Part shown: positions 1-46,457 of the stretch, piece after piece
How the letters are laid out: each line of letters opens with the position of its first letter
Position numbering within the stretch: the stretch's first letter is position 1
NCBI GenBank assembly: GCA_022361255.1
Contig: JAKSBG010000454.1
Coordinates: 1 to 46,457, forward strand
From: Verrucomicrobiales bacterium
GTDB lineage: Bacteria; Verrucomicrobiota; Verrucomicrobiia; Verrucomicrobiales; DEV007
Reading direction: 5' to 3'
Length of the DNA: 46,457 bases
Notes under the pieces: generated by a model
Told to the model about the DNA's origin: nothing
Seen by the model: the letters and a program-made list of their open reading frames with translations, nothing else
Databases searched by the model: none
Position numbers and translations under genes: made by a program

Positions 1-2
1 GG

Positions 3-1178
3 AGCGTCAGCGGATGCGCCAGTCCGGCTTCGGGCGGGCAGGTAGGCTTTCTCGGAGCAAATGCTCTGCGTCCGGTTCCGGAAAATAATCCGGTTGAGGT
101 GATGTCCACCTGCCTCGCCCTGATCGAAATCGTGGATTCCTGCAATTTGGCCTGTCCGACCTGCTTTGCCGACTCGCCGAAAGAAAACGAAGTAGATGCG
201 GTTCCTCTGACAGAAATCCAGACGAGAATACAGGGCGTGATTGATCGGAAGGGGCCGATTGAAATCCTGCAACTCTCCGGCGGGGAACCCACATTGCATC
301 CCGACTTCTTCGAACTGATCGAATGGTGCCACGCGAATCCTGCCATCGATTATGTGTTGGTGAACTCCAATGGAATTCGTCTCGGTGGCGATAATGAGTT
401 CTCCGCACGGTTAGGAGAGGTAGCCGAGTATGGGCACTTTCAATTTTATCTTCAATTCGACGGGCCAGAACCGGGGGCGGACGAAATTCTGCGCGGGGCA
501 AACCTTCGGAAGGTAAAGCAACGGGCGATTGAGAGGGCGGAGGAGCTGGGTTTGCCGCTTACGCTTGCGATGACGGTTATCCCGGAAAATCTGAATCAAC
601 TCTGGGCGACGGTCGAATATGGCCTGCAATTTGAGAATGTCAGAGGTGTCGCGTTTCAGCCCATGTTCGGCAGCGGGAGGGTTCACGGTCCGCAGGCGGA
701 AAAGCTGAACGTTGCTGATCTGCTTCATGGGTTGGTGGATCAGTCAGGGGGAAAAGTAACCTTTGAAGACTTTACCCCTTTGCCATGTGGTGATCCGAAT
801 TGCGCGACGATCGGGTATCTCCTCAAGGCGGGGGATGAGGTGAAATCGATTAGCGAATTCGTCGATTTTGAAACGATGCAGGGATTTCTCAGTGACCGTG
901 TGAGGTATCGGCTCGAGGACCTGGTGAAGTGCGGATGTGAGTCAGAGCCCCTCGGCAAATTGCTCCACGATCTGGAGCTGGACGAGCGCCACACCTTCCG
1001 TCTTTTTCTCAAACCGTTTATGGATGACCGCGACTGGGATGAGGATCGGATCGACCGCTGCTGCACCCATGTGATTCGCCCGGACGGCAAACTGGATTCC
1101 TTTTGCCGTTATTATCGGAACGGAGGGGCTCGATCGTTCGTTCCGAATCCCGGAGAGACTTTGCAGGGTAATGGATAG
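3..1178 (+). CDS. Radical SAM protein, TES/COG1964-like (5' end outside window)
   Basis: The reading frame is open from base 3, so the gene probably starts left of the window. The ATG at 99 has no convincing ribosome-binding site, and homologues usually carry an extra N-terminal domain. The radical SAM signature CNLACPTC (CxxxCxxC; cysteine codons at 141, 153 and 162) follows the TCLALIEI lead-in, and SGGEPTLHP is the glycine-rich AdoMet motif. C-terminal cysteines (PCGDPNC, KCGCES, CCTHVIRPDGKLDSFC) could bind auxiliary Fe-S clusters. The TCLALIE..CNL.CP.CFA pattern with the late PC..P.C and PDG...FC motifs is that of COG1964 proteins, which include archaeal tetraether lipid synthase. The substrate here is unknown. 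The stop codon lies inside the start of the next gene (8-nt overlap), so the two are co-transcribed. A role in lipid modification is inferred from the family and the Lgt-like partner. Confidence 0.85.
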   Translation, partial: SVSGCASPASGGQVGFLGANALRPVPENNPVEVMSTCLALIEIVDSCNLACPTCFADSPKENEVDAVPLTEIQTRIQGVIDRKGPIEILQLSGGEPTLHPDFFELIEWCHANPAIDYVLVNSNGIRLGGDNEFSARLGEVAEYGHFQFYLQFDGPEPGADEILRGANLRKVKQRAIERAEELGLPLTLAMTVIPENLNQLWATVEYGLQFENVRGVAFQPMFGSGRVHGPQAEKLNVADLLHGLVDQSGGKVTFEDFTPLPCGDPNCATIGYLLKAGDEVKSISEFVDFETMQGFLSDRVRYRLEDLVKCGCESEPLGKLLHDLELDERHTFRLFLKPFMDDRDWDEDRIDRCCTHVIRPDGKLDSFCRYYRNGGARSFVPNPGETLQGNG

Positions 1179-1935
1179 CTGGCAGGATCTGACACCGACT
1201 CCGAGTGCGTACGGATGGATCACACTCTTCGGATTGCTGGTTGGAGGATGGTTCTGGTCCCGTCGCTGGAAAAGCGATGAGGGATCGTTTGCGGTTTTTG
1301 TCGGAGCGGTTTGCGGAGCCTTTCTCGGGGCAAAGTTGATGTTCCTGATTGCGGAAGGGTGGATGGTGATCGGTCAGGAGAAATGGCTGCTGCAATGGCT
1401 CGTCGGTAAGTCGATTGTCGGAGCCCTGCCTGGTGGCTACGCGGGCGTCGAAATCACAAAGCGTCTCATTGGACTGCGCAAGGCCACAGGTGACTGGTTT
1501 GCCGTGGGGGTTCCACTCAGTATCGCGGTTGGACGCGTTGGCTGCCTTCTCTACGGTTGCTGCCCCGGAAAAATCTGCGAGCCGTCACGCCTCAGCCTAA
1601 CCGATGCACATGGGGTGGAAAGATGGCCGGCGGTACCGTTGGAACTGGGATTCAATGCGCTTTTTGTCCTCGCCATTTTACCGATCGCGATCCGGAAGGG
1701 CGGTCGGGGACAATTGTTTCACCTCTACCTGATCTGCTATGGCGTCTTTCGGTTCTGGCATGAATTTCACCGCGATACACCGAAATGGTTCGGCGAATTC
1801 AGTGGCTACCAGGCCGGGGCTCTTGCCCTCATCATTCTGGGAACAGCGCGCGGGATAGCACGCTCCCGGGAGAATTTACACTCCAGCGAAAATCACCCAC
1901 CAACCGAGGGCGCAGGCAGTGCAGAAGAGAACTAG
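1171..1935 (+). CDS. Lgt-family (prolipoprotein diacylglyceryl transferase-like) membrane protein
   Basis: A 254-residue polytopic membrane protein with about seven hydrophobic segments. The core GRVGCLLYGCCPG matches the Lgt family signature in its GRxGCxxxGCCxG variant, in place of the GRIGNFxNGE of classical Lgt. The preceding PGGYAGVEITKRL segment replaces the classical HGG region. Classical Lgt moves diacylglyceryl from phosphatidylglycerol to the lipobox cysteine of prolipoproteins. The altered active-site region and the overlap with a radical SAM gene make a different lipid-related substrate possible, but that is inference. ATG 1171 lies inside the upstream gene. The 3' end overlaps the tail of the convergent gene at 1876-2274 by 60 bases, so the C-terminal charged tail is encoded on DNA used on both strands. 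Confidence 0.8.
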   Translation: MDSWQDLTPTPSAYGWITLFGLLVGGWFWSRRWKSDEGSFAVFVGAVCGAFLGAKLMFLIAEGWMVIGQEKWLLQWLVGKSIVGALPGGYAGVEITKRLIGLRKATGDWFAVGVPLSIAVGRVGCLLYGCCPGKICEPSRLSLTDAHGVERWPAVPLELGFNALFVLAILPIAIRKGGRGQLFHLYLICYGVFRFWHEFHRDTPKWFGEFSGYQAGALALIILGTARGIARSRENLHSSENHPPTEGAGSAEEN

Positions 1936-2274
1936 AAAGCGGAAGCTTGTCCGGTTTCTTCCGGCGAGGTAACGACGGCGCTCCGCAAGAGTCATGGAAC
2001 GCCGGGCCTGAACGTGCTTGGAACGGTCAGGCGGGGGAAGGATATTTTCCTTCTTCATTTTAAGACGCTCCACTTCCGCCTGATGATGGCGGTTCAGAAA
2101 AGTTTCAATCGCACCAATTTGAGCATTGAGGCGGTGGACCTCGTCGCGGGGAGTTTCTGAGGTCTTTTTCGCACGGCGCGAACGGGGTGCTCCGGATTCA
2201 TCGATCCAGGCACTTTCCTTTTTGCGCTTCACACGGCGGCGGCGGTTTACGGGACGCGAGGAAAAAAGGCTCAT
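1876..2274 (-). CDS. Hypothetical basic protein with C-terminal membrane anchor
   Basis: A 132-residue protein that I do not recognise. The first 50 residues are rich in Arg and Lys (RRRRVKRKKE). A predicted coiled-coil segment (about 45-75) and a second basic stretch (MTLAERRRYLAGRNR) follow. One hydrophobic helix of about 19 residues (FLVLFCTACALGWWVIF) sits at the very C-terminus. This is the layout of a tail-anchored inner-membrane protein with a cytoplasmic, possibly nucleic-acid- or phospholipid-binding domain. The next gene upstream (2344-2991) has a similar layout and lies 69 bases away on the same strand. The overlap with the Lgt-like gene is tail to tail. No Shine-Dalgarno sequence is visible. 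Confidence 0.6.
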   Translation of the reverse strand: MSLFSSRPVNRRRRVKRKKESAWIDESGAPRSRRAKKTSETPRDEVHRLNAQIGAIETFLNRHHQAEVERLKMKKENILPPPDRSKHVQARRSMTLAERRRYLAGRNRTSFRFLVLFCTACALGWWVIFAGV

Positions 2275-2343
2275 AGCGGGAAAACGGTTTACCGTTCGGA
2301 AAACGGCATTCGGATGATTTCTGACCCGGTTCGGGACACAGAG

Positions 2344-2991
2344 TTATGACGCGACAAAATAAATCGCAGCGACAATGGCAAAGCCGACAAGAGGAAGCGA
2401 GAAAGCAAATCCGCTCTTCAACCAATAAAGGAAATCTCCCTGCTGGTTGGGGGTGAAGGACGGTGCGGAGAGCTTGCCCTTGAGTAGGCCTTTCTTACCG
2501 AATCCATTTACAATGGGCTTCGCGTTGCCGATCTCATCCTCAGCGGCTTCGATGTAGCTGAGTGCGCGGGTCAGCTCTGCTTTGCGGTCAGCGCGGCTCC
2601 AGCTTTCCGGGCTGAGCGCCTGAATGCTGGCGAGGTGGCTCTCCAGTTTTTCATGAGCGGAACCGCACTCTTCAGCAAGTCGTTGCGCTTCGGTCGCTTC
2701 ACGGTCGAGAATGTCGAGGTAGCGTTGAAGCTGCTGAGTCACTTCGGTGCGGCCTTCTTTAAATTGCTCTTCCTGGCGGGTGAGTTCCTCCAGCTCCTCG
2801 GCCTGTCGGCGAATTTGCTCCTCCTGCTGGCGGAGGCGCTCGAGCTGATCCTGGGCCTGTTGGTATTCGTCGTTCAGATCGGCAGTGTAGGGCGTGACCG
2901 CCTCAAACTGTTGAGGGTCGAACTGGATCTCCAGATCATTCCCTCCTTCTTCGTCAAAAAACATCGGTTGGATTTCAGCGGCAGCAGACAT
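2344..2991 (-). CDS. Coiled-coil protein with C-terminal membrane anchor
   Basis: A 215-residue protein of unknown function. After an acidic N-terminus (MSAAAEIQPMFFDEEGG) there is a long Gln/Glu-rich coiled coil (about residues 40-125, for example LERLRQQEEQIRRQAEEL). A Gly/Lys-rich linker (GFGKKGLLKGK) follows, then a single C-terminal transmembrane helix (about 190-213, FAFSLPLVGFAIVAAIYFVA). It is probably held in the inner membrane with the coiled coil in the cytoplasm. It precedes the similarly built small gene at 1876-2274. The large permease gene at 3038-4780 lies upstream on the same strand, 46 bases away. Homologues are probably lineage-specific. Confidence 0.75.
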   Translation of the reverse strand: MSAAAEIQPMFFDEEGGNDLEIQFDPQQFEAVTPYTADLNDEYQQAQDQLERLRQQEEQIRRQAEELEELTRQEEQFKEGRTEVTQQLQRYLDILDREATEAQRLAEECGSAHEKLESHLASIQALSPESWSRADRKAELTRALSYIEAAEDEIGNAKPIVNGFGKKGLLKGKLSAPSFTPNQQGDFLYWLKSGFAFSLPLVGFAIVAAIYFVAS

Positions 2992-3037
2992 GGTAAGCAG
3001 TGGTGGTTGCTAAAAATTTAGTTAACCACCATTAATA

Positions 3038-4780
3038 TTATAAATTGCTTAGAATTTCCAGTCTTTTTAGCTTTTTTTGCGAAAAAAGTAGAGGGACAAT
3101 AATTACGGCGAGTGTGAGAAAGAGCAAAAGCCCAATTGCCATTTGGCTTCGCGGCTCCTGAAGCCAAAGCGGGTTGATTTCGTTTTCTTTAAAAATTTCC
3201 CATCTGGAGTAGGCGAGGAGAAGGAGAAATAATAAAATGTAGATAAAACTGCCCACTAGACAGAGAGTTCCTCCGAACCCGCTCACGATCTTCGCGGCAT
3301 TCGATTCTTCAAGATTCGGAAAGAGAACCCCGAGGCCGACGGCGAGTGCATTCAACCCGAAGGTAAGCAGGCCAATGGCCGAGGCGAAAAAGAGTGTGTC
3401 CTGCCATCCCAGCTGCAGGTTGTATCCTCCAATGAGAAGGATCACAATGATCATGAACCCACTGCAGAGAGAACTCATGACGAATTTTTGCAAAACCAGC
3501 GAACTCAACTGAAGAGGTGACATCGCGAGAATCCAGAGCCTCCTTCCTTCGAGGCTGAATTGGGGAAAAACAAACCGGGTTGTGAGAGTCGAGAGCGCGA
3601 GCGCACAAACAGACAAATTCAGAAACGCGACGAGGTAAAGATCCCGCGGAGCGCTGAGATCTCCGTTCATCTGCCGGAGACCGCTCGCGTAGATCGCGAG
3701 AAGTCCAAAGACCAAACCGAACTGGACCCACTGGGCCGGCTCGCGAATGAAGGTGAGAACGTCCTTTCTTGAAATGGCAGCGAGGGGACGTCCAATCAGC
3801 GTCCTGAGAAAAGAAGCGCGGGGGAAATCCCGTCGAACTTGGTCTTGCGATGCGGCCACCCGCCTCTCCCGATTGATGGCGGAAGCGGCTGATTGCTGGA
3901 GGGAGCGGTTCCAGGACCGGTAGAACCAGTGCTTCCCGGCTGAGATGACGAGCAGCCCGGCCATGAGAAAGTGGGAGAACAGAAGGGTGGGGTAGAGCAG
4001 GTTGGAAAAGCTGCGATAGGGGCGTGTCCACTCAATGATTGACCCGGCCAGCCACGTGCTCGGTATCGCGCGATTGATAGAGACATTGGTATGGTGCAGG
4101 ACTTTCTGGAAGGTAAGGGCGGCGCCGAGTCCTGCGTTCTCCGAAATTTCACGATCCTCCAGTGCTGTTTGAATCGCGGATGCCGTCAGAACAGCAGCCG
4201 CTATCGCCAGTCCCCAGGCAAATTGTTTCCGTGTCAGGAAACGCACTGCGGAAATGAGGATCAATGATCCGAGTGCGCTTGCCAGGAGCAAAAACGGGAA
4301 CAAAACGGAAATCACCTTGATGTAAAATAAAGGGGAGACATCCCGTATACCGCCGAAGGCGACGAGAAGAGGCGCGAGTATGAAGACGAGCCCCCAGCTC
4401 GAAAACATGGCCGACTCGAAGCATTTCCAGAGGAAAACGGCCTGGTGCGACACCGGCAGGGTGAGAAGCCACCGTGTGTCGCGATTGCGAAAAAGCGCGA
4501 TGTATCCGGTGACCGCGACCGAAAAGATCAGCATCATCAGGAAGCAGAAGAACATCACATAGATCAGGCGGTCGCTCAGGAGCGCTCCTGCTGCGGGCAG
4601 CTTGGAAACGTACTCGAGCCCTTTCTCAAAAAGCCAGTGCGCCGTAATTGTGTAGGCGGCAAGAAATCCGATGATGGTTGCCGTCATCAGACGTGAGCGC
4701 CCGGCAGCAACGGCGGTTTTCACGCGGAGCATTTTCCAGTGCACGCGAAAGAGCAGAAGCCATTGTTGGAAAGTCGTCAT
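3038..4780 (-). CDS. ABC-2-type permease-like membrane protein
   Basis: About 580 residues with a dozen hydrophobic segments. The sequence resembles large ABC-2 exporter permeases: an N-terminal cytoplasmic helix (FQQWLLLFRVHWKMLRVK), a first membrane helix, then loops such as RNRDTRWLLTLPVSHQAVFLWK, and a second membrane block after about residue 350 (RKDVLTFIREPAQW). Such proteins normally pair with an ATPase, but no ATPase gene lies nearby, so the substrate and partner are unknown. I chose the ATG at 4780 (MTTFQQWLLL) over an upstream GTG at 4846 because the first 22 residues of the longer version look non-coding and run towards the divergent purT promoter region. Confidence 0.75.
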   Translation of the reverse strand: MTTFQQWLLLFRVHWKMLRVKTAVAAGRSRLMTATIIGFLAAYTITAHWLFEKGLEYVSKLPAAGALLSDRLIYVMFFCFLMMLIFSVAVTGYIALFRNRDTRWLLTLPVSHQAVFLWKCFESAMFSSWGLVFILAPLLVAFGGIRDVSPLFYIKVISVLFPFLLLASALGSLILISAVRFLTRKQFAWGLAIAAAVLTASAIQTALEDREISENAGLGAALTFQKVLHHTNVSINRAIPSTWLAGSIIEWTRPYRSFSNLLYPTLLFSHFLMAGLLVISAGKHWFYRSWNRSLQQSAASAINRERRVAASQDQVRRDFPRASFLRTLIGRPLAAISRKDVLTFIREPAQWVQFGLVFGLLAIYASGLRQMNGDLSAPRDLYLVAFLNLSVCALALSTLTTRFVFPQFSLEGRRLWILAMSPLQLSSLVLQKFVMSSLCSGFMIIVILLIGGYNLQLGWQDTLFFASAIGLLTFGLNALAVGLGVLFPNLEESNAAKIVSGFGGTLCLVGSFIYILLFLLLLAYSRWEIFKENEINPLWLQEPRSQMAIGLLLFLTLAVIIVPLLFSQKKLKRLEILSNL

Positions 4781-4917
4781 TCGGCAAAGCAAAACTCTCA
4801 ACGAGCAAGGTCGAACATTCAACGCCCAAGTGCCGAAGGTGAACACCCGGAGGCGAATGTTTGTTCCACGAACAAGTTTTCGCTTCCGCTTCAGCGAAGT
4901 TTCTCTACTGTCCCATC

Positions 4918-6102
4918 ATGGCTACTATTGGAACTCCGTTCACATCCGGCGCAACCCGGGTAATGCTCTGCGGGTCGGGAGAACTCGGCAAAGAAGTTGT
5001 TATCGAATTGCAGCGCTACGGCGCAGAGGTGATTGCAGTCGATGCATATGAAAACGCACCTGCCATGCAGGTGGCAGACCGTTCCCATGTCGTATCAATG
5101 TTGGACGGGGATGCGCTGCGGGCCGTGATTGATCAGGAGAAACCCCATCTCGTAGTGCCCGAAGTGGAGGCGATCGCGACCGATGTTCTCGCCGAAGTGG
5201 AAAAAGAGGGAATAAGCACTGTGATCCCAACGGCACGCGCGACACAACTCACGATGAACCGGGAAGGCATCCGTCGTCTCGCCGCCGAGGAGTTGGGGCT
5301 GGAGACATCGCCATACCGCTTTGCGGAAACGGAGGAGGAATACCGCGATGCGATTGCAGAAATCGGGATTCCATTCGTTATCAAGCCGATTATGAGCTCT
5401 TCCGGAAAAGGGCAGAGCACCGTTCGCACGGAAGACGAGGTGGATGCGGCGTGGCAATACGCCCAGGAAGGCGGGCGAGCCGGGAAAGGTAAGGTAATTG
5501 TCGAGGGCTTCGTTGATTTTGATTACGAGATTACGCAACTCACCGTTCGGCATGTCGGCGGAACTTCCTTTTGCGAACCGATCGGCCATATCCAGGTCGA
5601 TGGGGACTACCGGGAGAGCTGGCAGCCACAGGCCATGAGTGAAGAAGCCCGAAACCAGGCGCAGGTATACGCCCAAGCGGTAACTGATGCCCTTGGCGGA
5701 TACGGGATTTTCGGTGTCGAGCTTTTCGTGAAAGGGAACAATGTCATTTTCTCCGAAGTTTCCCCGCGCCCTCATGACACAGGCATGGTCACAATGATTT
5801 CCCAGGATTTGTCACAGTTCGCACTCCATGCGAGGGCGATCCTGGGGCTACCGGTTCCGAACATCAGGCAGCACGGTCCGTCGGCTTCCGCCGTTCTTCT
5901 GGTGGAAGGGGAGTCCGGGGATGTGACCTACAGCAGCCTCGAGAATGCGCTTTCTGAACCAGACACCCAGATTCGATTGTTCGGGAAACCCGAGGTGAAA
6001 GGGAAACGTCGAATGGGCGTCTCGATTGCGAGAGGGGCGTCCATTGAGAATGCGCGGGAAAAGGCGCGAGCTGCGAGCGAAGCGATCGGAGTCGAGGTGT
6101 AA
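4918..6102 (+). CDS. purT: Formate-dependent GAR transformylase (PurT)
   Basis: Phosphoribosylglycinamide formyltransferase 2 makes formyl-GAR from GAR, formate and ATP in purine synthesis, without folate. The 394-residue product is close to the 392 residues of the E. coli enzyme. Visible parts are the N-terminal nucleotide-fold segment ([20 protein letters not shown]), the ATP-grasp core with [16 protein letters not shown] at about residue 150, the acidic metal-binding region ([20 protein letters not shown]) and HDTGMVTM at about 285. The start is ATG 4918 (MATIGTPF), because the 19 residues upstream in frame do not fit the family. It is transcribed alone, divergently from the ABC-2-like permease and convergently with the giant gene. 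Confidence 0.95.
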
Positions 6103-6150
6103 CCCCGGCTTTTCCTTCCTCTAGAAGCCGCACTTCTGATCCGGTATTCG

Positions 6151-6210
6151 CCCCTGCCCCCTGTGATCGAATCCTCCTACAAATCGATCAGGCACAAGCG
6201 GGGGCAAGGG
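6151..6210. terminator. Long inverted repeat between convergent purT and the giant gene
   Basis: Left arm 6151-6170 (CCCCTGCCCC then CTGTGATCGA) pairs with right arm 6184-6210 (TCGATCAGGCACA then GCGGGGGCAAGGG), with a few bulges and wobbles. It sits 49 bases after the purT stop and 11 bases after the stop of the opposing gene. No T-run follows on either strand, so it may be a bidirectional transcription barrier or an RNA-stability hairpin rather than a classic terminator. Confidence 0.45.
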
Positions 6211-6221
6211 CAAAATTGAGA

Positions 6222-9200
6222 TCAGAAACCGAGGTTGTTCGGTTTGATTGTGCTGGTGGGGCGGCGTTTGACCTGCCGTTTGGTTTTCACCGTTGCGCGA
6301 ACATTGTCCGAGCTGGAGTTCAAAGTTTCTGAAGTTGCTCTGAATATCAGGTGAATCTTTTTCGAGCGGTAAATTGTTGTTTGAGCACTTCTCGAATTCT
6401 TTTGCTTTCGCAGGCGTGATTTTTTAGGTTTTACACGCGAAGATACGGAAGCTGAGAGGTTGGTCGGTGCGGTCCAGTCGGTCAATTGTCTTCCGGTTAC
6501 CAGAGCTGCGGTCACATTGCCGGTCCCGGTTAATTTGTGCTGAACTTTAAAATAGCGATTCCGACGACTCCCTTTGATTCGAAATACGTCAATGACCTCT
6601 CCATCGTTGAAGAGTAACGTTCGTATGGTGACAGGCCGAAGCTTTCGGGATTTTTTTGATCGGGTCTGAGAACCATAGCCCCCGTAAATTGTTCTGCCTT
6701 TTCCGTTAACAGTCAGGTCGGGCTGCAGAAAAGGGAGGTTCACTGCCTCGATATGAAGTTCATACACGCCGGTGCCTGCATTGGAAATTTCCACCTGATA
6801 GGTCCCTGCAGGAAGGGGGACAGAGATTCGGAAATTCTCACCGTTCCCTGCATCGTCATCCTCTTCAGGAGTATTTCTGACAAGGCCACTATCGTCGCGG
6901 AGGACTCCTTTCGTATCTGTGTCGCCGGTTGTGTAAAGGATTGTCACTCTCGGTCTGTCGAGAGTGAAAACGAAGGTGTCCGTGTCACTATCGTGAAAGT
7001 ATCCATCGATACTTCCTATTCCCTCAAGCGAGGGGATAGGAGTAATCATCCCACCGGGAGCATCGTCACGATCTACATCAATGTGGTTGTCAGTGCTCGT
7101 GCTGGAGTTGTTGGTGTTTCCGGCTCTGTCGGTAGCCGACCCAGCCGGAATAGATGCTTTGACATATCCTTCGGCAGACGTTGTTTCGATTTCGATCAGG
7201 TATGTCTCAGGTCCCCCGCTGACAGAAACGGCACCTGCAATTCCGGATGTGGTAACAGATGATGCCATCAAATTAAATACAGGCTCGTTAAACGTTGCAT
7301 CGAACGCAAGAGTTCCGGCAGCTGCGGGATCAGGCTGGGCGCTGCTCTGATTGACGGTTACGGTAGGAGGTGCCGTGTCGACGGTTACTTCCAGAATTCC
7401 CGAAGGGAGAGAAGTGTTGCCGGCTGCATCCGTTGCGGTGGCGGAAAGATGGTGAATGCTATCCGATAGACTGGATGCGGTGATGGTCCAGGGGCTGTTT
7501 GCCAAGATGGACCCGACGGAGTCTGCTCCTGAAAAGAGGGTAACCAGAGAATCCGCCTCGGCGTCCCCGGATACAGTCGGGGTATTATCCGAAGTAACAT
7601 TGTCGTTATCGGATATCCCACTGTCACTTGAGCTGAGGAGGTCAATAGCTGTCGGTGCGTCCGGTGCCGTAATGTCGATTTCTATGGAAAGGCTGCCGCT
7701 GGTGGCATCATCTGCTCCTGAACGGGACGTTATCTGGTGTTGGCCTTCGCTGAGATCCTGGTTGGTCTCCGCAAGGATCCAGCTGCCGTCGGTAGCAGTG
7801 AACGCTGTACCAAGATCCCCGTTCAGGGAGCTGGACAATACTACAACGGTTCCCGGCGTAGCTGTGCCGAAAAACGATGGCCTTGTCACGTTAGACAGAT
7901 TATCGCTCTCGGAGCGACCCGAGTCCGACATAGTATCCAGGTCGGGTACTCCGGGAGCAGGGGGGAACGCATTGGGAGCGCCCGGAGTCGGAGCTGCAGC
8001 AAGGAAGTGGGACGAAACGCGTGATCCACCTTCGCCGTCAGGCATGCGCTGCAGGGACTGGCCACCCCGAAACCCGTTGGCACTTTCATCGAGATGAGGC
8101 TCGCCGGGAAGAAGGAGGCTGGCCAGAATCGTTCCTGTCGCTTCTCCTTCCGGCACAGACACCACGGCATCGAGTAGATTGTTCGAGGTTGCCGGTAGAT
8201 TTGAATCCACCGGAAAATCAGTGTCATTTCCCCTGTAAAGAGCAACCGCATCGCGCCCGTTTCGAATCGAGTTGGGCGGAACCACCATGTCCACGCCTGC
8301 AACGTCTGCATTTCCCACAAGAAAATATCCATTTTCATCAGTTACCCGGCCGTCGAGGTCGACTGCGAGGTAGACTTGTTCCGTATCGCCGCGATAGAAA
8401 ACGAGGACATAGCCATCAAGTGCGGTGCTTCCGCTTCCGCCATCCCAGAGTTCTACGAACTCGAGGTCTGTTGTCGTGTCAGAATCGACTTCATTGATCA
8501 GGACGGGAATGTCTTCCAGCAAGAGGGTCAGATCGTATTCCCCGGTTTGGGCACTGCCTTCGCTGCTAATGATGAGGGTGTAGGTTCCCGGCGCAAGCAC
8601 TTCCGAGATCCGAAAATTCTCTCCGGCTCCGGCGTCACGATCCACTTCTGCGTCGTTGATCTGGACGGCTCCTGATCCTTGCAGCACACCCCGGGTGTTG
8701 ACCGGGCCAGTCGTCTGTGCCGTAAGGATTTTTGGTGCGGTGATCGTAAAAGTGAACACATCCGAGTCGCCCGGTTCGAGCCATCCTGTAGCGGTTGAAC
8801 TGTCACCGGTAAAGGTCATTTCCGTAGGGTTGTCGGAGCGGTGGACATCGAGAGAAACGGAAGTATCTCCAAGCGTTGGCGCGGCACTGGGGTTGCCAGC
8901 GAGATCGGTGGCGGCAGCGGCCCCGACGGTTGCGGTCACGGTTCCTTCGGCTTTGCTGGTCGAAACGGAAACGGTGAATACAGTCGGCCCCCCGCCGACG
9001 GATGCCGCGTTGGCAGCTGAGCCACCCACGGTGATGTCGGAACTCCCGAATCCGTCAACGACTTCACTGAAGGTGGCAGTAAATGAAACGGGTCCCGTCG
9101 TTGCGGGATCGTTCTGCCCCGATGCTTTGCCGAAGGCGAGTGAAGGAGAAGTCGTATCGATCGTCACAGGTAATACCGTGCTTTTTGCCGAAGTATTCCC

Positions 9201-12200
9201 CGCTACATCCGTCGCCGTCGCCGAGATCGAGTGCACCGCGTCGGAGAGGGGGGAACTGGTCAGGTTCCAGGAGCCGGTTGAGGAGCCGTTGGCAATCGCT
9301 TCGCTGGCGGAGAAAAGCGTAACAGTAGCACCGTTTTCCGCCGTTCCTGAAAAGCCGGGCGTATTGTCGTTGGTGAGGTCGTCATTTGGCGATACGCCGG
9401 AGTCAGTCAGCAGATCGGGCATCGACGGAGCGGCGGGTGCGACGGTGTCGATCATGATCGTGAGCGCAGAACTGGTCGGCGAAACATTTCCTGCGGCATC
9501 CGTAGCATTGGCAGTGATGCTGCGCGCGCCGTCTGCGAGGGCCGGGGATGTGATGCTCCAGTTGCCGTTCGAAAGGCCGGTGCTGACGGCGTTTCCGTCG
9601 GAGAAAAGGTTCACATCAGCACCGTTTTCCGCTGTGCCGGAAAACGTCGGCGTATTGTCTGCAGTAATATTGTCTGTATCGGAAATCCCCGAATCGCTGG
9701 CAGCCAATAGGTCGGGCGTTCCCGGCGCTACCGGAGCAGTGATGTCGATCTCAATCAACAAAGCAGTGCTTGCGCTGGACGTGTTTCCTGCGACGTCGGT
9801 GGCAGTAGCAGTGAGTGAAACGTTGCCCTCGGGAAGCGAAGAAGTGGCTACGCTCCAGGTGCCATTGCTGGTAGTCGTAGCAACCGGGGTGGCCCCGTTG
9901 GAAAGCGCAATCGATGCCAGATTTTCGGCAGTTCCGTTGATAATTGGGGTCCGCACATTGGTGAGGTCATCACTGTCGGATCGTCCCGAGTCGCTTGCCT
10001 GTGCGAGGTCGAGAACAGTGGGGGCTTCCGGCGCGGTAAAGTCGAAGGTGACAATGAGTCCGCCGGACGGGGGAGAGACATTACCGGCAGGGTCGGTCGC
10101 GGTCGCGATAACGGAATAACTTCCTTCGACCGCGTTCAGGGAAGTAATGCCCCATGTGCCATTAGATGAACCGCTTCCGATGTTCCCGTCAGCGCTTGAT
10201 CCGGAACGCACCAGGGTCACGGAGGTATCGGCGTCGGCTGTTCCCGTGAAGGTAGGATTGGTCGACCTGGTCGTATTGTCAGAATCCGAGGCGCCGCTGT
10301 CACTGGCTGAAGTGAGGTCCGGGATCGACGGAGCGTTTGGAGCGGTCGTGTCGATTTGTATCGTCAGAGTGGCACTGGCATCGCCACCATCCGCAGAGGC
10401 GGAGAGGACGTGGGTGCCGTCGGCAAGTGCATTGCTTGTGACGCTCCAAACGCCTGCGGCGTTCACCACTCCCGTTCCGAGATTGACATCGTTTGCGTCA
10501 ACGAGTGTAACGAGCGAACCGGGCCGCGCCGTTCCTGTAATAGTCGGCGTATTGTCATTGGTGAGATCGTCGGAGTTTGAACTTCCTGAGTCGCTCGCGT
10601 CGGTGAGATCGAGGTTGAGCGGAGCAGGGGGCAGGGTGTTCGCCGCGCCGGGTGTGGGGGAGAAGGCGGAGAAACTTGCTGCTGTGCGGGGGCTGCCTCC
10701 GCCATTAGGGAAGCGTTGGAGGGAGTGACCAGTTGCATTGCCGGCCGCCGCTTCGTCAAGCGGGGCACCGACGAAGCCGAGCGCGGTCGCAAGCGCCGCA
10801 CCGTCTCCCTGGCCAGACCCGTGAACGACGGCATCGACCAGGCTGTCGGTGGTAGCGGCGGTTCCGTTCGGAAAATCGGTGGAAGGCAACTGGTGAATAG
10901 CGACGGCGTCTTCGCCGCTCTGCAGGAATCCGTCCGGAAGGACCAGATCGGCCTCCGATACTGCGGCGGTGCCGATCACGAAATACCCGTTTGCGTCGGT
11001 GGTCTTGCCGGTCAAGTCGATCGAGCGATAGCTTTCGCCATCCGCGCCGTCATAGAGGACAACCGAAAAGTCGTCAAGCGCGGTGGTTCCGCTTCCCCCG
11101 TCGAATAGCTCGATGAACTGGCGTTCGCCGCCGTTTCCGGTGATGGCATCGGTCTCGTTGATCAGGACACGGTTGGAGACATTCGCGGTCGCGAAGTTAT
11201 TGTCCTCATCCCATTCCGGGACGCCCTGGTTGGCATCGATCCACACGGTCAGGTCATCGGCTCCGTTGACCATGAAGTCGGTCAGGGTGACTACTGCGGT
11301 GTCTCCTTTGAGGATGTCGAATGTATAGGGAATCCCCACCTGGATGCCCCCGTTCAACGGGTCGCCGTTGTAGAACTTCAACTGGACATCCGTGTAGTCG
11401 TTGGTCGATTGGTCGTCGCTCTTGATCGTCACATGCAGGTCCGCCTTCACATTGGGATCAATGTTCGATGCGAAAAACCTCTGCACCGACAAGTCCGTCC
11501 CCGAGACAATGATGTCCGCATATGCCGTGTTCACACTTGTTTTACCTCCGTCGGTCACACCGGCCGTCACCTGCAGGCCGACCTGACCCACATACTCGCT
11601 GGTGTAGGTTACCTGAGGATTCACCCCGAAGGCGTCCCCATAGTTCCCGTCTCCATCGGTATCCCAGCTGTACAAAATGATCTCATCCCCATCCGCATCA
11701 TAGGAAGCCGATCCGTCCAGGGTGATGGGCTGGTTCACCCGACCGGAATAGACTCCGTTCGGGATCGGCACAGCAACCGGGGCAACATCCGTATCCACGA
11801 CTTCGACCTCGATGGTGTAGGTGTCGTAAAACGCCGGGTCGCCGCTGTCTTTGACCCGCAGGGTGACCACGTAGGTCCCGACGGTATCGTATCCCGGATT
11901 GGTCACGTTCAGGCCACTCGCGTCGGGATTGTCCCAATCCACTCCGTCGGTATCGTCGAAGTCCCATTGGTATTCGATAATGCTGGCGTTCGGATCGAGG
12001 TGATAGGACTCTTCACCCGTCATTTGAAATGCCCTTGCCAGCGGTTTGTTGCTCTGCTGACCCACCGGGGTGATGATCGAAACCGGTCGGGGGCGGGGCA
12101 GGGAGCGCGTGAGCATGAGGATCCCCATGGCGGTATTCATGTCCTGTGAAGAGAAAAACGAACCTGGATATTCCGCTGAGTTCGACCACGAACCATCGGC

Positions 12201-13757
12201 CTGCTGACCGAACATGTGACCCGCGGAACGCTCAGTCGGATTGATCGTTGCAGGCAACTGGGCCGCATCTCCCAGCAACCAGAGGTCAACGTCGTTTTGC
12301 CAGTCCCTCTCCCCGATCGAGGTGTCGAGGCGATCGATCTCTTGGAGATACATGCCCCGTTTCACCGAGTACATAGAATACCAATTACCAAAAACACCAC
12401 CTTCAGTATCCGACCCCCATTGATAGGGGTTCGTATAATTGTTTCCAATAAAGCCCACCGCACGACTCACGTTTGTTTGCGCGGTGTCAGTGTCCAAGGT
12501 GTAGCCTCCGAGCTTGTAGGCACCCAATGCACCGCCTGTTTTTGCGGTGTTGACCCACCTTGTACTTGAGCTGTATCCGATTCCACCGTTCTGATTTTGC
12601 CTCTGTGTGAAGTACCCGATACACATTCGATCCACCACCCAGGCGGGAGGATTGATCCCCCAGAGATCCCGGGCGGACTCCAAAAAAAAGGCAATCCATT
12701 GAGTAGCAGACCCATCGAACCCAGAGGTGCTAGACGTGGTGTTCATCGAATACGCCCATCCTCCCCAGGTTGGCTGGTCACTTTGGCAGTAGGCGAACTG
12801 ATCCACCAAATCGGCAACCAGGGAATAGTAGGTTCTCCCCGCCAGGGGCCCCGACTGCACCGTTCGCGCCTGCGCTCCGGCGATGGATTTTTCTGCGGCC
12901 ACGAGGGCTAGGCCTACGTAAGCATTCGCATACGTATCGTGACCAACGTTAGAAATAATCACTCCTTTCCCGTTTCCATTGCCATCCGGGTTCCCATGGG
13001 TCTGATTGGAGATCGTTGTCTCAAGGCCAACATAGGTCAGCCATTCAAGGCCTTTTTCAACCACGTCGCTGTAGATATCGAGTTCCCGATCGTTGGCTGG
13101 CAAATGCCCGTTTTGCTCAAAGGCAAGAATGACAGCAGAGGATGCCCCCATCGCATAGTAATTTCTCGAAGTGCCGGACCCCTCCCAATACACAAGCTCA
13201 TTTCCTTGATCAGTGGTTTCAACTCTCTCTCGATACAAATACAGCTTCGCCTTCGAAACCGCCATGTTCACCTTCTGCTCGTGCGTGGGATCAATAATGG
13301 CGCGTATCACACCGGAGCGGGAAGCGGTATCCCCGTTGTTGTCGGTCACCGTCAGCGTAAAGGTTTTCAACCCAGCGGTCGTGTAGGTGTGAACTGCCGA
13401 GATCTCGTCCGGATCTGTGACGGCCCCGCTCTGCACCGGAGATCCGTCACCAAAGTCCAGGGTGTAGGTGTAGGGCGCGGCTCCATCGAAGGTCCTCCCC
13501 CAGACGGTGATCGGTTGTCCCACCTCCGCATTGGCGTAAATCGACAGCTGGGTGTAGCTGGGCATGACAGCAACCTTCGGTGCTGCCATGACGCTGCCGC
13601 CGATGCCCGGCAGAAGAGAAAGCAATACCAGGGGGAGAATGGATCGCTTCCGTGCCGCTGGTGCACTGCTACTGCGCGTTGAACGCGAATGCCCGAAGCG
13701 GGACCGGATGGAACGGAACAGGCGTTCCCGGCTTCCGGGACAATTCGAATTTTTCAT
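6222..13757 (-). CDS. Giant secreted multidomain protein: PKD, prenyltransferase-like toroid, lamin-tail-like, Ig-like and PPC-like repeats
   Basis: 2511 residues. A long basic N-region (about 38 residues) precedes a hydrophobic signal core (SILPLVLLSLLPG) and an AxA-type cleavage site (VMAAP). The order, in approximate residues, is PKD domain 65-150; alpha/alpha toroid with prenyltransferase/squalene-cyclase-type repeats 160-545 (QNGGIGYSS, QQADGSWSN); two more PKD domains 575-752; CARDB-like domain 760-860. Module A follows: lamin-tail-like (VLINETDA) 862-1040, five BapA-type Ig-like repeats (DNTPTFSGTAENG) 1049-1535, an ATFSEVVDGF-type Ig domain, and a PPC-like beta domain near 1655. Module B repeats this order from 1750 (lamin-tail-like, two Ig-like, Ig, PPC-like). 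The last 170 residues are rich in Lys/Arg/Ser. It is probably a surface or extracellular adhesion or matrix protein; no catalytic residues can be asserted. No outer-membrane barrel or sorting signal is evident. Confidence 0.9.
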   Translation of the reverse strand: MKNSNCPGSRERLFRSIRSRFGHSRSTRSSSAPAARKRSILPLVLLSLLPGIGGSVMAAPKVAVMPSYTQLSIYANAEVGQPITVWGRTFDGAAPYTYTLDFGDGSPVQSGAVTDPDEISAVHTYTTAGLKTFTLTVTDNNGDTASRSGVIRAIIDPTHEQKVNMAVSKAKLYLYRERVETTDQGNELVYWEGSGTSRNYYAMGASSAVILAFEQNGHLPANDRELDIYSDVVEKGLEWLTYVGLETTISNQTHGNPDGNGNGKGVIISNVGHDTYANAYVGLALVAAEKSIAGAQARTVQSGPLAGRTYYSLVADLVDQFAYCQSDQPTWGGWAYSMNTTSSTSGFDGSATQWIAFFLESARDLWGINPPAWVVDRMCIGYFTQRQNQNGGIGYSSSTRWVNTAKTGGALGAYKLGGYTLDTDTAQTNVSRAVGFIGNNYTNPYQWGSDTEGGVFGNWYSMYSVKRGMYLQEIDRLDTSIGERDWQNDVDLWLLGDAAQLPATINPTERSAGHMFGQQADGSWSNSAEYPGSFFSSQDMNTAMGILMLTRSLPRPRPVSIITPVGQQSNKPLARAFQMTGEESYHLDPNASIIEYQWDFDDTDGVDWDNPDASGLNVTNPGYDTVGTYVVTLRVKDSGDPAFYDTYTIEVEVVDTDVAPVAVPIPNGVYSGRVNQPITLDGSASYDADGDEIILYSWDTDGDGNYGDAFGVNPQVTYTSEYVGQVGLQVTAGVTDGGKTSVNTAYADIIVSGTDLSVQRFFASNIDPNVKADLHVTIKSDDQSTNDYTDVQLKFYNGDPLNGGIQVGIPYTFDILKGDTAVVTLTDFMVNGADDLTVWIDANQGVPEWDEDNNFATANVSNRVLINETDAITGNGGERQFIELFDGGSGTTALDDFSVVLYDGADGESYRSIDLTGKTTDANGYFVIGTAAVSEADLVLPDGFLQSGEDAVAIHQLPSTDFPNGTAATTDSLVDAVVHGSGQGDGAALATALGFVGAPLDEAAAGNATGHSLQRFPNGGGSPRTAASFSAFSPTPGAANTLPPAPLNLDLTDASDSGSSNSDDLTNDNTPTITGTARPGSLVTLVDANDVNLGTGVVNAAGVWSVTSNALADGTHVLSASADGGDASATLTIQIDTTAPNAPSIPDLTSASDSGASDSDNTTRSTNPTFTGTADADTSVTLVRSGSSADGNIGSGSSNGTWGITSLNAVEGSYSVIATATDPAGNVSPPSGGLIVTFDFTAPEAPTVLDLAQASDSGRSDSDDLTNVRTPIINGTAENLASIALSNGATPVATTTSNGTWSVATSSLPEGNVSLTATATDVAGNTSSASTALLIEIDITAPVAPGTPDLLAASDSGISDTDNITADNTPTFSGTAENGADVNLFSDGNAVSTGLSNGNWSITSPALADGARSITANATDAAGNVSPTSSALTIMIDTVAPAAPSMPDLLTDSGVSPNDDLTNDNTPGFSGTAENGATVTLFSASEAIANGSSTGSWNLTSSPLSDAVHSISATATDVAGNTSAKSTVLPVTIDTTSPSLAFGKASGQNDPATTGPVSFTATFSEVVDGFGSSDITVGGSAANAASVGGGPTVFTVSVSTSKAEGTVTATVGAAAATDLAGNPSAAPTLGDTSVSLDVHRSDNPTEMTFTGDSSTATGWLEPGDSDVFTFTITAPKILTAQTTGPVNTRGVLQGSGAVQINDAEVDRDAGAGENFRISEVLAPGTYTLIISSEGSAQTGEYDLTLLLEDIPVLINEVDSDTTTDLEFVELWDGGSGSTALDGYVLVFYRGDTEQVYLAVDLDGRVTDENGYFLVGNADVAGVDMVVPPNSIRNGRDAVALYRGNDTDFPVDSNLPATSNNLLDAVVSVPEGEATGTILASLLLPGEPHLDESANGFRGGQSLQRMPDGEGGSRVSSHFLAAAPTPGAPNAFPPAPGVPDLDTMSDSGRSESDNLSNVTRPSFFGTATPGTVVVLSSSLNGDLGTAFTATDGSWILAETNQDLSEGQHQITSRSGADDATSGSLSIEIDITAPDAPTAIDLLSSSDSGISDNDNVTSDNTPTVSGDAEADSLVTLFSGADSVGSILANSPWTITASSLSDSIHHLSATATDAAGNTSLPSGILEVTVDTAPPTVTVNQSSAQPDPAAAGTLAFDATFNEPVFNLMASSVTTSGIAGAVSVSGGPETYLIEIETTSAEGYVKASIPAGSATDRAGNTNNSSTSTDNHIDVDRDDAPGGMITPIPSLEGIGSIDGYFHDSDTDTFVFTLDRPRVTILYTTGDTDTKGVLRDDSGLVRNTPEEDDDAGNGENFRISVPLPAGTYQVEISNAGTGVYELHIEAVNLPFLQPDLTVNGKGRTIYGGYGSQTRSKKSRKLRPVTIRTLLFNDGEVIDVFRIKGSRRNRYFKVQHKLTGTGNVTAALVTGRQLTDWTAPTNLSASVSSRVKPKKSRLRKQKNSRSAQTTIYRSKKIHLIFRATSETLNSSSDNVRATVKTKRQVKRRPTSTIKPNNLGF

Positions 13758-13769
13758 TTTCTAAAGCGG

Positions 13770-14129
13770 TTAGAGGGAGGGTAGCGCCAAGTACAGGTTA
13801 CTTGCTGTTTTCTCAATGGGTCGTTCTACCCATTTTCCAGGTGAATTTTTGCAATCAGGTAGAGGTGTGGTTCGCAGCAGTATTTTGCATGCCACAGATA
13901 AGAAAGTATATGTGTTACAGGATTTATCGCCGTGTTTATAAAGCCTTTGAGGTTCGTAATGATTCGACGCCGATTGATGCGCCGCAATCGAGGAAGGGAG
14001 CTGAAGTCTTACGGCGGCATCGGTGAATGTCTGTAAAGCTTTGAAAAGGGATCGCGCCGGGTGCATATCCAGGTCGCCTTTACTTACGCGGTGCCAGGTA
14101 TCGAGGGCACGAAAGCTTCGATTGCTCAT
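13770..14129 (-). CDS. Possible small ORF leading into the giant gene
   Basis: A 119-codon ORF starting MSNRSFRALDTWHRV and ending 12 bases before the ATG of the giant gene. It resembles no family I know and has six cysteines and histidines scattered along it. Support is positional only: it starts 23 bases downstream of a dyad/promoter-like box (14152-14181) that also precedes the LuxR gene start, and it fills the otherwise unexplained 370-base leader. Codon use is not clearly coding, so it may instead be untranslated leader RNA. Confidence 0.3.
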   Translation of the reverse strand: MSNRSFRALDTWHRVSKGDLDMHPARSLFKALQTFTDAAVRLQLPSSIAAHQSASNHYEPQRLYKHGDKSCNTYTFLSVACKILLRTTPLPDCKNSPGKWVERPIEKTASNLYLALPSL

Positions 14130-14151
14130 TGTCAAATAGTGGTGCTATCTG

Positions 14152-14181
14152 TTTCTAACCCGTTTTCTGAAAAAGGTTACA
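14152..14181 (-). promoter_or_regulatory. Box A: TGTAACC-N12-CGGGTTAGAAA element
   Basis: Read on the minus strand, TGTAACC (14181-14175), 12 bases, then CGGGTTAGAAA (14162-14152). The same element with identical spacing occurs at 15062-15091. TGTAACC and GGTTAGA form an imperfect dyad with half-site centres 21 bp apart. It could be an ECF-type promoter (-35 TGTAACC, -10 region TTAGAA after 17 bases) or an operator for the adjacent LuxR-type regulator. Transcription from it would run towards the giant gene. Confidence 0.5.
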
Positions 14182-14423
14182 TCGATCCTTGCGGGAAAAT
14201 CGTTGCTGATTTCAGTGAGGCTGTCATCCCCCCAGAATAGGGGGGTAAAAAACCGTAGCGCACGGAAAAGCCGGTCAAACTCGCGTTTAAATCCGAAGGT
14301 CTCCCTTCCTCGTGAAACCCCGGGAATTCGAGCGCGATGATGTCACCTTCTGTGAAAGGGGGAGAGAAGTGGAGGGGAGAACGATTTAAAAGCCCTGGAG
14401 ATGAGAACTCATGACAGGGATAT
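14182..14423. other. Gene-poor stretch with a C6/G6 hairpin
   Basis: I see no credible gene between box A and the stop of the LuxR-type gene. The stretch contains the perfect hairpin CCCCCC-AGAATA-GGGGGG at 14228-14245. It is not followed by a T-run on either strand, so I do not call it a terminator, though it may limit read-through from the regulator gene. Confidence 0.4.
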
Positions 14424-15047
14424 CTACCCGATTTTCCTTCCAAACCGGGCAAGTAGACAGATACGACTTTCACACCCGAATTTGGTTAGTATTGAGGATA
14501 CATGTTTTTCAACGGTTCGGTGGCTGATGCCAAGAATGATACCGATCTCAGCATTCGACTTTCCGTTTGCGAGGTGAGGGATGACCTCTTTCTCCCGCTT
14601 GCTGAGAGATGTAAATTGTGCATCAAAGCAATCCTCGGAACTCTGCAGTTTGCTGACAGCGATATCGAAGTGCTCACAAAGCGTTTCGAGAATGATCTGC
14701 TGTGAAAGGCGGCTATCCCGCCCAAACTCGAAATACAGCCGCAGAGTTCTTCCGTCCGGAAGACGGGAGGTAAAGGGATGCCTCTTCCGGGGATTGTTCT
14801 TTTGGGCGGTCGGTCGTGCCTGCCCGACGAGGGGCATCCGAACGGGTTGCGCTGACTGCAGCTCCGTTTCTATCTCGACCCATGCGGCATCTGCCAGTCT
14901 CATAGAAGCGACTGACTCGGCAAAGGCGCTTAGAATCTCCGTGAGCGAATGTGCTCTGTGAATGGCGATTGAGGCTTCCAAAGCACCTCTCCAGGATTCA
15001 GGTTCGGGGTTTTGAACGCAGTGGAAGTCTTCGATCGGGAAATTCAT
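14424..15047 (-). CDS. LuxR-type (FixJ/NarL-like HTH) transcriptional regulator
   Basis: 207 residues. The C-terminus is a clear LuxR helix-turn-helix: SLSKREKEVIPHLANGKSNA followed by EIGIILGISHRTVEKHVSSI, with the usual Glu-Val, Ala-Glu-Ile and Thr-Val-Glu-Lys-His pattern. The N-terminal 135 residues contain no receiver motif (no DD...D...K pattern) and may be a GAF-like or other sensor fold; the ligand is unknown. A matched dyad/promoter element (box B, 15062-15091) ends 15 bases upstream of the ATG, and the same element lies downstream of this gene, upstream of the giant gene. Autoregulation and control of the giant protein are plausible inferences. Confidence 0.85.
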   Translation of the reverse strand: MNFPIEDFHCVQNPEPESWRGALEASIAIHRAHSLTEILSAFAESVASMRLADAAWVEIETELQSAQPVRMPLVGQARPTAQKNNPRKRHPFTSRLPDGRTLRLYFEFGRDSRLSQQIILETLCEHFDIAVSKLQSSEDCFDAQFTSLSKREKEVIPHLANGKSNAEIGIILGISHRTVEKHVSSILTKFGCESRICLLARFGRKIG

Positions 15048-15061
15048 TGAGGTTCTGTCTC

Positions 15062-15091
15062 TTTCTAACCCGAAATCACGAAAAGGTTACA
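15062..15091 (-). promoter_or_regulatory. Box B: TGTAACC-N12-CGGGTTAGAAA element upstream of the LuxR-type gene
   Basis: On the minus strand, TGTAACC (15091-15085), 12 bases, then CGGGTTAGAAA (15072-15062), followed by GAGACAG; box A is followed by CAGATAG. If TTAGAA is a -10 element, transcription would begin about ten bases before the ATG at 15047, giving an almost leaderless mRNA. Alternatively it is an operator overlapping the promoter. Confidence 0.5.
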
Positions 15092-15392
15092 CTGAGACGC
15101 GACAGAAAAAGTCGGCATATTTGAGACCTGCCATACCTTCCCGGGATAATGGTCGGAACAAAAGGAGTCAGTTTTGACTAGCGTTTCAATTTGGGCGACA
15201 ACGAACGCGGCATATGGAAAGCAATATGCCTGGCTTTGAGTGCAGGTGACGAGTGCGGGCGCCGGCATCGCAGAGGACCCGGGGTGCCTTCGAAGGGGGG
15301 GGGCGGGAGTTAGGCCGATGTTCCAGCGAGTGGGTATGCCGGGACTCATATCAACTAAAGTCGGGGTAAAGCGGTCGCCGGTTGGAAGGTTG
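15092..15392. other. Intergenic stretch with a hairpin and a G9 tract
   Basis: No convincing gene; a 121-codon minus-strand frame crosses it but has no recognisable features. It holds a hairpin with arms GGCATAT (15209-15215) and ATATGCC (15224-15230), which may end the zinc-ribbon transcript. It also holds a run of nine G (15295-15303) inside a G-rich patch. Confidence 0.4.
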
Positions 15393-15605
15393 TCATTTTT
15401 CCGGGACTCCAGTTGAGGAGAGGGATTCAATGTTAGCTTTTATGCTTTTCGTCCAGTCTGATGAATCAAATGGGGCCGTGGGCGGGGCATCGTCAGGGTG
15501 TTCACGAACAACTTTTTCTTCCGCACACTGAGGACATCCTTCGGTTTCTGTATTCTCAGGATTGTCTGCTCCACAGGAGGGGCAGATATATCGGGGGTCG
15601 TTCAT
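15393..15605 (-). CDS. Small zinc-ribbon protein
   Basis: 70 residues. The N-terminal half has two CxxC knuckles (YICPSCGADN and EGCPQCAEE) separated by 15 residues, the pattern of a zinc-ribbon or rubredoxin-like metal site. The C-terminal half is hydrophilic and probably disordered. The function is unknown; a regulatory or protein-binding role is common for such proteins. ATG 15605 is chosen over an upstream GTG at 15632 because the conserved-looking part starts at MNDPRYICPSC. It is divergent from the ECF sigma gene, and a half-site GGTTACA (15730-15736) lies between the two. Confidence 0.65.
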   Translation of the reverse strand: MNDPRYICPSCGADNPENTETEGCPQCAEEKVVREHPDDAPPTAPFDSSDWTKSIKANIESLSSTGVPEK

Positions 15606-15847
15606 TTGGCTGTGATGTGAGGAAGCGCTCACCCCGGCTTGCCCGAATATATCCGAAAAGAAAATTCTGTTTTTACTAACAAAAGCGAAACCGGAATGTC
15701 CACTTATGCATATTCTGTTCTTGCAAAAGGGTTACAAGAAACTTTAAAGAATAACGGCATGAATTGCGATTTGCGACGAGGGAAATCCCGGGTTTTGTAG
15801 AATCTGTTGTATGATGCAATCCTCAGAAAGTTAGTGCTACGGGTTAA

Positions 15848-16582
15848 ATGAGTTCCGTGAATCCTCCTCTTGAGCCTTTTCCGAAGACCCGATGGACCCT
15901 GGTAGCCCGGGTGAAAGAAGTTGGAGATGAGAAGAAAAAATCTCTCGCGCTGGAAGAATTGTGTCAGTTGTATTGGCCTCCCATTTTTGCCTACCTATGC
16001 TCTCGTGGATATCCACCGCAGGAGGCCGAGGATTTGACTCAGGGGTTCTTCTCTGAATTTCTGCGTAAAAGTCACTTCACTGCAGCAGACAGCAAAAAGG
16101 GGAAGCTCCGGAGTTACCTGCTTCGCGCGGTAACGAATCACGCAAACCGTATTCGTCGTGACCAGAACCGGCTGAAACGGGGTGGGGGCGAGGCGGTGAT
16201 CTCTCTTCAGTTGGAGGATGCAAACGGTCGTCCGCTTGTTCCGGAACCCAGGTCGGAATCGAATCCCGAAGTGGAATTTAATCGTCAGTGGGCTCTAACG
16301 ATGCTCCGGAATGTCTTTCAATCCTTGCGGGATGATTACAGAAACAGGGGGAAGGAGGACGTTTTTGATGCACTTCAGTTTGTCATTTCAATCGATAGTG
16401 CAGCGGTGCCCTATGCTGACGTTTCGGAGAAGCTGGGATGTTCGGAGGGGTCCGTGAAAATCGCTGCTCACCGGCTGAAGCAGCGATACAAGTCAGCTCT
16501 TCGTGCCGCTGTCGGGGATACATTGCTGGAAGGAGAGGATGTGGATGCTGAAATTCGTTTGCTCATGAGTGCTTTCGGGTGA
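15848..16582 (+). CDS. ECF-type RNA polymerase sigma factor
   Basis: 244 residues. The opening FPKTRWTLVARV and the region-2 sequence LCQLYWPPIFAYLCSRGYPP followed by EAEDLTQGFF are typical of the ECF sigma factors common in Planctomycetes, Verrucomicrobia and Myxobacteria. Region 4 contains the helix-turn-helix VPYADVSEKLGCSEGSVKIA. Relatives often sit beside a Ser/Thr protein kinase that controls them. No kinase lies here: the next gene is hisC, 57 bases downstream, so partner and signal are unknown. It could read the TGTAACC-type boxes nearby, but that is a guess from position. Confidence 0.88.
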   Translation: MSSVNPPLEPFPKTRWTLVARVKEVGDEKKKSLALEELCQLYWPPIFAYLCSRGYPPQEAEDLTQGFFSEFLRKSHFTAADSKKGKLRSYLLRAVTNHANRIRRDQNRLKRGGGEAVISLQLEDANGRPLVPEPRSESNPEVEFNRQWALTMLRNVFQSLRDDYRNRGKEDVFDALQFVISIDSAAVPYADVSEKLGCSEGSVKIAAHRLKQRYKSALRAAVGDTLLEGEDVDAEIRLLMSAFG

Positions 16583-16639
16583 GAGGAGACAACTTGTAGT
16601 GTGTTTGGGTAAATTCCCCTTGGCATCGGCTCCCATTCG

Positions 16640-17752
16640 ATGTCCATTCTTCCCATGTCCACCATTACTGAACACGCACATCCCTGGCTGGAGAATCTGG
16701 TTGCCTATGACCCGGGTAAACCGATCGACGAAACGGCCCGGGAACTGGGACTGGATCCGGGTGATATCATCAAAATTGCTTCCAATGAGAACCCGTTGGG
16801 CCCCTCTCCGAAGGCCGTCGAGGCGATGCAGGAGGCTGCGTCCGGTGTTCACATTTACCCCGATGGGGGCGGCTACAAATTGCGCACAGCCATTGCGGAG
16901 AAATTTGGTCTCGAGCGGGAAAATGTGATTCTGGGAAATGGATCAAATGAGATCATTGAGCTGATCGGGCACGGCTTTCTCAATCCGGGAGACAACGTGA
17001 TTGCGGCGGAACATGCATTCGTTGTCTACAAGCTGATGGCGACGCTTTTCGGAGCCGAAACGATTGAAGTTCCGGATCCGGGTTTTGTGCACGATCTCGA
17101 AGCGATGGCAGCTGCCATTACACCGAACACCAAAAAGGTTTTCATCGCGAATCCGAACAACCCCACTGGAACGATGGTCGGCGAGGAGGAGATTGAGCGA
17201 TTCATGGATAAGATTCCGGATCACGTCATGGTCATTTTTGACGAAGCCTACTACGAATTTCTTCAGGACCCGCCGGATACGATGAAGTACGTCCGTGAAG
17301 GCCGGAATGTCGTGATCATGCGGACCTTTTCGAAAATTCAGGGGCTTGCCGGACTGCGAATCGGCTATGGATTGACGACTCCGGAAATTGCAGAGGTGCT
17401 GCAGAAGTGTCGGCAACCTTTCAATACCAATGCGATCGCCCAGGCCGGGGCGATCGCGGGGCTTGCTGATGATGAACATCAGCAGAAAACGAGGGAGCTG
17501 AACGACGAAGGCCTCGCATTTTATCATGCCGCATTTGAAGAAATGGGGCTGGAGTTTGTTCCCAGTGTCGCAAATTTCGTTCTCGTGAAAGTGGGTGACG
17601 GTGATGCCGTGTTCGACGCGATGTTGAAGCGCGGGGTGATCATCCGGGCCATGCGGGGATACAAGCTGCCGGAATGGGTCCGTATTTCGATCGGCACGAT
17701 GGAGCAAAACCGGCGCTGCATTGCGACACTTAAAGAAGTGCTGGCTTCATGA
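16640..17752 (+). CDS. hisC: Histidinol-phosphate aminotransferase
   Basis: 370 residues, a PLP enzyme of fold type I. It converts imidazole acetol phosphate and glutamate to histidinol phosphate in histidine synthesis. Visible motifs are the N-terminal SNENPLGPSPKA, the substrate-loop YPDGGGYKLR, NPNNPTGT at about residue 171, FDEAYYEF, and the PLP lysine in TFSKIQGLAGLRIGYG at about 231. A second ATG at 16655 (MSTITEHAHPW) is an equally good start. The stop overlaps the ATG of the next small gene by four bases (ATGA), so the two are translationally coupled. No other his gene is present in the window. Confidence 0.92.
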   Translation: MSILPMSTITEHAHPWLENLVAYDPGKPIDETARELGLDPGDIIKIASNENPLGPSPKAVEAMQEAASGVHIYPDGGGYKLRTAIAEKFGLERENVILGNGSNEIIELIGHGFLNPGDNVIAAEHAFVVYKLMATLFGAETIEVPDPGFVHDLEAMAAAITPNTKKVFIANPNNPTGTMVGEEEIERFMDKIPDHVMVIFDEAYYEFLQDPPDTMKYVREGRNVVIMRTFSKIQGLAGLRIGYGLTTPEIAEVLQKCRQPFNTNAIAQAGAIAGLADDEHQQKTRELNDEGLAFYHAAFEEMGLEFVPSVANFVLVKVGDGDAVFDAMLKRGVIIRAMRGYKLPEWVRISIGTMEQNRRCIATLKEVLAS

Positions 17753-18018
17753 CAAAGCACGAATGGAGTGACCGGGCGGAAGACGGGGAAAAAATGTATT
17801 TCCGTGCGACAATACACGCGGGGAGATGGGAGTTTTTCTCGACCAGAAAGTCTGATCCGGACTGGGAGCAACACGAGATTCTCGATCTGGAAAAAATGGA
17901 GCGTTTTCGGGAAGTTCTGTGGAATAAGCACCTTCGCCGTCGTGCTCCGCTCAAGCATGTAGACCAGATCGATGAGATGATTGAGCGTCTTCGCCTCGAG
18001 GCGCCGCCGGGGGAATAA
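17749..18018 (+). CDS. Small conserved-looking hypothetical protein coupled to hisC
   Basis: 89 residues, highly charged and aromatic (MTKHEWSDRAEDGEKMYFRA then GRWEFFSTRKSDPDWE), with no membrane segment or cysteine. I do not recognise the family. The four-base overlap with hisC and a consistent coding pattern argue that it is real. The repeated HRAxxxGxxWxF-like strand pattern suggests a small alpha/beta fold. Its 3' UTR carries the first ACAGGGTT triad and a strong terminator. Confidence 0.75.
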   Translation: MTKHEWSDRAEDGEKMYFRATIHAGRWEFFSTRKSDPDWEQHEILDLEKMERFREVLWNKHLRRRAPLKHVDQIDEMIERLRLEAPPGE

Positions 18019-18040
18019 TTTCCCGCTTTTGTCCGGTTCA

Positions 18041-18092
18041 ACAGGGTTTGGAGGAGCTTTCAACAGGGTTGAATCGTGGATCAGACAGGGTT
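18041..18092 (+). repeat. ACAGGGTT triad, locus 1 (22-nt period)
   Basis: Three perfect ACAGGGTT octamers start at 18041, 18063 and 18085, each exactly 22 nt after the previous one. The 14-nt spacers are unrelated to each other. The triad begins 22 nt after the stop codon of the 89-residue gene and ends 8 nt before a terminator stem. It shares motif, spacing, strand sense and 3' location with two other loci in this window. Confidence 0.9.
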
Positions 18093-18100
18093 GAAACAAA

Positions 18101-18138
18101 AAACGGCGACCGTTTCGGGTCGCCGTTTCATTTTTTTT
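18101..18138 (+). terminator. Intrinsic terminator of the hisC transcript
   Basis: Perfect 11-bp stem AAACGGCGACC (18101-18111) with GGTCGCCGTTT (18118-18128), a 6-nt loop, then a run of eight T at 18131-18138. Confidence 0.9.
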
Positions 18139-18197
18139 GACTTTTCTCCAATAAACTGTCTTCAGGATCGTCTAAAGAGTAGTCATTGAGTTTGTTT

Positions 18198-18233
18198 GAA
18201 CCCCGGGTTGAAGTGGTATTCAGCCCGGGGTTC
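18198..18233. terminator. GC-rich stem-loop between convergent hisC and amtB transcripts
   Basis: Perfect 10-bp stem GAACCCCGGG (18198-18207) with CCCGGGGTTC (18224-18233). The T-rich side (TTACTTTT) is on the plus strand. On the minus strand it follows the amtB stop by only 14 bases, so it may serve both transcripts. Confidence 0.6.
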
Positions 18234-18247
18234 TTACTTTTCGGGCC

Positions 18248-19561
18248 TTACAGGCTGTAGCTCTGTTCGCCGTGTTCCGCGATATCGAGACCGGTGTCTT
18301 CGGCTTCGTCGCTGACTCTGAGCCCAACTGTTTTCTTACAGATCAAAACAATGATCACGGTGGCAACCGCGGACCAGACAAGCGTAACGCCCACGCCAAG
18401 AACCTGGGTTCCGAACTGAGCGATTGCGGTTTCTTTGTTGATTCCACCGCCTCCGAATGCACCGGTTCCGAGAAATGCTACGAGAAGAGTTCCCATGATT
18501 CCACCGATACCGTGCACGGCGAATACGTCGAGGCTGTCATCGATGTTGAGTTTGCTCTTCACAAAATCGCAGGCGAAGTAGCAAATGATACCGGCGAGCA
18601 GACCGATGATCATCGCGCCCATCGGCCCGACGTTTCCGGAAGCCGGAGTGATCGAAGCGAGTCCGGCCACCATGCCGGTAACGATGCCGACGAGACCGGG
18701 TTTTCCGGTTTTGATTTTCTCCACGACCATCCAGGTGAGAGAGGCCATGGCAGCGGAGATATGAGTGACGAGCATGGTCATGCCAGCCGAGCCCCCCGCA
18801 GCGAGTTGGCTGCCGGCATTAAACCCGAACCAGCCGACCCAGAGAAGCGCGGCACCCATCATGACAAGACCCGGGCTGTGGGGAGGGGAAAGCTTGGTAG
18901 GGAACCCGGTGCGGGGTCCGAGCATCTTCGCGAGAATGAGCGCAGAGATGCCAGCCGTGGCGTGAACAACAATACCGCCGGCGAGATCGATGGTTCCGTT
19001 CTTTGCCATCCAACCGACGTCGGCAGCCCACACCCAATGGACTGCGGGTGCATAAACAAGAATGAGCCACAGTCCGCTGAAAAGCATGACAGCGGAAAAT
19101 TTGATCCGCTCCACAAAAGCCCCCACGATCAGACCGGGAGTGATGATGGCAAAGGTCATCTGGAACATGATGAAAACGGTTTCCGGGATGCTGCCTTCGA
19201 CGCTCTCTGAGCTGACGCCCTTGAGAAATGCAGCGCTCAGATCGCCGATCCAGGCGTTGTCGCCTTTGAACGCGAGACTGTAGAGGCATGCGACCCACAG
19301 GATCGAGGCGAGACACGCGATGGCGAAACAGTGCATGAGCACGGAGAGCAGGTTCTTCGCGCGAACGAGGCCGCCGTAGAACAGTGCCAGACCGGGGAGG
19401 GTCATGAGGAGCACGAGCACGGTTGCGGTTAGCATCCAGGCCGTATCTCCTGAATCGAGGGTGGGCTCAGCTTCTGCTCCCAGAACAGCGGGAGCAGCGG
19501 CGAACAGGATGAGTACAGTGACTACCGGAGATAGCCACTTTCGTAGTGTATCTTTAATCAT
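18248..19561 (-). CDS. amtB: Ammonium transporter (Amt family)
   Basis: 437 residues with a cleavable signal-like N-terminus (VVTVLILFAAAPAVLGAEAE) and eleven transmembrane helices. Amt signatures are present: ALFYGGLVRAKN, the first pore histidine in GIVVHATAGISAL at about residue 200, and the second in FAVHGIGGIMGTLL at about 347. It conducts ammonium across the inner membrane. The short acidic C-terminal tail (VSDEAEDTGLDIAEHGEQ) is the region that usually meets GlnK. No glnK/glnB gene is adjacent, which is unusual because the two are often paired. I chose ATG 19561 over an ATG at 19606 that adds 15 unlikely residues. Confidence 0.93.
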   Translation of the reverse strand: MIKDTLRKWLSPVVTVLILFAAAPAVLGAEAEPTLDSGDTAWMLTATVLVLLMTLPGLALFYGGLVRAKNLLSVLMHCFAIACLASILWVACLYSLAFKGDNAWIGDLSAAFLKGVSSESVEGSIPETVFIMFQMTFAIITPGLIVGAFVERIKFSAVMLFSGLWLILVYAPAVHWVWAADVGWMAKNGTIDLAGGIVVHATAGISALILAKMLGPRTGFPTKLSPPHSPGLVMMGAALLWVGWFGFNAGSQLAAGGSAGMTMLVTHISAAMASLTWMVVEKIKTGKPGLVGIVTGMVAGLASITPASGNVGPMGAMIIGLLAGIICYFACDFVKSKLNIDDSLDVFAVHGIGGIMGTLLVAFLGTGAFGGGGINKETAIAQFGTQVLGVGVTLVWSAVATVIIVLICKKTVGLRVSDEAEDTGLDIAEHGEQSYSL

Positions 19562-19788
19562 AGGGGGGATTTTAGTTATTGAGGCGGAGTATGCATTTGG
19601 GCACACTTCACCGGCAACAGTTGAAGCATCTTAGGTGCCAACTGACTGAAAAAGGAATGTCCGTTGCGGCCACAGGGATGCAGAATTGCGCAGCGTAATC
19701 GCAACGATGTGCATCGGTCAGCTTTGTCAGAAGTGACGGCTGCTCGCGAAGCTCCAAAACGGGAAGACAATTCCCGCCAATGGAAGCG

Positions 19789-21096
19789 CTATGATTCCAG
19801 TGAACCCCGGCCGATTCCCTGGTAATCGAACCCGTGGGTTTTCATGGTGTCCGGGTCGAGGAGATTTCGACCATCAAAGAGCAGAGGGGACAGCATCGAA
19901 TTTTTGACTTCGGCAAAGTTTACATTCGCGAATTCCGGCCACTCCGTGGCAATGACAACTGCCTCGGCGCCTTTGGCTGCTTCTTCGGGAGAGTCTGCCA
20001 GTTTGATCTTGCGGCCAACCTCGAGCGACTTCACTCGCTCCATCGCTTTAGGATCGTAGGCTGTGATTTCGGCTCCCTCTGCGACCAGTTTCTCCACCAG
20101 TTCCACGGCGACGGAGCAGCGAACGTCGTCGGTGTTTGGTTTGAACGAAAGTCCCCAAACTGCGATTTTCTTTTCCTCGAGCACCCAGAGCTTTTCGCGG
20201 ATGCGTTCAATGAAGCGTGCGAGTTGCTGGCGGTTGATCTTTTCCACTTCCTTGAGGAGATCGAAGGGCACGCCGAGCTGGTCGCTGATAGCGATGAACG
20301 CGGCAATATCCTTGGGAAAGCACGAGCCGCCGTAACCGAGTCCGGCATTGAGGAACTGGCGGCCAATCCGGGCGTCCATACCGATTCCTTCGGCAACGAG
20401 TTCCACGTCAGCATCGCTCGCTTCGCAAATCGCGGAGATTGCATTGATGTAGGAAATCTTGAGAGCGAGAAAAGAGTTGGCCGCGTGCTTGATGAGTTCC
20501 GCACTGTTGATGTCAGTGACAAGAAGAGGTGCTACGAAGGGTTCGTAGATTTTCTTCATGAGAGCCGAAGCACGGTCGCTGTTGGAGCCGAATACGATCC
20601 GGTCGGGCTTCATGAGATCGTCAACTGCGGAGCCTTCCCGGAGAAACTCAGGATTGGAAACGACGTCAAATTCCGCTTCAGGAGCGTAGCGCTGAATGGT
20701 TTCGGCTACTTTTTCGCCCGTTTTGACTGGAACAGTGGATTTGTCGACGATGACTTTGTACTGGTTAATCGCCGGTGCGATTTCCCGGGCGACTTTTTCG
20801 ATGTATTTCAGATCAACAGAGCCATCCGGATTGGGCGGGGTCGGAACGGCGATGAAAACAACATCCCCGTGATCCACTCCCTCGGGGGTGTCGACAGTGA
20901 ATTTCAAACGTCCCGCAGCAACGTTGTTGCGCACGATTTCAGCGAGCCCCGGTTCGTAGATGGGAATCTCCCCTTTCAGCAGTGTCTCAATTTTTGCGGC
21001 GTCATTGTCTACGCACATGACTTCGTGCCCGACTTCGGCGAAGCAGGCACCGGTGGTGAGTCCAACGTATCCAGAGCCGATAATAGTGAGTTTCAT
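19789..21096 (-). CDS. ugd: UDP-glucose 6-dehydrogenase
   Basis: 435 residues. It oxidises UDP-glucose to UDP-glucuronate using two NAD+, supplying precursors for capsule, exopolysaccharide or lipopolysaccharide. The N-terminal Rossmann motif GSGYVGLTTGACF begins at residue 7. The catalytic cysteine lies in GYGGSCFPKDIAAF near residue 257, and KPNTDDVRCSVAVELVEKL is typical of the C-terminal UDP-binding half. The length is normal. It is transcribed towards amtB with a 227-base gap and no obvious terminator, and is separated from lptD by 165 bases. A GDP-mannose dehydrogenase is less likely given the overall match. Confidence 0.93.
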   Translation of the reverse strand: MKLTIIGSGYVGLTTGACFAEVGHEVMCVDNDAAKIETLLKGEIPIYEPGLAEIVRNNVAAGRLKFTVDTPEGVDHGDVVFIAVPTPPNPDGSVDLKYIEKVAREIAPAINQYKVIVDKSTVPVKTGEKVAETIQRYAPEAEFDVVSNPEFLREGSAVDDLMKPDRIVFGSNSDRASALMKKIYEPFVAPLLVTDINSAELIKHAANSFLALKISYINAISAICEASDADVELVAEGIGMDARIGRQFLNAGLGYGGSCFPKDIAAFIAISDQLGVPFDLLKEVEKINRQQLARFIERIREKLWVLEEKKIAVWGLSFKPNTDDVRCSVAVELVEKLVAEGAEITAYDPKAMERVKSLEVGRKIKLADSPEEAAKGAEAVVIATEWPEFANVNFAEVKNSMLSPLLFDGRNLLDPDTMKTHGFDYQGIGRGSLES

Positions 21097-21135
21097 TAGA
21101 TATTAGAAAGGGTTTGGAAATTTTACTGACATGGC

Positions 21136-21153
21136 GCTTTTTGGCGAAAAAGC
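21136..21153 (-). terminator. Small hairpin downstream of lptD
   Basis: Perfect 7-bp stem GCTTTTT/AAAAAGC with a 4-nt loop, 109 bases after the lptD stop and 40 bases before the ugd start. Without a trailing T-run this is only a weak terminator candidate. Confidence 0.3.
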
Positions 21154-21261
21154 CAGTCTCAATCGTGTGTCAGTTCTGTTGAAATGTAGTCCCGGCTGTT
21201 GCAGTGGCATTCATGATAAGAAAGACCTCCGGCCAATGCTGTATTGGCTCAGTTGACGATA

Positions 21262-23517
21262 TCAATCTTCAGCACCGAGACCGCCGGGCTGGAAGTCAAC
21301 AGGAAGAGACATCTTTGGAAAAGCCTTTAGAGTAAGGCTGAAGAGAACGCCGTATTCGTTTTCGCCCCGTCGGTTGTCGCGGACGATCCCTCCGAGGCTG
21401 GCTGTCCAACTCGCAAAATCCTTATGGATGCTGTATTGCTGATACTCGAGAGTGTTGTCATCTGATTCGAAGCGGTGTGATGTACTCAGACCCCATTCAT
21501 CACCCAGGCGAGTGTAGGTGTTGAGAGAGTAGAGGCTCGAATTCTGGAAGAAGGGGTGATCGGTAAGGTAGTAGTGTCCCACGCTGAAATGGAACCAGTC
21601 GGTCGGCATGAACTGGAGGGATGATGACACTTCTGTAAAATCGAGCGTGTCGTCGAAGAGGGGGACCTGAGCTGTTGTCTTGGCACGCAGCCAGGGCAGG
21701 GGGCGCCAGTCGACTTCCGTGAAGAAGTTAGACGTATCCCGGTTGTATTCGGGATCGTTGTCGTAGATGTCGATATAATTGTTGAGAGCGAGCCACTCAT
21801 AGGACCGACCGTTTCTCTTGGTGATAAAGCTCTGTGACACACCGGTTCGGAAAACAGACCAATCCCGCAAGTCATCCATGGATGTGAAAAGCGGCATGTC
21901 GATTGCCCGAAGTCGCGTGGTGGGGGTGAATCGATCGATAGGGGTAAACCGCCCGTTGATTTCGTCTGTATTGATATAGGAGTAATTCAAATAAGGTCGA
22001 ACAACGTGTAGCAGGCCGTCGAGTCCGAGGGCTTTGTTGTGAATGTGAGGAGAGCGTTTCGACATCTTGAATGACAGATCCACCCCGGCATGAGTCGTTG
22101 AACTCTCAAAGGTGTTCAGGCCGGGGATTTCAAAGTCGTTATAGTGAGCGTAACCACCTCCAACCCGGGGCACTACGTTGAGGACGTTGCCGACCTTCAA
22201 TGGATGAAGAACTTCGTGGTAGGTCTGGAAGCGATTGAATCCACTTGGCTCCATTGCGCCCCTGAGGAGGCGGTCAGTGCTGTATTCCTCATCAAGAATC
22301 CCGTAGGTGGTGAGCCCCTGATAATAGAAACCCGAATCGGCAATCGGGGTTCGAATGATGTCGACGGCCAGTTCGGGCGACCGGGTATCCGTCTGAAAGA
22401 ATTCGTTAATGTGATAGCGCCCGGTCAAAGAGACTTCCCCCTGAGGGAAAAGCTTGTTCAAATTGATCAAATTATCCGGTCTCGGATCGATGCGAAACTC
22501 GGAGGGGAAGAAATCTTCATACACGAATTGATCGCTCAGTCGATTGATATCGAAATCAAGGTAGAACGTTTCGTCATCGGATCCGGGAAAGTAGATGCGA
22601 TGTTGGAAGTTGATTCGATGACGGCTTGAAGTAACACCTCGTTTGCGGTTCCGCCCATTGAAGCGCATTTGAGGATTGTTGTCCTGCGCGTAATACAGGT
22701 TAAGACGCCCTATATCATCATTGTCGCGGAACTTCTGAAATTCGAACTCAAGGCCTCCGGCAAGCCCCCGTTCTGATCGGGCATCAAAATGTGCCTTTGC
22801 GAGAATATCGTCATTCACCATGAACCCGTAGCGATTCAGAAGGTAGCCTCCCCAGGCGGAGTTCCATCCGGGAATAAAATAGTAGCCCAGCTCTTCGTTC
22901 ATCGGCTGCACATAGTAGGGAAACCAGAAAAGCTGGCGATCCCCGGAGTAAATCTTGGCCCCGTGCATGACGATCTTGTCGTCGGGATAAACCTCCAGTT
23001 TTTTTACGAAAACGCGGTGATCGGGATTTGCTGAATCATGCGTCGTGAATGTCGCGTCAAGCAGGGTGATCGGGCCGTCGCTCCCTTCCTCGGGACGCTG
23101 GATGTTGTCAGACATCACAAGAATCGGTTCAAGCGCACTTTTGAAGCGGCTTGTCGTCATCTCTCCCGTTTCGATGTTGTAGATCACTTCCTCGGCATCA
23201 ATGACCTGCCCGTTGCGATAGACCCTCACATTGTCGCGCGCAAAAATGTTCCCGCTCGACTGGTTGAATTCGATTTGGTCGGCCTTGATTTCAACATCGC
23301 CGTATTTCACAACCACATCACCGGTAGCTTTGGCTACACCGAGATTCTTGTCGTAGTCGGTGAAGTCCGCCTGAATGTCCAGATTGGTTGTGTCTGCCGA
23401 AGCCGTATTGGTAATCGCAAAGTCCGAATCCTGCGCAGAAAGCTGAGAACAGGAGAGTGATGCGAACACAACAAAGACGCCCACAATTGCACAGGAGCGC
23501 AATCGTCGGCGGAGCAT
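21262..23517 (-). CDS. lptD: LPS-assembly protein LptD (OstA/LptA domain plus beta-barrel)
   Basis: 751 residues. After a signal peptide (CAIVGVFVVFASLSCSQLSAQ) comes an OstA/LptA-like domain (about 40-150; YDKNLGVAKATGDVVVKYGD, IKADQIEFNQSSGNIFARDN), then a large beta-barrel ending in alternating aromatic strands. It inserts lipopolysaccharide into the outer leaflet of the outer membrane. Unlike E. coli LptD there are no cysteines in the mature protein, so the essential interdomain disulfides are absent; this is common outside Proteobacteria. ATG 23517 is chosen over a TTG at 23547. It lies directly after lpxA and radC on the same strand. Confidence 0.88.
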   Translation of the reverse strand: MLRRRLRSCAIVGVFVVFASLSCSQLSAQDSDFAITNTASADTTNLDIQADFTDYDKNLGVAKATGDVVVKYGDVEIKADQIEFNQSSGNIFARDNVRVYRNGQVIDAEEVIYNIETGEMTTSRFKSALEPILVMSDNIQRPEEGSDGPITLLDATFTTHDSANPDHRVFVKKLEVYPDDKIVMHGAKIYSGDRQLFWFPYYVQPMNEELGYYFIPGWNSAWGGYLLNRYGFMVNDDILAKAHFDARSERGLAGGLEFEFQKFRDNDDIGRLNLYYAQDNNPQMRFNGRNRKRGVTSSRHRINFQHRIYFPGSDDETFYLDFDINRLSDQFVYEDFFPSEFRIDPRPDNLINLNKLFPQGEVSLTGRYHINEFFQTDTRSPELAVDIIRTPIADSGFYYQGLTTYGILDEEYSTDRLLRGAMEPSGFNRFQTYHEVLHPLKVGNVLNVVPRVGGGYAHYNDFEIPGLNTFESSTTHAGVDLSFKMSKRSPHIHNKALGLDGLLHVVRPYLNYSYINTDEINGRFTPIDRFTPTTRLRAIDMPLFTSMDDLRDWSVFRTGVSQSFITKRNGRSYEWLALNNYIDIYDNDPEYNRDTSNFFTEVDWRPLPWLRAKTTAQVPLFDDTLDFTEVSSSLQFMPTDWFHFSVGHYYLTDHPFFQNSSLYSLNTYTRLGDEWGLSTSHRFESDDNTLEYQQYSIHKDFASWTASLGGIVRDNRRGENEYGVLFSLTLKAFPKMSLPVDFQPGGLGAED

Positions 23518-23668
23518 ATGAACTTGGCGATGACGAGAAAAAATCAAAGCGGTCGAACGACTTCGGTAAATATGGTGGCAATACGGGAAATTACCAAATC
23601 TGATTTACTCCCAAATGGACAAAAGACCACTGAAAACTCCCGATTTTGCCCATTTTAATTAAGAATCC

Positions 23669-24466
23669 CTAACTATCTCCGGCGTCCTTGCGATATCGGA
23701 TACAAACCGGCTTTTTCGCTTTCTCCCTGAGAAACTGATAAAAGGCTTCCGTTTCCGGGAGGAATTCCTGCCCTTCTGCTTCTTCGAGAACGTCGTTCAC
23801 TGATTTTGAGGTGAGATAGAGATTGCGAAAGGCCTCTTTGATTTCCTTTCTCGCTTCGGCGCTGAATCCGGCGCGCCTGAGGCCGACGGCATTGATTCCC
23901 GCGACGTAGTTGACCCCGGCTGCCATTACGTAGGGCGGCATATTCAGTGACATACCGGCGAGGCCCTGAGCCATTACATAATCTCCAATGCGGACGAACT
24001 GGTGATAAACCGATCCTCCTCCGAAAAAGCAGTGATTTCCCACTTCGACGTGTCCGGCGACGAGAACATTGTTGGCCATCGTGTTGTGATTGCCGATGTG
24101 GGAGTCATGCCCGATGTGAGCGCCGTTCATCAGGAAGTTCCCGTCGCCCAGGGTGGTTTTTCCTTCTGCATCGATACTGCGATGAATGGTTACGTATTCC
24201 CGAATGATGTTTTCGTTCCCGAGCTCCACCCAGCTTGGGGTTTCCGGATCAAAACCGCCGAACTGGGGATCCGCTCCGATCAGTGCGCCGGAACCGATGC
24301 GGCAATCGGCACCGATTTGACTCCGTTTCCGGACCTGGGCTGCAGCGTCAATGACAGAGCGGTCACCGATAACGGCATCGTCTTCGATGACGGCAAATGG
24401 TCCGATAGTGACTCCCTCACCGATTTGGGCGGTGGGGGAAACAACTGCGTTGGGATGAATAGCCAT
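23669..24466 (-). CDS. lpxA: UDP-N-acetylglucosamine acyltransferase
   Basis: 265 residues. It catalyses the first step of lipid A synthesis, moving a hydroxyacyl chain from ACP to UDP-GlcNAc. The N-terminal two thirds are left-handed beta-helix hexapeptide repeats (AVVSPTAQIGEGVTIGPFAV). The catalytic histidine region NHNTMANNVLVAGHV lies near residue 127, with GGGSVYHQFVRIGDYVMAQG following, and the C-terminus is helical. ATG 24466 (MAIHPNAVV) is chosen, because a longer upstream frame would overlap radC and add 53 non-homologous residues. The start lies 13 bases after the radC stop, so the genes are co-transcribed. No other lpx gene is in the window. Confidence 0.92.
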   Translation of the reverse strand: MAIHPNAVVSPTAQIGEGVTIGPFAVIEDDAVIGDRSVIDAAAQVRKRSQIGADCRIGSGALIGADPQFGGFDPETPSWVELGNENIIREYVTIHRSIDAEGKTTLGDGNFLMNGAHIGHDSHIGNHNTMANNVLVAGHVEVGNHCFFGGGSVYHQFVRIGDYVMAQGLAGMSLNMPPYVMAAGVNYVAGINAVGLRRAGFSAEARKEIKEAFRNLYLTSKSVNDVLEEAEGQEFLPETEAFYQFLREKAKKPVCIRYRKDAGDS

Positions 24467-24479
24467 GTAGCGCGGAATC

Positions 24480-25175
24480 TTACACAAGTCCTGCTTCCCG
24501 AAAGCTGAAATACGGTTCCTCCATCGATTCTGAGGGCTGACCGATGATGATGTGATCGGTAAACTCAATTCCCACCGCGTCACAGGCATCCCGCATTCTT
24601 CTGGTGATTCTCCGGTCAGCTTCACTGGGAGAAGGGTCTCCGGAGGGATGGTTGTGAACGAGAATCATGGCCGAAGAGGCGTGGTTCAAGGCCTTGCGTA
24701 GAACTTCAGCGGGATTGCAGAACGATTCATTGCCGGTTCCGCGAAACACCTCCGCGATGTGGATGAGGCGTTTGCGGTGATTGAGAAGGATGACCCGGAC
24801 GGATTCCTGATCCAACAGCTGCATGTCCGGTCCCATGATGGAATAGACATCCTCCGGTCCGGTAATGGACTCTTCGCGGTAGGGTTCGCGGGCGAGACGT
24901 TTGCCAAACTCAAAAACGGCAGCCAGCTGCGCCGCTTTTGCCGGCCCTATCCCGTCAATCGCGATCAGTTCCTCCACGGTGGCCCGTGACAGATTGCGCA
25001 GGCTGCCGAAGTGCCGGATCATTTCCCGTCCCAGATCGACCGCACTCATGCCCTGGCGACCGGTGCCGAAGAAAACGGCAAGAATCTCCGCATCGCTGAG
25101 ATACGTCGCTCCTTTCTCCGCAATTTTTTCTCGGGGTCGTTCGTCTTCGGGGAGGTCTTTGATTCGAAGGGCCAT
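24480..25175 (-). CDS. radC: RadC family JAB/MPN-domain protein
   Basis: 231 residues, full length for the family. The N-terminal helix-hairpin-helix part (GIGPAKAAQLAAVFEFGKRL) is followed by the RadC/JAB domain with the metal-binding motif HNHPSGDPSPSEAD at about 173. JAB proteins have a metalloprotease-like fold; the role of RadC is unsettled and the early DNA repair assignment is doubtful. The opening IKDLPEDERPREKIAEKGA is typical. It is divergent from mnmE (108-base spacer) and heads a likely radC-lpxA-lptD unit. Confidence 0.93.
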   Translation of the reverse strand: MALRIKDLPEDERPREKIAEKGATYLSDAEILAVFFGTGRQGMSAVDLGREMIRHFGSLRNLSRATVEELIAIDGIGPAKAAQLAAVFEFGKRLAREPYREESITGPEDVYSIMGPDMQLLDQESVRVILLNHRKRLIHIAEVFRGTGNESFCNPAEVLRKALNHASSAMILVHNHPSGDPSPSEADRRITRRMRDACDAVGIEFTDHIIIGQPSESMEEPYFSFREAGLV

Positions 25176-25283
25176 GGGGAGGGCTGGGCATCTTGGGAAA
25201 AAATGGAGGGATGTGCAATCTCAATCCGGATTCGCAAAAATTCCCCTTCACTGTTACCGGTTCGCGACTTACCTGTTTCCACT

Positions 25284-26630
25284 TTGAATTCCCAGTCCAC
25301 CATTGTTGCTCTTGCTTCTCCACCCGGAGTTGGCGCTGTCGGTTTGTTGCGTATCAGCGGACCGGATGCGGCAAAGATCTCATCTTCCACCTTTCAGGGA
25401 AGAAAGCGGGATCGTTGGGTGGCGCGAACGCAGCACCTTGGGAGAATTGTCGATGCCGCCGGGGAAACGATCGACGAAGTATTGCTGACCTGGTTTCCCG
25501 GGCCCGCCAGCTTCACCGGGGAGGAAATCGTCGAGATCGCCTGCCATGGGGGAGTCGTGGTGACAGGACGACTTTTGAACCGCTTTCTCGAAGCCGGGTG
25601 CGAACCGGCTGAGCCGGGCGAATTTTCCCGCAGAGCTTTTGAGAATGGTCGGCTGGACCTTACTCAGGCGGAGGCGATTATGGATCTTATTTCCGCTCAG
25701 ACTGAGCTGGCGGCGAGGGCGGCCAATGAGCAACTTTCCGGCAGGCTGGGGGAGGCGATCGAGGCAATTCGAAAGGATCTCATCGGACTCACCGCTCACC
25801 TTGAAGCCTACATTGATTTCCCGGAAGAGGATATCGATCCCGATTCTGCGGAGGCTTTGGAGAACCGTGGAAAAGAAATCCTTTCGGCGATCGATAAACT
25901 GCTTTCAACCGCAGACCAGGGACGCGTCTTGCGGGAGGGACTCCGCACCGTTATTGCGGGGGCACCGAACGCCGGTAAATCGAGTTTACTCAATCTCTTG
26001 CTCGGTTTCGACCGGGCCATTGTCAATGAACAGGCCGGGACGACGCGCGACACAATTGAAGAGGTGATCAACCTGGAGGGAATCCCGATTCGACTCATCG
26101 ATACGGCAGGGATCCGTGAAAGTGGCGAAGCGATCGAAAGTCAGGGAATTGAGCGGAGCCGCGAGCAGATTGCGAGGGCGGAACTAGTGCTCCAGATCAT
26201 CGATGGAAGCGCTCCTGAATCTTCCGCACGGGCCGTCGAGATTCCGGAGGGAACCCGCGTTTTGCGAATTCTGAACAAATCCGATCTCCCGCGTCATGCG
26301 GACTGGGAAGGGGATGAAGCGATCTCTATCTCGTGCCATGCCGAAGGTGCCGCTGCGGAGATTCGAAAACAACTGCATGCGTTTCTCACGCGGAAGGGCG
26401 CCGTTTCGAGCACCAGCCTCGCTGCTATCAATGCCAGGCACCAGCACTGCCTGCTCCGGGCAAAAGAGAATCTCGAACGTGCTCTCGAAAATCTCGCGGC
26501 GCATGAATCTCCCGAATTTATCGCTCTGGACCTGAGGGCCACACTCGACGCCGTCGGTGATGTCGTTGGCAAAACAGACGTGGAGGAAATCCTCGGTGAA
26601 ATTTTCTCGACTTTCTGTATCGGAAAGTGA
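25284..26630 (+). CDS. mnmE: tRNA modification GTPase MnmE
   Basis: 448 residues, normal for the family (454 in E. coli). With MnmG it makes the 5-carboxymethylaminomethyl group on wobble uridine of certain tRNAs. The N-terminal folate-binding domain opens STIVALASPPGVGAVGLLRI. The G domain has GAPNAGKSSLLN at about 225, DTAGIR near 272 and NKSD near 330. The protein ends in FCIGK, with the conserved C-terminal cysteine. No ATG fits the N-terminus: the best start is TTG at 25284, giving M(L)NSQSTIV; longer in-frame versions are antisense to radC and lack homology. The 3' UTR holds the second ACAGGGTT triad and a terminator. Confidence 0.93.
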   Translation: MNSQSTIVALASPPGVGAVGLLRISGPDAAKISSSTFQGRKRDRWVARTQHLGRIVDAAGETIDEVLLTWFPGPASFTGEEIVEIACHGGVVVTGRLLNRFLEAGCEPAEPGEFSRRAFENGRLDLTQAEAIMDLISAQTELAARAANEQLSGRLGEAIEAIRKDLIGLTAHLEAYIDFPEEDIDPDSAEALENRGKEILSAIDKLLSTADQGRVLREGLRTVIAGAPNAGKSSLLNLLLGFDRAIVNEQAGTTRDTIEEVINLEGIPIRLIDTAGIRESGEAIESQGIERSREQIARAELVLQIIDGSAPESSARAVEIPEGTRVLRILNKSDLPRHADWEGDEAISISCHAEGAAAEIRKQLHAFLTRKGAVSSTSLAAINARHQHCLLRAKENLERALENLAAHESPEFIALDLRATLDAVGDVVGKTDVEEILGEIFSTFCIGK

Positions 26631-26667
26631 GAAGCGGGACCGGCAACCGCTTTTCCCATGTGCCCTG

Positions 26668-26719
26668 ACAGGGTTTGCTCTGCCACCGGACAGGGTTCGG
26701 TCCGCGATCCAACAGGGTT
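26668..26719 (+). repeat. ACAGGGTT triad, locus 2 (22-nt period)
   Basis: Perfect ACAGGGTT octamers start at 26668, 26690 and 26712, exactly 22 nt apart, with unrelated 14-nt spacers. The first starts 37 nt after the mnmE stop, and the last ends 22 nt before a terminator stem. Motif, period and orientation relative to the upstream gene match locus 1. Confidence 0.9.
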
Positions 26720-26741
26720 TGGTGCTGCTTTCGAGACACAA

Positions 26742-26771
26742 AAAACGCCGGACCTTCCGGACCGGCGTTTT
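26742..26771. terminator. Bidirectional terminator between mnmE and the DUF1501 gene
   Basis: Perfect 10-bp stem AAAACGCCGG (26742-26751) with CCGGCGTTTT (26762-26771). A-tracts and T-tracts flank it, so it can work on either strand. Confidence 0.8.
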
Positions 26772-26792
26772 GCGCAAACAGGTTTGGGCTGA

Positions 26793-28055
26793 TCAGCCAA
26801 AGATGCTGGTGACCGGCTTGCCTTTGTCCGCAAAGGTAAAGGGGCGCTGGGTCGGTGAGTAAACCGTCTCTTCGAGCGGAAGCCCGAGGCCGTAACCGAT
26901 CGTAGCGAGGAAGTCCTCTGGCTTGACCGGATTGCTGCGGACTTTTTTACCGCTTCCGTCGGTTTCTCCGTAGACGGTTCCACCTTTGACGCCACCTCCG
27001 GCAAGAACGCAGGAGTAGGCAGCGGGGTAATGATCGCGTCCACCATTCATGTTGATGTCAGGTGTCCGGCCAAATTCGGTTCCGATGGCGACCATTGTTG
27101 TCTCGAGCAGCCCCTTGGATTCGAGATCTTTCAGGAGAGTCGCGACAGCTTTGTCGAGCTCTGGAAGCTTGCTGGCGGTTCCGGAACTGACGTCGACGTG
27201 CATATCCCATCCACCGGAAATCACTTCCACCACGCGTACGCCGTTCTCGACGAGTTTGCGGGCGAGCAGGCAGCCCTGCCCGAGTCGTCCGGTGCCGTAG
27301 TCGGAGGCGTTGGACTCACCGGAAATGTCGAAGGCGGAAAGCTCATCACTTTTGAGAAGCTTGTTGGCCTGGTTGTAGTATTCAACATAGGACTCCGGTC
27401 CGCTGTATTTGAACTTGCTGGTGAACTGTTGGCCGAGTTTGGATGCCATCTCCATGCGACGGTCAAAACGGTCGCCGGCAACTGCGAGCTCCGTGTTGGG
27501 AACGCCGCCTCCGGGATCAGCGATGGGAAGCGGGGAGAGGCGAGGCTCCATGAAACCGGCGTTGGACGTGCTCTGTCCAACGACCACAGAGTCGGGGAGG
27601 ACTCGACCGCTTTCCCCGAGGAGAGTGGCTGCCCAGGGGCCGACGGTGGGGTGAACGATGGTGGCACGTTTTTCGTAGCCGGTTCGCATGATGTACTGAC
27701 CCTGCTCATGAGCACCCTGTGTGGATGTCATTGAGTTGATCACAGCAAGTTTGTCTGCCAGCTTGCTGAGTTCTTTCATGTGCATTCCCATCTTCATATT
27801 GTCGACGGGAGTGTCGAGAAGCTCGGTGTCGCCCATGACGCCGCTGTTTTTCTTGGCGTCAAAGGTGTCGAGGTGAGTCATCCCCCCGGAGAGGTAGATG
27901 TAGATCAGGTTCTTGGCGGTGCCGCCCTCCGCTTTCAGATTGCGGGGCAGGAAGGGGACGCTGAGTCCCACTCCGAGTGACAGCTTGGCCGACAACTCCA
28001 TGAAGTAACGGCGGCTCAGGGGATCTTTACCGGCGATTTCTGCGATATTGTCCAT
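26793..28055 (-). CDS. DUF1501 family protein
   Basis: 420 residues. The N-terminus has a twin-arginine-type motif (SRRYFMELS, about 14-22) followed by a hydrophobic stretch (LSLGVGLSVPFLP), so export by Tat is likely. The body shows DUF1501 hallmarks: YIYLSGGMTHLDTFDAK, RTGYEKRATIVHPTVGPW, GTEFGRTPDINMNGGRDHYP and SCVLAGGGVKGGTVYGETD. The fold is related to alkaline phosphatase/sulfatase enzymes, but the activity is not established. It follows the DUF1549/DUF1553 gene by 52 bases; the two families occur together very often in Planctomycetes and Verrucomicrobia and probably form one exported complex. Confidence 0.9.
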   Translation of the reverse strand: MDNIAEIAGKDPLSRRYFMELSAKLSLGVGLSVPFLPRNLKAEGGTAKNLIYIYLSGGMTHLDTFDAKKNSGVMGDTELLDTPVDNMKMGMHMKELSKLADKLAVINSMTSTQGAHEQGQYIMRTGYEKRATIVHPTVGPWAATLLGESGRVLPDSVVVGQSTSNAGFMEPRLSPLPIADPGGGVPNTELAVAGDRFDRRMEMASKLGQQFTSKFKYSGPESYVEYYNQANKLLKSDELSAFDISGESNASDYGTGRLGQGCLLARKLVENGVRVVEVISGGWDMHVDVSSGTASKLPELDKAVATLLKDLESKGLLETTMVAIGTEFGRTPDINMNGGRDHYPAAYSCVLAGGGVKGGTVYGETDGSGKKVRSNPVKPEDFLATIGYGLGLPLEETVYSPTQRPFTFADKGKPVTSIFG

Positions 28056-28107
28056 AATAGGTTTAGGTGAAGGTTGGGGTGGTGCGGGATTTCTTTCGGT
28101 TGTCGGA

Positions 28108-30174
28108 TTACTGAATGAAAAGGAATTCCGGGCTGTTCATAAGAGCCCAGGCGAGGTCGCTGATGCCGTCATCGCCGTAGTCTTCGATCATGCTGGTGCC
28201 AAGATCGAGCTCCTCTTTTGTCGGGAATCGGTTGAGAAGGGTGTGAAAGACGCCACGAACCTTGTCGTCGGGGCCATCAAACTCCTCCATCTCGTCGACG
28301 ATTTTTGAAGAAAGACCAGTGAGACGGGTAGTCACGTCACCGTTCATGAGAGCGAGAACCTGCGGCACGGAGCCGTCGTAGTTGTGCTCGTCCGTGATGC
28401 GGCGGTCGGACTGACCAAAGGTGTCGAGCATGGAGGCGGCAGGAGCAGGCTGCGGCAGCTCGGAGGCCCGGAGCTCGGAGTCGTTCATGATCGTTGGCGT
28501 GTAGGAATCTCCGCTTTCTTCGGAAATCATCGCCATTCCCATGTTTCTGCCACGGGCGCTCTGCCACATCTCGTAGTGCTTCCAAACGTCTTCGTTGGTC
28601 GCTTCCGAGAAATCGATATCAAGGATCTTCTTGTAGAAAGAACCGTCGGATCCCTGCTTGTTGTCGATTTCCGCTCCGTGAGCGAGAACCATCATGGAAT
28701 CCCAGGCCTGCTCCGCACGCATACGACGGAGAACCGGACCCTGGAAGTAGTATTTGTCAGCCCAGTCGGGCTCTTCTGCAGTGGCAATCGACTGGTAGGC
28801 ACGGGTGTTGTAAAGAATACGCATGAACTCACGGAGGTCGTAGTTGACCCGCTTCATTTCGTTCGTGACAAACTTGAGGACTTCCGGTTGTGCAGCTCCG
28901 CGAATCATGTCGTCGCTGAAGTCATTTACAGGAATGATGTGAGCTCTACCGAAGGCGCGCTCCCACATCCGGTTTGCGATAACGAGCGCGAAGCGCGGGT
29001 TGTTGGGGTCAATAAGCCACTCCGCGATTGCCTCACGACGGGTTTTTCCGCCTTTTTTGGCGGCATCGCCGATAAGGGTCCGCGGGTTGGCAACCTCATT
29101 GGGTTTGCCACCGCTTCCGCGGAAATCATGAGGGAGAATGGTCTCAAGACTCTCGTTGTCAGTGACGTTCCAGCCGAGCGCGTTCACAAAGAAGCGGACC
29201 TGGTTGCTGTTCTGATCACGGGGGACGTAGCCTTTGTTGGCTTCGGCCCATTTGTAGAAATTGCTACGCCATCCCTCCGGTGCATTGGGCATTTCGATGG
29301 AGCCTCCACCCATCATGGCAGAGCTGGGGCGATAGCCGAGCGAGCGCTGGGTGTTTCCGAAGAAGGCAGCCATTTCGTAGAAGTCGCCCTGCGTCCACTC
29401 GTCGAAGGGGTGGTCGTGGCACTGGGCACAGGAAATGTCGATCCCGAGCATCACCTGTCCGAAGTTGGCGAATGCGTCGAACTCCATGCCGGTATCGCGC
29501 AGGATGAATCCGGAAGCGGGATTCTGGCCCACGTTTCCTTTCGCAGTGAGCATCTCCTGCACAATTTCATGGTAGGGGCGATTCGCCTCAAGCTGTTCGC
29601 GCCACCAGTTGACGTAGGGGTCCATGCGAACGCCGTTGTTAAAATCACTGGCGTGAAGTCGAAACATGTCCGCGAAATAATTGAACATGTGAGAGGAAAA
29701 TCCGCGGGAGAGAAGCAATTCGTCAATCAGGGCTTCGCGCTTGTCGGGGCGGGCACTGTCTGCGAATTCCTTGAACTCTTCACGGGTCGGAATGCGACCT
29801 GCGATGTCGAGGTAGACACGCCGGACGAAAAGGTCGTCGGGGAGAGGTTCGTTGAATGAAGAGAATCCTTCTTTCTTCAATCCGGTGGCAAGCAGGGTGT
29901 CAATCTTGCGGGCGGATGCCTTGGTGTAGGAATCGTCGCCGATGCGATTGAGTCGCTCCGCGGCTTCCTGATCGGCTTGAATGAACCGGTCTTTAGGGAC
30001 CGAGAATTCCTTGCCGTTCGGCATCTTGAACTTGAAGTTTTCGCCTTCAATTCCGAGAAAGATGGCCTGAAGTGGCTTTCCTTCCGTGCTTGTCCAGGTG
30101 CGGGCTTCGGAGTTGCTGGCGAAGAAACATGCCGTCAGGGCTACTGCGGCGAGGGATTTCAACGAGGTTTTCAT
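28108..30174 (-). CDS. DUF1549/DUF1553 protein with N-terminal SHD1-like domain
   Basis: 688 residues. A signal peptide (SLAAVALTACFFASNSEA) is followed by an SHD1-like beta domain (about 24-75; RTWTSTEGKPLQAIFLGIEG, FSVPKDRFIQAD), DUF1549 (DLFVRRVYLDIAGRIPTREE), and DUF1553 in the C-terminal half (LVIANRMWERAFGRAHIIPV, LPQPAPAASMLDTFGQ). Inside DUF1549 the sequence SCAQCHDHPFDEW at about 250 contains a CxxCH haem-c-type motif. ATG 30174 is preferred over 30183 because it gives a normal signal peptide. It is probably periplasmic and acts with the downstream DUF1501 protein; the substrate is unknown. Confidence 0.9.
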   Translation of the reverse strand: MKTSLKSLAAVALTACFFASNSEARTWTSTEGKPLQAIFLGIEGENFKFKMPNGKEFSVPKDRFIQADQEAAERLNRIGDDSYTKASARKIDTLLATGLKKEGFSSFNEPLPDDLFVRRVYLDIAGRIPTREEFKEFADSARPDKREALIDELLLSRGFSSHMFNYFADMFRLHASDFNNGVRMDPYVNWWREQLEANRPYHEIVQEMLTAKGNVGQNPASGFILRDTGMEFDAFANFGQVMLGIDISCAQCHDHPFDEWTQGDFYEMAAFFGNTQRSLGYRPSSAMMGGGSIEMPNAPEGWRSNFYKWAEANKGYVPRDQNSNQVRFFVNALGWNVTDNESLETILPHDFRGSGGKPNEVANPRTLIGDAAKKGGKTRREAIAEWLIDPNNPRFALVIANRMWERAFGRAHIIPVNDFSDDMIRGAAQPEVLKFVTNEMKRVNYDLREFMRILYNTRAYQSIATAEEPDWADKYYFQGPVLRRMRAEQAWDSMMVLAHGAEIDNKQGSDGSFYKKILDIDFSEATNEDVWKHYEMWQSARGRNMGMAMISEESGDSYTPTIMNDSELRASELPQPAPAASMLDTFGQSDRRITDEHNYDGSVPQVLALMNGDVTTRLTGLSSKIVDEMEEFDGPDDKVRGVFHTLLNRFPTKEELDLGTSMIEDYGDDGISDLAWALMNSPEFLFIQ

Positions 30175-30250
30175 GAGTATCATTATGAGCGGAATACGCT
30201 GGTATTCACAGAGGAATAACGAATGAGGGGGGAAATGTCACGCCTCATGT

Positions 30251-30273
30251 AAAAAAAATCGAAATATTTTCGA
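30251..30273 (-). terminator. Terminator of the thioesterase-rbsK-PQQ operon
   Basis: On the minus strand, TCGAAA-ATA-TTTCGA (30273-30259) is followed by eight T (30258-30251), about 48 bases after the stop of the propeller gene. The stem is AT-rich but the T-run is clear. Confidence 0.6.
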
Positions 30274-30320
30274 CCCCCGTTTCAGCTGGGTTTCCGCGAA
30301 GTGACGGACGCTGAAAGGCC

Positions 30321-31646
30321 TCAGTCGCCGAACCGGTAGAGCGCGGTGTCGGAGCGGAGGATCAAGGCACCGTCGAGCGCGATCGGAGAGGCCATGATGG
30401 AGCCTTCGATCTGGTTTTTTGCGAGTTCCCGGTAGGTTTTTTCGGGGGCGAAAACGGTAATGGTTCCCTCCTGATTCCCTACGAAGATTTTGCCGTCGGC
30501 AAACAGAGGGGATGCGGAGTAGTTGCCATCGATCCGCGCGTTCCAGTGAAGCTTTCCGGTAGCGGCGTCGAAGCAGGATCCGATTCCTCCGTCAGAGATG
30601 AGATACAGTTCGTCCCCGACGAGCAATGGGCTTGGTTTGGCCGGAATTCGTTTCGGGTCCTCCCAGGCGACTTTGTCCTGACCTGTGATATCTCCGGAGC
30701 CGTCGACGCGAACCGCCATGAGCTTCGGCTTCCCAAAGCCGGTGGAGATATAGACCAACTGATGTTTTTCGCTGAAAACAGGGCGGGGGACGACGGAGAA
30801 GCCACTGCCGTGGTCGAGGCGCCAGATTTCTTTTCCGGTTTCCGCTTCGTAACTGATGAGCCACTGGGCGCCCATGCAGATGAGTTGTTCCCGACCCGAG
30901 CGGTCCTTGATCAAAACAGGTGTGTTATAGGCCTTTTTCTGATCGCCCTTCGCAGCGCGCATGGCCGGTCGGTCGGTTTTCCAGACCGTTTCACCGGTCT
31001 TCAGGTCCAGTGCGGTCACAAATTGCTGATCGGTTCCGTCGCAAATCAGGATCAGCAGATTGCCGGCAATGAAAGGGGAGCTGCCGGGGCCGACGCTGTG
31101 GTCGAGCTTGATCTGTCTTTTCCAGACGGGAGCTTTGGTTTCTGTGTTGAACGCGTAGGTTCCAAAGGTGCCGAAGTGCGCGATCAGCAGATTGCCGGCG
31201 ATAACCGGAGTAGGGGATGCGTAGCTGTTAAACGTATGAATCGCGTCCGGGGCGGGAATGGTTTTGAATGACTCGGTATGAAGAATTTCCCCGGAATTTG
31301 CATCCACTTGCAAAAGAGCAAGCTCGATCGATGAGGCAATTTGGCGCTGCTTGAAGATTTTTTCCTCAATTCCCTGTTCTTTCAGAAGCTTGGTGCGCTC
31401 TTCATCGGTCGGAAATTTTTCGATAGCGGTGGTGAGCCAGAAAAACTCTCCATCGTAGACCGGAGAGGACCAACCTCTGCCGGGCAGATCTGTTTTCCAC
31501 CTGAGATTCGAACTCTCCCCGAACTCGAGCGGAACATTTTCGGCCTGAGCAATACCGTCCCCGTTTGGGCCCCGGAACTGAGGCCAGTCATCTGCAGAGA
31601 GCGCGTGGGGCAGAAGAAAAGTGATCAGGGCAGCGAAAGTTCTCAT
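30321..31646 (-). CDS. PQQ-like beta-propeller repeat protein
   Basis: 441 residues with a short signal peptide (MRTFAALITFLLPHALSA). The mature start DDWPQFRGPNGDG is typical of exported outer-membrane-assembly BamB-like or PQQ-like propeller proteins of Verrucomicrobia and Planctomycetes. Repeats of the form LDLKTGETVWKTDRP, YEAETGKEIWRLDHG and FDAATGKLHWNARIDG mark the blades. None of the catalytic residues of quinoprotein alcohol dehydrogenases is evident, so it is probably a binding or scaffold propeller. ATG 31646 is chosen, because the longer frame overlaps rbsK. It starts 11 bases after the rbsK stop. Confidence 0.85.
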   Translation of the reverse strand: MRTFAALITFLLPHALSADDWPQFRGPNGDGIAQAENVPLEFGESSNLRWKTDLPGRGWSSPVYDGEFFWLTTAIEKFPTDEERTKLLKEQGIEEKIFKQRQIASSIELALLQVDANSGEILHTESFKTIPAPDAIHTFNSYASPTPVIAGNLLIAHFGTFGTYAFNTETKAPVWKRQIKLDHSVGPGSSPFIAGNLLILICDGTDQQFVTALDLKTGETVWKTDRPAMRAAKGDQKKAYNTPVLIKDRSGREQLICMGAQWLISYEAETGKEIWRLDHGSGFSVVPRPVFSEKHQLVYISTGFGKPKLMAVRVDGSGDITGQDKVAWEDPKRIPAKPSPLLVGDELYLISDGGIGSCFDAATGKLHWNARIDGNYSASPLFADGKIFVGNQEGTITVFAPEKTYRELAKNQIEGSIMASPIALDGALILRSDTALYRFGD

Positions 31647-31657
31647 GCAGATAGTGA

Positions 31658-32593
31658 TCAGGTGGAAAGGTGTTCGAGGTGCTGAGTCACTTTTTCCCGG
31701 TCGGGAATCGGGTTCTGAGCACCGGGGCCCAGTGTCGTGAGAGCACCGGCACAATTCGCGGCTCTGATCGCATTCTCAAGCGAATCCCCCTCCGCAATCC
31801 GGCATGTGAAACATCCCGCGAATGCGTCGCCCGCGCCGACGGTATCGACAGGCAGGACCGGCAGTGTTTCCACCGCAACCGCTTCGCCACTCCGCCGGTA
31901 GACGATGGTTTCGTCGCTTCCGCGGGTGATTATGAGATGCTCTACCCGCAATTCGGTAAGCCGCTGACGAACGAGCGATTCATCCTCCTGCAGCGGATCG
32001 AACTCCATCACTTCGGTGGCTTCACCCTCATTTACAATAAGGTAATCGGTCTGAATTTCCTGCCAGGGAAAAACGGGGTCGTAGGGGGAGGGGTTGATTA
32101 CAAGCGGAACGGAAGCTGCATTCGCGATACGGGCAGCTCCTATCAGGGCCGGAATCGGGATTTCGAAATTGGCAAGAACGGCATCGGCGGAAGAGAGCCT
32201 GGCTTTCTTCTCCTGGATGGCGGCATCGGTTAGTTCGGCGTTTGCCCCGCTGGAAACCACGATCATGTTTTCGCCCTGCTCATCGACAGTAATGAATGCG
32301 CAGCCGGTGCGTGCGGAACCGGTTTGCAGACAGCTGAGGTCTATTTTTTCAGCCTCGAGTGCGCGCCGGTAGGATTCCCCTTCAGCATCGTCCCCGACGG
32401 TCCCGATGAGTGTCACGTTCGCCCCCTGCCTCGCAGCCGAGATAGCCTGGTTGGCACCTTTCCCCCCCTGAAAAAGCTCCAGGCTGAGTGATGCCACGGT
32501 TTCCCCGGGAACGGGCAGGGTCTCGACCTTAGTGAAATAGTCGATATTAAGGGAGCCAAGTACCGAGACTGACTTCTGAGTCGAATTGCTCAT
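31658..32593 (-). CDS. rbsK: Ribokinase (PfkB family)
   Basis: 311 residues. It phosphorylates ribose, or a similar sugar, at the 5-position with ATP. PfkB motifs are the N-terminal GSLNIDYFTKVETLPVPGET, GGKGANQAISAARQGA at about 41 and the C-terminal DTVGAGDAFAG at about 249 with the catalytic aspartate. The GSLNxD...GGKGANQA pattern favours ribokinase over fructokinase or adenosine kinase. No ribose transporter is nearby. It lies between a thioesterase gene (29 bases upstream) and the propeller gene, probably one operon. Confidence 0.9.
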   Translation of the reverse strand: MSNSTQKSVSVLGSLNIDYFTKVETLPVPGETVASLSLELFQGGKGANQAISAARQGANVTLIGTVGDDAEGESYRRALEAEKIDLSCLQTGSARTGCAFITVDEQGENMIVVSSGANAELTDAAIQEKKARLSSADAVLANFEIPIPALIGAARIANAASVPLVINPSPYDPVFPWQEIQTDYLIVNEGEATEVMEFDPLQEDESLVRQRLTELRVEHLIITRGSDETIVYRRSGEAVAVETLPVLPVDTVGAGDAFAGCFTCRIAEGDSLENAIRAANCAGALTTLGPGAQNPIPDREKVTQHLEHLST

Positions 32594-32622
32594 GGTAAAA
32601 TTCGGGGAAGGCTAACAAAGAT

Positions 32623-32964
32623 TCAATGATTGGGAAGCGATTGTTTTTCCCCGCGTTCATTGACGCGGACCTGGGTGACTTCCGTGGAGAAAATTTCCTC
32701 TGTCTTGCGATAAACGCTCACGGAATACCTGGTGGAAGTGTCACCGCGATGAACCTGATCCGTTTCAAACCGGAGAATAGATCCCTCTTTTACGCTTTTG
32801 TGGAAGGAAACTTCTTTCATTCCCACGGTCACAAAATGGCAGCCCGGAAAATCCAGGCTTGCGGCCATCCAGGCAATCTCGTCGACCCACATCAATAGAT
32901 AGCCACCAAAGAGAAAGCCGTATTGGTTCAGGTGTTCAGGGAGGACGAGACGGTGGTTTTCCAT
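32623..32964 (-). CDS. Hotdog-fold acyl-CoA thioesterase
   Basis: 113 residues, a single hotdog domain of the YciA/BFIT acyl-CoA hydrolase type. NQYGFLFGGYLLMWVDEIAW is the characteristic segment (N...G.LFGG.l..W.D), followed by strands CHFVTVGMKEVSFHKSVKEG and LRFETDQVHRGDTST. It hydrolyses acyl-CoA, but chain-length preference cannot be told from sequence. It is probably hexameric like its relatives. First gene of the minus-strand unit with rbsK and the propeller gene. Confidence 0.85.
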   Translation of the reverse strand: MENHRLVLPEHLNQYGFLFGGYLLMWVDEIAWMAASLDFPGCHFVTVGMKEVSFHKSVKEGSILRFETDQVHRGDTSTRYSVSVYRKTEEIFSTEVTQVRVNERGEKQSLPNH

Positions 32965-33115
32965 TGCCGGTGCGGGAGTCGGTGTGCAGTTTTTCCGAAG
33001 AAAACGACATTTCTTCCGTTATAAAAAGAGAAAAGAGGAAAAATACTTCGGATTCCCTTGCAATCATGTGCATGTAACTTTTCCTCTTTCGTCAAATCAG
33101 TTCCCCTCAAATCCT

Positions 33116-33868
33116 ATGAAATTTTCCATGCCTCTACTCCTGGTCGCTGCCCTGAGCGCTATTTCCGTGTCAGCTCAGGAGGAAACCGGTGAGCGTGCTC
33201 CAGCGAGCGCTTCGCCTCCCGCTGCGAAGCCGCTTAGCCAGTATACCGCCGACGAGGTTCTCAGGCTCGTCCGATACAGCTACACGCTCTACAATCGCGA
33301 CTTCACCGGAGTTCTGCGGATGGGATTGGCGAAGAAAGTTCCATTTCTCATGTCATTGAAGCCGGAGTCGATACGCTTCATTTTTGACGATCCTGCACAA
33401 GTGATTCTGCTCGATACGAGAAACCAGAAATTCGCTCTCTACGAAGGGGTGGGAGGTAAGGAGCTTCAAGCCGTTTCACCCAGCAAATACGCCCAGCCAA
33501 TCCGTGGGACGGATGTAACCTACGACGATCTCTCGATGCGGTTTCTCTACTGGCCGAATGCGCAAATTGTAGGCCATGACAAACTGAAGCAACGGGAATG
33601 CTGGATTGTTCGCGTGCTTGCTCCCAGAGGTGATGCCGGGGCCTACGCAACGGTGGACATCTGGATCGACAAGGGGAGCGGAGGAATGATGAAAATGATC
33701 GGCTTCAACAGCCAGGGACGCCCCATCCGTCGTTTCGAAGTCCTTCACGGAAAGAAGTTCGGAGACATCTGGATGGTCGATGAAATGCGCATCGAGACCA
33801 TCAGTCCGGCCGCGGGAGGGCAGGTGAAATCGTCCACACGGATGCAGATTAAGACGGCGGTGGAATAA
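33116..33868 (+). CDS. LolA-like outer-membrane lipoprotein-sorting protein
   Basis: 250 residues with a signal peptide (MPLLLVAALSAISVSA). The body (FTGVLRMGLAKKVPFLMSLK, IRFIFDDPAQVILLDTRNQK, ECWIVRVLAPRGDAGAYATV, DIWIDKGSGGMMKMIGFNSQ, GDIWMVDEMRI) matches the LolA-like family of periplasmic proteins annotated as outer-membrane lipoprotein-sorting proteins. These bind lipid-like ligands in a half-barrel. A true lipoprotein chaperone role is not shown. ATG 33116 is chosen because the 44 residues upstream in frame are basic and not signal-like. It is a single gene with a stem-loop 58 bases after the stop. Confidence 0.8.
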   Translation: MKFSMPLLLVAALSAISVSAQEETGERAPASASPPAAKPLSQYTADEVLRLVRYSYTLYNRDFTGVLRMGLAKKVPFLMSLKPESIRFIFDDPAQVILLDTRNQKFALYEGVGGKELQAVSPSKYAQPIRGTDVTYDDLSMRFLYWPNAQIVGHDKLKQRECWIVRVLAPRGDAGAYATVDIWIDKGSGGMMKMIGFNSQGRPIRRFEVLHGKKFGDIWMVDEMRIETISPAAGGQVKSSTRMQIKTAVE

Positions 33869-34252
33869 AGCGAAGTGCGAATCGGAGTTTCACCCCGTCT
33901 GAAAATTCCTGCATACATGCATGAAGCGTTTGTTTGGCGTGGCATGAAACGCCGGCACAAACGTCGTTCTGTTTGCGGGGTTGCAGGAGAACTGCAGTCT
34001 CTTCGGTAAACTGTTGCGGGGGACGTTGGGGAGATGCCCTGACTCTTCACAGAAAACGGAGTCTTTTCCTTGCCACGTCAGGCAATTTCTTCATACTCGT
34101 AAAATCGGTAGTGGAGAGGTTTTGAAAACCAATCGCGTATTCGGGTTTCACAAATCCGAAAAATATCGAAAAAAACCTTTTTCAACCATCTTAACGTGTG
34201 TTAATCGAATAGGTTTACGGGAGGCGATTTTTCGCTTCACGACCGTTTGAGA
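33869..34252. other. Intergenic region with a bulged hairpin and two palindromes
   Basis: No credible gene. A bulged hairpin at 33927-33963 (arms CGTTTGT/ACAAACG outside, GGCGT/ACGCC inside) probably ends the LolA-like transcript. Near the 3' end are a 21-bp near-perfect palindrome at 34140-34160 (arms TTCGGGTTT and AAATCCGAA) and the perfect TTAACGTGTGTTAA at 34191-34204. Both are suited to bind a dimeric regulator of the gene that starts at 34253. Confidence 0.5.
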
Positions 34253-36109
34253 ATGATGAGAAACAAACATATCCTTTCCTGCCTTGGCGGACTTTGCCTT
34301 CTAGCGATTGCGGTGCCGGCGTCGGCGCAACGAACGGTGAAAGACCAGTATGGCACCGAAATCCTTATAGATGCGCTCCCGCCTACGACCCGCAGTCAGG
34401 TTGACGCGACGCAGTCCATTCTCGACGCCGGTGGAGGCACTGGCCCAATCGCAGTGGATAATCTGGGGCGTTTCAAGCTTGATCAAACTGCCGGACTGAA
34501 TGGAGGTCCAAGTCAGGAGGAGTATCTCGTAAACCAACTCCTCGGAGTTGTTCTGGTACCCCGCCCGGGCGATGTGCGGCCCGACGGTTGGCCGGGAGTA
34601 GAGGGGATTTGGCACGACTTCGATGAATTTCCCCGCCCTGTTGGTCTCGTTCTCCAGAGCTATCTGAACAAACCTGTTTCTCTGGGTTCGCTCGATCAGA
34701 TGGTGAAAGATGTGATTGTTGCGTACCGCGAAGGGGATCGCCCCGTTGTCGATGTTCTTCTCCCCGAGCAGGATATTACGTCAGGAGTGGTTCAACTCGT
34801 CGTTATTGAATCGAAGCTTGCGCGGATTCGTGTGGAAGGTGTGGATGCAGACACAGAGGAATACATCCGCTCCCAGATGCGAGTGCAAAAAGGTGAGGTT
34901 ATCCGTTCAAATGACATTTTGCGTGACCTTTCCTGGGTAAACCGCTCTCCCTACCGGAAGGTGGATATGGTTTACGCTCCCGGTTTTGAATTCGGAACCA
35001 CCGATGTTATTCTCAAGAGCTACCAGTCACGGGCAAACTGGTTCTACACGGGATACGAAGACTCGGGGACTGACTTCCTTGGCGAAGACCGTATTATCTT
35101 TGGTTTCAATTTCGGCGATGTCTTTGGCCCGAATCGTTCGTTGAGCTATCAGTACACCGGTGACCTTGATTTTGAGCACATTCGAGCTAATTCACTCGTC
35201 TACACGCATACGCTCCCCTGGAGGCATTGGGTTACGGTGCTTGCTTCCTATGTTGAGATTGATTCCGACCCAATCCCGATCGGAGGAGGAAACTTCCTCG
35301 ACTCTGACGGAGACAATGTTCAACTCAGCGCCCGATACGGAATTCCACTCGACTCGAAAGCGAATCGCCAGCGTGAAATGGATTTCGGATTTGACTGGAA
35401 GTCTAACGGCAGCAGTCTCGAGTTCATCGATGTTCAGAACTCCAACAATCTGCAACTATTCGGCTCACGGGTTGAGATTTTCCAGTTCAGCCTTGGTTAT
35501 CAAGAGACGATTCAGTGGAACCGTGGTGTATCTCAGTTTGACATCCGGGGGGTTTACTCGCCTGGCAGCTTTAATCACCACAATAGCGATCCGGTCTTCC
35601 AGGCTTCCCGCTTCGGTTCCAGTTCGGAATATTTCTATGCCATAGCCGGTATCGAGCACCAGCAGCGTCTGCGTGAAGACTGGTCTGCACGATTCAAGCT
35701 TCAGGGGCAGGCAGCTAACGGCAACCTTCAGCCATCTGAGCAACTCGGAGCCGGTGGCTATGATACGGTCCGCGGTTTCGATCAGCGTGTTGCACGTGGA
35801 GATCAGGGCTTCTGGGGAACGATTGAACTCTACACGCCTGAGCTCTCAATGGGACGCGTCTTTGATTGGGAAAATGAGACGGACAGCCTCCGCTTCCTTG
35901 GATTCTTCGACGCTGCCAATCTCGGAAATGTTGACCTGCTTCCGTTTGAACCTTCCAGCTTCCAGATCGGATCGGTCGGGATGGGTCTTCGCTGGAACTA
36001 CAGCGACTGGTTCAAGCTCCGCGTCGACTACGGTTATCCTGTCTTCACCGAGAACGTCATCGCAGACGAGTCCGGGCGTTTCCACATCGGTGCAACGGCG
36101 ACATTCTAA
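34253..36109 (+). CDS. ShlB/FhaC/HecB (TpsB) family outer-membrane transporter
   Basis: 618 residues with a signal peptide (ILSCLGGLCLLAIAVPASAQ). A roughly 100-residue N-terminal extension precedes a POTRA domain of ShlB type (about 150-205; VSLGSLDQMVKDVIVAYREG, LLPEQDITSGVVQLVVIESK) and a second helix-strand unit. A 16-strand-type beta-barrel follows, with the diagnostic VRGF in GYDTVRGFDQRVARGDQG near 504 and a C-terminal Phe (HIGATATF). TpsB proteins secrete large TpsA proteins through the outer membrane. No TpsA gene with a recognisable TPS domain is next to it. ATG 34253 or 34256 is likelier than the TTG at 34247. Confidence 0.85.
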   Translation: MMRNKHILSCLGGLCLLAIAVPASAQRTVKDQYGTEILIDALPPTTRSQVDATQSILDAGGGTGPIAVDNLGRFKLDQTAGLNGGPSQEEYLVNQLLGVVLVPRPGDVRPDGWPGVEGIWHDFDEFPRPVGLVLQSYLNKPVSLGSLDQMVKDVIVAYREGDRPVVDVLLPEQDITSGVVQLVVIESKLARIRVEGVDADTEEYIRSQMRVQKGEVIRSNDILRDLSWVNRSPYRKVDMVYAPGFEFGTTDVILKSYQSRANWFYTGYEDSGTDFLGEDRIIFGFNFGDVFGPNRSLSYQYTGDLDFEHIRANSLVYTHTLPWRHWVTVLASYVEIDSDPIPIGGGNFLDSDGDNVQLSARYGIPLDSKANRQREMDFGFDWKSNGSSLEFIDVQNSNNLQLFGSRVEIFQFSLGYQETIQWNRGVSQFDIRGVYSPGSFNHHNSDPVFQASRFGSSSEYFYAIAGIEHQQRLREDWSARFKLQGQAANGNLQPSEQLGAGGYDTVRGFDQRVARGDQGFWGTIELYTPELSMGRVFDWENETDSLRFLGFFDAANLGNVDLLPFEPSSFQIGSVGMGLRWNYSDWFKLRVDYGYPVFTENVIADESGRFHIGATATF

Positions 36110-36154
36110 TCGTTGCGACCGGGAAAGAGGACTTTCTCATCACTCAACGAAAAG

Positions 36155-36180
36155 GCTCTGGAGCATTCCGGAGCTTTTTT
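36155..36180 (+). terminator. Terminator of the TpsB-like gene
   Basis: 8-bp stem GCTCTGGA (36155-36162) with TCCGGAGC (36167-36174) including one G-U wobble, a 4-nt loop, then six T. Confidence 0.85.
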
Positions 36181-36347
36181 GTGTACCGAAAGGGCGAAGT
36201 TGAGAAGGTGGAATGCAGGGAAACGTGCAATAGAATGCTTGAAACCCTTCCCTGAAAACGCTACGTAACTCTGCTGTCCGGCGGTGCGATATCCCGTCAC
36301 TGTTCCGGCGCAATTTTCTACCAAATAAAACCTGATTCTGGAACGCA

Positions 36348-37340
36348 ATGGGAAGACCTGTAACTCTATTCACCGGCCAGTGGGCCGACCTCGACTGTGA
36401 AACAATCATCACGAAAGCCAAAGAGATGGGCTACGATGGTGTGGAGCTCGGATGTTGGGGGGATCATTTCGAAGTCGACAAGGCAGATGCTGAATACTGC
36501 AAGGCCAAGCGTGAGCTTCTCGACAAGCATGACATGAAGTGCTACGCGATTTCCAGCCACCTCGTTGGTCAGGCGGTTTGCGATTTGATCGACGAGCGCC
36601 ACAAGCAAATCCTCCCCGACTACGTATGGGGCGACGGCGACCCTGAAGGCGTTCGCGAACGTGCTGCCGAAGAACTCAAGAAGACCGCAATCGCTGCTAA
36701 AGAATTTGGTGTGAGTGTGGTGAACGGCTTCACCGGATCATCAATTTGGCACCTGCTCTATTCTTTTCCCCCGGTCCTTCCCGGACAAATTGAAGGCGGA
36801 TTCAAAGATTTTGCGGACCGCTTCGGTCCGATCATGGATGTGTTCCAGGAGAACGGAATCAAGTATGCTCTGGAAGTCCACCCGACTGAGATTGCGTTCG
36901 ACATCGCTTCCGCTGAAACCGCGCTGAAAGCGATCGATTACCATCCGAGTTTCGGATTTAACTACGACCCGAGCCACCTCGGCTATCAGGGGGTTGATTA
37001 CGTCGAGTTTATCTATCGTTTTTCCGACCGCATCAATCACGTGCACATGAAAGATGTGAGCTGGTCCGACCATCCTGTTGACGCCGGAGTATTCGGCGGA
37101 CACGTCGACTTCCACGACCGGAAGCGGTTCTGGGACTTCAAGTCAGTCGGACGCGGGAAGATTGACTTCGAGCGCATCATTCGCGCCCTGAACGATATCG
37201 AATACACCGGTCCGCTTTCCGTTGAGTGGGAAGACGGTGCAATGGACCGCGAAGCCGGTGCGGCCGAATCCGCCGAATTTGTGAAGAAGGTGGATTTCCC
37301 CGCATCGAATATCGTTTTCGACGCACAGTTCGATAAATAG
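36348..37340 (+). CDS. Sugar phosphate isomerase/epimerase (xylose isomerase-like TIM barrel)
   Basis: 330 residues of the AP-endonuclease-2/xylose-isomerase-like family. Family signs are [14 protein letters not shown], a barrel strand with [14 protein letters not shown], the metal-ligand strand [31 protein letters not shown] and [13 protein letters not shown], which supply the Glu/His/Asp ligands of a divalent-metal site. The substrate is unknown; relatives act on ketoses, inositol derivatives or deoxy sugars. It is transcribed alone, with its own terminator that overlaps the end of the convergent tctA. Confidence 0.85.
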
Positions 37341-37371
37341 TCGGGACCCGACTCAACTTCGTTTTTTTCAA

Positions 37372-37404
37372 AAGCCCGGAGGTCAGATGGCCTTCGGGCT
37401 TTTT
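37372..37404. terminator. Bidirectional terminator overlapping the tctA stop
   Basis: 11-bp stem AAGCCCGGAGG (37372-37382) with CCTTCGGGCTT (37391-37401) and one G-U wobble, followed by TTT. The right arm is also the last codons of tctA, so both convergent transcripts share it. Confidence 0.8.
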
Positions 37405-38855
37405 GCGTTTCGCAAACTGAACACCAGCAAAACGACCGCCAGCACGAGGCATGCCAGTGAGAAAGGGGACTGAAACAACGGCAGGTAGCTGCCACCGCTT
37501 TTCATCAGGCCGCCGGAGAGATTTTTTTCGGCAATGGGAGTCAAAACAAAACCGATCACAAACGGTGCCATGGGAATACGCCGTTTTTGCAGGAGGATGC
37601 CCAACAGCCCGAATGCGACCATCACCCACACGTCGAACATGCGATTGCTGATGCAGTAGGCCCCAACCACGCTGCAGACGAGGATGCACGGAGCAAGCCG
37701 CTGGCGATTGATTCCGGCAAGCCGGGCGATCCAACGCGCCGAAGAAAGCATCAGGACCACCATAACGATGTTTGAAATCAGATAGGCGGTAATGAGCGAG
37801 TAGACCGTTCCGGGATGATTTTGAAACAGTAGAGGACCGGGTTGGAGGCCATGGAGAATAAACGCGCCCAGGAGAATGGCATCGACGACGCTCCCCGGAA
37901 TACCGAGGGCAATCAACGGGATGAGTGCGCCTCCGACGGTGGCATTGTTTGCAGATTCGGATGCGACGAGCCCTTCTTCGGATCCCTTGCCGAATTTTTC
38001 CGGATTTTTTGAAGAATGGCGGGCGACTCCGTAAGCGATGGTCGATCCGATATTGGCTCCGATGCCGGGAAGAATGCCGACAAAGGTTCCGATCACACTG
38101 GAGCGAAGCAGATTTCCCGCCTGTGCGGCCCAGTCCTTCAGTTTTACCCGGACACGATCCACTTTCGCAGCAACGGATTTCGATTTCTCCGGACCGGGTA
38201 TTGCCAGATCTACAAACGCCTGACTGAGCGCGAAAAGTCCGATGAGGACGGGGAGAAGATTGAACCCGTCGTTCATTTCCGCAGTTCCGAAGGTGTAGCG
38301 AATGTCCCCGGTTGCGGGGTGTGCTCCGGGCAGGGCGGCAAGGCAGCCCAGTGCGCCGGATATGAGCCCTTTTCCCAATCCTGACCGCCCCGGTTCCGCC
38401 ACGGAAATGATGAAGACCATCGCCATGGCAGTGAGCGCGAACAGATCAAATTTGCTCAGCTTCACAGACCATTCCGCGAGCGGTCCTGCGAGAAAGAGCA
38501 ATGCAATTCCGGACAGAATTCCGCCAATGAACGATGCACCTATGCCCAGTCCGAGGGCACGGCCCGGCCGCCCCGCCTCGGTCATGGGGTGGGCATCGAG
38601 CAGCGTAATCATAGCGGCGGGGGTGCCCGGGATTTTCAGGAGCGTTGCCGAGATCAGGCCGCCGCTGACCGATCCAGTGTAGAGAGAAACCAGGAGGGCC
38701 AGGGCGGATGCCTCGTCCATGGAAAAAGTGAGCGGGACGACAAGAGCGATCACCATTGCTCCGGTGAGGCCGGGAACAGCACCGACGAGCATTCCGGCGG
38801 ATACGCCCAGCATGATCCAGGGAAGCAGCGGGATGAAATCGGTCAGCGAACTCAT
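37383..38855 (-). CDS. tctA: Tripartite tricarboxylate transporter, large membrane subunit TctA
   Basis: 490 residues, about twelve transmembrane helices. It is the channel-forming subunit of a TTT transporter driven by ion gradients, which takes up citrate or other carboxylates brought by a periplasmic Bug-type binding protein. Both pseudo-repeat signatures are present: SATLLKIPGTPAAMITLLDA and IPLIALGIPGSVVDAILLGA (about 308). The N-terminal segment GVSAGMLVGAVPGLTGAM is typical. Its ATG overlaps the stop of the upstream fusion gene by four bases, so synthesis is probably coupled. Confidence 0.93.
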   Translation of the reverse strand: MSSLTDFIPLLPWIMLGVSAGMLVGAVPGLTGAMVIALVVPLTFSMDEASALALLVSLYTGSVSGGLISATLLKIPGTPAAMITLLDAHPMTEAGRPGRALGLGIGASFIGGILSGIALLFLAGPLAEWSVKLSKFDLFALTAMAMVFIISVAEPGRSGLGKGLISGALGCLAALPGAHPATGDIRYTFGTAEMNDGFNLLPVLIGLFALSQAFVDLAIPGPEKSKSVAAKVDRVRVKLKDWAAQAGNLLRSSVIGTFVGILPGIGANIGSTIAYGVARHSSKNPEKFGKGSEEGLVASESANNATVGGALIPLIALGIPGSVVDAILLGAFILHGLQPGPLLFQNHPGTVYSLITAYLISNIVMVVLMLSSARWIARLAGINRQRLAPCILVCSVVGAYCISNRMFDVWVMVAFGLLGILLQKRRIPMAPFVIGFVLTPIAEKNLSGGLMKSGGSYLPLFQSPFSLACLVLAVVLLVFSLRNAKSPKAI

Positions 38856-40141
38856 GGCAGGCGGTATCCGAGAAGGGTGCTGAGAAACAGGAAGAGAATC
38901 AGCGGCACCAGCACGGCGACGAGGGTGGACTTTCCGAGTTCCCGCTTTCGGAAGTGCAGGATAAAAGAACCGAGCAAAAATGCGACGCTCAAGGGGAGAA
39001 ACCAGCCCTTCAGAAATTGAAGGAGGAGAAGATAGACCACGACAAGAGCGGCTGCGGAAAGGATTTTCGGCCTTTCCGTTCGGGGTGCTGCGGGCACTTC
39101 AACTATTGCCGCCCGCCCACCGGGTATTGCGATGAGGATGCCGAGAATTAGCAGACTACTGATCGGTATCAGCAGATTGGGGAGGCTCCCACCCTCCGTC
39201 ACGACAGTGAGGGAACGGAGACTGTTCTCCTTTTCCTCCACCGCGCGGAGTAGGCCTGCGGCATCGAGAAACACTTTGTCAATTTGCTGTTCGCCGAAGA
39301 TCTGCTGAACGTTCTCCAGATTCATCGCTGCAGAGAGAGTCCCGGTGAATTCCGTGACCAGGTCTGGATCCGCTCCCTCCGGCATCCACCACCCCTGCAG
39401 GTTTTCGTAGATTACGTCGAGGCCGGACTCGGCCGCAGTCGGGACATCCGGAAGGGCGGGGTGGCGTTTTTCGCCCAGAAAAGCAAGGGCCCGCAATCCT
39501 CCGCTGCGAAACGAAAGATATTCTGAAACGGAAAAGGCACTCGCGACCATGTGCCCGCCGCTGAGGTCGGCAAATCGCGTCGCGCCTCCACCTGACTGAA
39601 CGTAGCGAAAGGCGGCACTGCCGTGAGTGTGCTCAAGGATTCGAGCCATATAGTAACTTGGCGCACCGATATTCGCGGCAAAGGTGACAGTGTCAGGACG
39701 GGTTGCCGCTTCATCGAGCAGCGAAGTCAGATCCGGATAGGGTGATGCTTCCGCGACACAGATGACCATGCCGACGGACCCGGTCGCGGCCACGGGAGTA
39801 AAATCATCCGGCCCGTAGAGCGTTCGCCCGGCGTGTTTGGCAGTGATGATCCCGTCGTGAAGAAAGAGCAGCGTCGAGCCGTCAGGGGCTGCCTTTTTTG
39901 CCCGGCGGCTCCCGATGGTTCCCCCGGCTCCCGGGACATTGACGACGACCCAGGGCACCTCTGAAAGATCGTTTCCGTTGATCGCCCGGGTGAAAACCCG
40001 CGCCAGCGTATCACTCCCGCCGCCGGGAGCAAACGGCACGATAACCTGAACCGCCTTTTCACGCGCACTGGCACCGGCGAAGAACAGCGACCATGCCGCC
40101 AGCAGGGGGAAAGCCTTACTGCATCCGCGTGGAAATGACAT
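38852..40141 (-). CDS. TctC-TctB fusion: Bug-type binding protein joined to small TTT membrane subunit
   Basis: 429 residues. Signal-like N-terminus (AFPLLAAWSLFFAGASA), then a Bug/TctC substrate-binding domain (about 30-305; VIVPFAPGGGSDTLARVFTR, VNVPGAGGTIGSRRAKKAAP, YENLQGWWMPEG). From about residue 318 to the end come four hydrophobic segments (LLIPISSLLILGILIAIPGG, ILSAAALVVVYLLLLQFL, FLPLSVAFLLGSFILHF, LVAVLVPLILFLFLSTLLG) with the layout of TctB. Normally these are separate proteins. Here the binding domain would be tethered to the transporter, on the periplasmic face. The reading frame is continuous, with no sign of a frameshift. The start overlaps the DUF2752 gene by 26 bases. Confidence 0.85.
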   Translation of the reverse strand: MSFPRGCSKAFPLLAAWSLFFAGASAREKAVQVIVPFAPGGGSDTLARVFTRAINGNDLSEVPWVVVNVPGAGGTIGSRRAKKAAPDGSTLLFLHDGIITAKHAGRTLYGPDDFTPVAATGSVGMVICVAEASPYPDLTSLLDEAATRPDTVTFAANIGAPSYYMARILEHTHGSAAFRYVQSGGGATRFADLSGGHMVASAFSVSEYLSFRSGGLRALAFLGEKRHPALPDVPTAAESGLDVIYENLQGWWMPEGADPDLVTEFTGTLSAAMNLENVQQIFGEQQIDKVFLDAAGLLRAVEEKENSLRSLTVVTEGGSLPNLLIPISSLLILGILIAIPGGRAAIVEVPAAPRTERPKILSAAALVVVYLLLLQFLKGWFLPLSVAFLLGSFILHFRKRELGKSTLVAVLVPLILFLFLSTLLGYRLP

Positions 40142-40526
40142 AGGCCCAGTTGGAGAGAACGAGAAGGAGAATTGCCGGAAGAGCGAATGGAAGAGGAAGG
40201 GAAACAGAAAAGCGGTAACCGAAAGCGAGCCACGATACGGCCCACAGGGTTGCGAGAGGAAGAGCCAGCGAAACCAGTGGGTTCGTCAGAAAAGCTTTGG
40301 CAAACTGCCCGCTCAGGAGAGCAAAGGAGGAAGTGGTCCCGCCGCAGAGCGGGCAGGGGATTCCCAGAATCTGCCGCATCGCACAGGGCGTGAGATCCGG
40401 TCCGTTAGAGGGAGCGAAAAAATAGGCCGCTGAAACAGCCGTGACAAAAACGGTCAGGCCCAAAAAAAATCCGCGCGTCCAACCTTCGAAAAAGGAGGCG
40501 CGCGGAACTTTTTCCCAACGGATCAT
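40116..40526 (-). CDS. DUF2752 membrane protein
   Basis: 136 residues with three hydrophobic segments. The DUF2752 signature CAMRQILGIPCPLCGGTTSS, with conserved cysteines, is followed by GQFAKAFLTNPLVSLALP. The function is unknown; the cysteine motif suggests metal binding at the membrane. ATG 40526 is chosen: AGGAAG lies six bases upstream of it, one of the few Shine-Dalgarno-like sequences in the window. A longer version from 40565 would overlap the DUF4190-like gene. The 3' end overlaps the tctC-tctB start. Confidence 0.85.
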   Translation of the reverse strand: MIRWEKVPRASFFEGWTRGFFLGLTVFVTAVSAAYFFAPSNGPDLTPCAMRQILGIPCPLCGGTTSSFALLSGQFAKAFLTNPLVSLALPLATLWAVSWLAFGYRFSVSLPLPFALPAILLLVLSNWAYVISTRMQ

Positions 40527-40536
40527 TGTCCGCTTC

Positions 40537-40833
40537 CTACTGCGTCGGCATGGTTTCAAAAGCACCTTGAGAGGCCGCTCCGCCGACTATCGCCGCGATA
40601 AAGATGAAGTAGATCACCGCAAAAACGAGACCAAGAGCGAGCAGAATCACGGAGATGATGCCACAGATCTTCCCGGCGTTTGCCTGACCGAGACCTTCCG
40701 GGTCCATGGTTCCGGCTTCCATTTTCGGGATATCCTTGTTCGCCATGACCCAGGCAATGATGCCGCAAATCTGACAGAGTACGATTCCGAGAATTCCAAG
40801 GACGAGAATTGTTGTTCCACGATGAGGTTCCAT
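40537..40833 (-). CDS. DUF4190-like small membrane protein
   Basis: 98 residues with two transmembrane helices (TTILVLGILGIVLCQICGII and CGIISVILLALGLVFAVIYF) joined by a short polar loop (MANKDIPKMEAGTMDPEGLG). The layout with a repeated xGIxGxxxxx helix start matches DUF4190 proteins. No function is known. ATG 40833 (MEPHRGTT) is chosen over 40881. It lies 10 bases upstream of the DUF2752 gene and probably shares its transcript with the tct genes. Confidence 0.8.
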   Translation of the reverse strand: MEPHRGTTILVLGILGIVLCQICGIIAWVMANKDIPKMEAGTMDPEGLGQANAGKICGIISVILLALGLVFAVIYFIFIAAIVGGAASQGAFETMPTQ

Positions 40834-40913
40834 AACGGGGAAAGTGTTTCGCAAGCCGGTCGCTTCGTCAATCGTATTCACGCGAAATCGGCGTGATAGA
40901 CGGGACGGGGATC

Positions 40914-40965
40914 AACCCTGTTAGATGAGTAACCATACCCTGTCAGGTAGGCGAACCAACCCTGT
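40914..40965 (-). repeat. ACAGGGTT triad, locus 3 (22-nt period)
   Basis: On the minus strand the octamers are ACAGGGTT (40965-40958), ACAGGGTA (40943-40936) and ACAGGGTT (40921-40914), exactly 22 nt apart. The first begins immediately after the TAA of the LON-domain gene. A hairpin TCACGC/GCGTGA (40878-40896) follows 17 nt later, without a T-run. It matches loci 1 and 2 in period, orientation and 3' position. Confidence 0.88.
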
Positions 40966-41595
40966 TTACTCCTTCGCGAGAAGCAGGCTGAGTCGGTCGG
41001 ATAGGTAGCGAAGCCGCCCCGACACGTCGAGAGTTTCGAGAAGGTGCTGGCGCTCGCCGGGGTCGTGAAGAAAGGCATGGGAGACCACGTCGGCTATCGC
41101 GGCAGGATCGCTTACACTTGCAAGGTGGTCGCTCAGCTGGTTGGACATCGGTTTTCCCTCCCCGCAAAGCTTGCGGGAAAGGTCGATTACCTCGAGGGCG
41201 GCCTCGACGGCAACATCCGGATCATCGACGCGCGAGGGAAGGGGGAGGACAGTGGCCACCCGGAAGGGGTGATGTTGCTCGAAGCCCAGAATTTCCACGC
41301 GCTGCAGTCCCGAGAGCATAAGGTGGGACGTCCCGTCCGGATGAGTGACACACGCGCGGATCAGTCCAATTGTGGAAATCCGGTGAACGGGGTCTTCGCT
41401 GAGGTCGGTGTCGATGTCCGGCAGGGCGTGACCAATGCAGAACATCCGGTGCCGCTCAAGGCAATAGGAAAGCATGTCCCGGTAACGCTGCTCGAAAAGG
41501 AACAGTGGCATGTAGCTATGCGGAAACAACGTGGCACCTCCCAGCACCATTACCGGTGCTGTGTCAGGTATTTCCGCTGGTTCATCATCGTCCAT
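40966..41595 (-). CDS. LON substrate-binding domain protein
   Basis: 209 residues consisting of the N-terminal LON domain alone (PVMVLGGATLFPHSYMPLFL, EQRYRDMLSYCLERHRMFCI, GLIRACVTHPDGTSHLMLSG, LQRVEILGF) plus a helical C-terminus. There is no ATPase or protease domain, so it is not a Lon protease. Stand-alone LON-domain proteins are common in bacteria and their role is unclear; substrate or peptide binding is likely. It is divergent from rpsO. The stop codon is directly followed by an ACAGGGTT triad. Confidence 0.9.
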   Translation of the reverse strand: MDDDEPAEIPDTAPVMVLGGATLFPHSYMPLFLFEQRYRDMLSYCLERHRMFCIGHALPDIDTDLSEDPVHRISTIGLIRACVTHPDGTSHLMLSGLQRVEILGFEQHHPFRVATVLPLPSRVDDPDVAVEAALEVIDLSRKLCGEGKPMSNQLSDHLASVSDPAAIADVVSHAFLHDPGERQHLLETLDVSGRLRYLSDRLSLLLAKE

Positions 41596-41626
41596 TCAAA
41601 CAGTTTACGAGGGGAAGCGCAAAACG

Positions 41627-41635
41627 TGCTATGAT
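41627..41635 (+). promoter_or_regulatory. Extended -10 promoter candidate for rpsO
   Basis: TGCTATGAT is an extended -10 box (TGn plus TATGAT). No good -35 lies 17 bases upstream, which is typical of extended -10 promoters. It would give a leader of about 130 nt before the rpsO ATG at 41771. Confidence 0.45.
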
Positions 41636-41677
41636 TTTTCTGGAAAAAGCGCCTGTTCCCTGACATTTTCCATTGCA

Positions 41678-41754
41678 TCGGGAGCGAATGATGTTTAAGT
41701 GCGCGCTCCTATCCCGAGAGGTTAAAGAAATAAACTAAAGCATCAAGGTGATGC
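41678..41754 (+). promoter_or_regulatory. Structured rpsO leader (possible S15 autoregulatory site)
   Basis: Two mutually exclusive hairpins share bases: TCGGGA (41678-41683) can pair with TCCCGA (41712-41717), and GGAGCG (41681-41686) with CGCTCC (41704-41709). A small hairpin GCATCA-AGG-TGATGC (41740-41754) follows 16 bases before the start codon. S15 represses its own translation through leader RNA in several bacteria with different structures. The link here is inference. Confidence 0.45.
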
Positions 41755-41770
41755 TGTTCCTGTCTACTAA

Positions 41771-42028
41771 ATGAGTGAATCCACAGACACCCTTGCCGAA
41801 CTCCGGCTCCATGAAGGTGATACCGGAAGTGCTGACGTGCAAATCGCCCGTCTCACTGATCGCATTACCCAGTTGACCGATCACATGTCGGCCAATAAAA
41901 AAGATCTTTCATCACGCCGCGGACTTCTTCGTCTCGTTGCGCGTCGTCGAAAACTCCTTGATTACCTCGCTCGCACGGATCACGAGCGGTATCAAAAAGT
42001 TCTCGCTACCCTCGGCCTTCGCCGATAG
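41771..42028 (+). CDS. rpsO: Ribosomal protein S15
   Basis: 85 residues, slightly shorter than the usual 88-89. It binds 16S rRNA early in 30S assembly. Recognisable segments are [40 protein letters not shown] and [20 protein letters not shown]. It is followed by a terminator and then pnp, the order found in many bacteria. No Shine-Dalgarno sequence precedes the ATG. Confidence 0.97.
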
Positions 42029-42038
42029 TCGAATTTGG

Positions 42039-42065
42039 AAAAAGCGTCGGTTTCCGGCGCTTTTT
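42039..42065 (+). terminator. Terminator between rpsO and pnp
   Basis: 12-bp stem AAAAAGCGTCGG (42039-42050) with CCGGCGCTTTTT (42054-42065), one G-U wobble and a 3-nt loop. The T-run forms the end of the stem. Confidence 0.85.
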
Positions 42066-42242
42066 CATTTCCGTCAAATGGTGGCAAATGCCCCAGGATG
42101 GCCTGTGCCGTCGACCCTTCGTCGGCGGGACCCACGAAACACGTTTCGTTTCCTTTGAGATACGGGCATACTGACGCGGTCTGCTATGAGCGACCGGCTC
42201 CGCCCGTTCCAACCAATTTCCAAACCACAAGATAAAGAAAAC

Positions 42243-44381
42243 ATGAGTATTGAAAGCATCACGTGCCAGGTAGGCGCGCATGAAATGAAAATCGAAACCG
42301 GCAAGATGGGTAAGCTTGCCGACGGAGCTGTGACCGTTCAGGTCGGTGAGACCGTGGTCATGGTGACCGCTGTGTCTCAGACGAAAGTTCGCGAGGGCCA
42401 GGACTGGTTCCCGCTCTCCGTTGAATACAAGGAGAAGGCAGCCGCTGCCGGCCGCTTCCCCGGTGGATACTTCAAGCGCGAAGGTCGCCCCACGGAAAAA
42501 GAAATCCTTACCTGCCGCATGACGGACCGCCCCTTGCGTCCGCTTTTCCCGAAAGGGTATCTCTACGACACGCAGGTGGTTTCTCTCCTGCTCAGTGCTG
42601 ACGGAGTCCACGATTCCGATATCCTCAGCATGAACGGAGCTTCCGCGGCACTGGTTGTTTCCGACATCCCTTTTGCCGGTCCTATCGGAGCGGTTCGTGT
42701 TGGTATGGTCAACGGAGAATTCGTTGCCAACCCGACTTTCGAACAGCGGGAGGAAAGCACTCTCGATCTCGTTTACGCCGGTCTCCGCGGCAAAGTGATC
42801 ATGATCGAAGGGGGAGCTGACGAGCTTCCTGACGAAAAACTCAAAGAAGCTCTTCAGTTCGCGCAGAATGCGATCGAGCCGATTCTCGATGCGCAGGAGG
42901 AACTGGCTCGTCGTGCCGGCAAAGAGAAGCGCAATCCTGAGCTCATGGAAGTTCAGGACGAGCTTCTTGAAGTTGCCTACGAAGTGGCCGGTGACCGCAT
43001 TGAAGGTGCGATCAACCAGCCCAGCAAAGTCGAGCGCGGAAACGCGGTTGGCGCTCTTCGCAAGGAAGTGGATGCTGCCATTCTCGAGAAGTACCCTGAG
43101 GCGGACGACTTTGCGATGTCACAGGCATTCGATTACCTGCAGAAAAAGGCATTTCGTGTCAGCATTCTCGACAAGGGTGTCCGTTGTGACGGTCGCGACG
43201 TGGATACGATCCGTCCTCTCAGCGGTGAGATCGACCTGATGCCCCGCACCCATGGTTCCGCTCTTTTCGCCCGTGGTGAAACGCAGGCACTCGCTATCAC
43301 AACGTTGGCTCCCGCCGACGAACGTCAGTATCTCGACAACTACGCCGGTGGCGAAGACACGAAGCGTTTCATTCTTCACTACCACTTTCCTCCGTTCAGC
43401 GTCGGTGAGACCGGCCGCATGGGCGGACTCAACCGTCGTGAAATCGGACACGGTGCACTGGCTGAGAAATCTATCGAGCCCGTCATTCCCGACGAGGCGG
43501 ATTTCCCGTATGCCATTCGTGTTACCAGTGAAGTGATGGAGTCCAACGGCTCTACTTCCATGGCCTCTGTCTGCTCCGGAACGATGGCTCTTCTCGACGC
43601 CGGCGTTCCTTTGAAGCGCCCCGTAGCTGGGATCTCCGCAGGACTCGTTACCGAGTTCGAAGGGGAGGAAATGAAGCGTCACGTCACCATGGTAGACATC
43701 ATTGGTAACGAAGACTTCAACGGCGACATGGACTTCAAACTCTGCGGAACGACCGAAGGGGTAACCGGATTCCAACTCGACCTGAAACTTCGCGGTATCC
43801 CTCTCGATATTCTTTTCGAAGGAATGGACAAGGCCACGAAAGGCCGCATGGAAGTTCTCGACGTGATGAACGCTGCGATTTCCGCACCGAAAGAGCTCAG
43901 TGATCACGCACCGCGTATCGAGAGCCTCACCATCGATCCGAAGAAGATCGGTGAACTCATCGGACCCGGCGGGAAAAACATCAAAGGCATTCAGGCCGAA
44001 ACCGGCGCGGACATCAATATCGATGACAGCGGAACGGTCGCCATTTATGCCGCCAACCAGGAAGCTCTCAACCGCGCGATCGAACTTGTGAAGCGCGTCA
44101 CTGCTGAAATCGAAGTCGGCGTGACCTACCACGGCAAAGTCGTGAGCACGACCAACTTCGGCGCTTTCGTCGAGGTTCTTCCGGGCAAAGACGGCATGAT
44201 CCACATCTCCGAACTCGCGGACTTCCGCGTCGAGAAGGTCGAAGATATCGTCAAAGTCGGAGACATGGTTCACGCCAAGTGCATCGGCATCGACGAACGC
44301 GGGCGCGTCAAGCTCAGCCGCAAGGCAGCCATGGCTGAAATGGGCGAAGAAGCCGACGCCGAGCTCGCCTCGAACGACTGA
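42243..44381 (+). CDS. pnp: Polyribonucleotide nucleotidyltransferase (PNPase)
   Basis: 712 residues, normal length. It degrades RNA 3' to 5' with phosphate and can add tails. Two RNase PH domains are separated by the helical linker; [20 protein letters not shown] is in the first and [20 protein letters not shown] in the second. The KH domain has [12 protein letters not shown] near 574, and the S1 domain runs from about 626 ([20 protein letters not shown]). ATG 42243 (MSIESITC) is chosen over an in-frame ATG at 42186. The gene is followed by tandem hairpins. Confidence 0.97.
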
Positions 44382-44399
44382 TCCGTTCACCGGACAGCT

Positions 44400-44462
44400 T
44401 TTGCGAATTTCCATTCGCAAACACCAAGCGCCCGATCAGGAAACTGGTCGGGCGCTTTTTTT
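44400..44462 (+). terminator. Tandem hairpins and terminator after pnp
   Basis: First a perfect 9-bp stem TTTGCGAAT-TTCC-ATTCGCAAA (44400-44421). Then a 12-bp stem AAGCGCCCGATC (44426-44437) with GGTCGGGCGCTT (44446-44457) and a T-run to 44462. The second is a strong intrinsic terminator; the first may protect the mRNA 3' end. Confidence 0.88.
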
Positions 44463-44845
44463 GGGACAAGCCGGCAAGGATAGGGAGGAAATTCTATTTC
44501 GGCGATCCGTTCGTGATTTACTTCATACTAAGGATGGCGGTATTCCCATTATCGAACCGCCGTCTAACCCGTCACCTCCCTCCGCATTTCGGCTGAAAAG
44601 CGGAGAAACCCCGGTCGTCTCCGTATCCGGAGAGGGGCGGCAACTGTTCGGATATCTGTTTTAAAGGCGGGCAGCATGAAACAGGGCGAACTAAGACAAT
44701 GAAGAGAAGTCGGCCGGCGACAAAATTCCTGATCACGGGACCGGGAATTTTTGATAATCGGAAGTGGCGGATGACCGGGAAAGAATTTACCTTCAGAAAA
44801 ATGGGTGAAGTTTTGTTAGAATGCCGGAAAAAAGGCGATTCACCC
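44463..44845. other. Gene-free, hairpin-rich region
   Basis: No convincing gene. Plus-strand hairpins: GGCGGT/ACCGCC (44536-44561), CTCCGC/GCGGAG (44580-44605), TCTCCG/CGGAGA (44618-44633) and AAAATTCC/GGAATTTT (44722-44751). This could be an unrecognised structured RNA. I could match it to no RNA family I know. Confidence 0.35.
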
Positions 44846-44874
44846 TTGAGAGTTTTGTGAAATTTGATTATTGT
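44846..44874 (+). promoter_or_regulatory. Sigma-70-like promoter for the BON-repeat gene
   Basis: TTGAGA (44846-44851), a 17-base spacer, then TATTGT (44869-44874). The predicted transcript starts near 44881, giving a leader of about 77 nt before the ATG at 44958. Confidence 0.45.
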
Positions 44875-44957
44875 TTTTTCTTAATTGATCGCACTAACGA
44901 AGGTTGAGTTCCTGATTTTGAGGGAGTCGGAAATCAGTGTGTTGTCAGACCGTTTTC

Positions 44958-46457
44958 ATGAGATTTTTTTTCGTTCTGATCATCTTCGTCCTGGCTGTAG
45001 CTGCGTGTACTGCTTTGGTGAAATTGGTCTATCGAAACAGCATCGAGACTGAATTCAGCAGCCTTGCTACATCAGCCCTTCGCGAGGCGGATATTCTGAA
45101 TGTGGAGGTCGATTTTGATCATCATGTACCGGTATTTTCGGGACAGGTTGATGAACCGGGAGACAGAGCCCGAATTCTGGAGGTGGTAAAAAACGCAGTT
45201 CCGGTTGCGATGATGCCTGATTTGAATGAGGTGAATCTTCCCGTTCGGCCCACATTGCCTCCCTTGCTGCGGATAACTGTCGGGGAAGGGGATGCGGAAG
45301 TCATCGTAGAAGGTTCTCTGGCCATTGCGGAAGAGGAGAGCCGATCGCATCTGGGATCAAGACTGCAGGCCCTTCAACGAGTCGATTCCGTTGACAACAG
45401 AATCGAGTTGGATCCCAAGCGTTTGCTTTTCGTTAGAGCAGCAGAAATGGCCGCGCTTGCCGGTGAGGTGATTAAACATTCGGGAGCGGCTGAAGTGCGC
45501 CTCGAAGAAGGTCGCCTGCTCCTTGTCGGGACGGTTCCGAATGAAGGAATCAAAGCGGGGATACTGGAACTGGCATCGAAGATTGAAGCAGATTCGGTTG
45601 TCGATGAAATCAGTGTAGCACCTCCGGAATCGTTTTTTCTGCCCTCAGTTATGACACTGACAAGGAACCGTTTCGGAATCACCGTGACGGGTTTGCTGGA
45701 TTCGCCGGAATCGCTTGATTCCATTCGGAAGGTTCTTGCAGAGCATGGCAGGGGAGCACGGATCACCGATCGCCTTGCACTCGAAAGAGAGAGGGTGCCG
45801 GGTGAGTGGCAGGCTCATCTCGACGCGTTACTACCTGAAATCCTTACTACTCTGAATGGAGAATTGACGATTGAGTTTGCTGTACAACAGATTCGGATTA
45901 GTGGAGAAGCAAGTGATGGGAAGGGGCGGGAGACTGTGCTTAGCGGGTTGCGTGCTCTCAGTTCCGAAAAGAACCGTTTTGAAATTCTTCATGACATAAA
46001 AATCCAGTCAGAAGGGTCGGAAGGTCCGCCGATACAACTCATGGCGACGTGGGAAGGGGGGCTCTTAACTTTGATTGGGAATGTGCCGGATGTCTCGTTT
46101 GTGGAGAAACTGGAAGCTTCCGTTAAAGACACTGACAAAAATGTATTGATCAAAAATTCGCTCGAGGAGACTCCCGGTTCTTCCAAATCAGACTGGACGG
46201 CAGGGCTGGGGGAATTATTTGAAGAGGTTGTCGGTCGAACAGAAAACGCCATTCTCCGGGTCGATGAAGCTACGTTTCACATCGAAGGGATGGCTAAAGA
46301 ACTTCCTGATTTGCGTATTCTGAGAAATGTCATCGTCAACTGCGCCCCACCGGGAGTAACCGTCGAGAATCACCTGGTTCATGCTGACCAGCCATTTCCG
46401 ATGCCGGAGCTTGACGGTGATGCAAGAGAGAGGGTGATCGCCGGACTGGACGGGCTA
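44958..46457 (+). CDS. BON-repeat-like lipoprotein, 3' end outside window
   Basis: 500 codons open to the window edge with no stop. The N-terminus MRFFFVLIIFVLAVAACTAL has a lipobox-like VAAC, so it is probably a lipoprotein. A series of beta-alpha-beta units resembles BON domains, for example VRLEEGRLLLVGTVPNEGIK, LMATWEGGLLTLIGNVPDVS and LRVDEATFHIEGMAKELPDL followed by PPGVTVENHLV. BON domains bind phospholipid or other ligands at the envelope. Proteins of this layout often end in an OmpA-like peptidoglycan-binding domain, but that part, if present, is beyond the window. Confidence 0.75.
   Translation, partial: MRFFFVLIIFVLAVAACTALVKLVYRNSIETEFSSLATSALREADILNVEVDFDHHVPVFSGQVDEPGDRARILEVVKNAVPVAMMPDLNEVNLPVRPTLPPLLRITVGEGDAEVIVEGSLAIAEEESRSHLGSRLQALQRVDSVDNRIELDPKRLLFVRAAEMAALAGEVIKHSGAAEVRLEEGRLLLVGTVPNEGIKAGILELASKIEADSVVDEISVAPPESFFLPSVMTLTRNRFGITVTGLLDSPESLDSIRKVLAEHGRGARITDRLALERERVPGEWQAHLDALLPEILTTLNGELTIEFAVQQIRISGEASDGKGRETVLSGLRALSSEKNRFEILHDIKIQSEGSEGPPIQLMATWEGGLLTLIGNVPDVSFVEKLEASVKDTDKNVLIKNSLEETPGSSKSDWTAGLGELFEEVVGRTENAILRVDEATFHIEGMAKELPDLRILRNVIVNCAPPGVTVENHLVHADQPFPMPELDGDARERVIAGLDGL

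Follow-up and report, generated by a model that had tools for sequence, protein, structure and literature searches.

Evenly spaced arrays of palindromic sites in 22-bp phase on the chromosomes of one Verrucomicrobiales family

The window, i.e. the whole 46,457-nt stretch of DNA that was analysed, is contig C382 of a 5.85-Mb genome in 548 contigs (G000). It contains three arrays of short palindromic sites, which are listed here together with an example of a site core.

18035 to 18097, plus strand: array 1, three sites, centres at 18044, 18066 and 18088, orientation +++
26662 to 26724, plus strand: array 2, three sites, centres at 26671, 26693 and 26715, orientation +++
40909 to 40971, minus strand: array 3, three sites, centres at 40918, 40940 and 40962, orientation ---
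18040 to 18048, plus strand: example of a site core, AAC-AGG-GTT, part of a 19-bp quasi-palindrome

For array 1, a stop codon (at 18018) lies 21 nt upstream and a hairpin with a T-run lies downstream. Array 2 is flanked by the convergent genes mnmE (25011-26630, plus strand) and DUF1501 (26793-28055, minus strand). Array 3 begins at the stop codon of a gene encoding a LON-substrate-binding domain (40966-41595, minus strand) and is followed by a gene at 40537-40881 (minus strand). The window also holds an open reading frame of 2511 amino acids (6222-13757, minus strand), exceptionally long for this stretch.

The original prediction described three triads of an octamer repeated every 22 nt. All of their positions were confirmed: ACAGGGTT starts at 18041, 18063 and 18085 (plus strand), the second triad at 26668, 26690 and 26712 (plus strand), and the third at 40914, 40936 and 40958 on the minus strand, its middle copy being ACAGGGTA. 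The exact three-hexamer pattern had 3 matches in the window and, when up to 3 mismatches were allowed, there were 4 matches against 0.02 expected after shuffling. The genome-wide scan was also above chance, the pair ACAGGG-N16-ACAGGG being present 311 times in G000 and its reversed control 0 times. In 754 kb of this genome, the distances between ACAGGG copies on the same strand peaked at 22 bp (68 pairs) and 44 bp (24 pairs), and copies on opposite strands shared the 22-bp phase when their offsets were measured from the dyad centre. At its core, each unit reads AAC-AGG-GTT on one strand or the other. Flipped centres (AACCCTGTT) are about as common as ACAGGG, and a search restricted to ACAGGG misses many arrays. 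With at least 7 of 9 matches required at each site, 67 chains were found in G000 at a spacing of 22 bp, compared with 1-9 at eight control spacings of 17-27 bp. The proposal that both the motif and its phase are under selection was upheld.

Of the 67 arrays of G000, 60 are triads, six are pairs and one consists of five sites. The triad form described from the window is therefore the rule in this genome, but it does not extend to G012 and G007, where two sites are usual; the number of sites depends on the species, three being usual elsewhere only in some species. Overall, an array comprises two to four sites and spans 41-75 bp. The five-site array (L192:10454) is made of identical units and represents a recent tandem expansion. 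It is the one exception to the earlier conclusion that the arrays are neither CRISPRs nor recent tandem duplications, a conclusion that agrees with their two to four units, flipping cores and loose dyad spacers.

A logo of 62 arrays gave as consensus site a 19-bp quasi-palindrome, GAyyyAAC-AGG-GTTrrrTC. The outer sides of the arrays also bear half-sites, as seen in the G000 logos and more clearly still in G433, and no conservation was found beyond these outer half-sites in the G000 logos. As a result of this arrangement, successive C-NNN-G dyads are 11 bp apart on one DNA face, in the form of AC-NNN-GT at the centres and TC-NNN-GA midway. The spacers, which had been described as free, in fact hold a dyad (TTgRgTC-NNN-GAyYcAA) midway between the centres, and only its middle three bases are free. 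These features fit the suggestion that, read as DNA, the 22-bp period corresponds to two helical turns and places the sites on one face. Orientations are mixed within triads, though uniform triads are favoured (25 of 60; chi-square P 0.005), and the simplest account of the centres that have flipped between species would be small inversions inside the palindromes. Isolated perfect sites are nearly absent: in G025, only 2 of 139 lacked a partner at 22 bp.

Plasmid iterons and ParR/parC repeats are bound cooperatively along one helix face, and their period, close to two helical turns (22 bp) or a single one (11 bp), is like that of the arrays. Iterons, however, are direct repeats at a single plasmid locus, whereas the arrays are present by the hundreds on chromosomes and their units flip. 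Two further identities were rejected. Sequences from G000 resemble integron core sites (RYYYAAC/GTTRRRY), but the GTACArTC dialect of G025 does not. The I-SceI site shares AACAGGGTA with this same dialect but has a different symmetry centre, and we take the resemblance as a coincidence.

Gene calling relied on a simple hexamer model, by which about 90% of the sequence is coding. The arrays were mostly intergenic and avoided divergent promoters: per kb of intergenic DNA, convergent gaps held 1.00 arrays, tandem gaps 0.84 and divergent gaps 0.31. The proposed location 3' of genes was borne out in tandem gaps, where the upstream stop was the nearer gene end for 50 of 64 arrays (P = 7e-6) at a median distance of 13-23 nt, though some arrays lie inside genes. 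The samples of G000 and G025 contained 11 and 10 such in-gene arrays, respectively, on either strand and mostly in apparent linkers, e.g. that of MutL; a few of these in-gene chains may be due to chance. The arrays in the aldehyde dehydrogenase (ALDH) and TrpF genes are made up of native codons; neither inspection nor alignment with orthologs showed an insertion, and these arrays appear to have arisen in place. The MutL linker carries arrays in two species (L343:5022-5100 in mutL of G007; L180:16639 in mutL of G000). In the G007 gene, two pairs of sites lie 34 bp apart, outside the 22-bp phase, and make up two arrays in one gene.

The location of arrays directly past stop codons, together with the 8-bp hairpins that may form across the spacer midpoint, would be compatible with a function as RNA, either as a 3'-UTR element bound by a protein or a small RNA or as an array of hairpins linked to terminators. 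This should make the strand of the arrays depend on that of the gene. Yet the sense-strand orientation noted at the three loci of the window did not hold genome-wide, no strand bias being observed: of the G000 arrays, 8 were sense, 18 antisense and 2 of mixed orientation, and the numbers for G025 were 14, 16 and 6, respectively, i.e. 22 sense, 34 antisense and 8 mixed for the two genomes pooled. Similarly, the stem-loop said to follow every triad was visible by eye after loci 1 and 2, but a terminator-like hairpin followed the array at only 2 of 95 array-bearing 3' ends genome-wide, so that stem-loops are not a general feature and intrinsic terminators are not associated with the arrays. In permutation tests, Watson-Crick and wobble pairs were no more frequent than expected at the arm positions, across either the centre or the spacer midpoint; weak signals were found solely at +8/+14 and +10/+12 in G025. 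No match to the array was found in Rfam. Strand independence, absence of covariation, lack of a link with terminators and the presence of in-gene arrays on both strands contradict the RNA reading, which we regard as very improbable.

The main new finding, which had not been foreseen, is that the arrays are evenly spaced along the chromosome. In all five species tested, spacing was far more even than expected by chance, under null models that hold the number of arrays per contig fixed. The 37 gaps of G000 had a mean of about 9.5 kb and a CV of 0.47. The null CVs amounted to 0.77 when arrays were dealt among intergenic regions and 0.83 for uniform placement, and 0 of 2000 simulations were as even; furthermore, no gap was shorter than 2 kb, against 6-7 expected. 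For G025, the mean gap was 8.5 kb and the CV 0.41 versus 0.74 expected (0 of 3000 simulations). Among the matches listed for each of the next three genomes, gaps averaged 47 kb in G012 (CV 0.68 versus 0.91 expected, P 0.02), 27 kb in G007 (CV 0.52 versus 0.90, P 0.004) and 9.6 kb in G433, which belongs to another genus (CV 0.41 versus 0.87, 0 of 20000), the latter showing no gap below 3 kb against 8 expected. Two pattern matches of G012 (contigs C1 and C3) in which the AGG core was not matched were dropped by hand; in G433, matches with an ACCGGGT core were retained in the gap statistics.

This evenness bears on two further explanations. Arrays in which quasi-palindromes of about 19 bp lie three in a row on one helix face could serve as operators for a global transcription factor. 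The operators OR1-OR2-OR3 of phage lambda, three adjacent quasi-palindromes slightly over two helical turns apart that bind dimers cooperatively, are indeed similar in layout and spacing. They serve one promoter region, however, whereas the arrays occupy hundreds of mostly non-promoter places. Depletion from divergent promoter regions, the greater proximity of stops than of starts and the even spacing along the chromosome, which operators would not be expected to display, make this quite improbable.

The other explanation is that the arrays are remnants or immunity marks of a transposon of the Tn7/Mu type, the ends of which carry 22-bp transposase sites. Target immunity, by which old copies repel new ones, would produce even spacing, and the period of the sites, their number (two to four per array), the strong avoidance of close neighbours and the turnover between species all agree with this. 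Yet neither spacers nor flanks are shared between arrays, nothing is conserved past the outer sites, and the mixed orientations of the centres do not form inverted termini. In addition, the ALDH and TrpF arrays consist of native codons with no evident insertion, and 2.9 million viral contigs yielded a single match. Taken together, these observations render a transposon origin improbable. REP/BIME and Rickettsia palindromic elements are also palindromic, mostly intergenic and 3' of genes, variable in copy number and in some cases located within genes. The arrays share with them their palindromic nature, their mostly intergenic location 3' of genes and a copy number that varies strongly between relatives. 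The copies of those elements, in contrast, derive from insertion or transposase activity and share sequence, whereas the arrays have unrelated spacers and flanks, are evenly spaced and display no evident insertion in the in-gene cases checked. A mobile palindromic element (REP, MITE or RPE) was rejected on the grounds of the unshared spacers and flanks and of the ALDH and TrpF arrays, in which no insertion was apparent. An autonomous mobile element was also rejected for two close arrays, 2.57 kb apart, in L333, as the genes between them resemble those for an ordinary transporter and a hydrolase, with no transposase. A viral carrier was rejected with 1 and 0 matches in the 2.9 million viral contigs; the sole array of this collection lies within a gene (L357, IMGVR_UViG_3300035698_019880, 4684-4712), on a contig that may be misassigned bacterial DNA.

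When 240 genomes of the order were scanned with a pattern that disregards the centre, carriers were confined to three genera of one family. The number of ideal pairs per genome was 0-444 in g1, the genus of the window, 86-573 in g209 and 134-270 in g212, and 0-1 in all remaining genera of the order, roughly 15 of which belong to the same family. A scan of 387 genomes from across the phylum revealed no arrays elsewhere. Among named public contigs, those with triads were largely Verrucomicrobiales MAGs, and the scattered matches in other phyla may be chance or simple repeats. Even congeners differ in density, from near zero up to one array per 9 kb; G010, G011, G022 and G030 are array-poor species. 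Lineages have dialects around a common AGG core: GTACArTC in G025, TTAGGTC in G012 and G007, GTTC in genus g212 and GATCGG in genus g209, in which ACCGGGT is possibly a second core allele. Two adjacent arrays of G433, 75 bp apart (L362:1429 and 1504), have the variant cores AAGAGGGTT and AACCGGGTT.

Comparison of species indicated both turnover of arrays and partial conservation of their positions. In G026 (about 80% identity), array 1 of the window is represented by a degenerate version and array 2 is absent; in G002, array 2 is degenerate. The mnmE intergenic locus is longer than its array-free orthologs, and small local gains of sequence may have contributed there. G000 and G012, which are about 74% identical, both had an array at 3 of 5 comparable places, compared with about 2.4% expected (P ~1e-4), one of these places lying within the aldehyde dehydrogenase gene. 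In the MutL linker, G000 and G007 both had an array, while the other comparable places of G007 had none. By eye, cores were better kept than spacers and flanks in interspecies alignments.

These findings suggest that the arrays are clustered double-stranded DNA sites for one putative sequence-specific protein, most likely a chromosome-organising one (nucleoid-associated or domain-defining), a reading to which we give slightly less than an even chance. More tentatively, they could form a system of landmarks, in which the putative protein would read arrays of two to four sites that selection holds at a near-constant distance (about 10 kb in dense species) and so delimit evenly sized domains. Dimers would occupy the two or three sites next to one another along one face of the helix, with cooperative binding, and an isolated site would not work, which would account for the rarity of such sites. 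The AGG/CCT centres would flip through small inversions within the palindrome, and these flips would be tolerated because the proposed protein contacts the arms symmetrically. An array too near another one would be redundant and lost; selection would therefore keep about one array per domain, i.e. per 9-10 kb in dense species and per 27-47 kb in others.

Phasing on one face, rarity of isolated sites, outer half-sites and tolerance of flips make a cooperative binding platform the best-supported reading. The even spacing, the avoidance of promoters and the retained positions suggest that its role may be structural and chromosome-wide. On the other side, the wide range of densities among congeners, from almost no arrays to one per 9 kb, would be strange for an architectural system that is essential, molecular drive can also yield even spacing, and the conservation of position is based on few comparable loci (G000 versus G012, n = 5).

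Uptake sequences spread by such a drive are the strongest rival to the architectural reading. In that case a receptor of naturally competent cells would recognise the arrays, molecular drive would accumulate them, sites closer to each other than the typical imported fragment would add nothing, resulting in even spacing, and arrays would vanish in lineages that lose competence. In-gene arrays that evolved in place without insertion, a constant core with dialects that differ by lineage, the excess of arrays close to the 3' ends of genes, evenness in all species tested and large differences in copy number between species would all be accounted for. Known uptake sequences are 9-12 bp long and present in the order of a thousand copies or more. 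The arrays resemble the DUS of Neisseria and the USS of Pasteurellaceae as genome-wide motifs with dialects, which evolve in place inside genes, are common near gene ends and are candidates for drive. DUS and USS are, however, short single sites and much more numerous, whereas the arrays are 41-75 bp long, palindromic and multi-site. A short isolated motif would be expected for uptake, in contrast to the near absence of isolated perfect sites in G025 (2 of 139), and the phase-locked form with two or three sites rather resembles cooperative binding inside the cell. The arrays are also unlike known uptake sequences in being palindromic, 3'-biased and evenly spaced: the latter are mostly not inverted repeats, have no bias for locations downstream of genes and are less even than compaction sites would be (PMC1939737). 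The multi-site, palindromic form of the arrays weakens this rival, as does this published description. Our literature search found no paper joining Verrucomicrobia, natural competence and uptake sequences. We consider uptake as unlikely, though a serious candidate.

Returning to the architectural reading, we looked for the cognate protein. A single copy of ParB_N was found in nearly all genomes, whether or not arrays were present, with no paralog that tracked the arrays. A ParB/Noc-type protein is therefore unlikely. Lone arrays in array-poor genomes were considered as a possible operator of the cognate gene, but their neighbours are unrelated metabolic or metal-resistance genes. The sites for SlmA, Noc, MatP (matS) and ParB (parS) are palindromic double-stranded DNA sequences, tens to hundreds per chromosome, found in and between genes and non-mobile. 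The arrays are similarly dispersed, palindromic and kept in place. They differ from these single sites in that each array combines two to four sites locked in phase at 22 bp, and in that the arrays are evenly spaced genome-wide.

Both leading readings, dispersed architectural sites and uptake sequences, belong to known kinds, and the array departs in tested features from each specific family that was considered. The statement that no element of this form had been described stands as far as the open literature that we searched is concerned. The element is real, reproducible, restricted to one family and unusually even in its spacing; its function is what we infer.

Bacterial chromosomes are thought to be split into supercoil domains of about 10 kb, and we know of no dedicated, evenly spaced sequence that marks them. 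If the landmark reading is true, the chromosomes of one Verrucomicrobiota family would consist of evenly sized, sequence-marked domains and, with a landmark every 9-10 kb, the size and control of domains would become directly testable by mapping one protein. If the arrays are uptake sequences, a phased form with several sites would be a novelty among these, and it would suggest that competence drives genome evolution in a phylum that has received little study. Under either reading, they mark out, in each genome, hundreds of positions at which present annotation shows nothing.

Some regions depart from the density of their genome. The first 135 kb of contig C2 of G007 (1-135000) have no array, while the other 320 kb have thirteen at regular distances; this region may be an island or an array-free part of the chromosome. 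Conversely, the 7-Mb genome G027, otherwise nearly array-free, has four matches about 10 kb apart on one 21-kb stretch (C50:240559-261095; L317), which also has a metal-efflux operon and a sigma factor and resembles a segment acquired by import from a relative rich in arrays. Five arrays of the g209 GATC dialect are present within 39 kb of contig C14 of G015 (6306-44838), a genome with few others, and this stretch is likely an imported island or a plasmid.

Follow-up and report, generated by a model that had tools for sequence, protein, structure and literature searches.

Species of one genus in the order Verrucomicrobiales carry a DNA element of two or three units that recurs along the chromosome at even distances of about 10 to 20 kb, lies in either orientation, has a species-specific spelling, and was made mainly by base substitution. 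The best explanation for these arrays, to which we give a probability of about 0.4, is that they are anchor or loading sites of a putative chromosome-organizing protein. The window, that is, the whole stretch of 46,457 nucleotides from the source genome (G000), holds ACAGGGTW 10 times against 1.25 expected, a count reached by none of 100 shuffles. The element is real, unusual, and genome-wide, and in kind it is akin to dispersed chromosomal sites already known; a published description of it was not found in the open-licence PMC literature.

Phased arrays of pseudo-palindromic units

The element consists of three 19-bp pseudo-palindromes (two in some species), GAYYYAAC-AGG-GTTRRRTC, with centers exactly 22 bp apart. 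The core of each unit faces either way (AGG or CCT), and we refer to ACAGGGT as F and to ACCCTGT as R. Since the outer bases of both are identical (AC-AGG-GT and AC-CCT-GT), the R core is not a separate motif, and the unit is a pseudo-palindrome with an asymmetric center. Its anatomy was described in 725,698 bp of G000, comprising the window and 40 stretches picked for holding matches, where distances between cores within 100 bp were 22 bp (112 times), 44 bp (49 times), 66 bp (once), and 43 bp (once). Exactly three units made up 64 of the 67 arrays, arranged as FFF (26), FFR (21), RFF (12), or FRF (5). The array length of 63 bp corresponds to three units and two 3-base gaps, and conservation in the profile ends at those edges.

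The 220 exact cores of this sample divide into 181 within arrays and 39 alone, and the isolated ones are not enriched, given a median of 83 copies for 419 7-mers made by permuting these bases. Triad scores, which come from matrices trained on the same arrays that they score, are strongly bimodal, with almost none between background and clear sites. Because isolated cores are few and triad scores are bimodal, single units are not accumulated, and selection acts on the array as a whole.

An RNA hairpin between the repeats was considered and rejected: pair z-scores rose to 3.6 in a mixed-species set, and the signal was gone within one species. There, 137 spacers gave 2.72 of 6 Watson-Crick pairs versus 2.82 with re-dealt halves, showing no covariation (one of seven single spacer pairs had a P of 0.036), and the apparent dyad of the spacer is two half-units placed face to face. 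Folded as RNA, the triad had no excess structure over shuffles (z 0.12). It shows neither the fold or covariation support of a structured RNA nor the T-run of an intrinsic terminator, and the window had no Rfam matches. Since isolated units are unenriched and the spacers do not covary, the element is taken to be a cooperative DNA site and not an RNA or a transposon.

The arrays of the window and the features around the array behind the LON gene are as follows.

40909-40971, minus strand: array behind the LON gene, FFF, triad matrix score 56.1, limits from the profile
40953-40971, 40931-40949, and 40909-40927, minus strand: its three 19-bp units, limits from the profile
40959-40965, 40937-40943, and 40915-40921, minus strand: their cores
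40966-41595, minus strand: ORF on the upstream side of the array, LON substrate-binding domain (PF02190, E 1.3e-30), listed for context
40537-40881, minus strand: DUF4190-like ORF (E 1.7e-5; 24.9 bits, below the family cut-off of 35), downstream of the array, context only
40878-40896, minus strand: weak hairpin beyond the 3' edge of the array, lacking a T-run and outside the conserved element (array flanks are unconserved in the profile)
18035-18097, plus strand: second array, FFF, cores at 18041, 18063, and 18085, followed by a terminator-like hairpin
26662-26724, plus strand: third array, FFF, cores at 26668, 26690, and 26712, flanked by two convergent genes, with a hairpin after it

The layout given in the earlier note was found again on the minus strand: the LON stop codon TAA (40966-40968) precedes ACAGGGTT (40958-40965), ACAGGGTA (40936-40943), and ACAGGGTT (40914-40921) in 22-nt steps, and beyond them lie the hairpin without a T-run and a further ORF on the same strand. 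The stop codon is inside the first conserved 19-bp unit, not merely adjoining it. The hairpin has a 6-bp stem (TCACGC/GCGTGA) and a 7-nt loop, and the folding energy of a 36-nt stretch that includes it is -9.7 kcal/mol (z -2.6). A differing last base in one octamer had been read as a hint of tolerated positions, and variation there is indeed tolerated: the core is a 7-mer, and position 8 is T in 0.72 of the 181 exact units.

A lone ACAGGGTT at 40244-40251 of the window (plus strand), in a coding region and without partners, is taken as chance because isolated cores are not enriched genome-wide. The window also contains an open frame of 2,511 codons at 6222-13757 (minus strand), unusually long among its neighbors. 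Elsewhere in G000, an array of nearly identical 22-bp units runs to the end of contig C82 (L131, from 10451 onward), and an identical pair of units lies close to the start of another contig (G000:C156:141); the two are possibly one longer tandem array collapsed in the assembly.

Position of the arrays relative to genes

The gene context was examined for 74 arrays in 806,149 bp of G000, with gene calls from a simple codon-usage caller. Co-directional genes flanked 43 arrays, convergent genes 13, and divergent genes 8, while 8 lay within ORFs and 2 at edges. The element therefore extends beyond convergent gene ends, as had been proposed from the array behind the LON gene. The 43 co-directional arrays lie at a median of 8 nt from the upstream stop codon and 47 nt from the next start. 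Copies within ORFs, which keep the frame open, amount to 8 of 74 arrays in G000, 7 of 20 in G007, and 6 of 19 in G024, and family matches place such copies in genes including hemC, ctaB, rsmB, and mutL.

This preference for positions just behind stop codons is the part of the earlier claim, that the element goes with the 3' end of a transcript, that stands. Transcript termination, pausing, or processing behind stops, by a bound protein or an RNA feature, would fit the short distance in the 43 co-directional cases, and it could also draw on the strong hairpins 3' of both other arrays of the window. Nevertheless, such a device is improbable, since arrays occur in both orientations, between divergent genes, and within ORFs, and the great majority of genes have none. 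The orientation of the array is not tied to transcription, and no fixed orientation behind genes was found; where there is a bias it is antisense, with a net orientation among the 43 co-directional arrays of 30 antisense, 11 sense, and 2 balanced (p 0.004 for 30 vs 11). The unstructured triad RNA and the spacers without covariation also speak against it, as does the even chromosomal spacing (see below), which transcript-end function does not predict. Furthermore, the array is not retained behind orthologous genes: among LON orthologues, the triad is present in G000 only, 25 of the 26 others have nothing behind the gene, and the 26th, in G002, the nearest relative of G000, has two decayed units in register. 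The site is more often than not near gene ends, yet it is no transcript-end signal.

The genes flanking divergently placed copies, judged by eye, included no apparent regulator. In one G000 ORF (L136, 7910-9385), an array occupies the junction of a phosphatase-like and an ADP-ribosylglycohydrolase domain, as though read-through across the array had produced a fusion.

Dialects and origin of the copies

The pattern ACAGGGT-N15-ACAGGGT has 298 matches in G000 and none in the reversed-pattern control, which bears out the claim of a real repeated element. This exact spelling, the only one to which these counts apply, was matched in 29 of the 33 genus genomes and in none of 23 further genomes from the family and order. 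The related ACAGGGT-N15-ACCCTGT was found in 30 of the 33 genus genomes and AGAGGGT-N15-ACCCTCT in 19, G000 not being among the latter. Within the genus, species dialects include ACAGGGT, AGAGGGT, ACAGGGTACA, and ATAGGGTACA; the last is that of G029, with a 21-bp step, and the dialect of G024 is ACAGGGTACAGTC. A species-wide scan returned at least 92 stretches, and among the 80 loci listed, all 68 from Verrucomicrobia fit the matrix and 12 from other groups resemble short tandem repeats; four of those 12 score above 30 because the core is repeated in them.

In G002, 45 exact pairs were counted, 57 with either core spelling, and 192 with up to two mismatches (control 10), compared with 298, 336, and 476 (control 22) in G000. 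These mismatch-rich pairs suggest relaxed maintenance or decaying sites, or they may represent a further dialect instead. In G026, a member of the genus, arrays are almost absent; a de novo search of about 296 kb found no other dialect, and inverted 6-mers 22 bp apart were in mild excess (119 vs a mean of 88, sd 10). An island in that genome (L283-L284, G026:C50:232001-272000) has three arrays about 10 kb apart, a GC content of about 0.60 versus 0.52, and metal-resistance genes (RND pumps, cation efflux, and a multicopper oxidase), and it was likely acquired by horizontal transfer from an array-bearing relative.

Orthologue alignments indicate how the copies arise. In CtaB (heme o synthase), the G000 triad falls in a conserved stretch over which 26 of 30 genus orthologues align gap-free, the four divergent ones having one residue fewer; the same three units recur in G002, each with one mismatch, and no units occur in the remaining 28 orthologues. 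Counted by eye, at least two exact units of some dialect occupy the same codons in 12 of 26 RsmB orthologues, and at least two exact units occur at the same place in 11 of 29 hemC orthologues. For both genes, carriers are mostly as long as non-carriers; the exceptions are in G000, G024, and G029. The three-unit RsmB of G024 has about 10 residues more, the RsmB stretch of G000 is three residues longer, and longer three-unit versions of hemC occur in all three genomes. As these alignments read, copies arise mainly by in-place base substitution, with turnover, and local duplication adds some units.

A transposon or MITE as the main origin, suggested by the copies within ORFs and by apparent terminal inverted repeats, was rejected on the basis of the same alignments. 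More broadly, a repeat that is or once was mobile (a MITE, a REP, or a palindromic element of the Rickettsia type) is an explanation that we can scarcely credit. It would account for a genome-wide, mostly extragenic, and genus-limited distribution with open-frame copies in ORFs, for the identical units at the end of contig C82, and for the extra residues of RsmB in G024 and of hemC in G000, which is longer than most orthologues. Against this, the copies are unlike each other between cores (among 70 copies, only the unit positions were common over the whole length), the insertion expected of such repeats is missing from CtaB and mostly from hemC and RsmB, the units of G002 differ from those of G000 by one mismatch each, and even spacing is unexpected of mobile copies. 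REP and BIME sequences likewise have hundreds of extragenic copies at the 3' sides of genes; they are alike over their full length and fold into hairpins, and BIME-2 elements bind gyrase. The arrays differ in that only the cores are common, the spacers are unpaired, and copies also lie in conserved coding sequence without insertion.

Even spacing and the role of the arrays

The arrays are distributed and non-randomly placed, as expected of chromosome-organizing sites. On a contiguous 400 kb of G007, 20 arrays lie 8.8 to 31.4 kb apart (19 intervals, mean 19.2 kb, CV 0.34), and two contigs of G024 gave 11 intervals with a mean of 11.0 kb and a CV of 0.36; these contigs (G007:C2, G024:C168, and G024:C222) were chosen for hemC, LON, RsmB, or LON-like matches, and G024:C168 includes the array-bearing RsmB. 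The G000 stretches gave 39 intervals with a mean of 9.4 kb and a CV of 0.38, figures that are not genome averages of density, as the stretches were selected from listed pair matches, a choice that under-represents arrays lacking an adjacent FF pair. Random placement gives a CV of 0.84 to 0.95 versus the observed 0.34 to 0.38 in the three species, and equally even random placements numbered 0 (G007), 69 (G024), and 0 (G000) per 100,000. When placement was restricted to intergenic positions, none of 2,000 trials was as even in any of the three species. Only 3 of the 39 G000 intervals are below 5 kb, against 17.7 expected. On the G007 contig, none of 4,879 8-mers with 17 to 24 sites was as even (lowest CV 0.46). 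In G029, the strict pattern gave intervals of 12.3 and 13.8 kb, with a third of about 14 kb if a looser site is counted.

Loading or packaging sites for a gene-transfer agent, a phage-like particle, or another DNA-translocating machine with a cargo of about 10 to 20 kb would match this spacing scale, the one feature that favors them. We hold them to be very improbable, given that pattern-matching virus contigs did not contain the element: of five IMG/VR stretches that matched one of two patterns, three are simple repeats, and L366 and L367 score nothing with the matrix.

The main rival reading is a DNA-uptake or self-recognition signal that would work in the manner of the DUS and USS of Neisseria and Haemophilus. 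Array-bearing DNA would have an advantage in being taken up, retained, or spared, and the arrays would spread by recombination. DUS and USS are single units of 9 to 12 bp, and the genomes that carry them are of about 2 Mb. They resemble the present arrays in having many copies on both strands, within and between genes, in-place evolution, dialects, and some even spacing. PMC3630211 and PMC1939737 describe these features for the DUS of Neisseriaceae and the USS of Pasteurellaceae, which number hundreds to thousands of copies, and evenness of USS spacing is claimed in the latter. In our genus, dialects are genus-limited, copies within genes evolve in place, arrays occur in both orientations, and a ComEC was found in 29 of the 33 genomes, including all 23 complete ones. 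However, ComEC also occurs in the nearly array-free G026 and hence does not discriminate. Instead of single motifs, each array combines two or three 19-bp pseudo-palindromes set in helical phase; units outside arrays are unenriched (39 vs 83) and near-matches few, whereas PMC1939737 describes gradual accumulation of uptake sequences via mismatched forms. One array per 10 to 20 kb is likewise sparse next to the roughly 1,500 to 2,000 uptake sequences per genome reported in that paper, about ten times sparser, and far more even. We therefore consider an uptake signal unlikely, though still a serious contender.

We return to the reading of the arrays as sites of a chromosome-organizing protein. 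From the anatomy, each 19-bp pseudo-palindrome is predicted to be the site for one dimer of a sequence-specific DNA-binding protein. With units two helical turns apart (22 bp, or 21 bp in G029), two or three dimers would occupy the same side of the helix and bind with cooperativity, and isolated units would not be kept because of this proposed cooperativity. The putative protein may, with less certainty, organize the chromosome, each array serving as an anchor, a loop base, or a loading point that is effective over about 10 to 20 kb. A new array near an old one would be redundant and decay, and an over-long gap would be selected against; together, these two processes are proposed to produce the even spacing. 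Copies would settle where they disturb genes least, often right behind a stop codon. A fuller version, which we advance only tentatively, is a sequence-coded chromosomal ruler, in which hundreds of phased multi-operator arrays are kept 9 to 20 kb apart, a distance typical of each species, by selection on spacing, a putative cooperative protein folds or coats the chromosome in such units, and its specificity and all of its sites have been rewritten several times within one genus.

Known systems offer partial precedents. The OL and OR operators of phage lambda are each three pseudo-palindromic sites of 17 to 19 bp a few base pairs apart, with two such triads per phage genome. The triad layout is alike in suiting cooperative dimers and looping, and it differs here in that hundreds of triads lie along the chromosome and not at promoters. 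The Noc/ParB and SlmA sites are dispersed single palindromes whose proteins spread along or bridge the chromosome, and to our knowledge they are not evenly spaced at 10 to 20 kb. They share with the arrays a dispersed set of sites for a sequence-specific protein (here predicted), but theirs are single and fewer. No dedicated Noc-like ParB paralogue was seen, as most genomes of the genus have one ParB match, a result compatible with the single chromosomal ParB as the array-binding protein.

Several observations weigh against an organizing role. The genus member G026 is nearly array-free and presumably viable. The lack of a dedicated Noc-like paralogue in most genomes also counts against it. Known chromosome-organizing sites are mostly conserved across wide groups, unlike the arrays, whose spelling changes within one genus. 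An organizing role also does not account for the antisense bias in G000.

We know of no dispersed chromosomal site with the form of these arrays, nor of any fixed, evenly spaced set of sites at the 10 to 20 kb scale in bacterial chromosomes. Whether bacterial chromosomes have sequence-defined domains of 10 to 20 kb is a long-standing question, for which this genus offers an evenly spaced site set and a natural experiment, as its species differ in spelling and spacing and have relatives that are nearly array-free. If the arrays are instead an uptake or self-recognition signal, this would be a new form of it, built of phased triads, and we know of no such signal in Verrucomicrobiota. Under either reading, the even spacing makes the role of the arrays a directly testable question.
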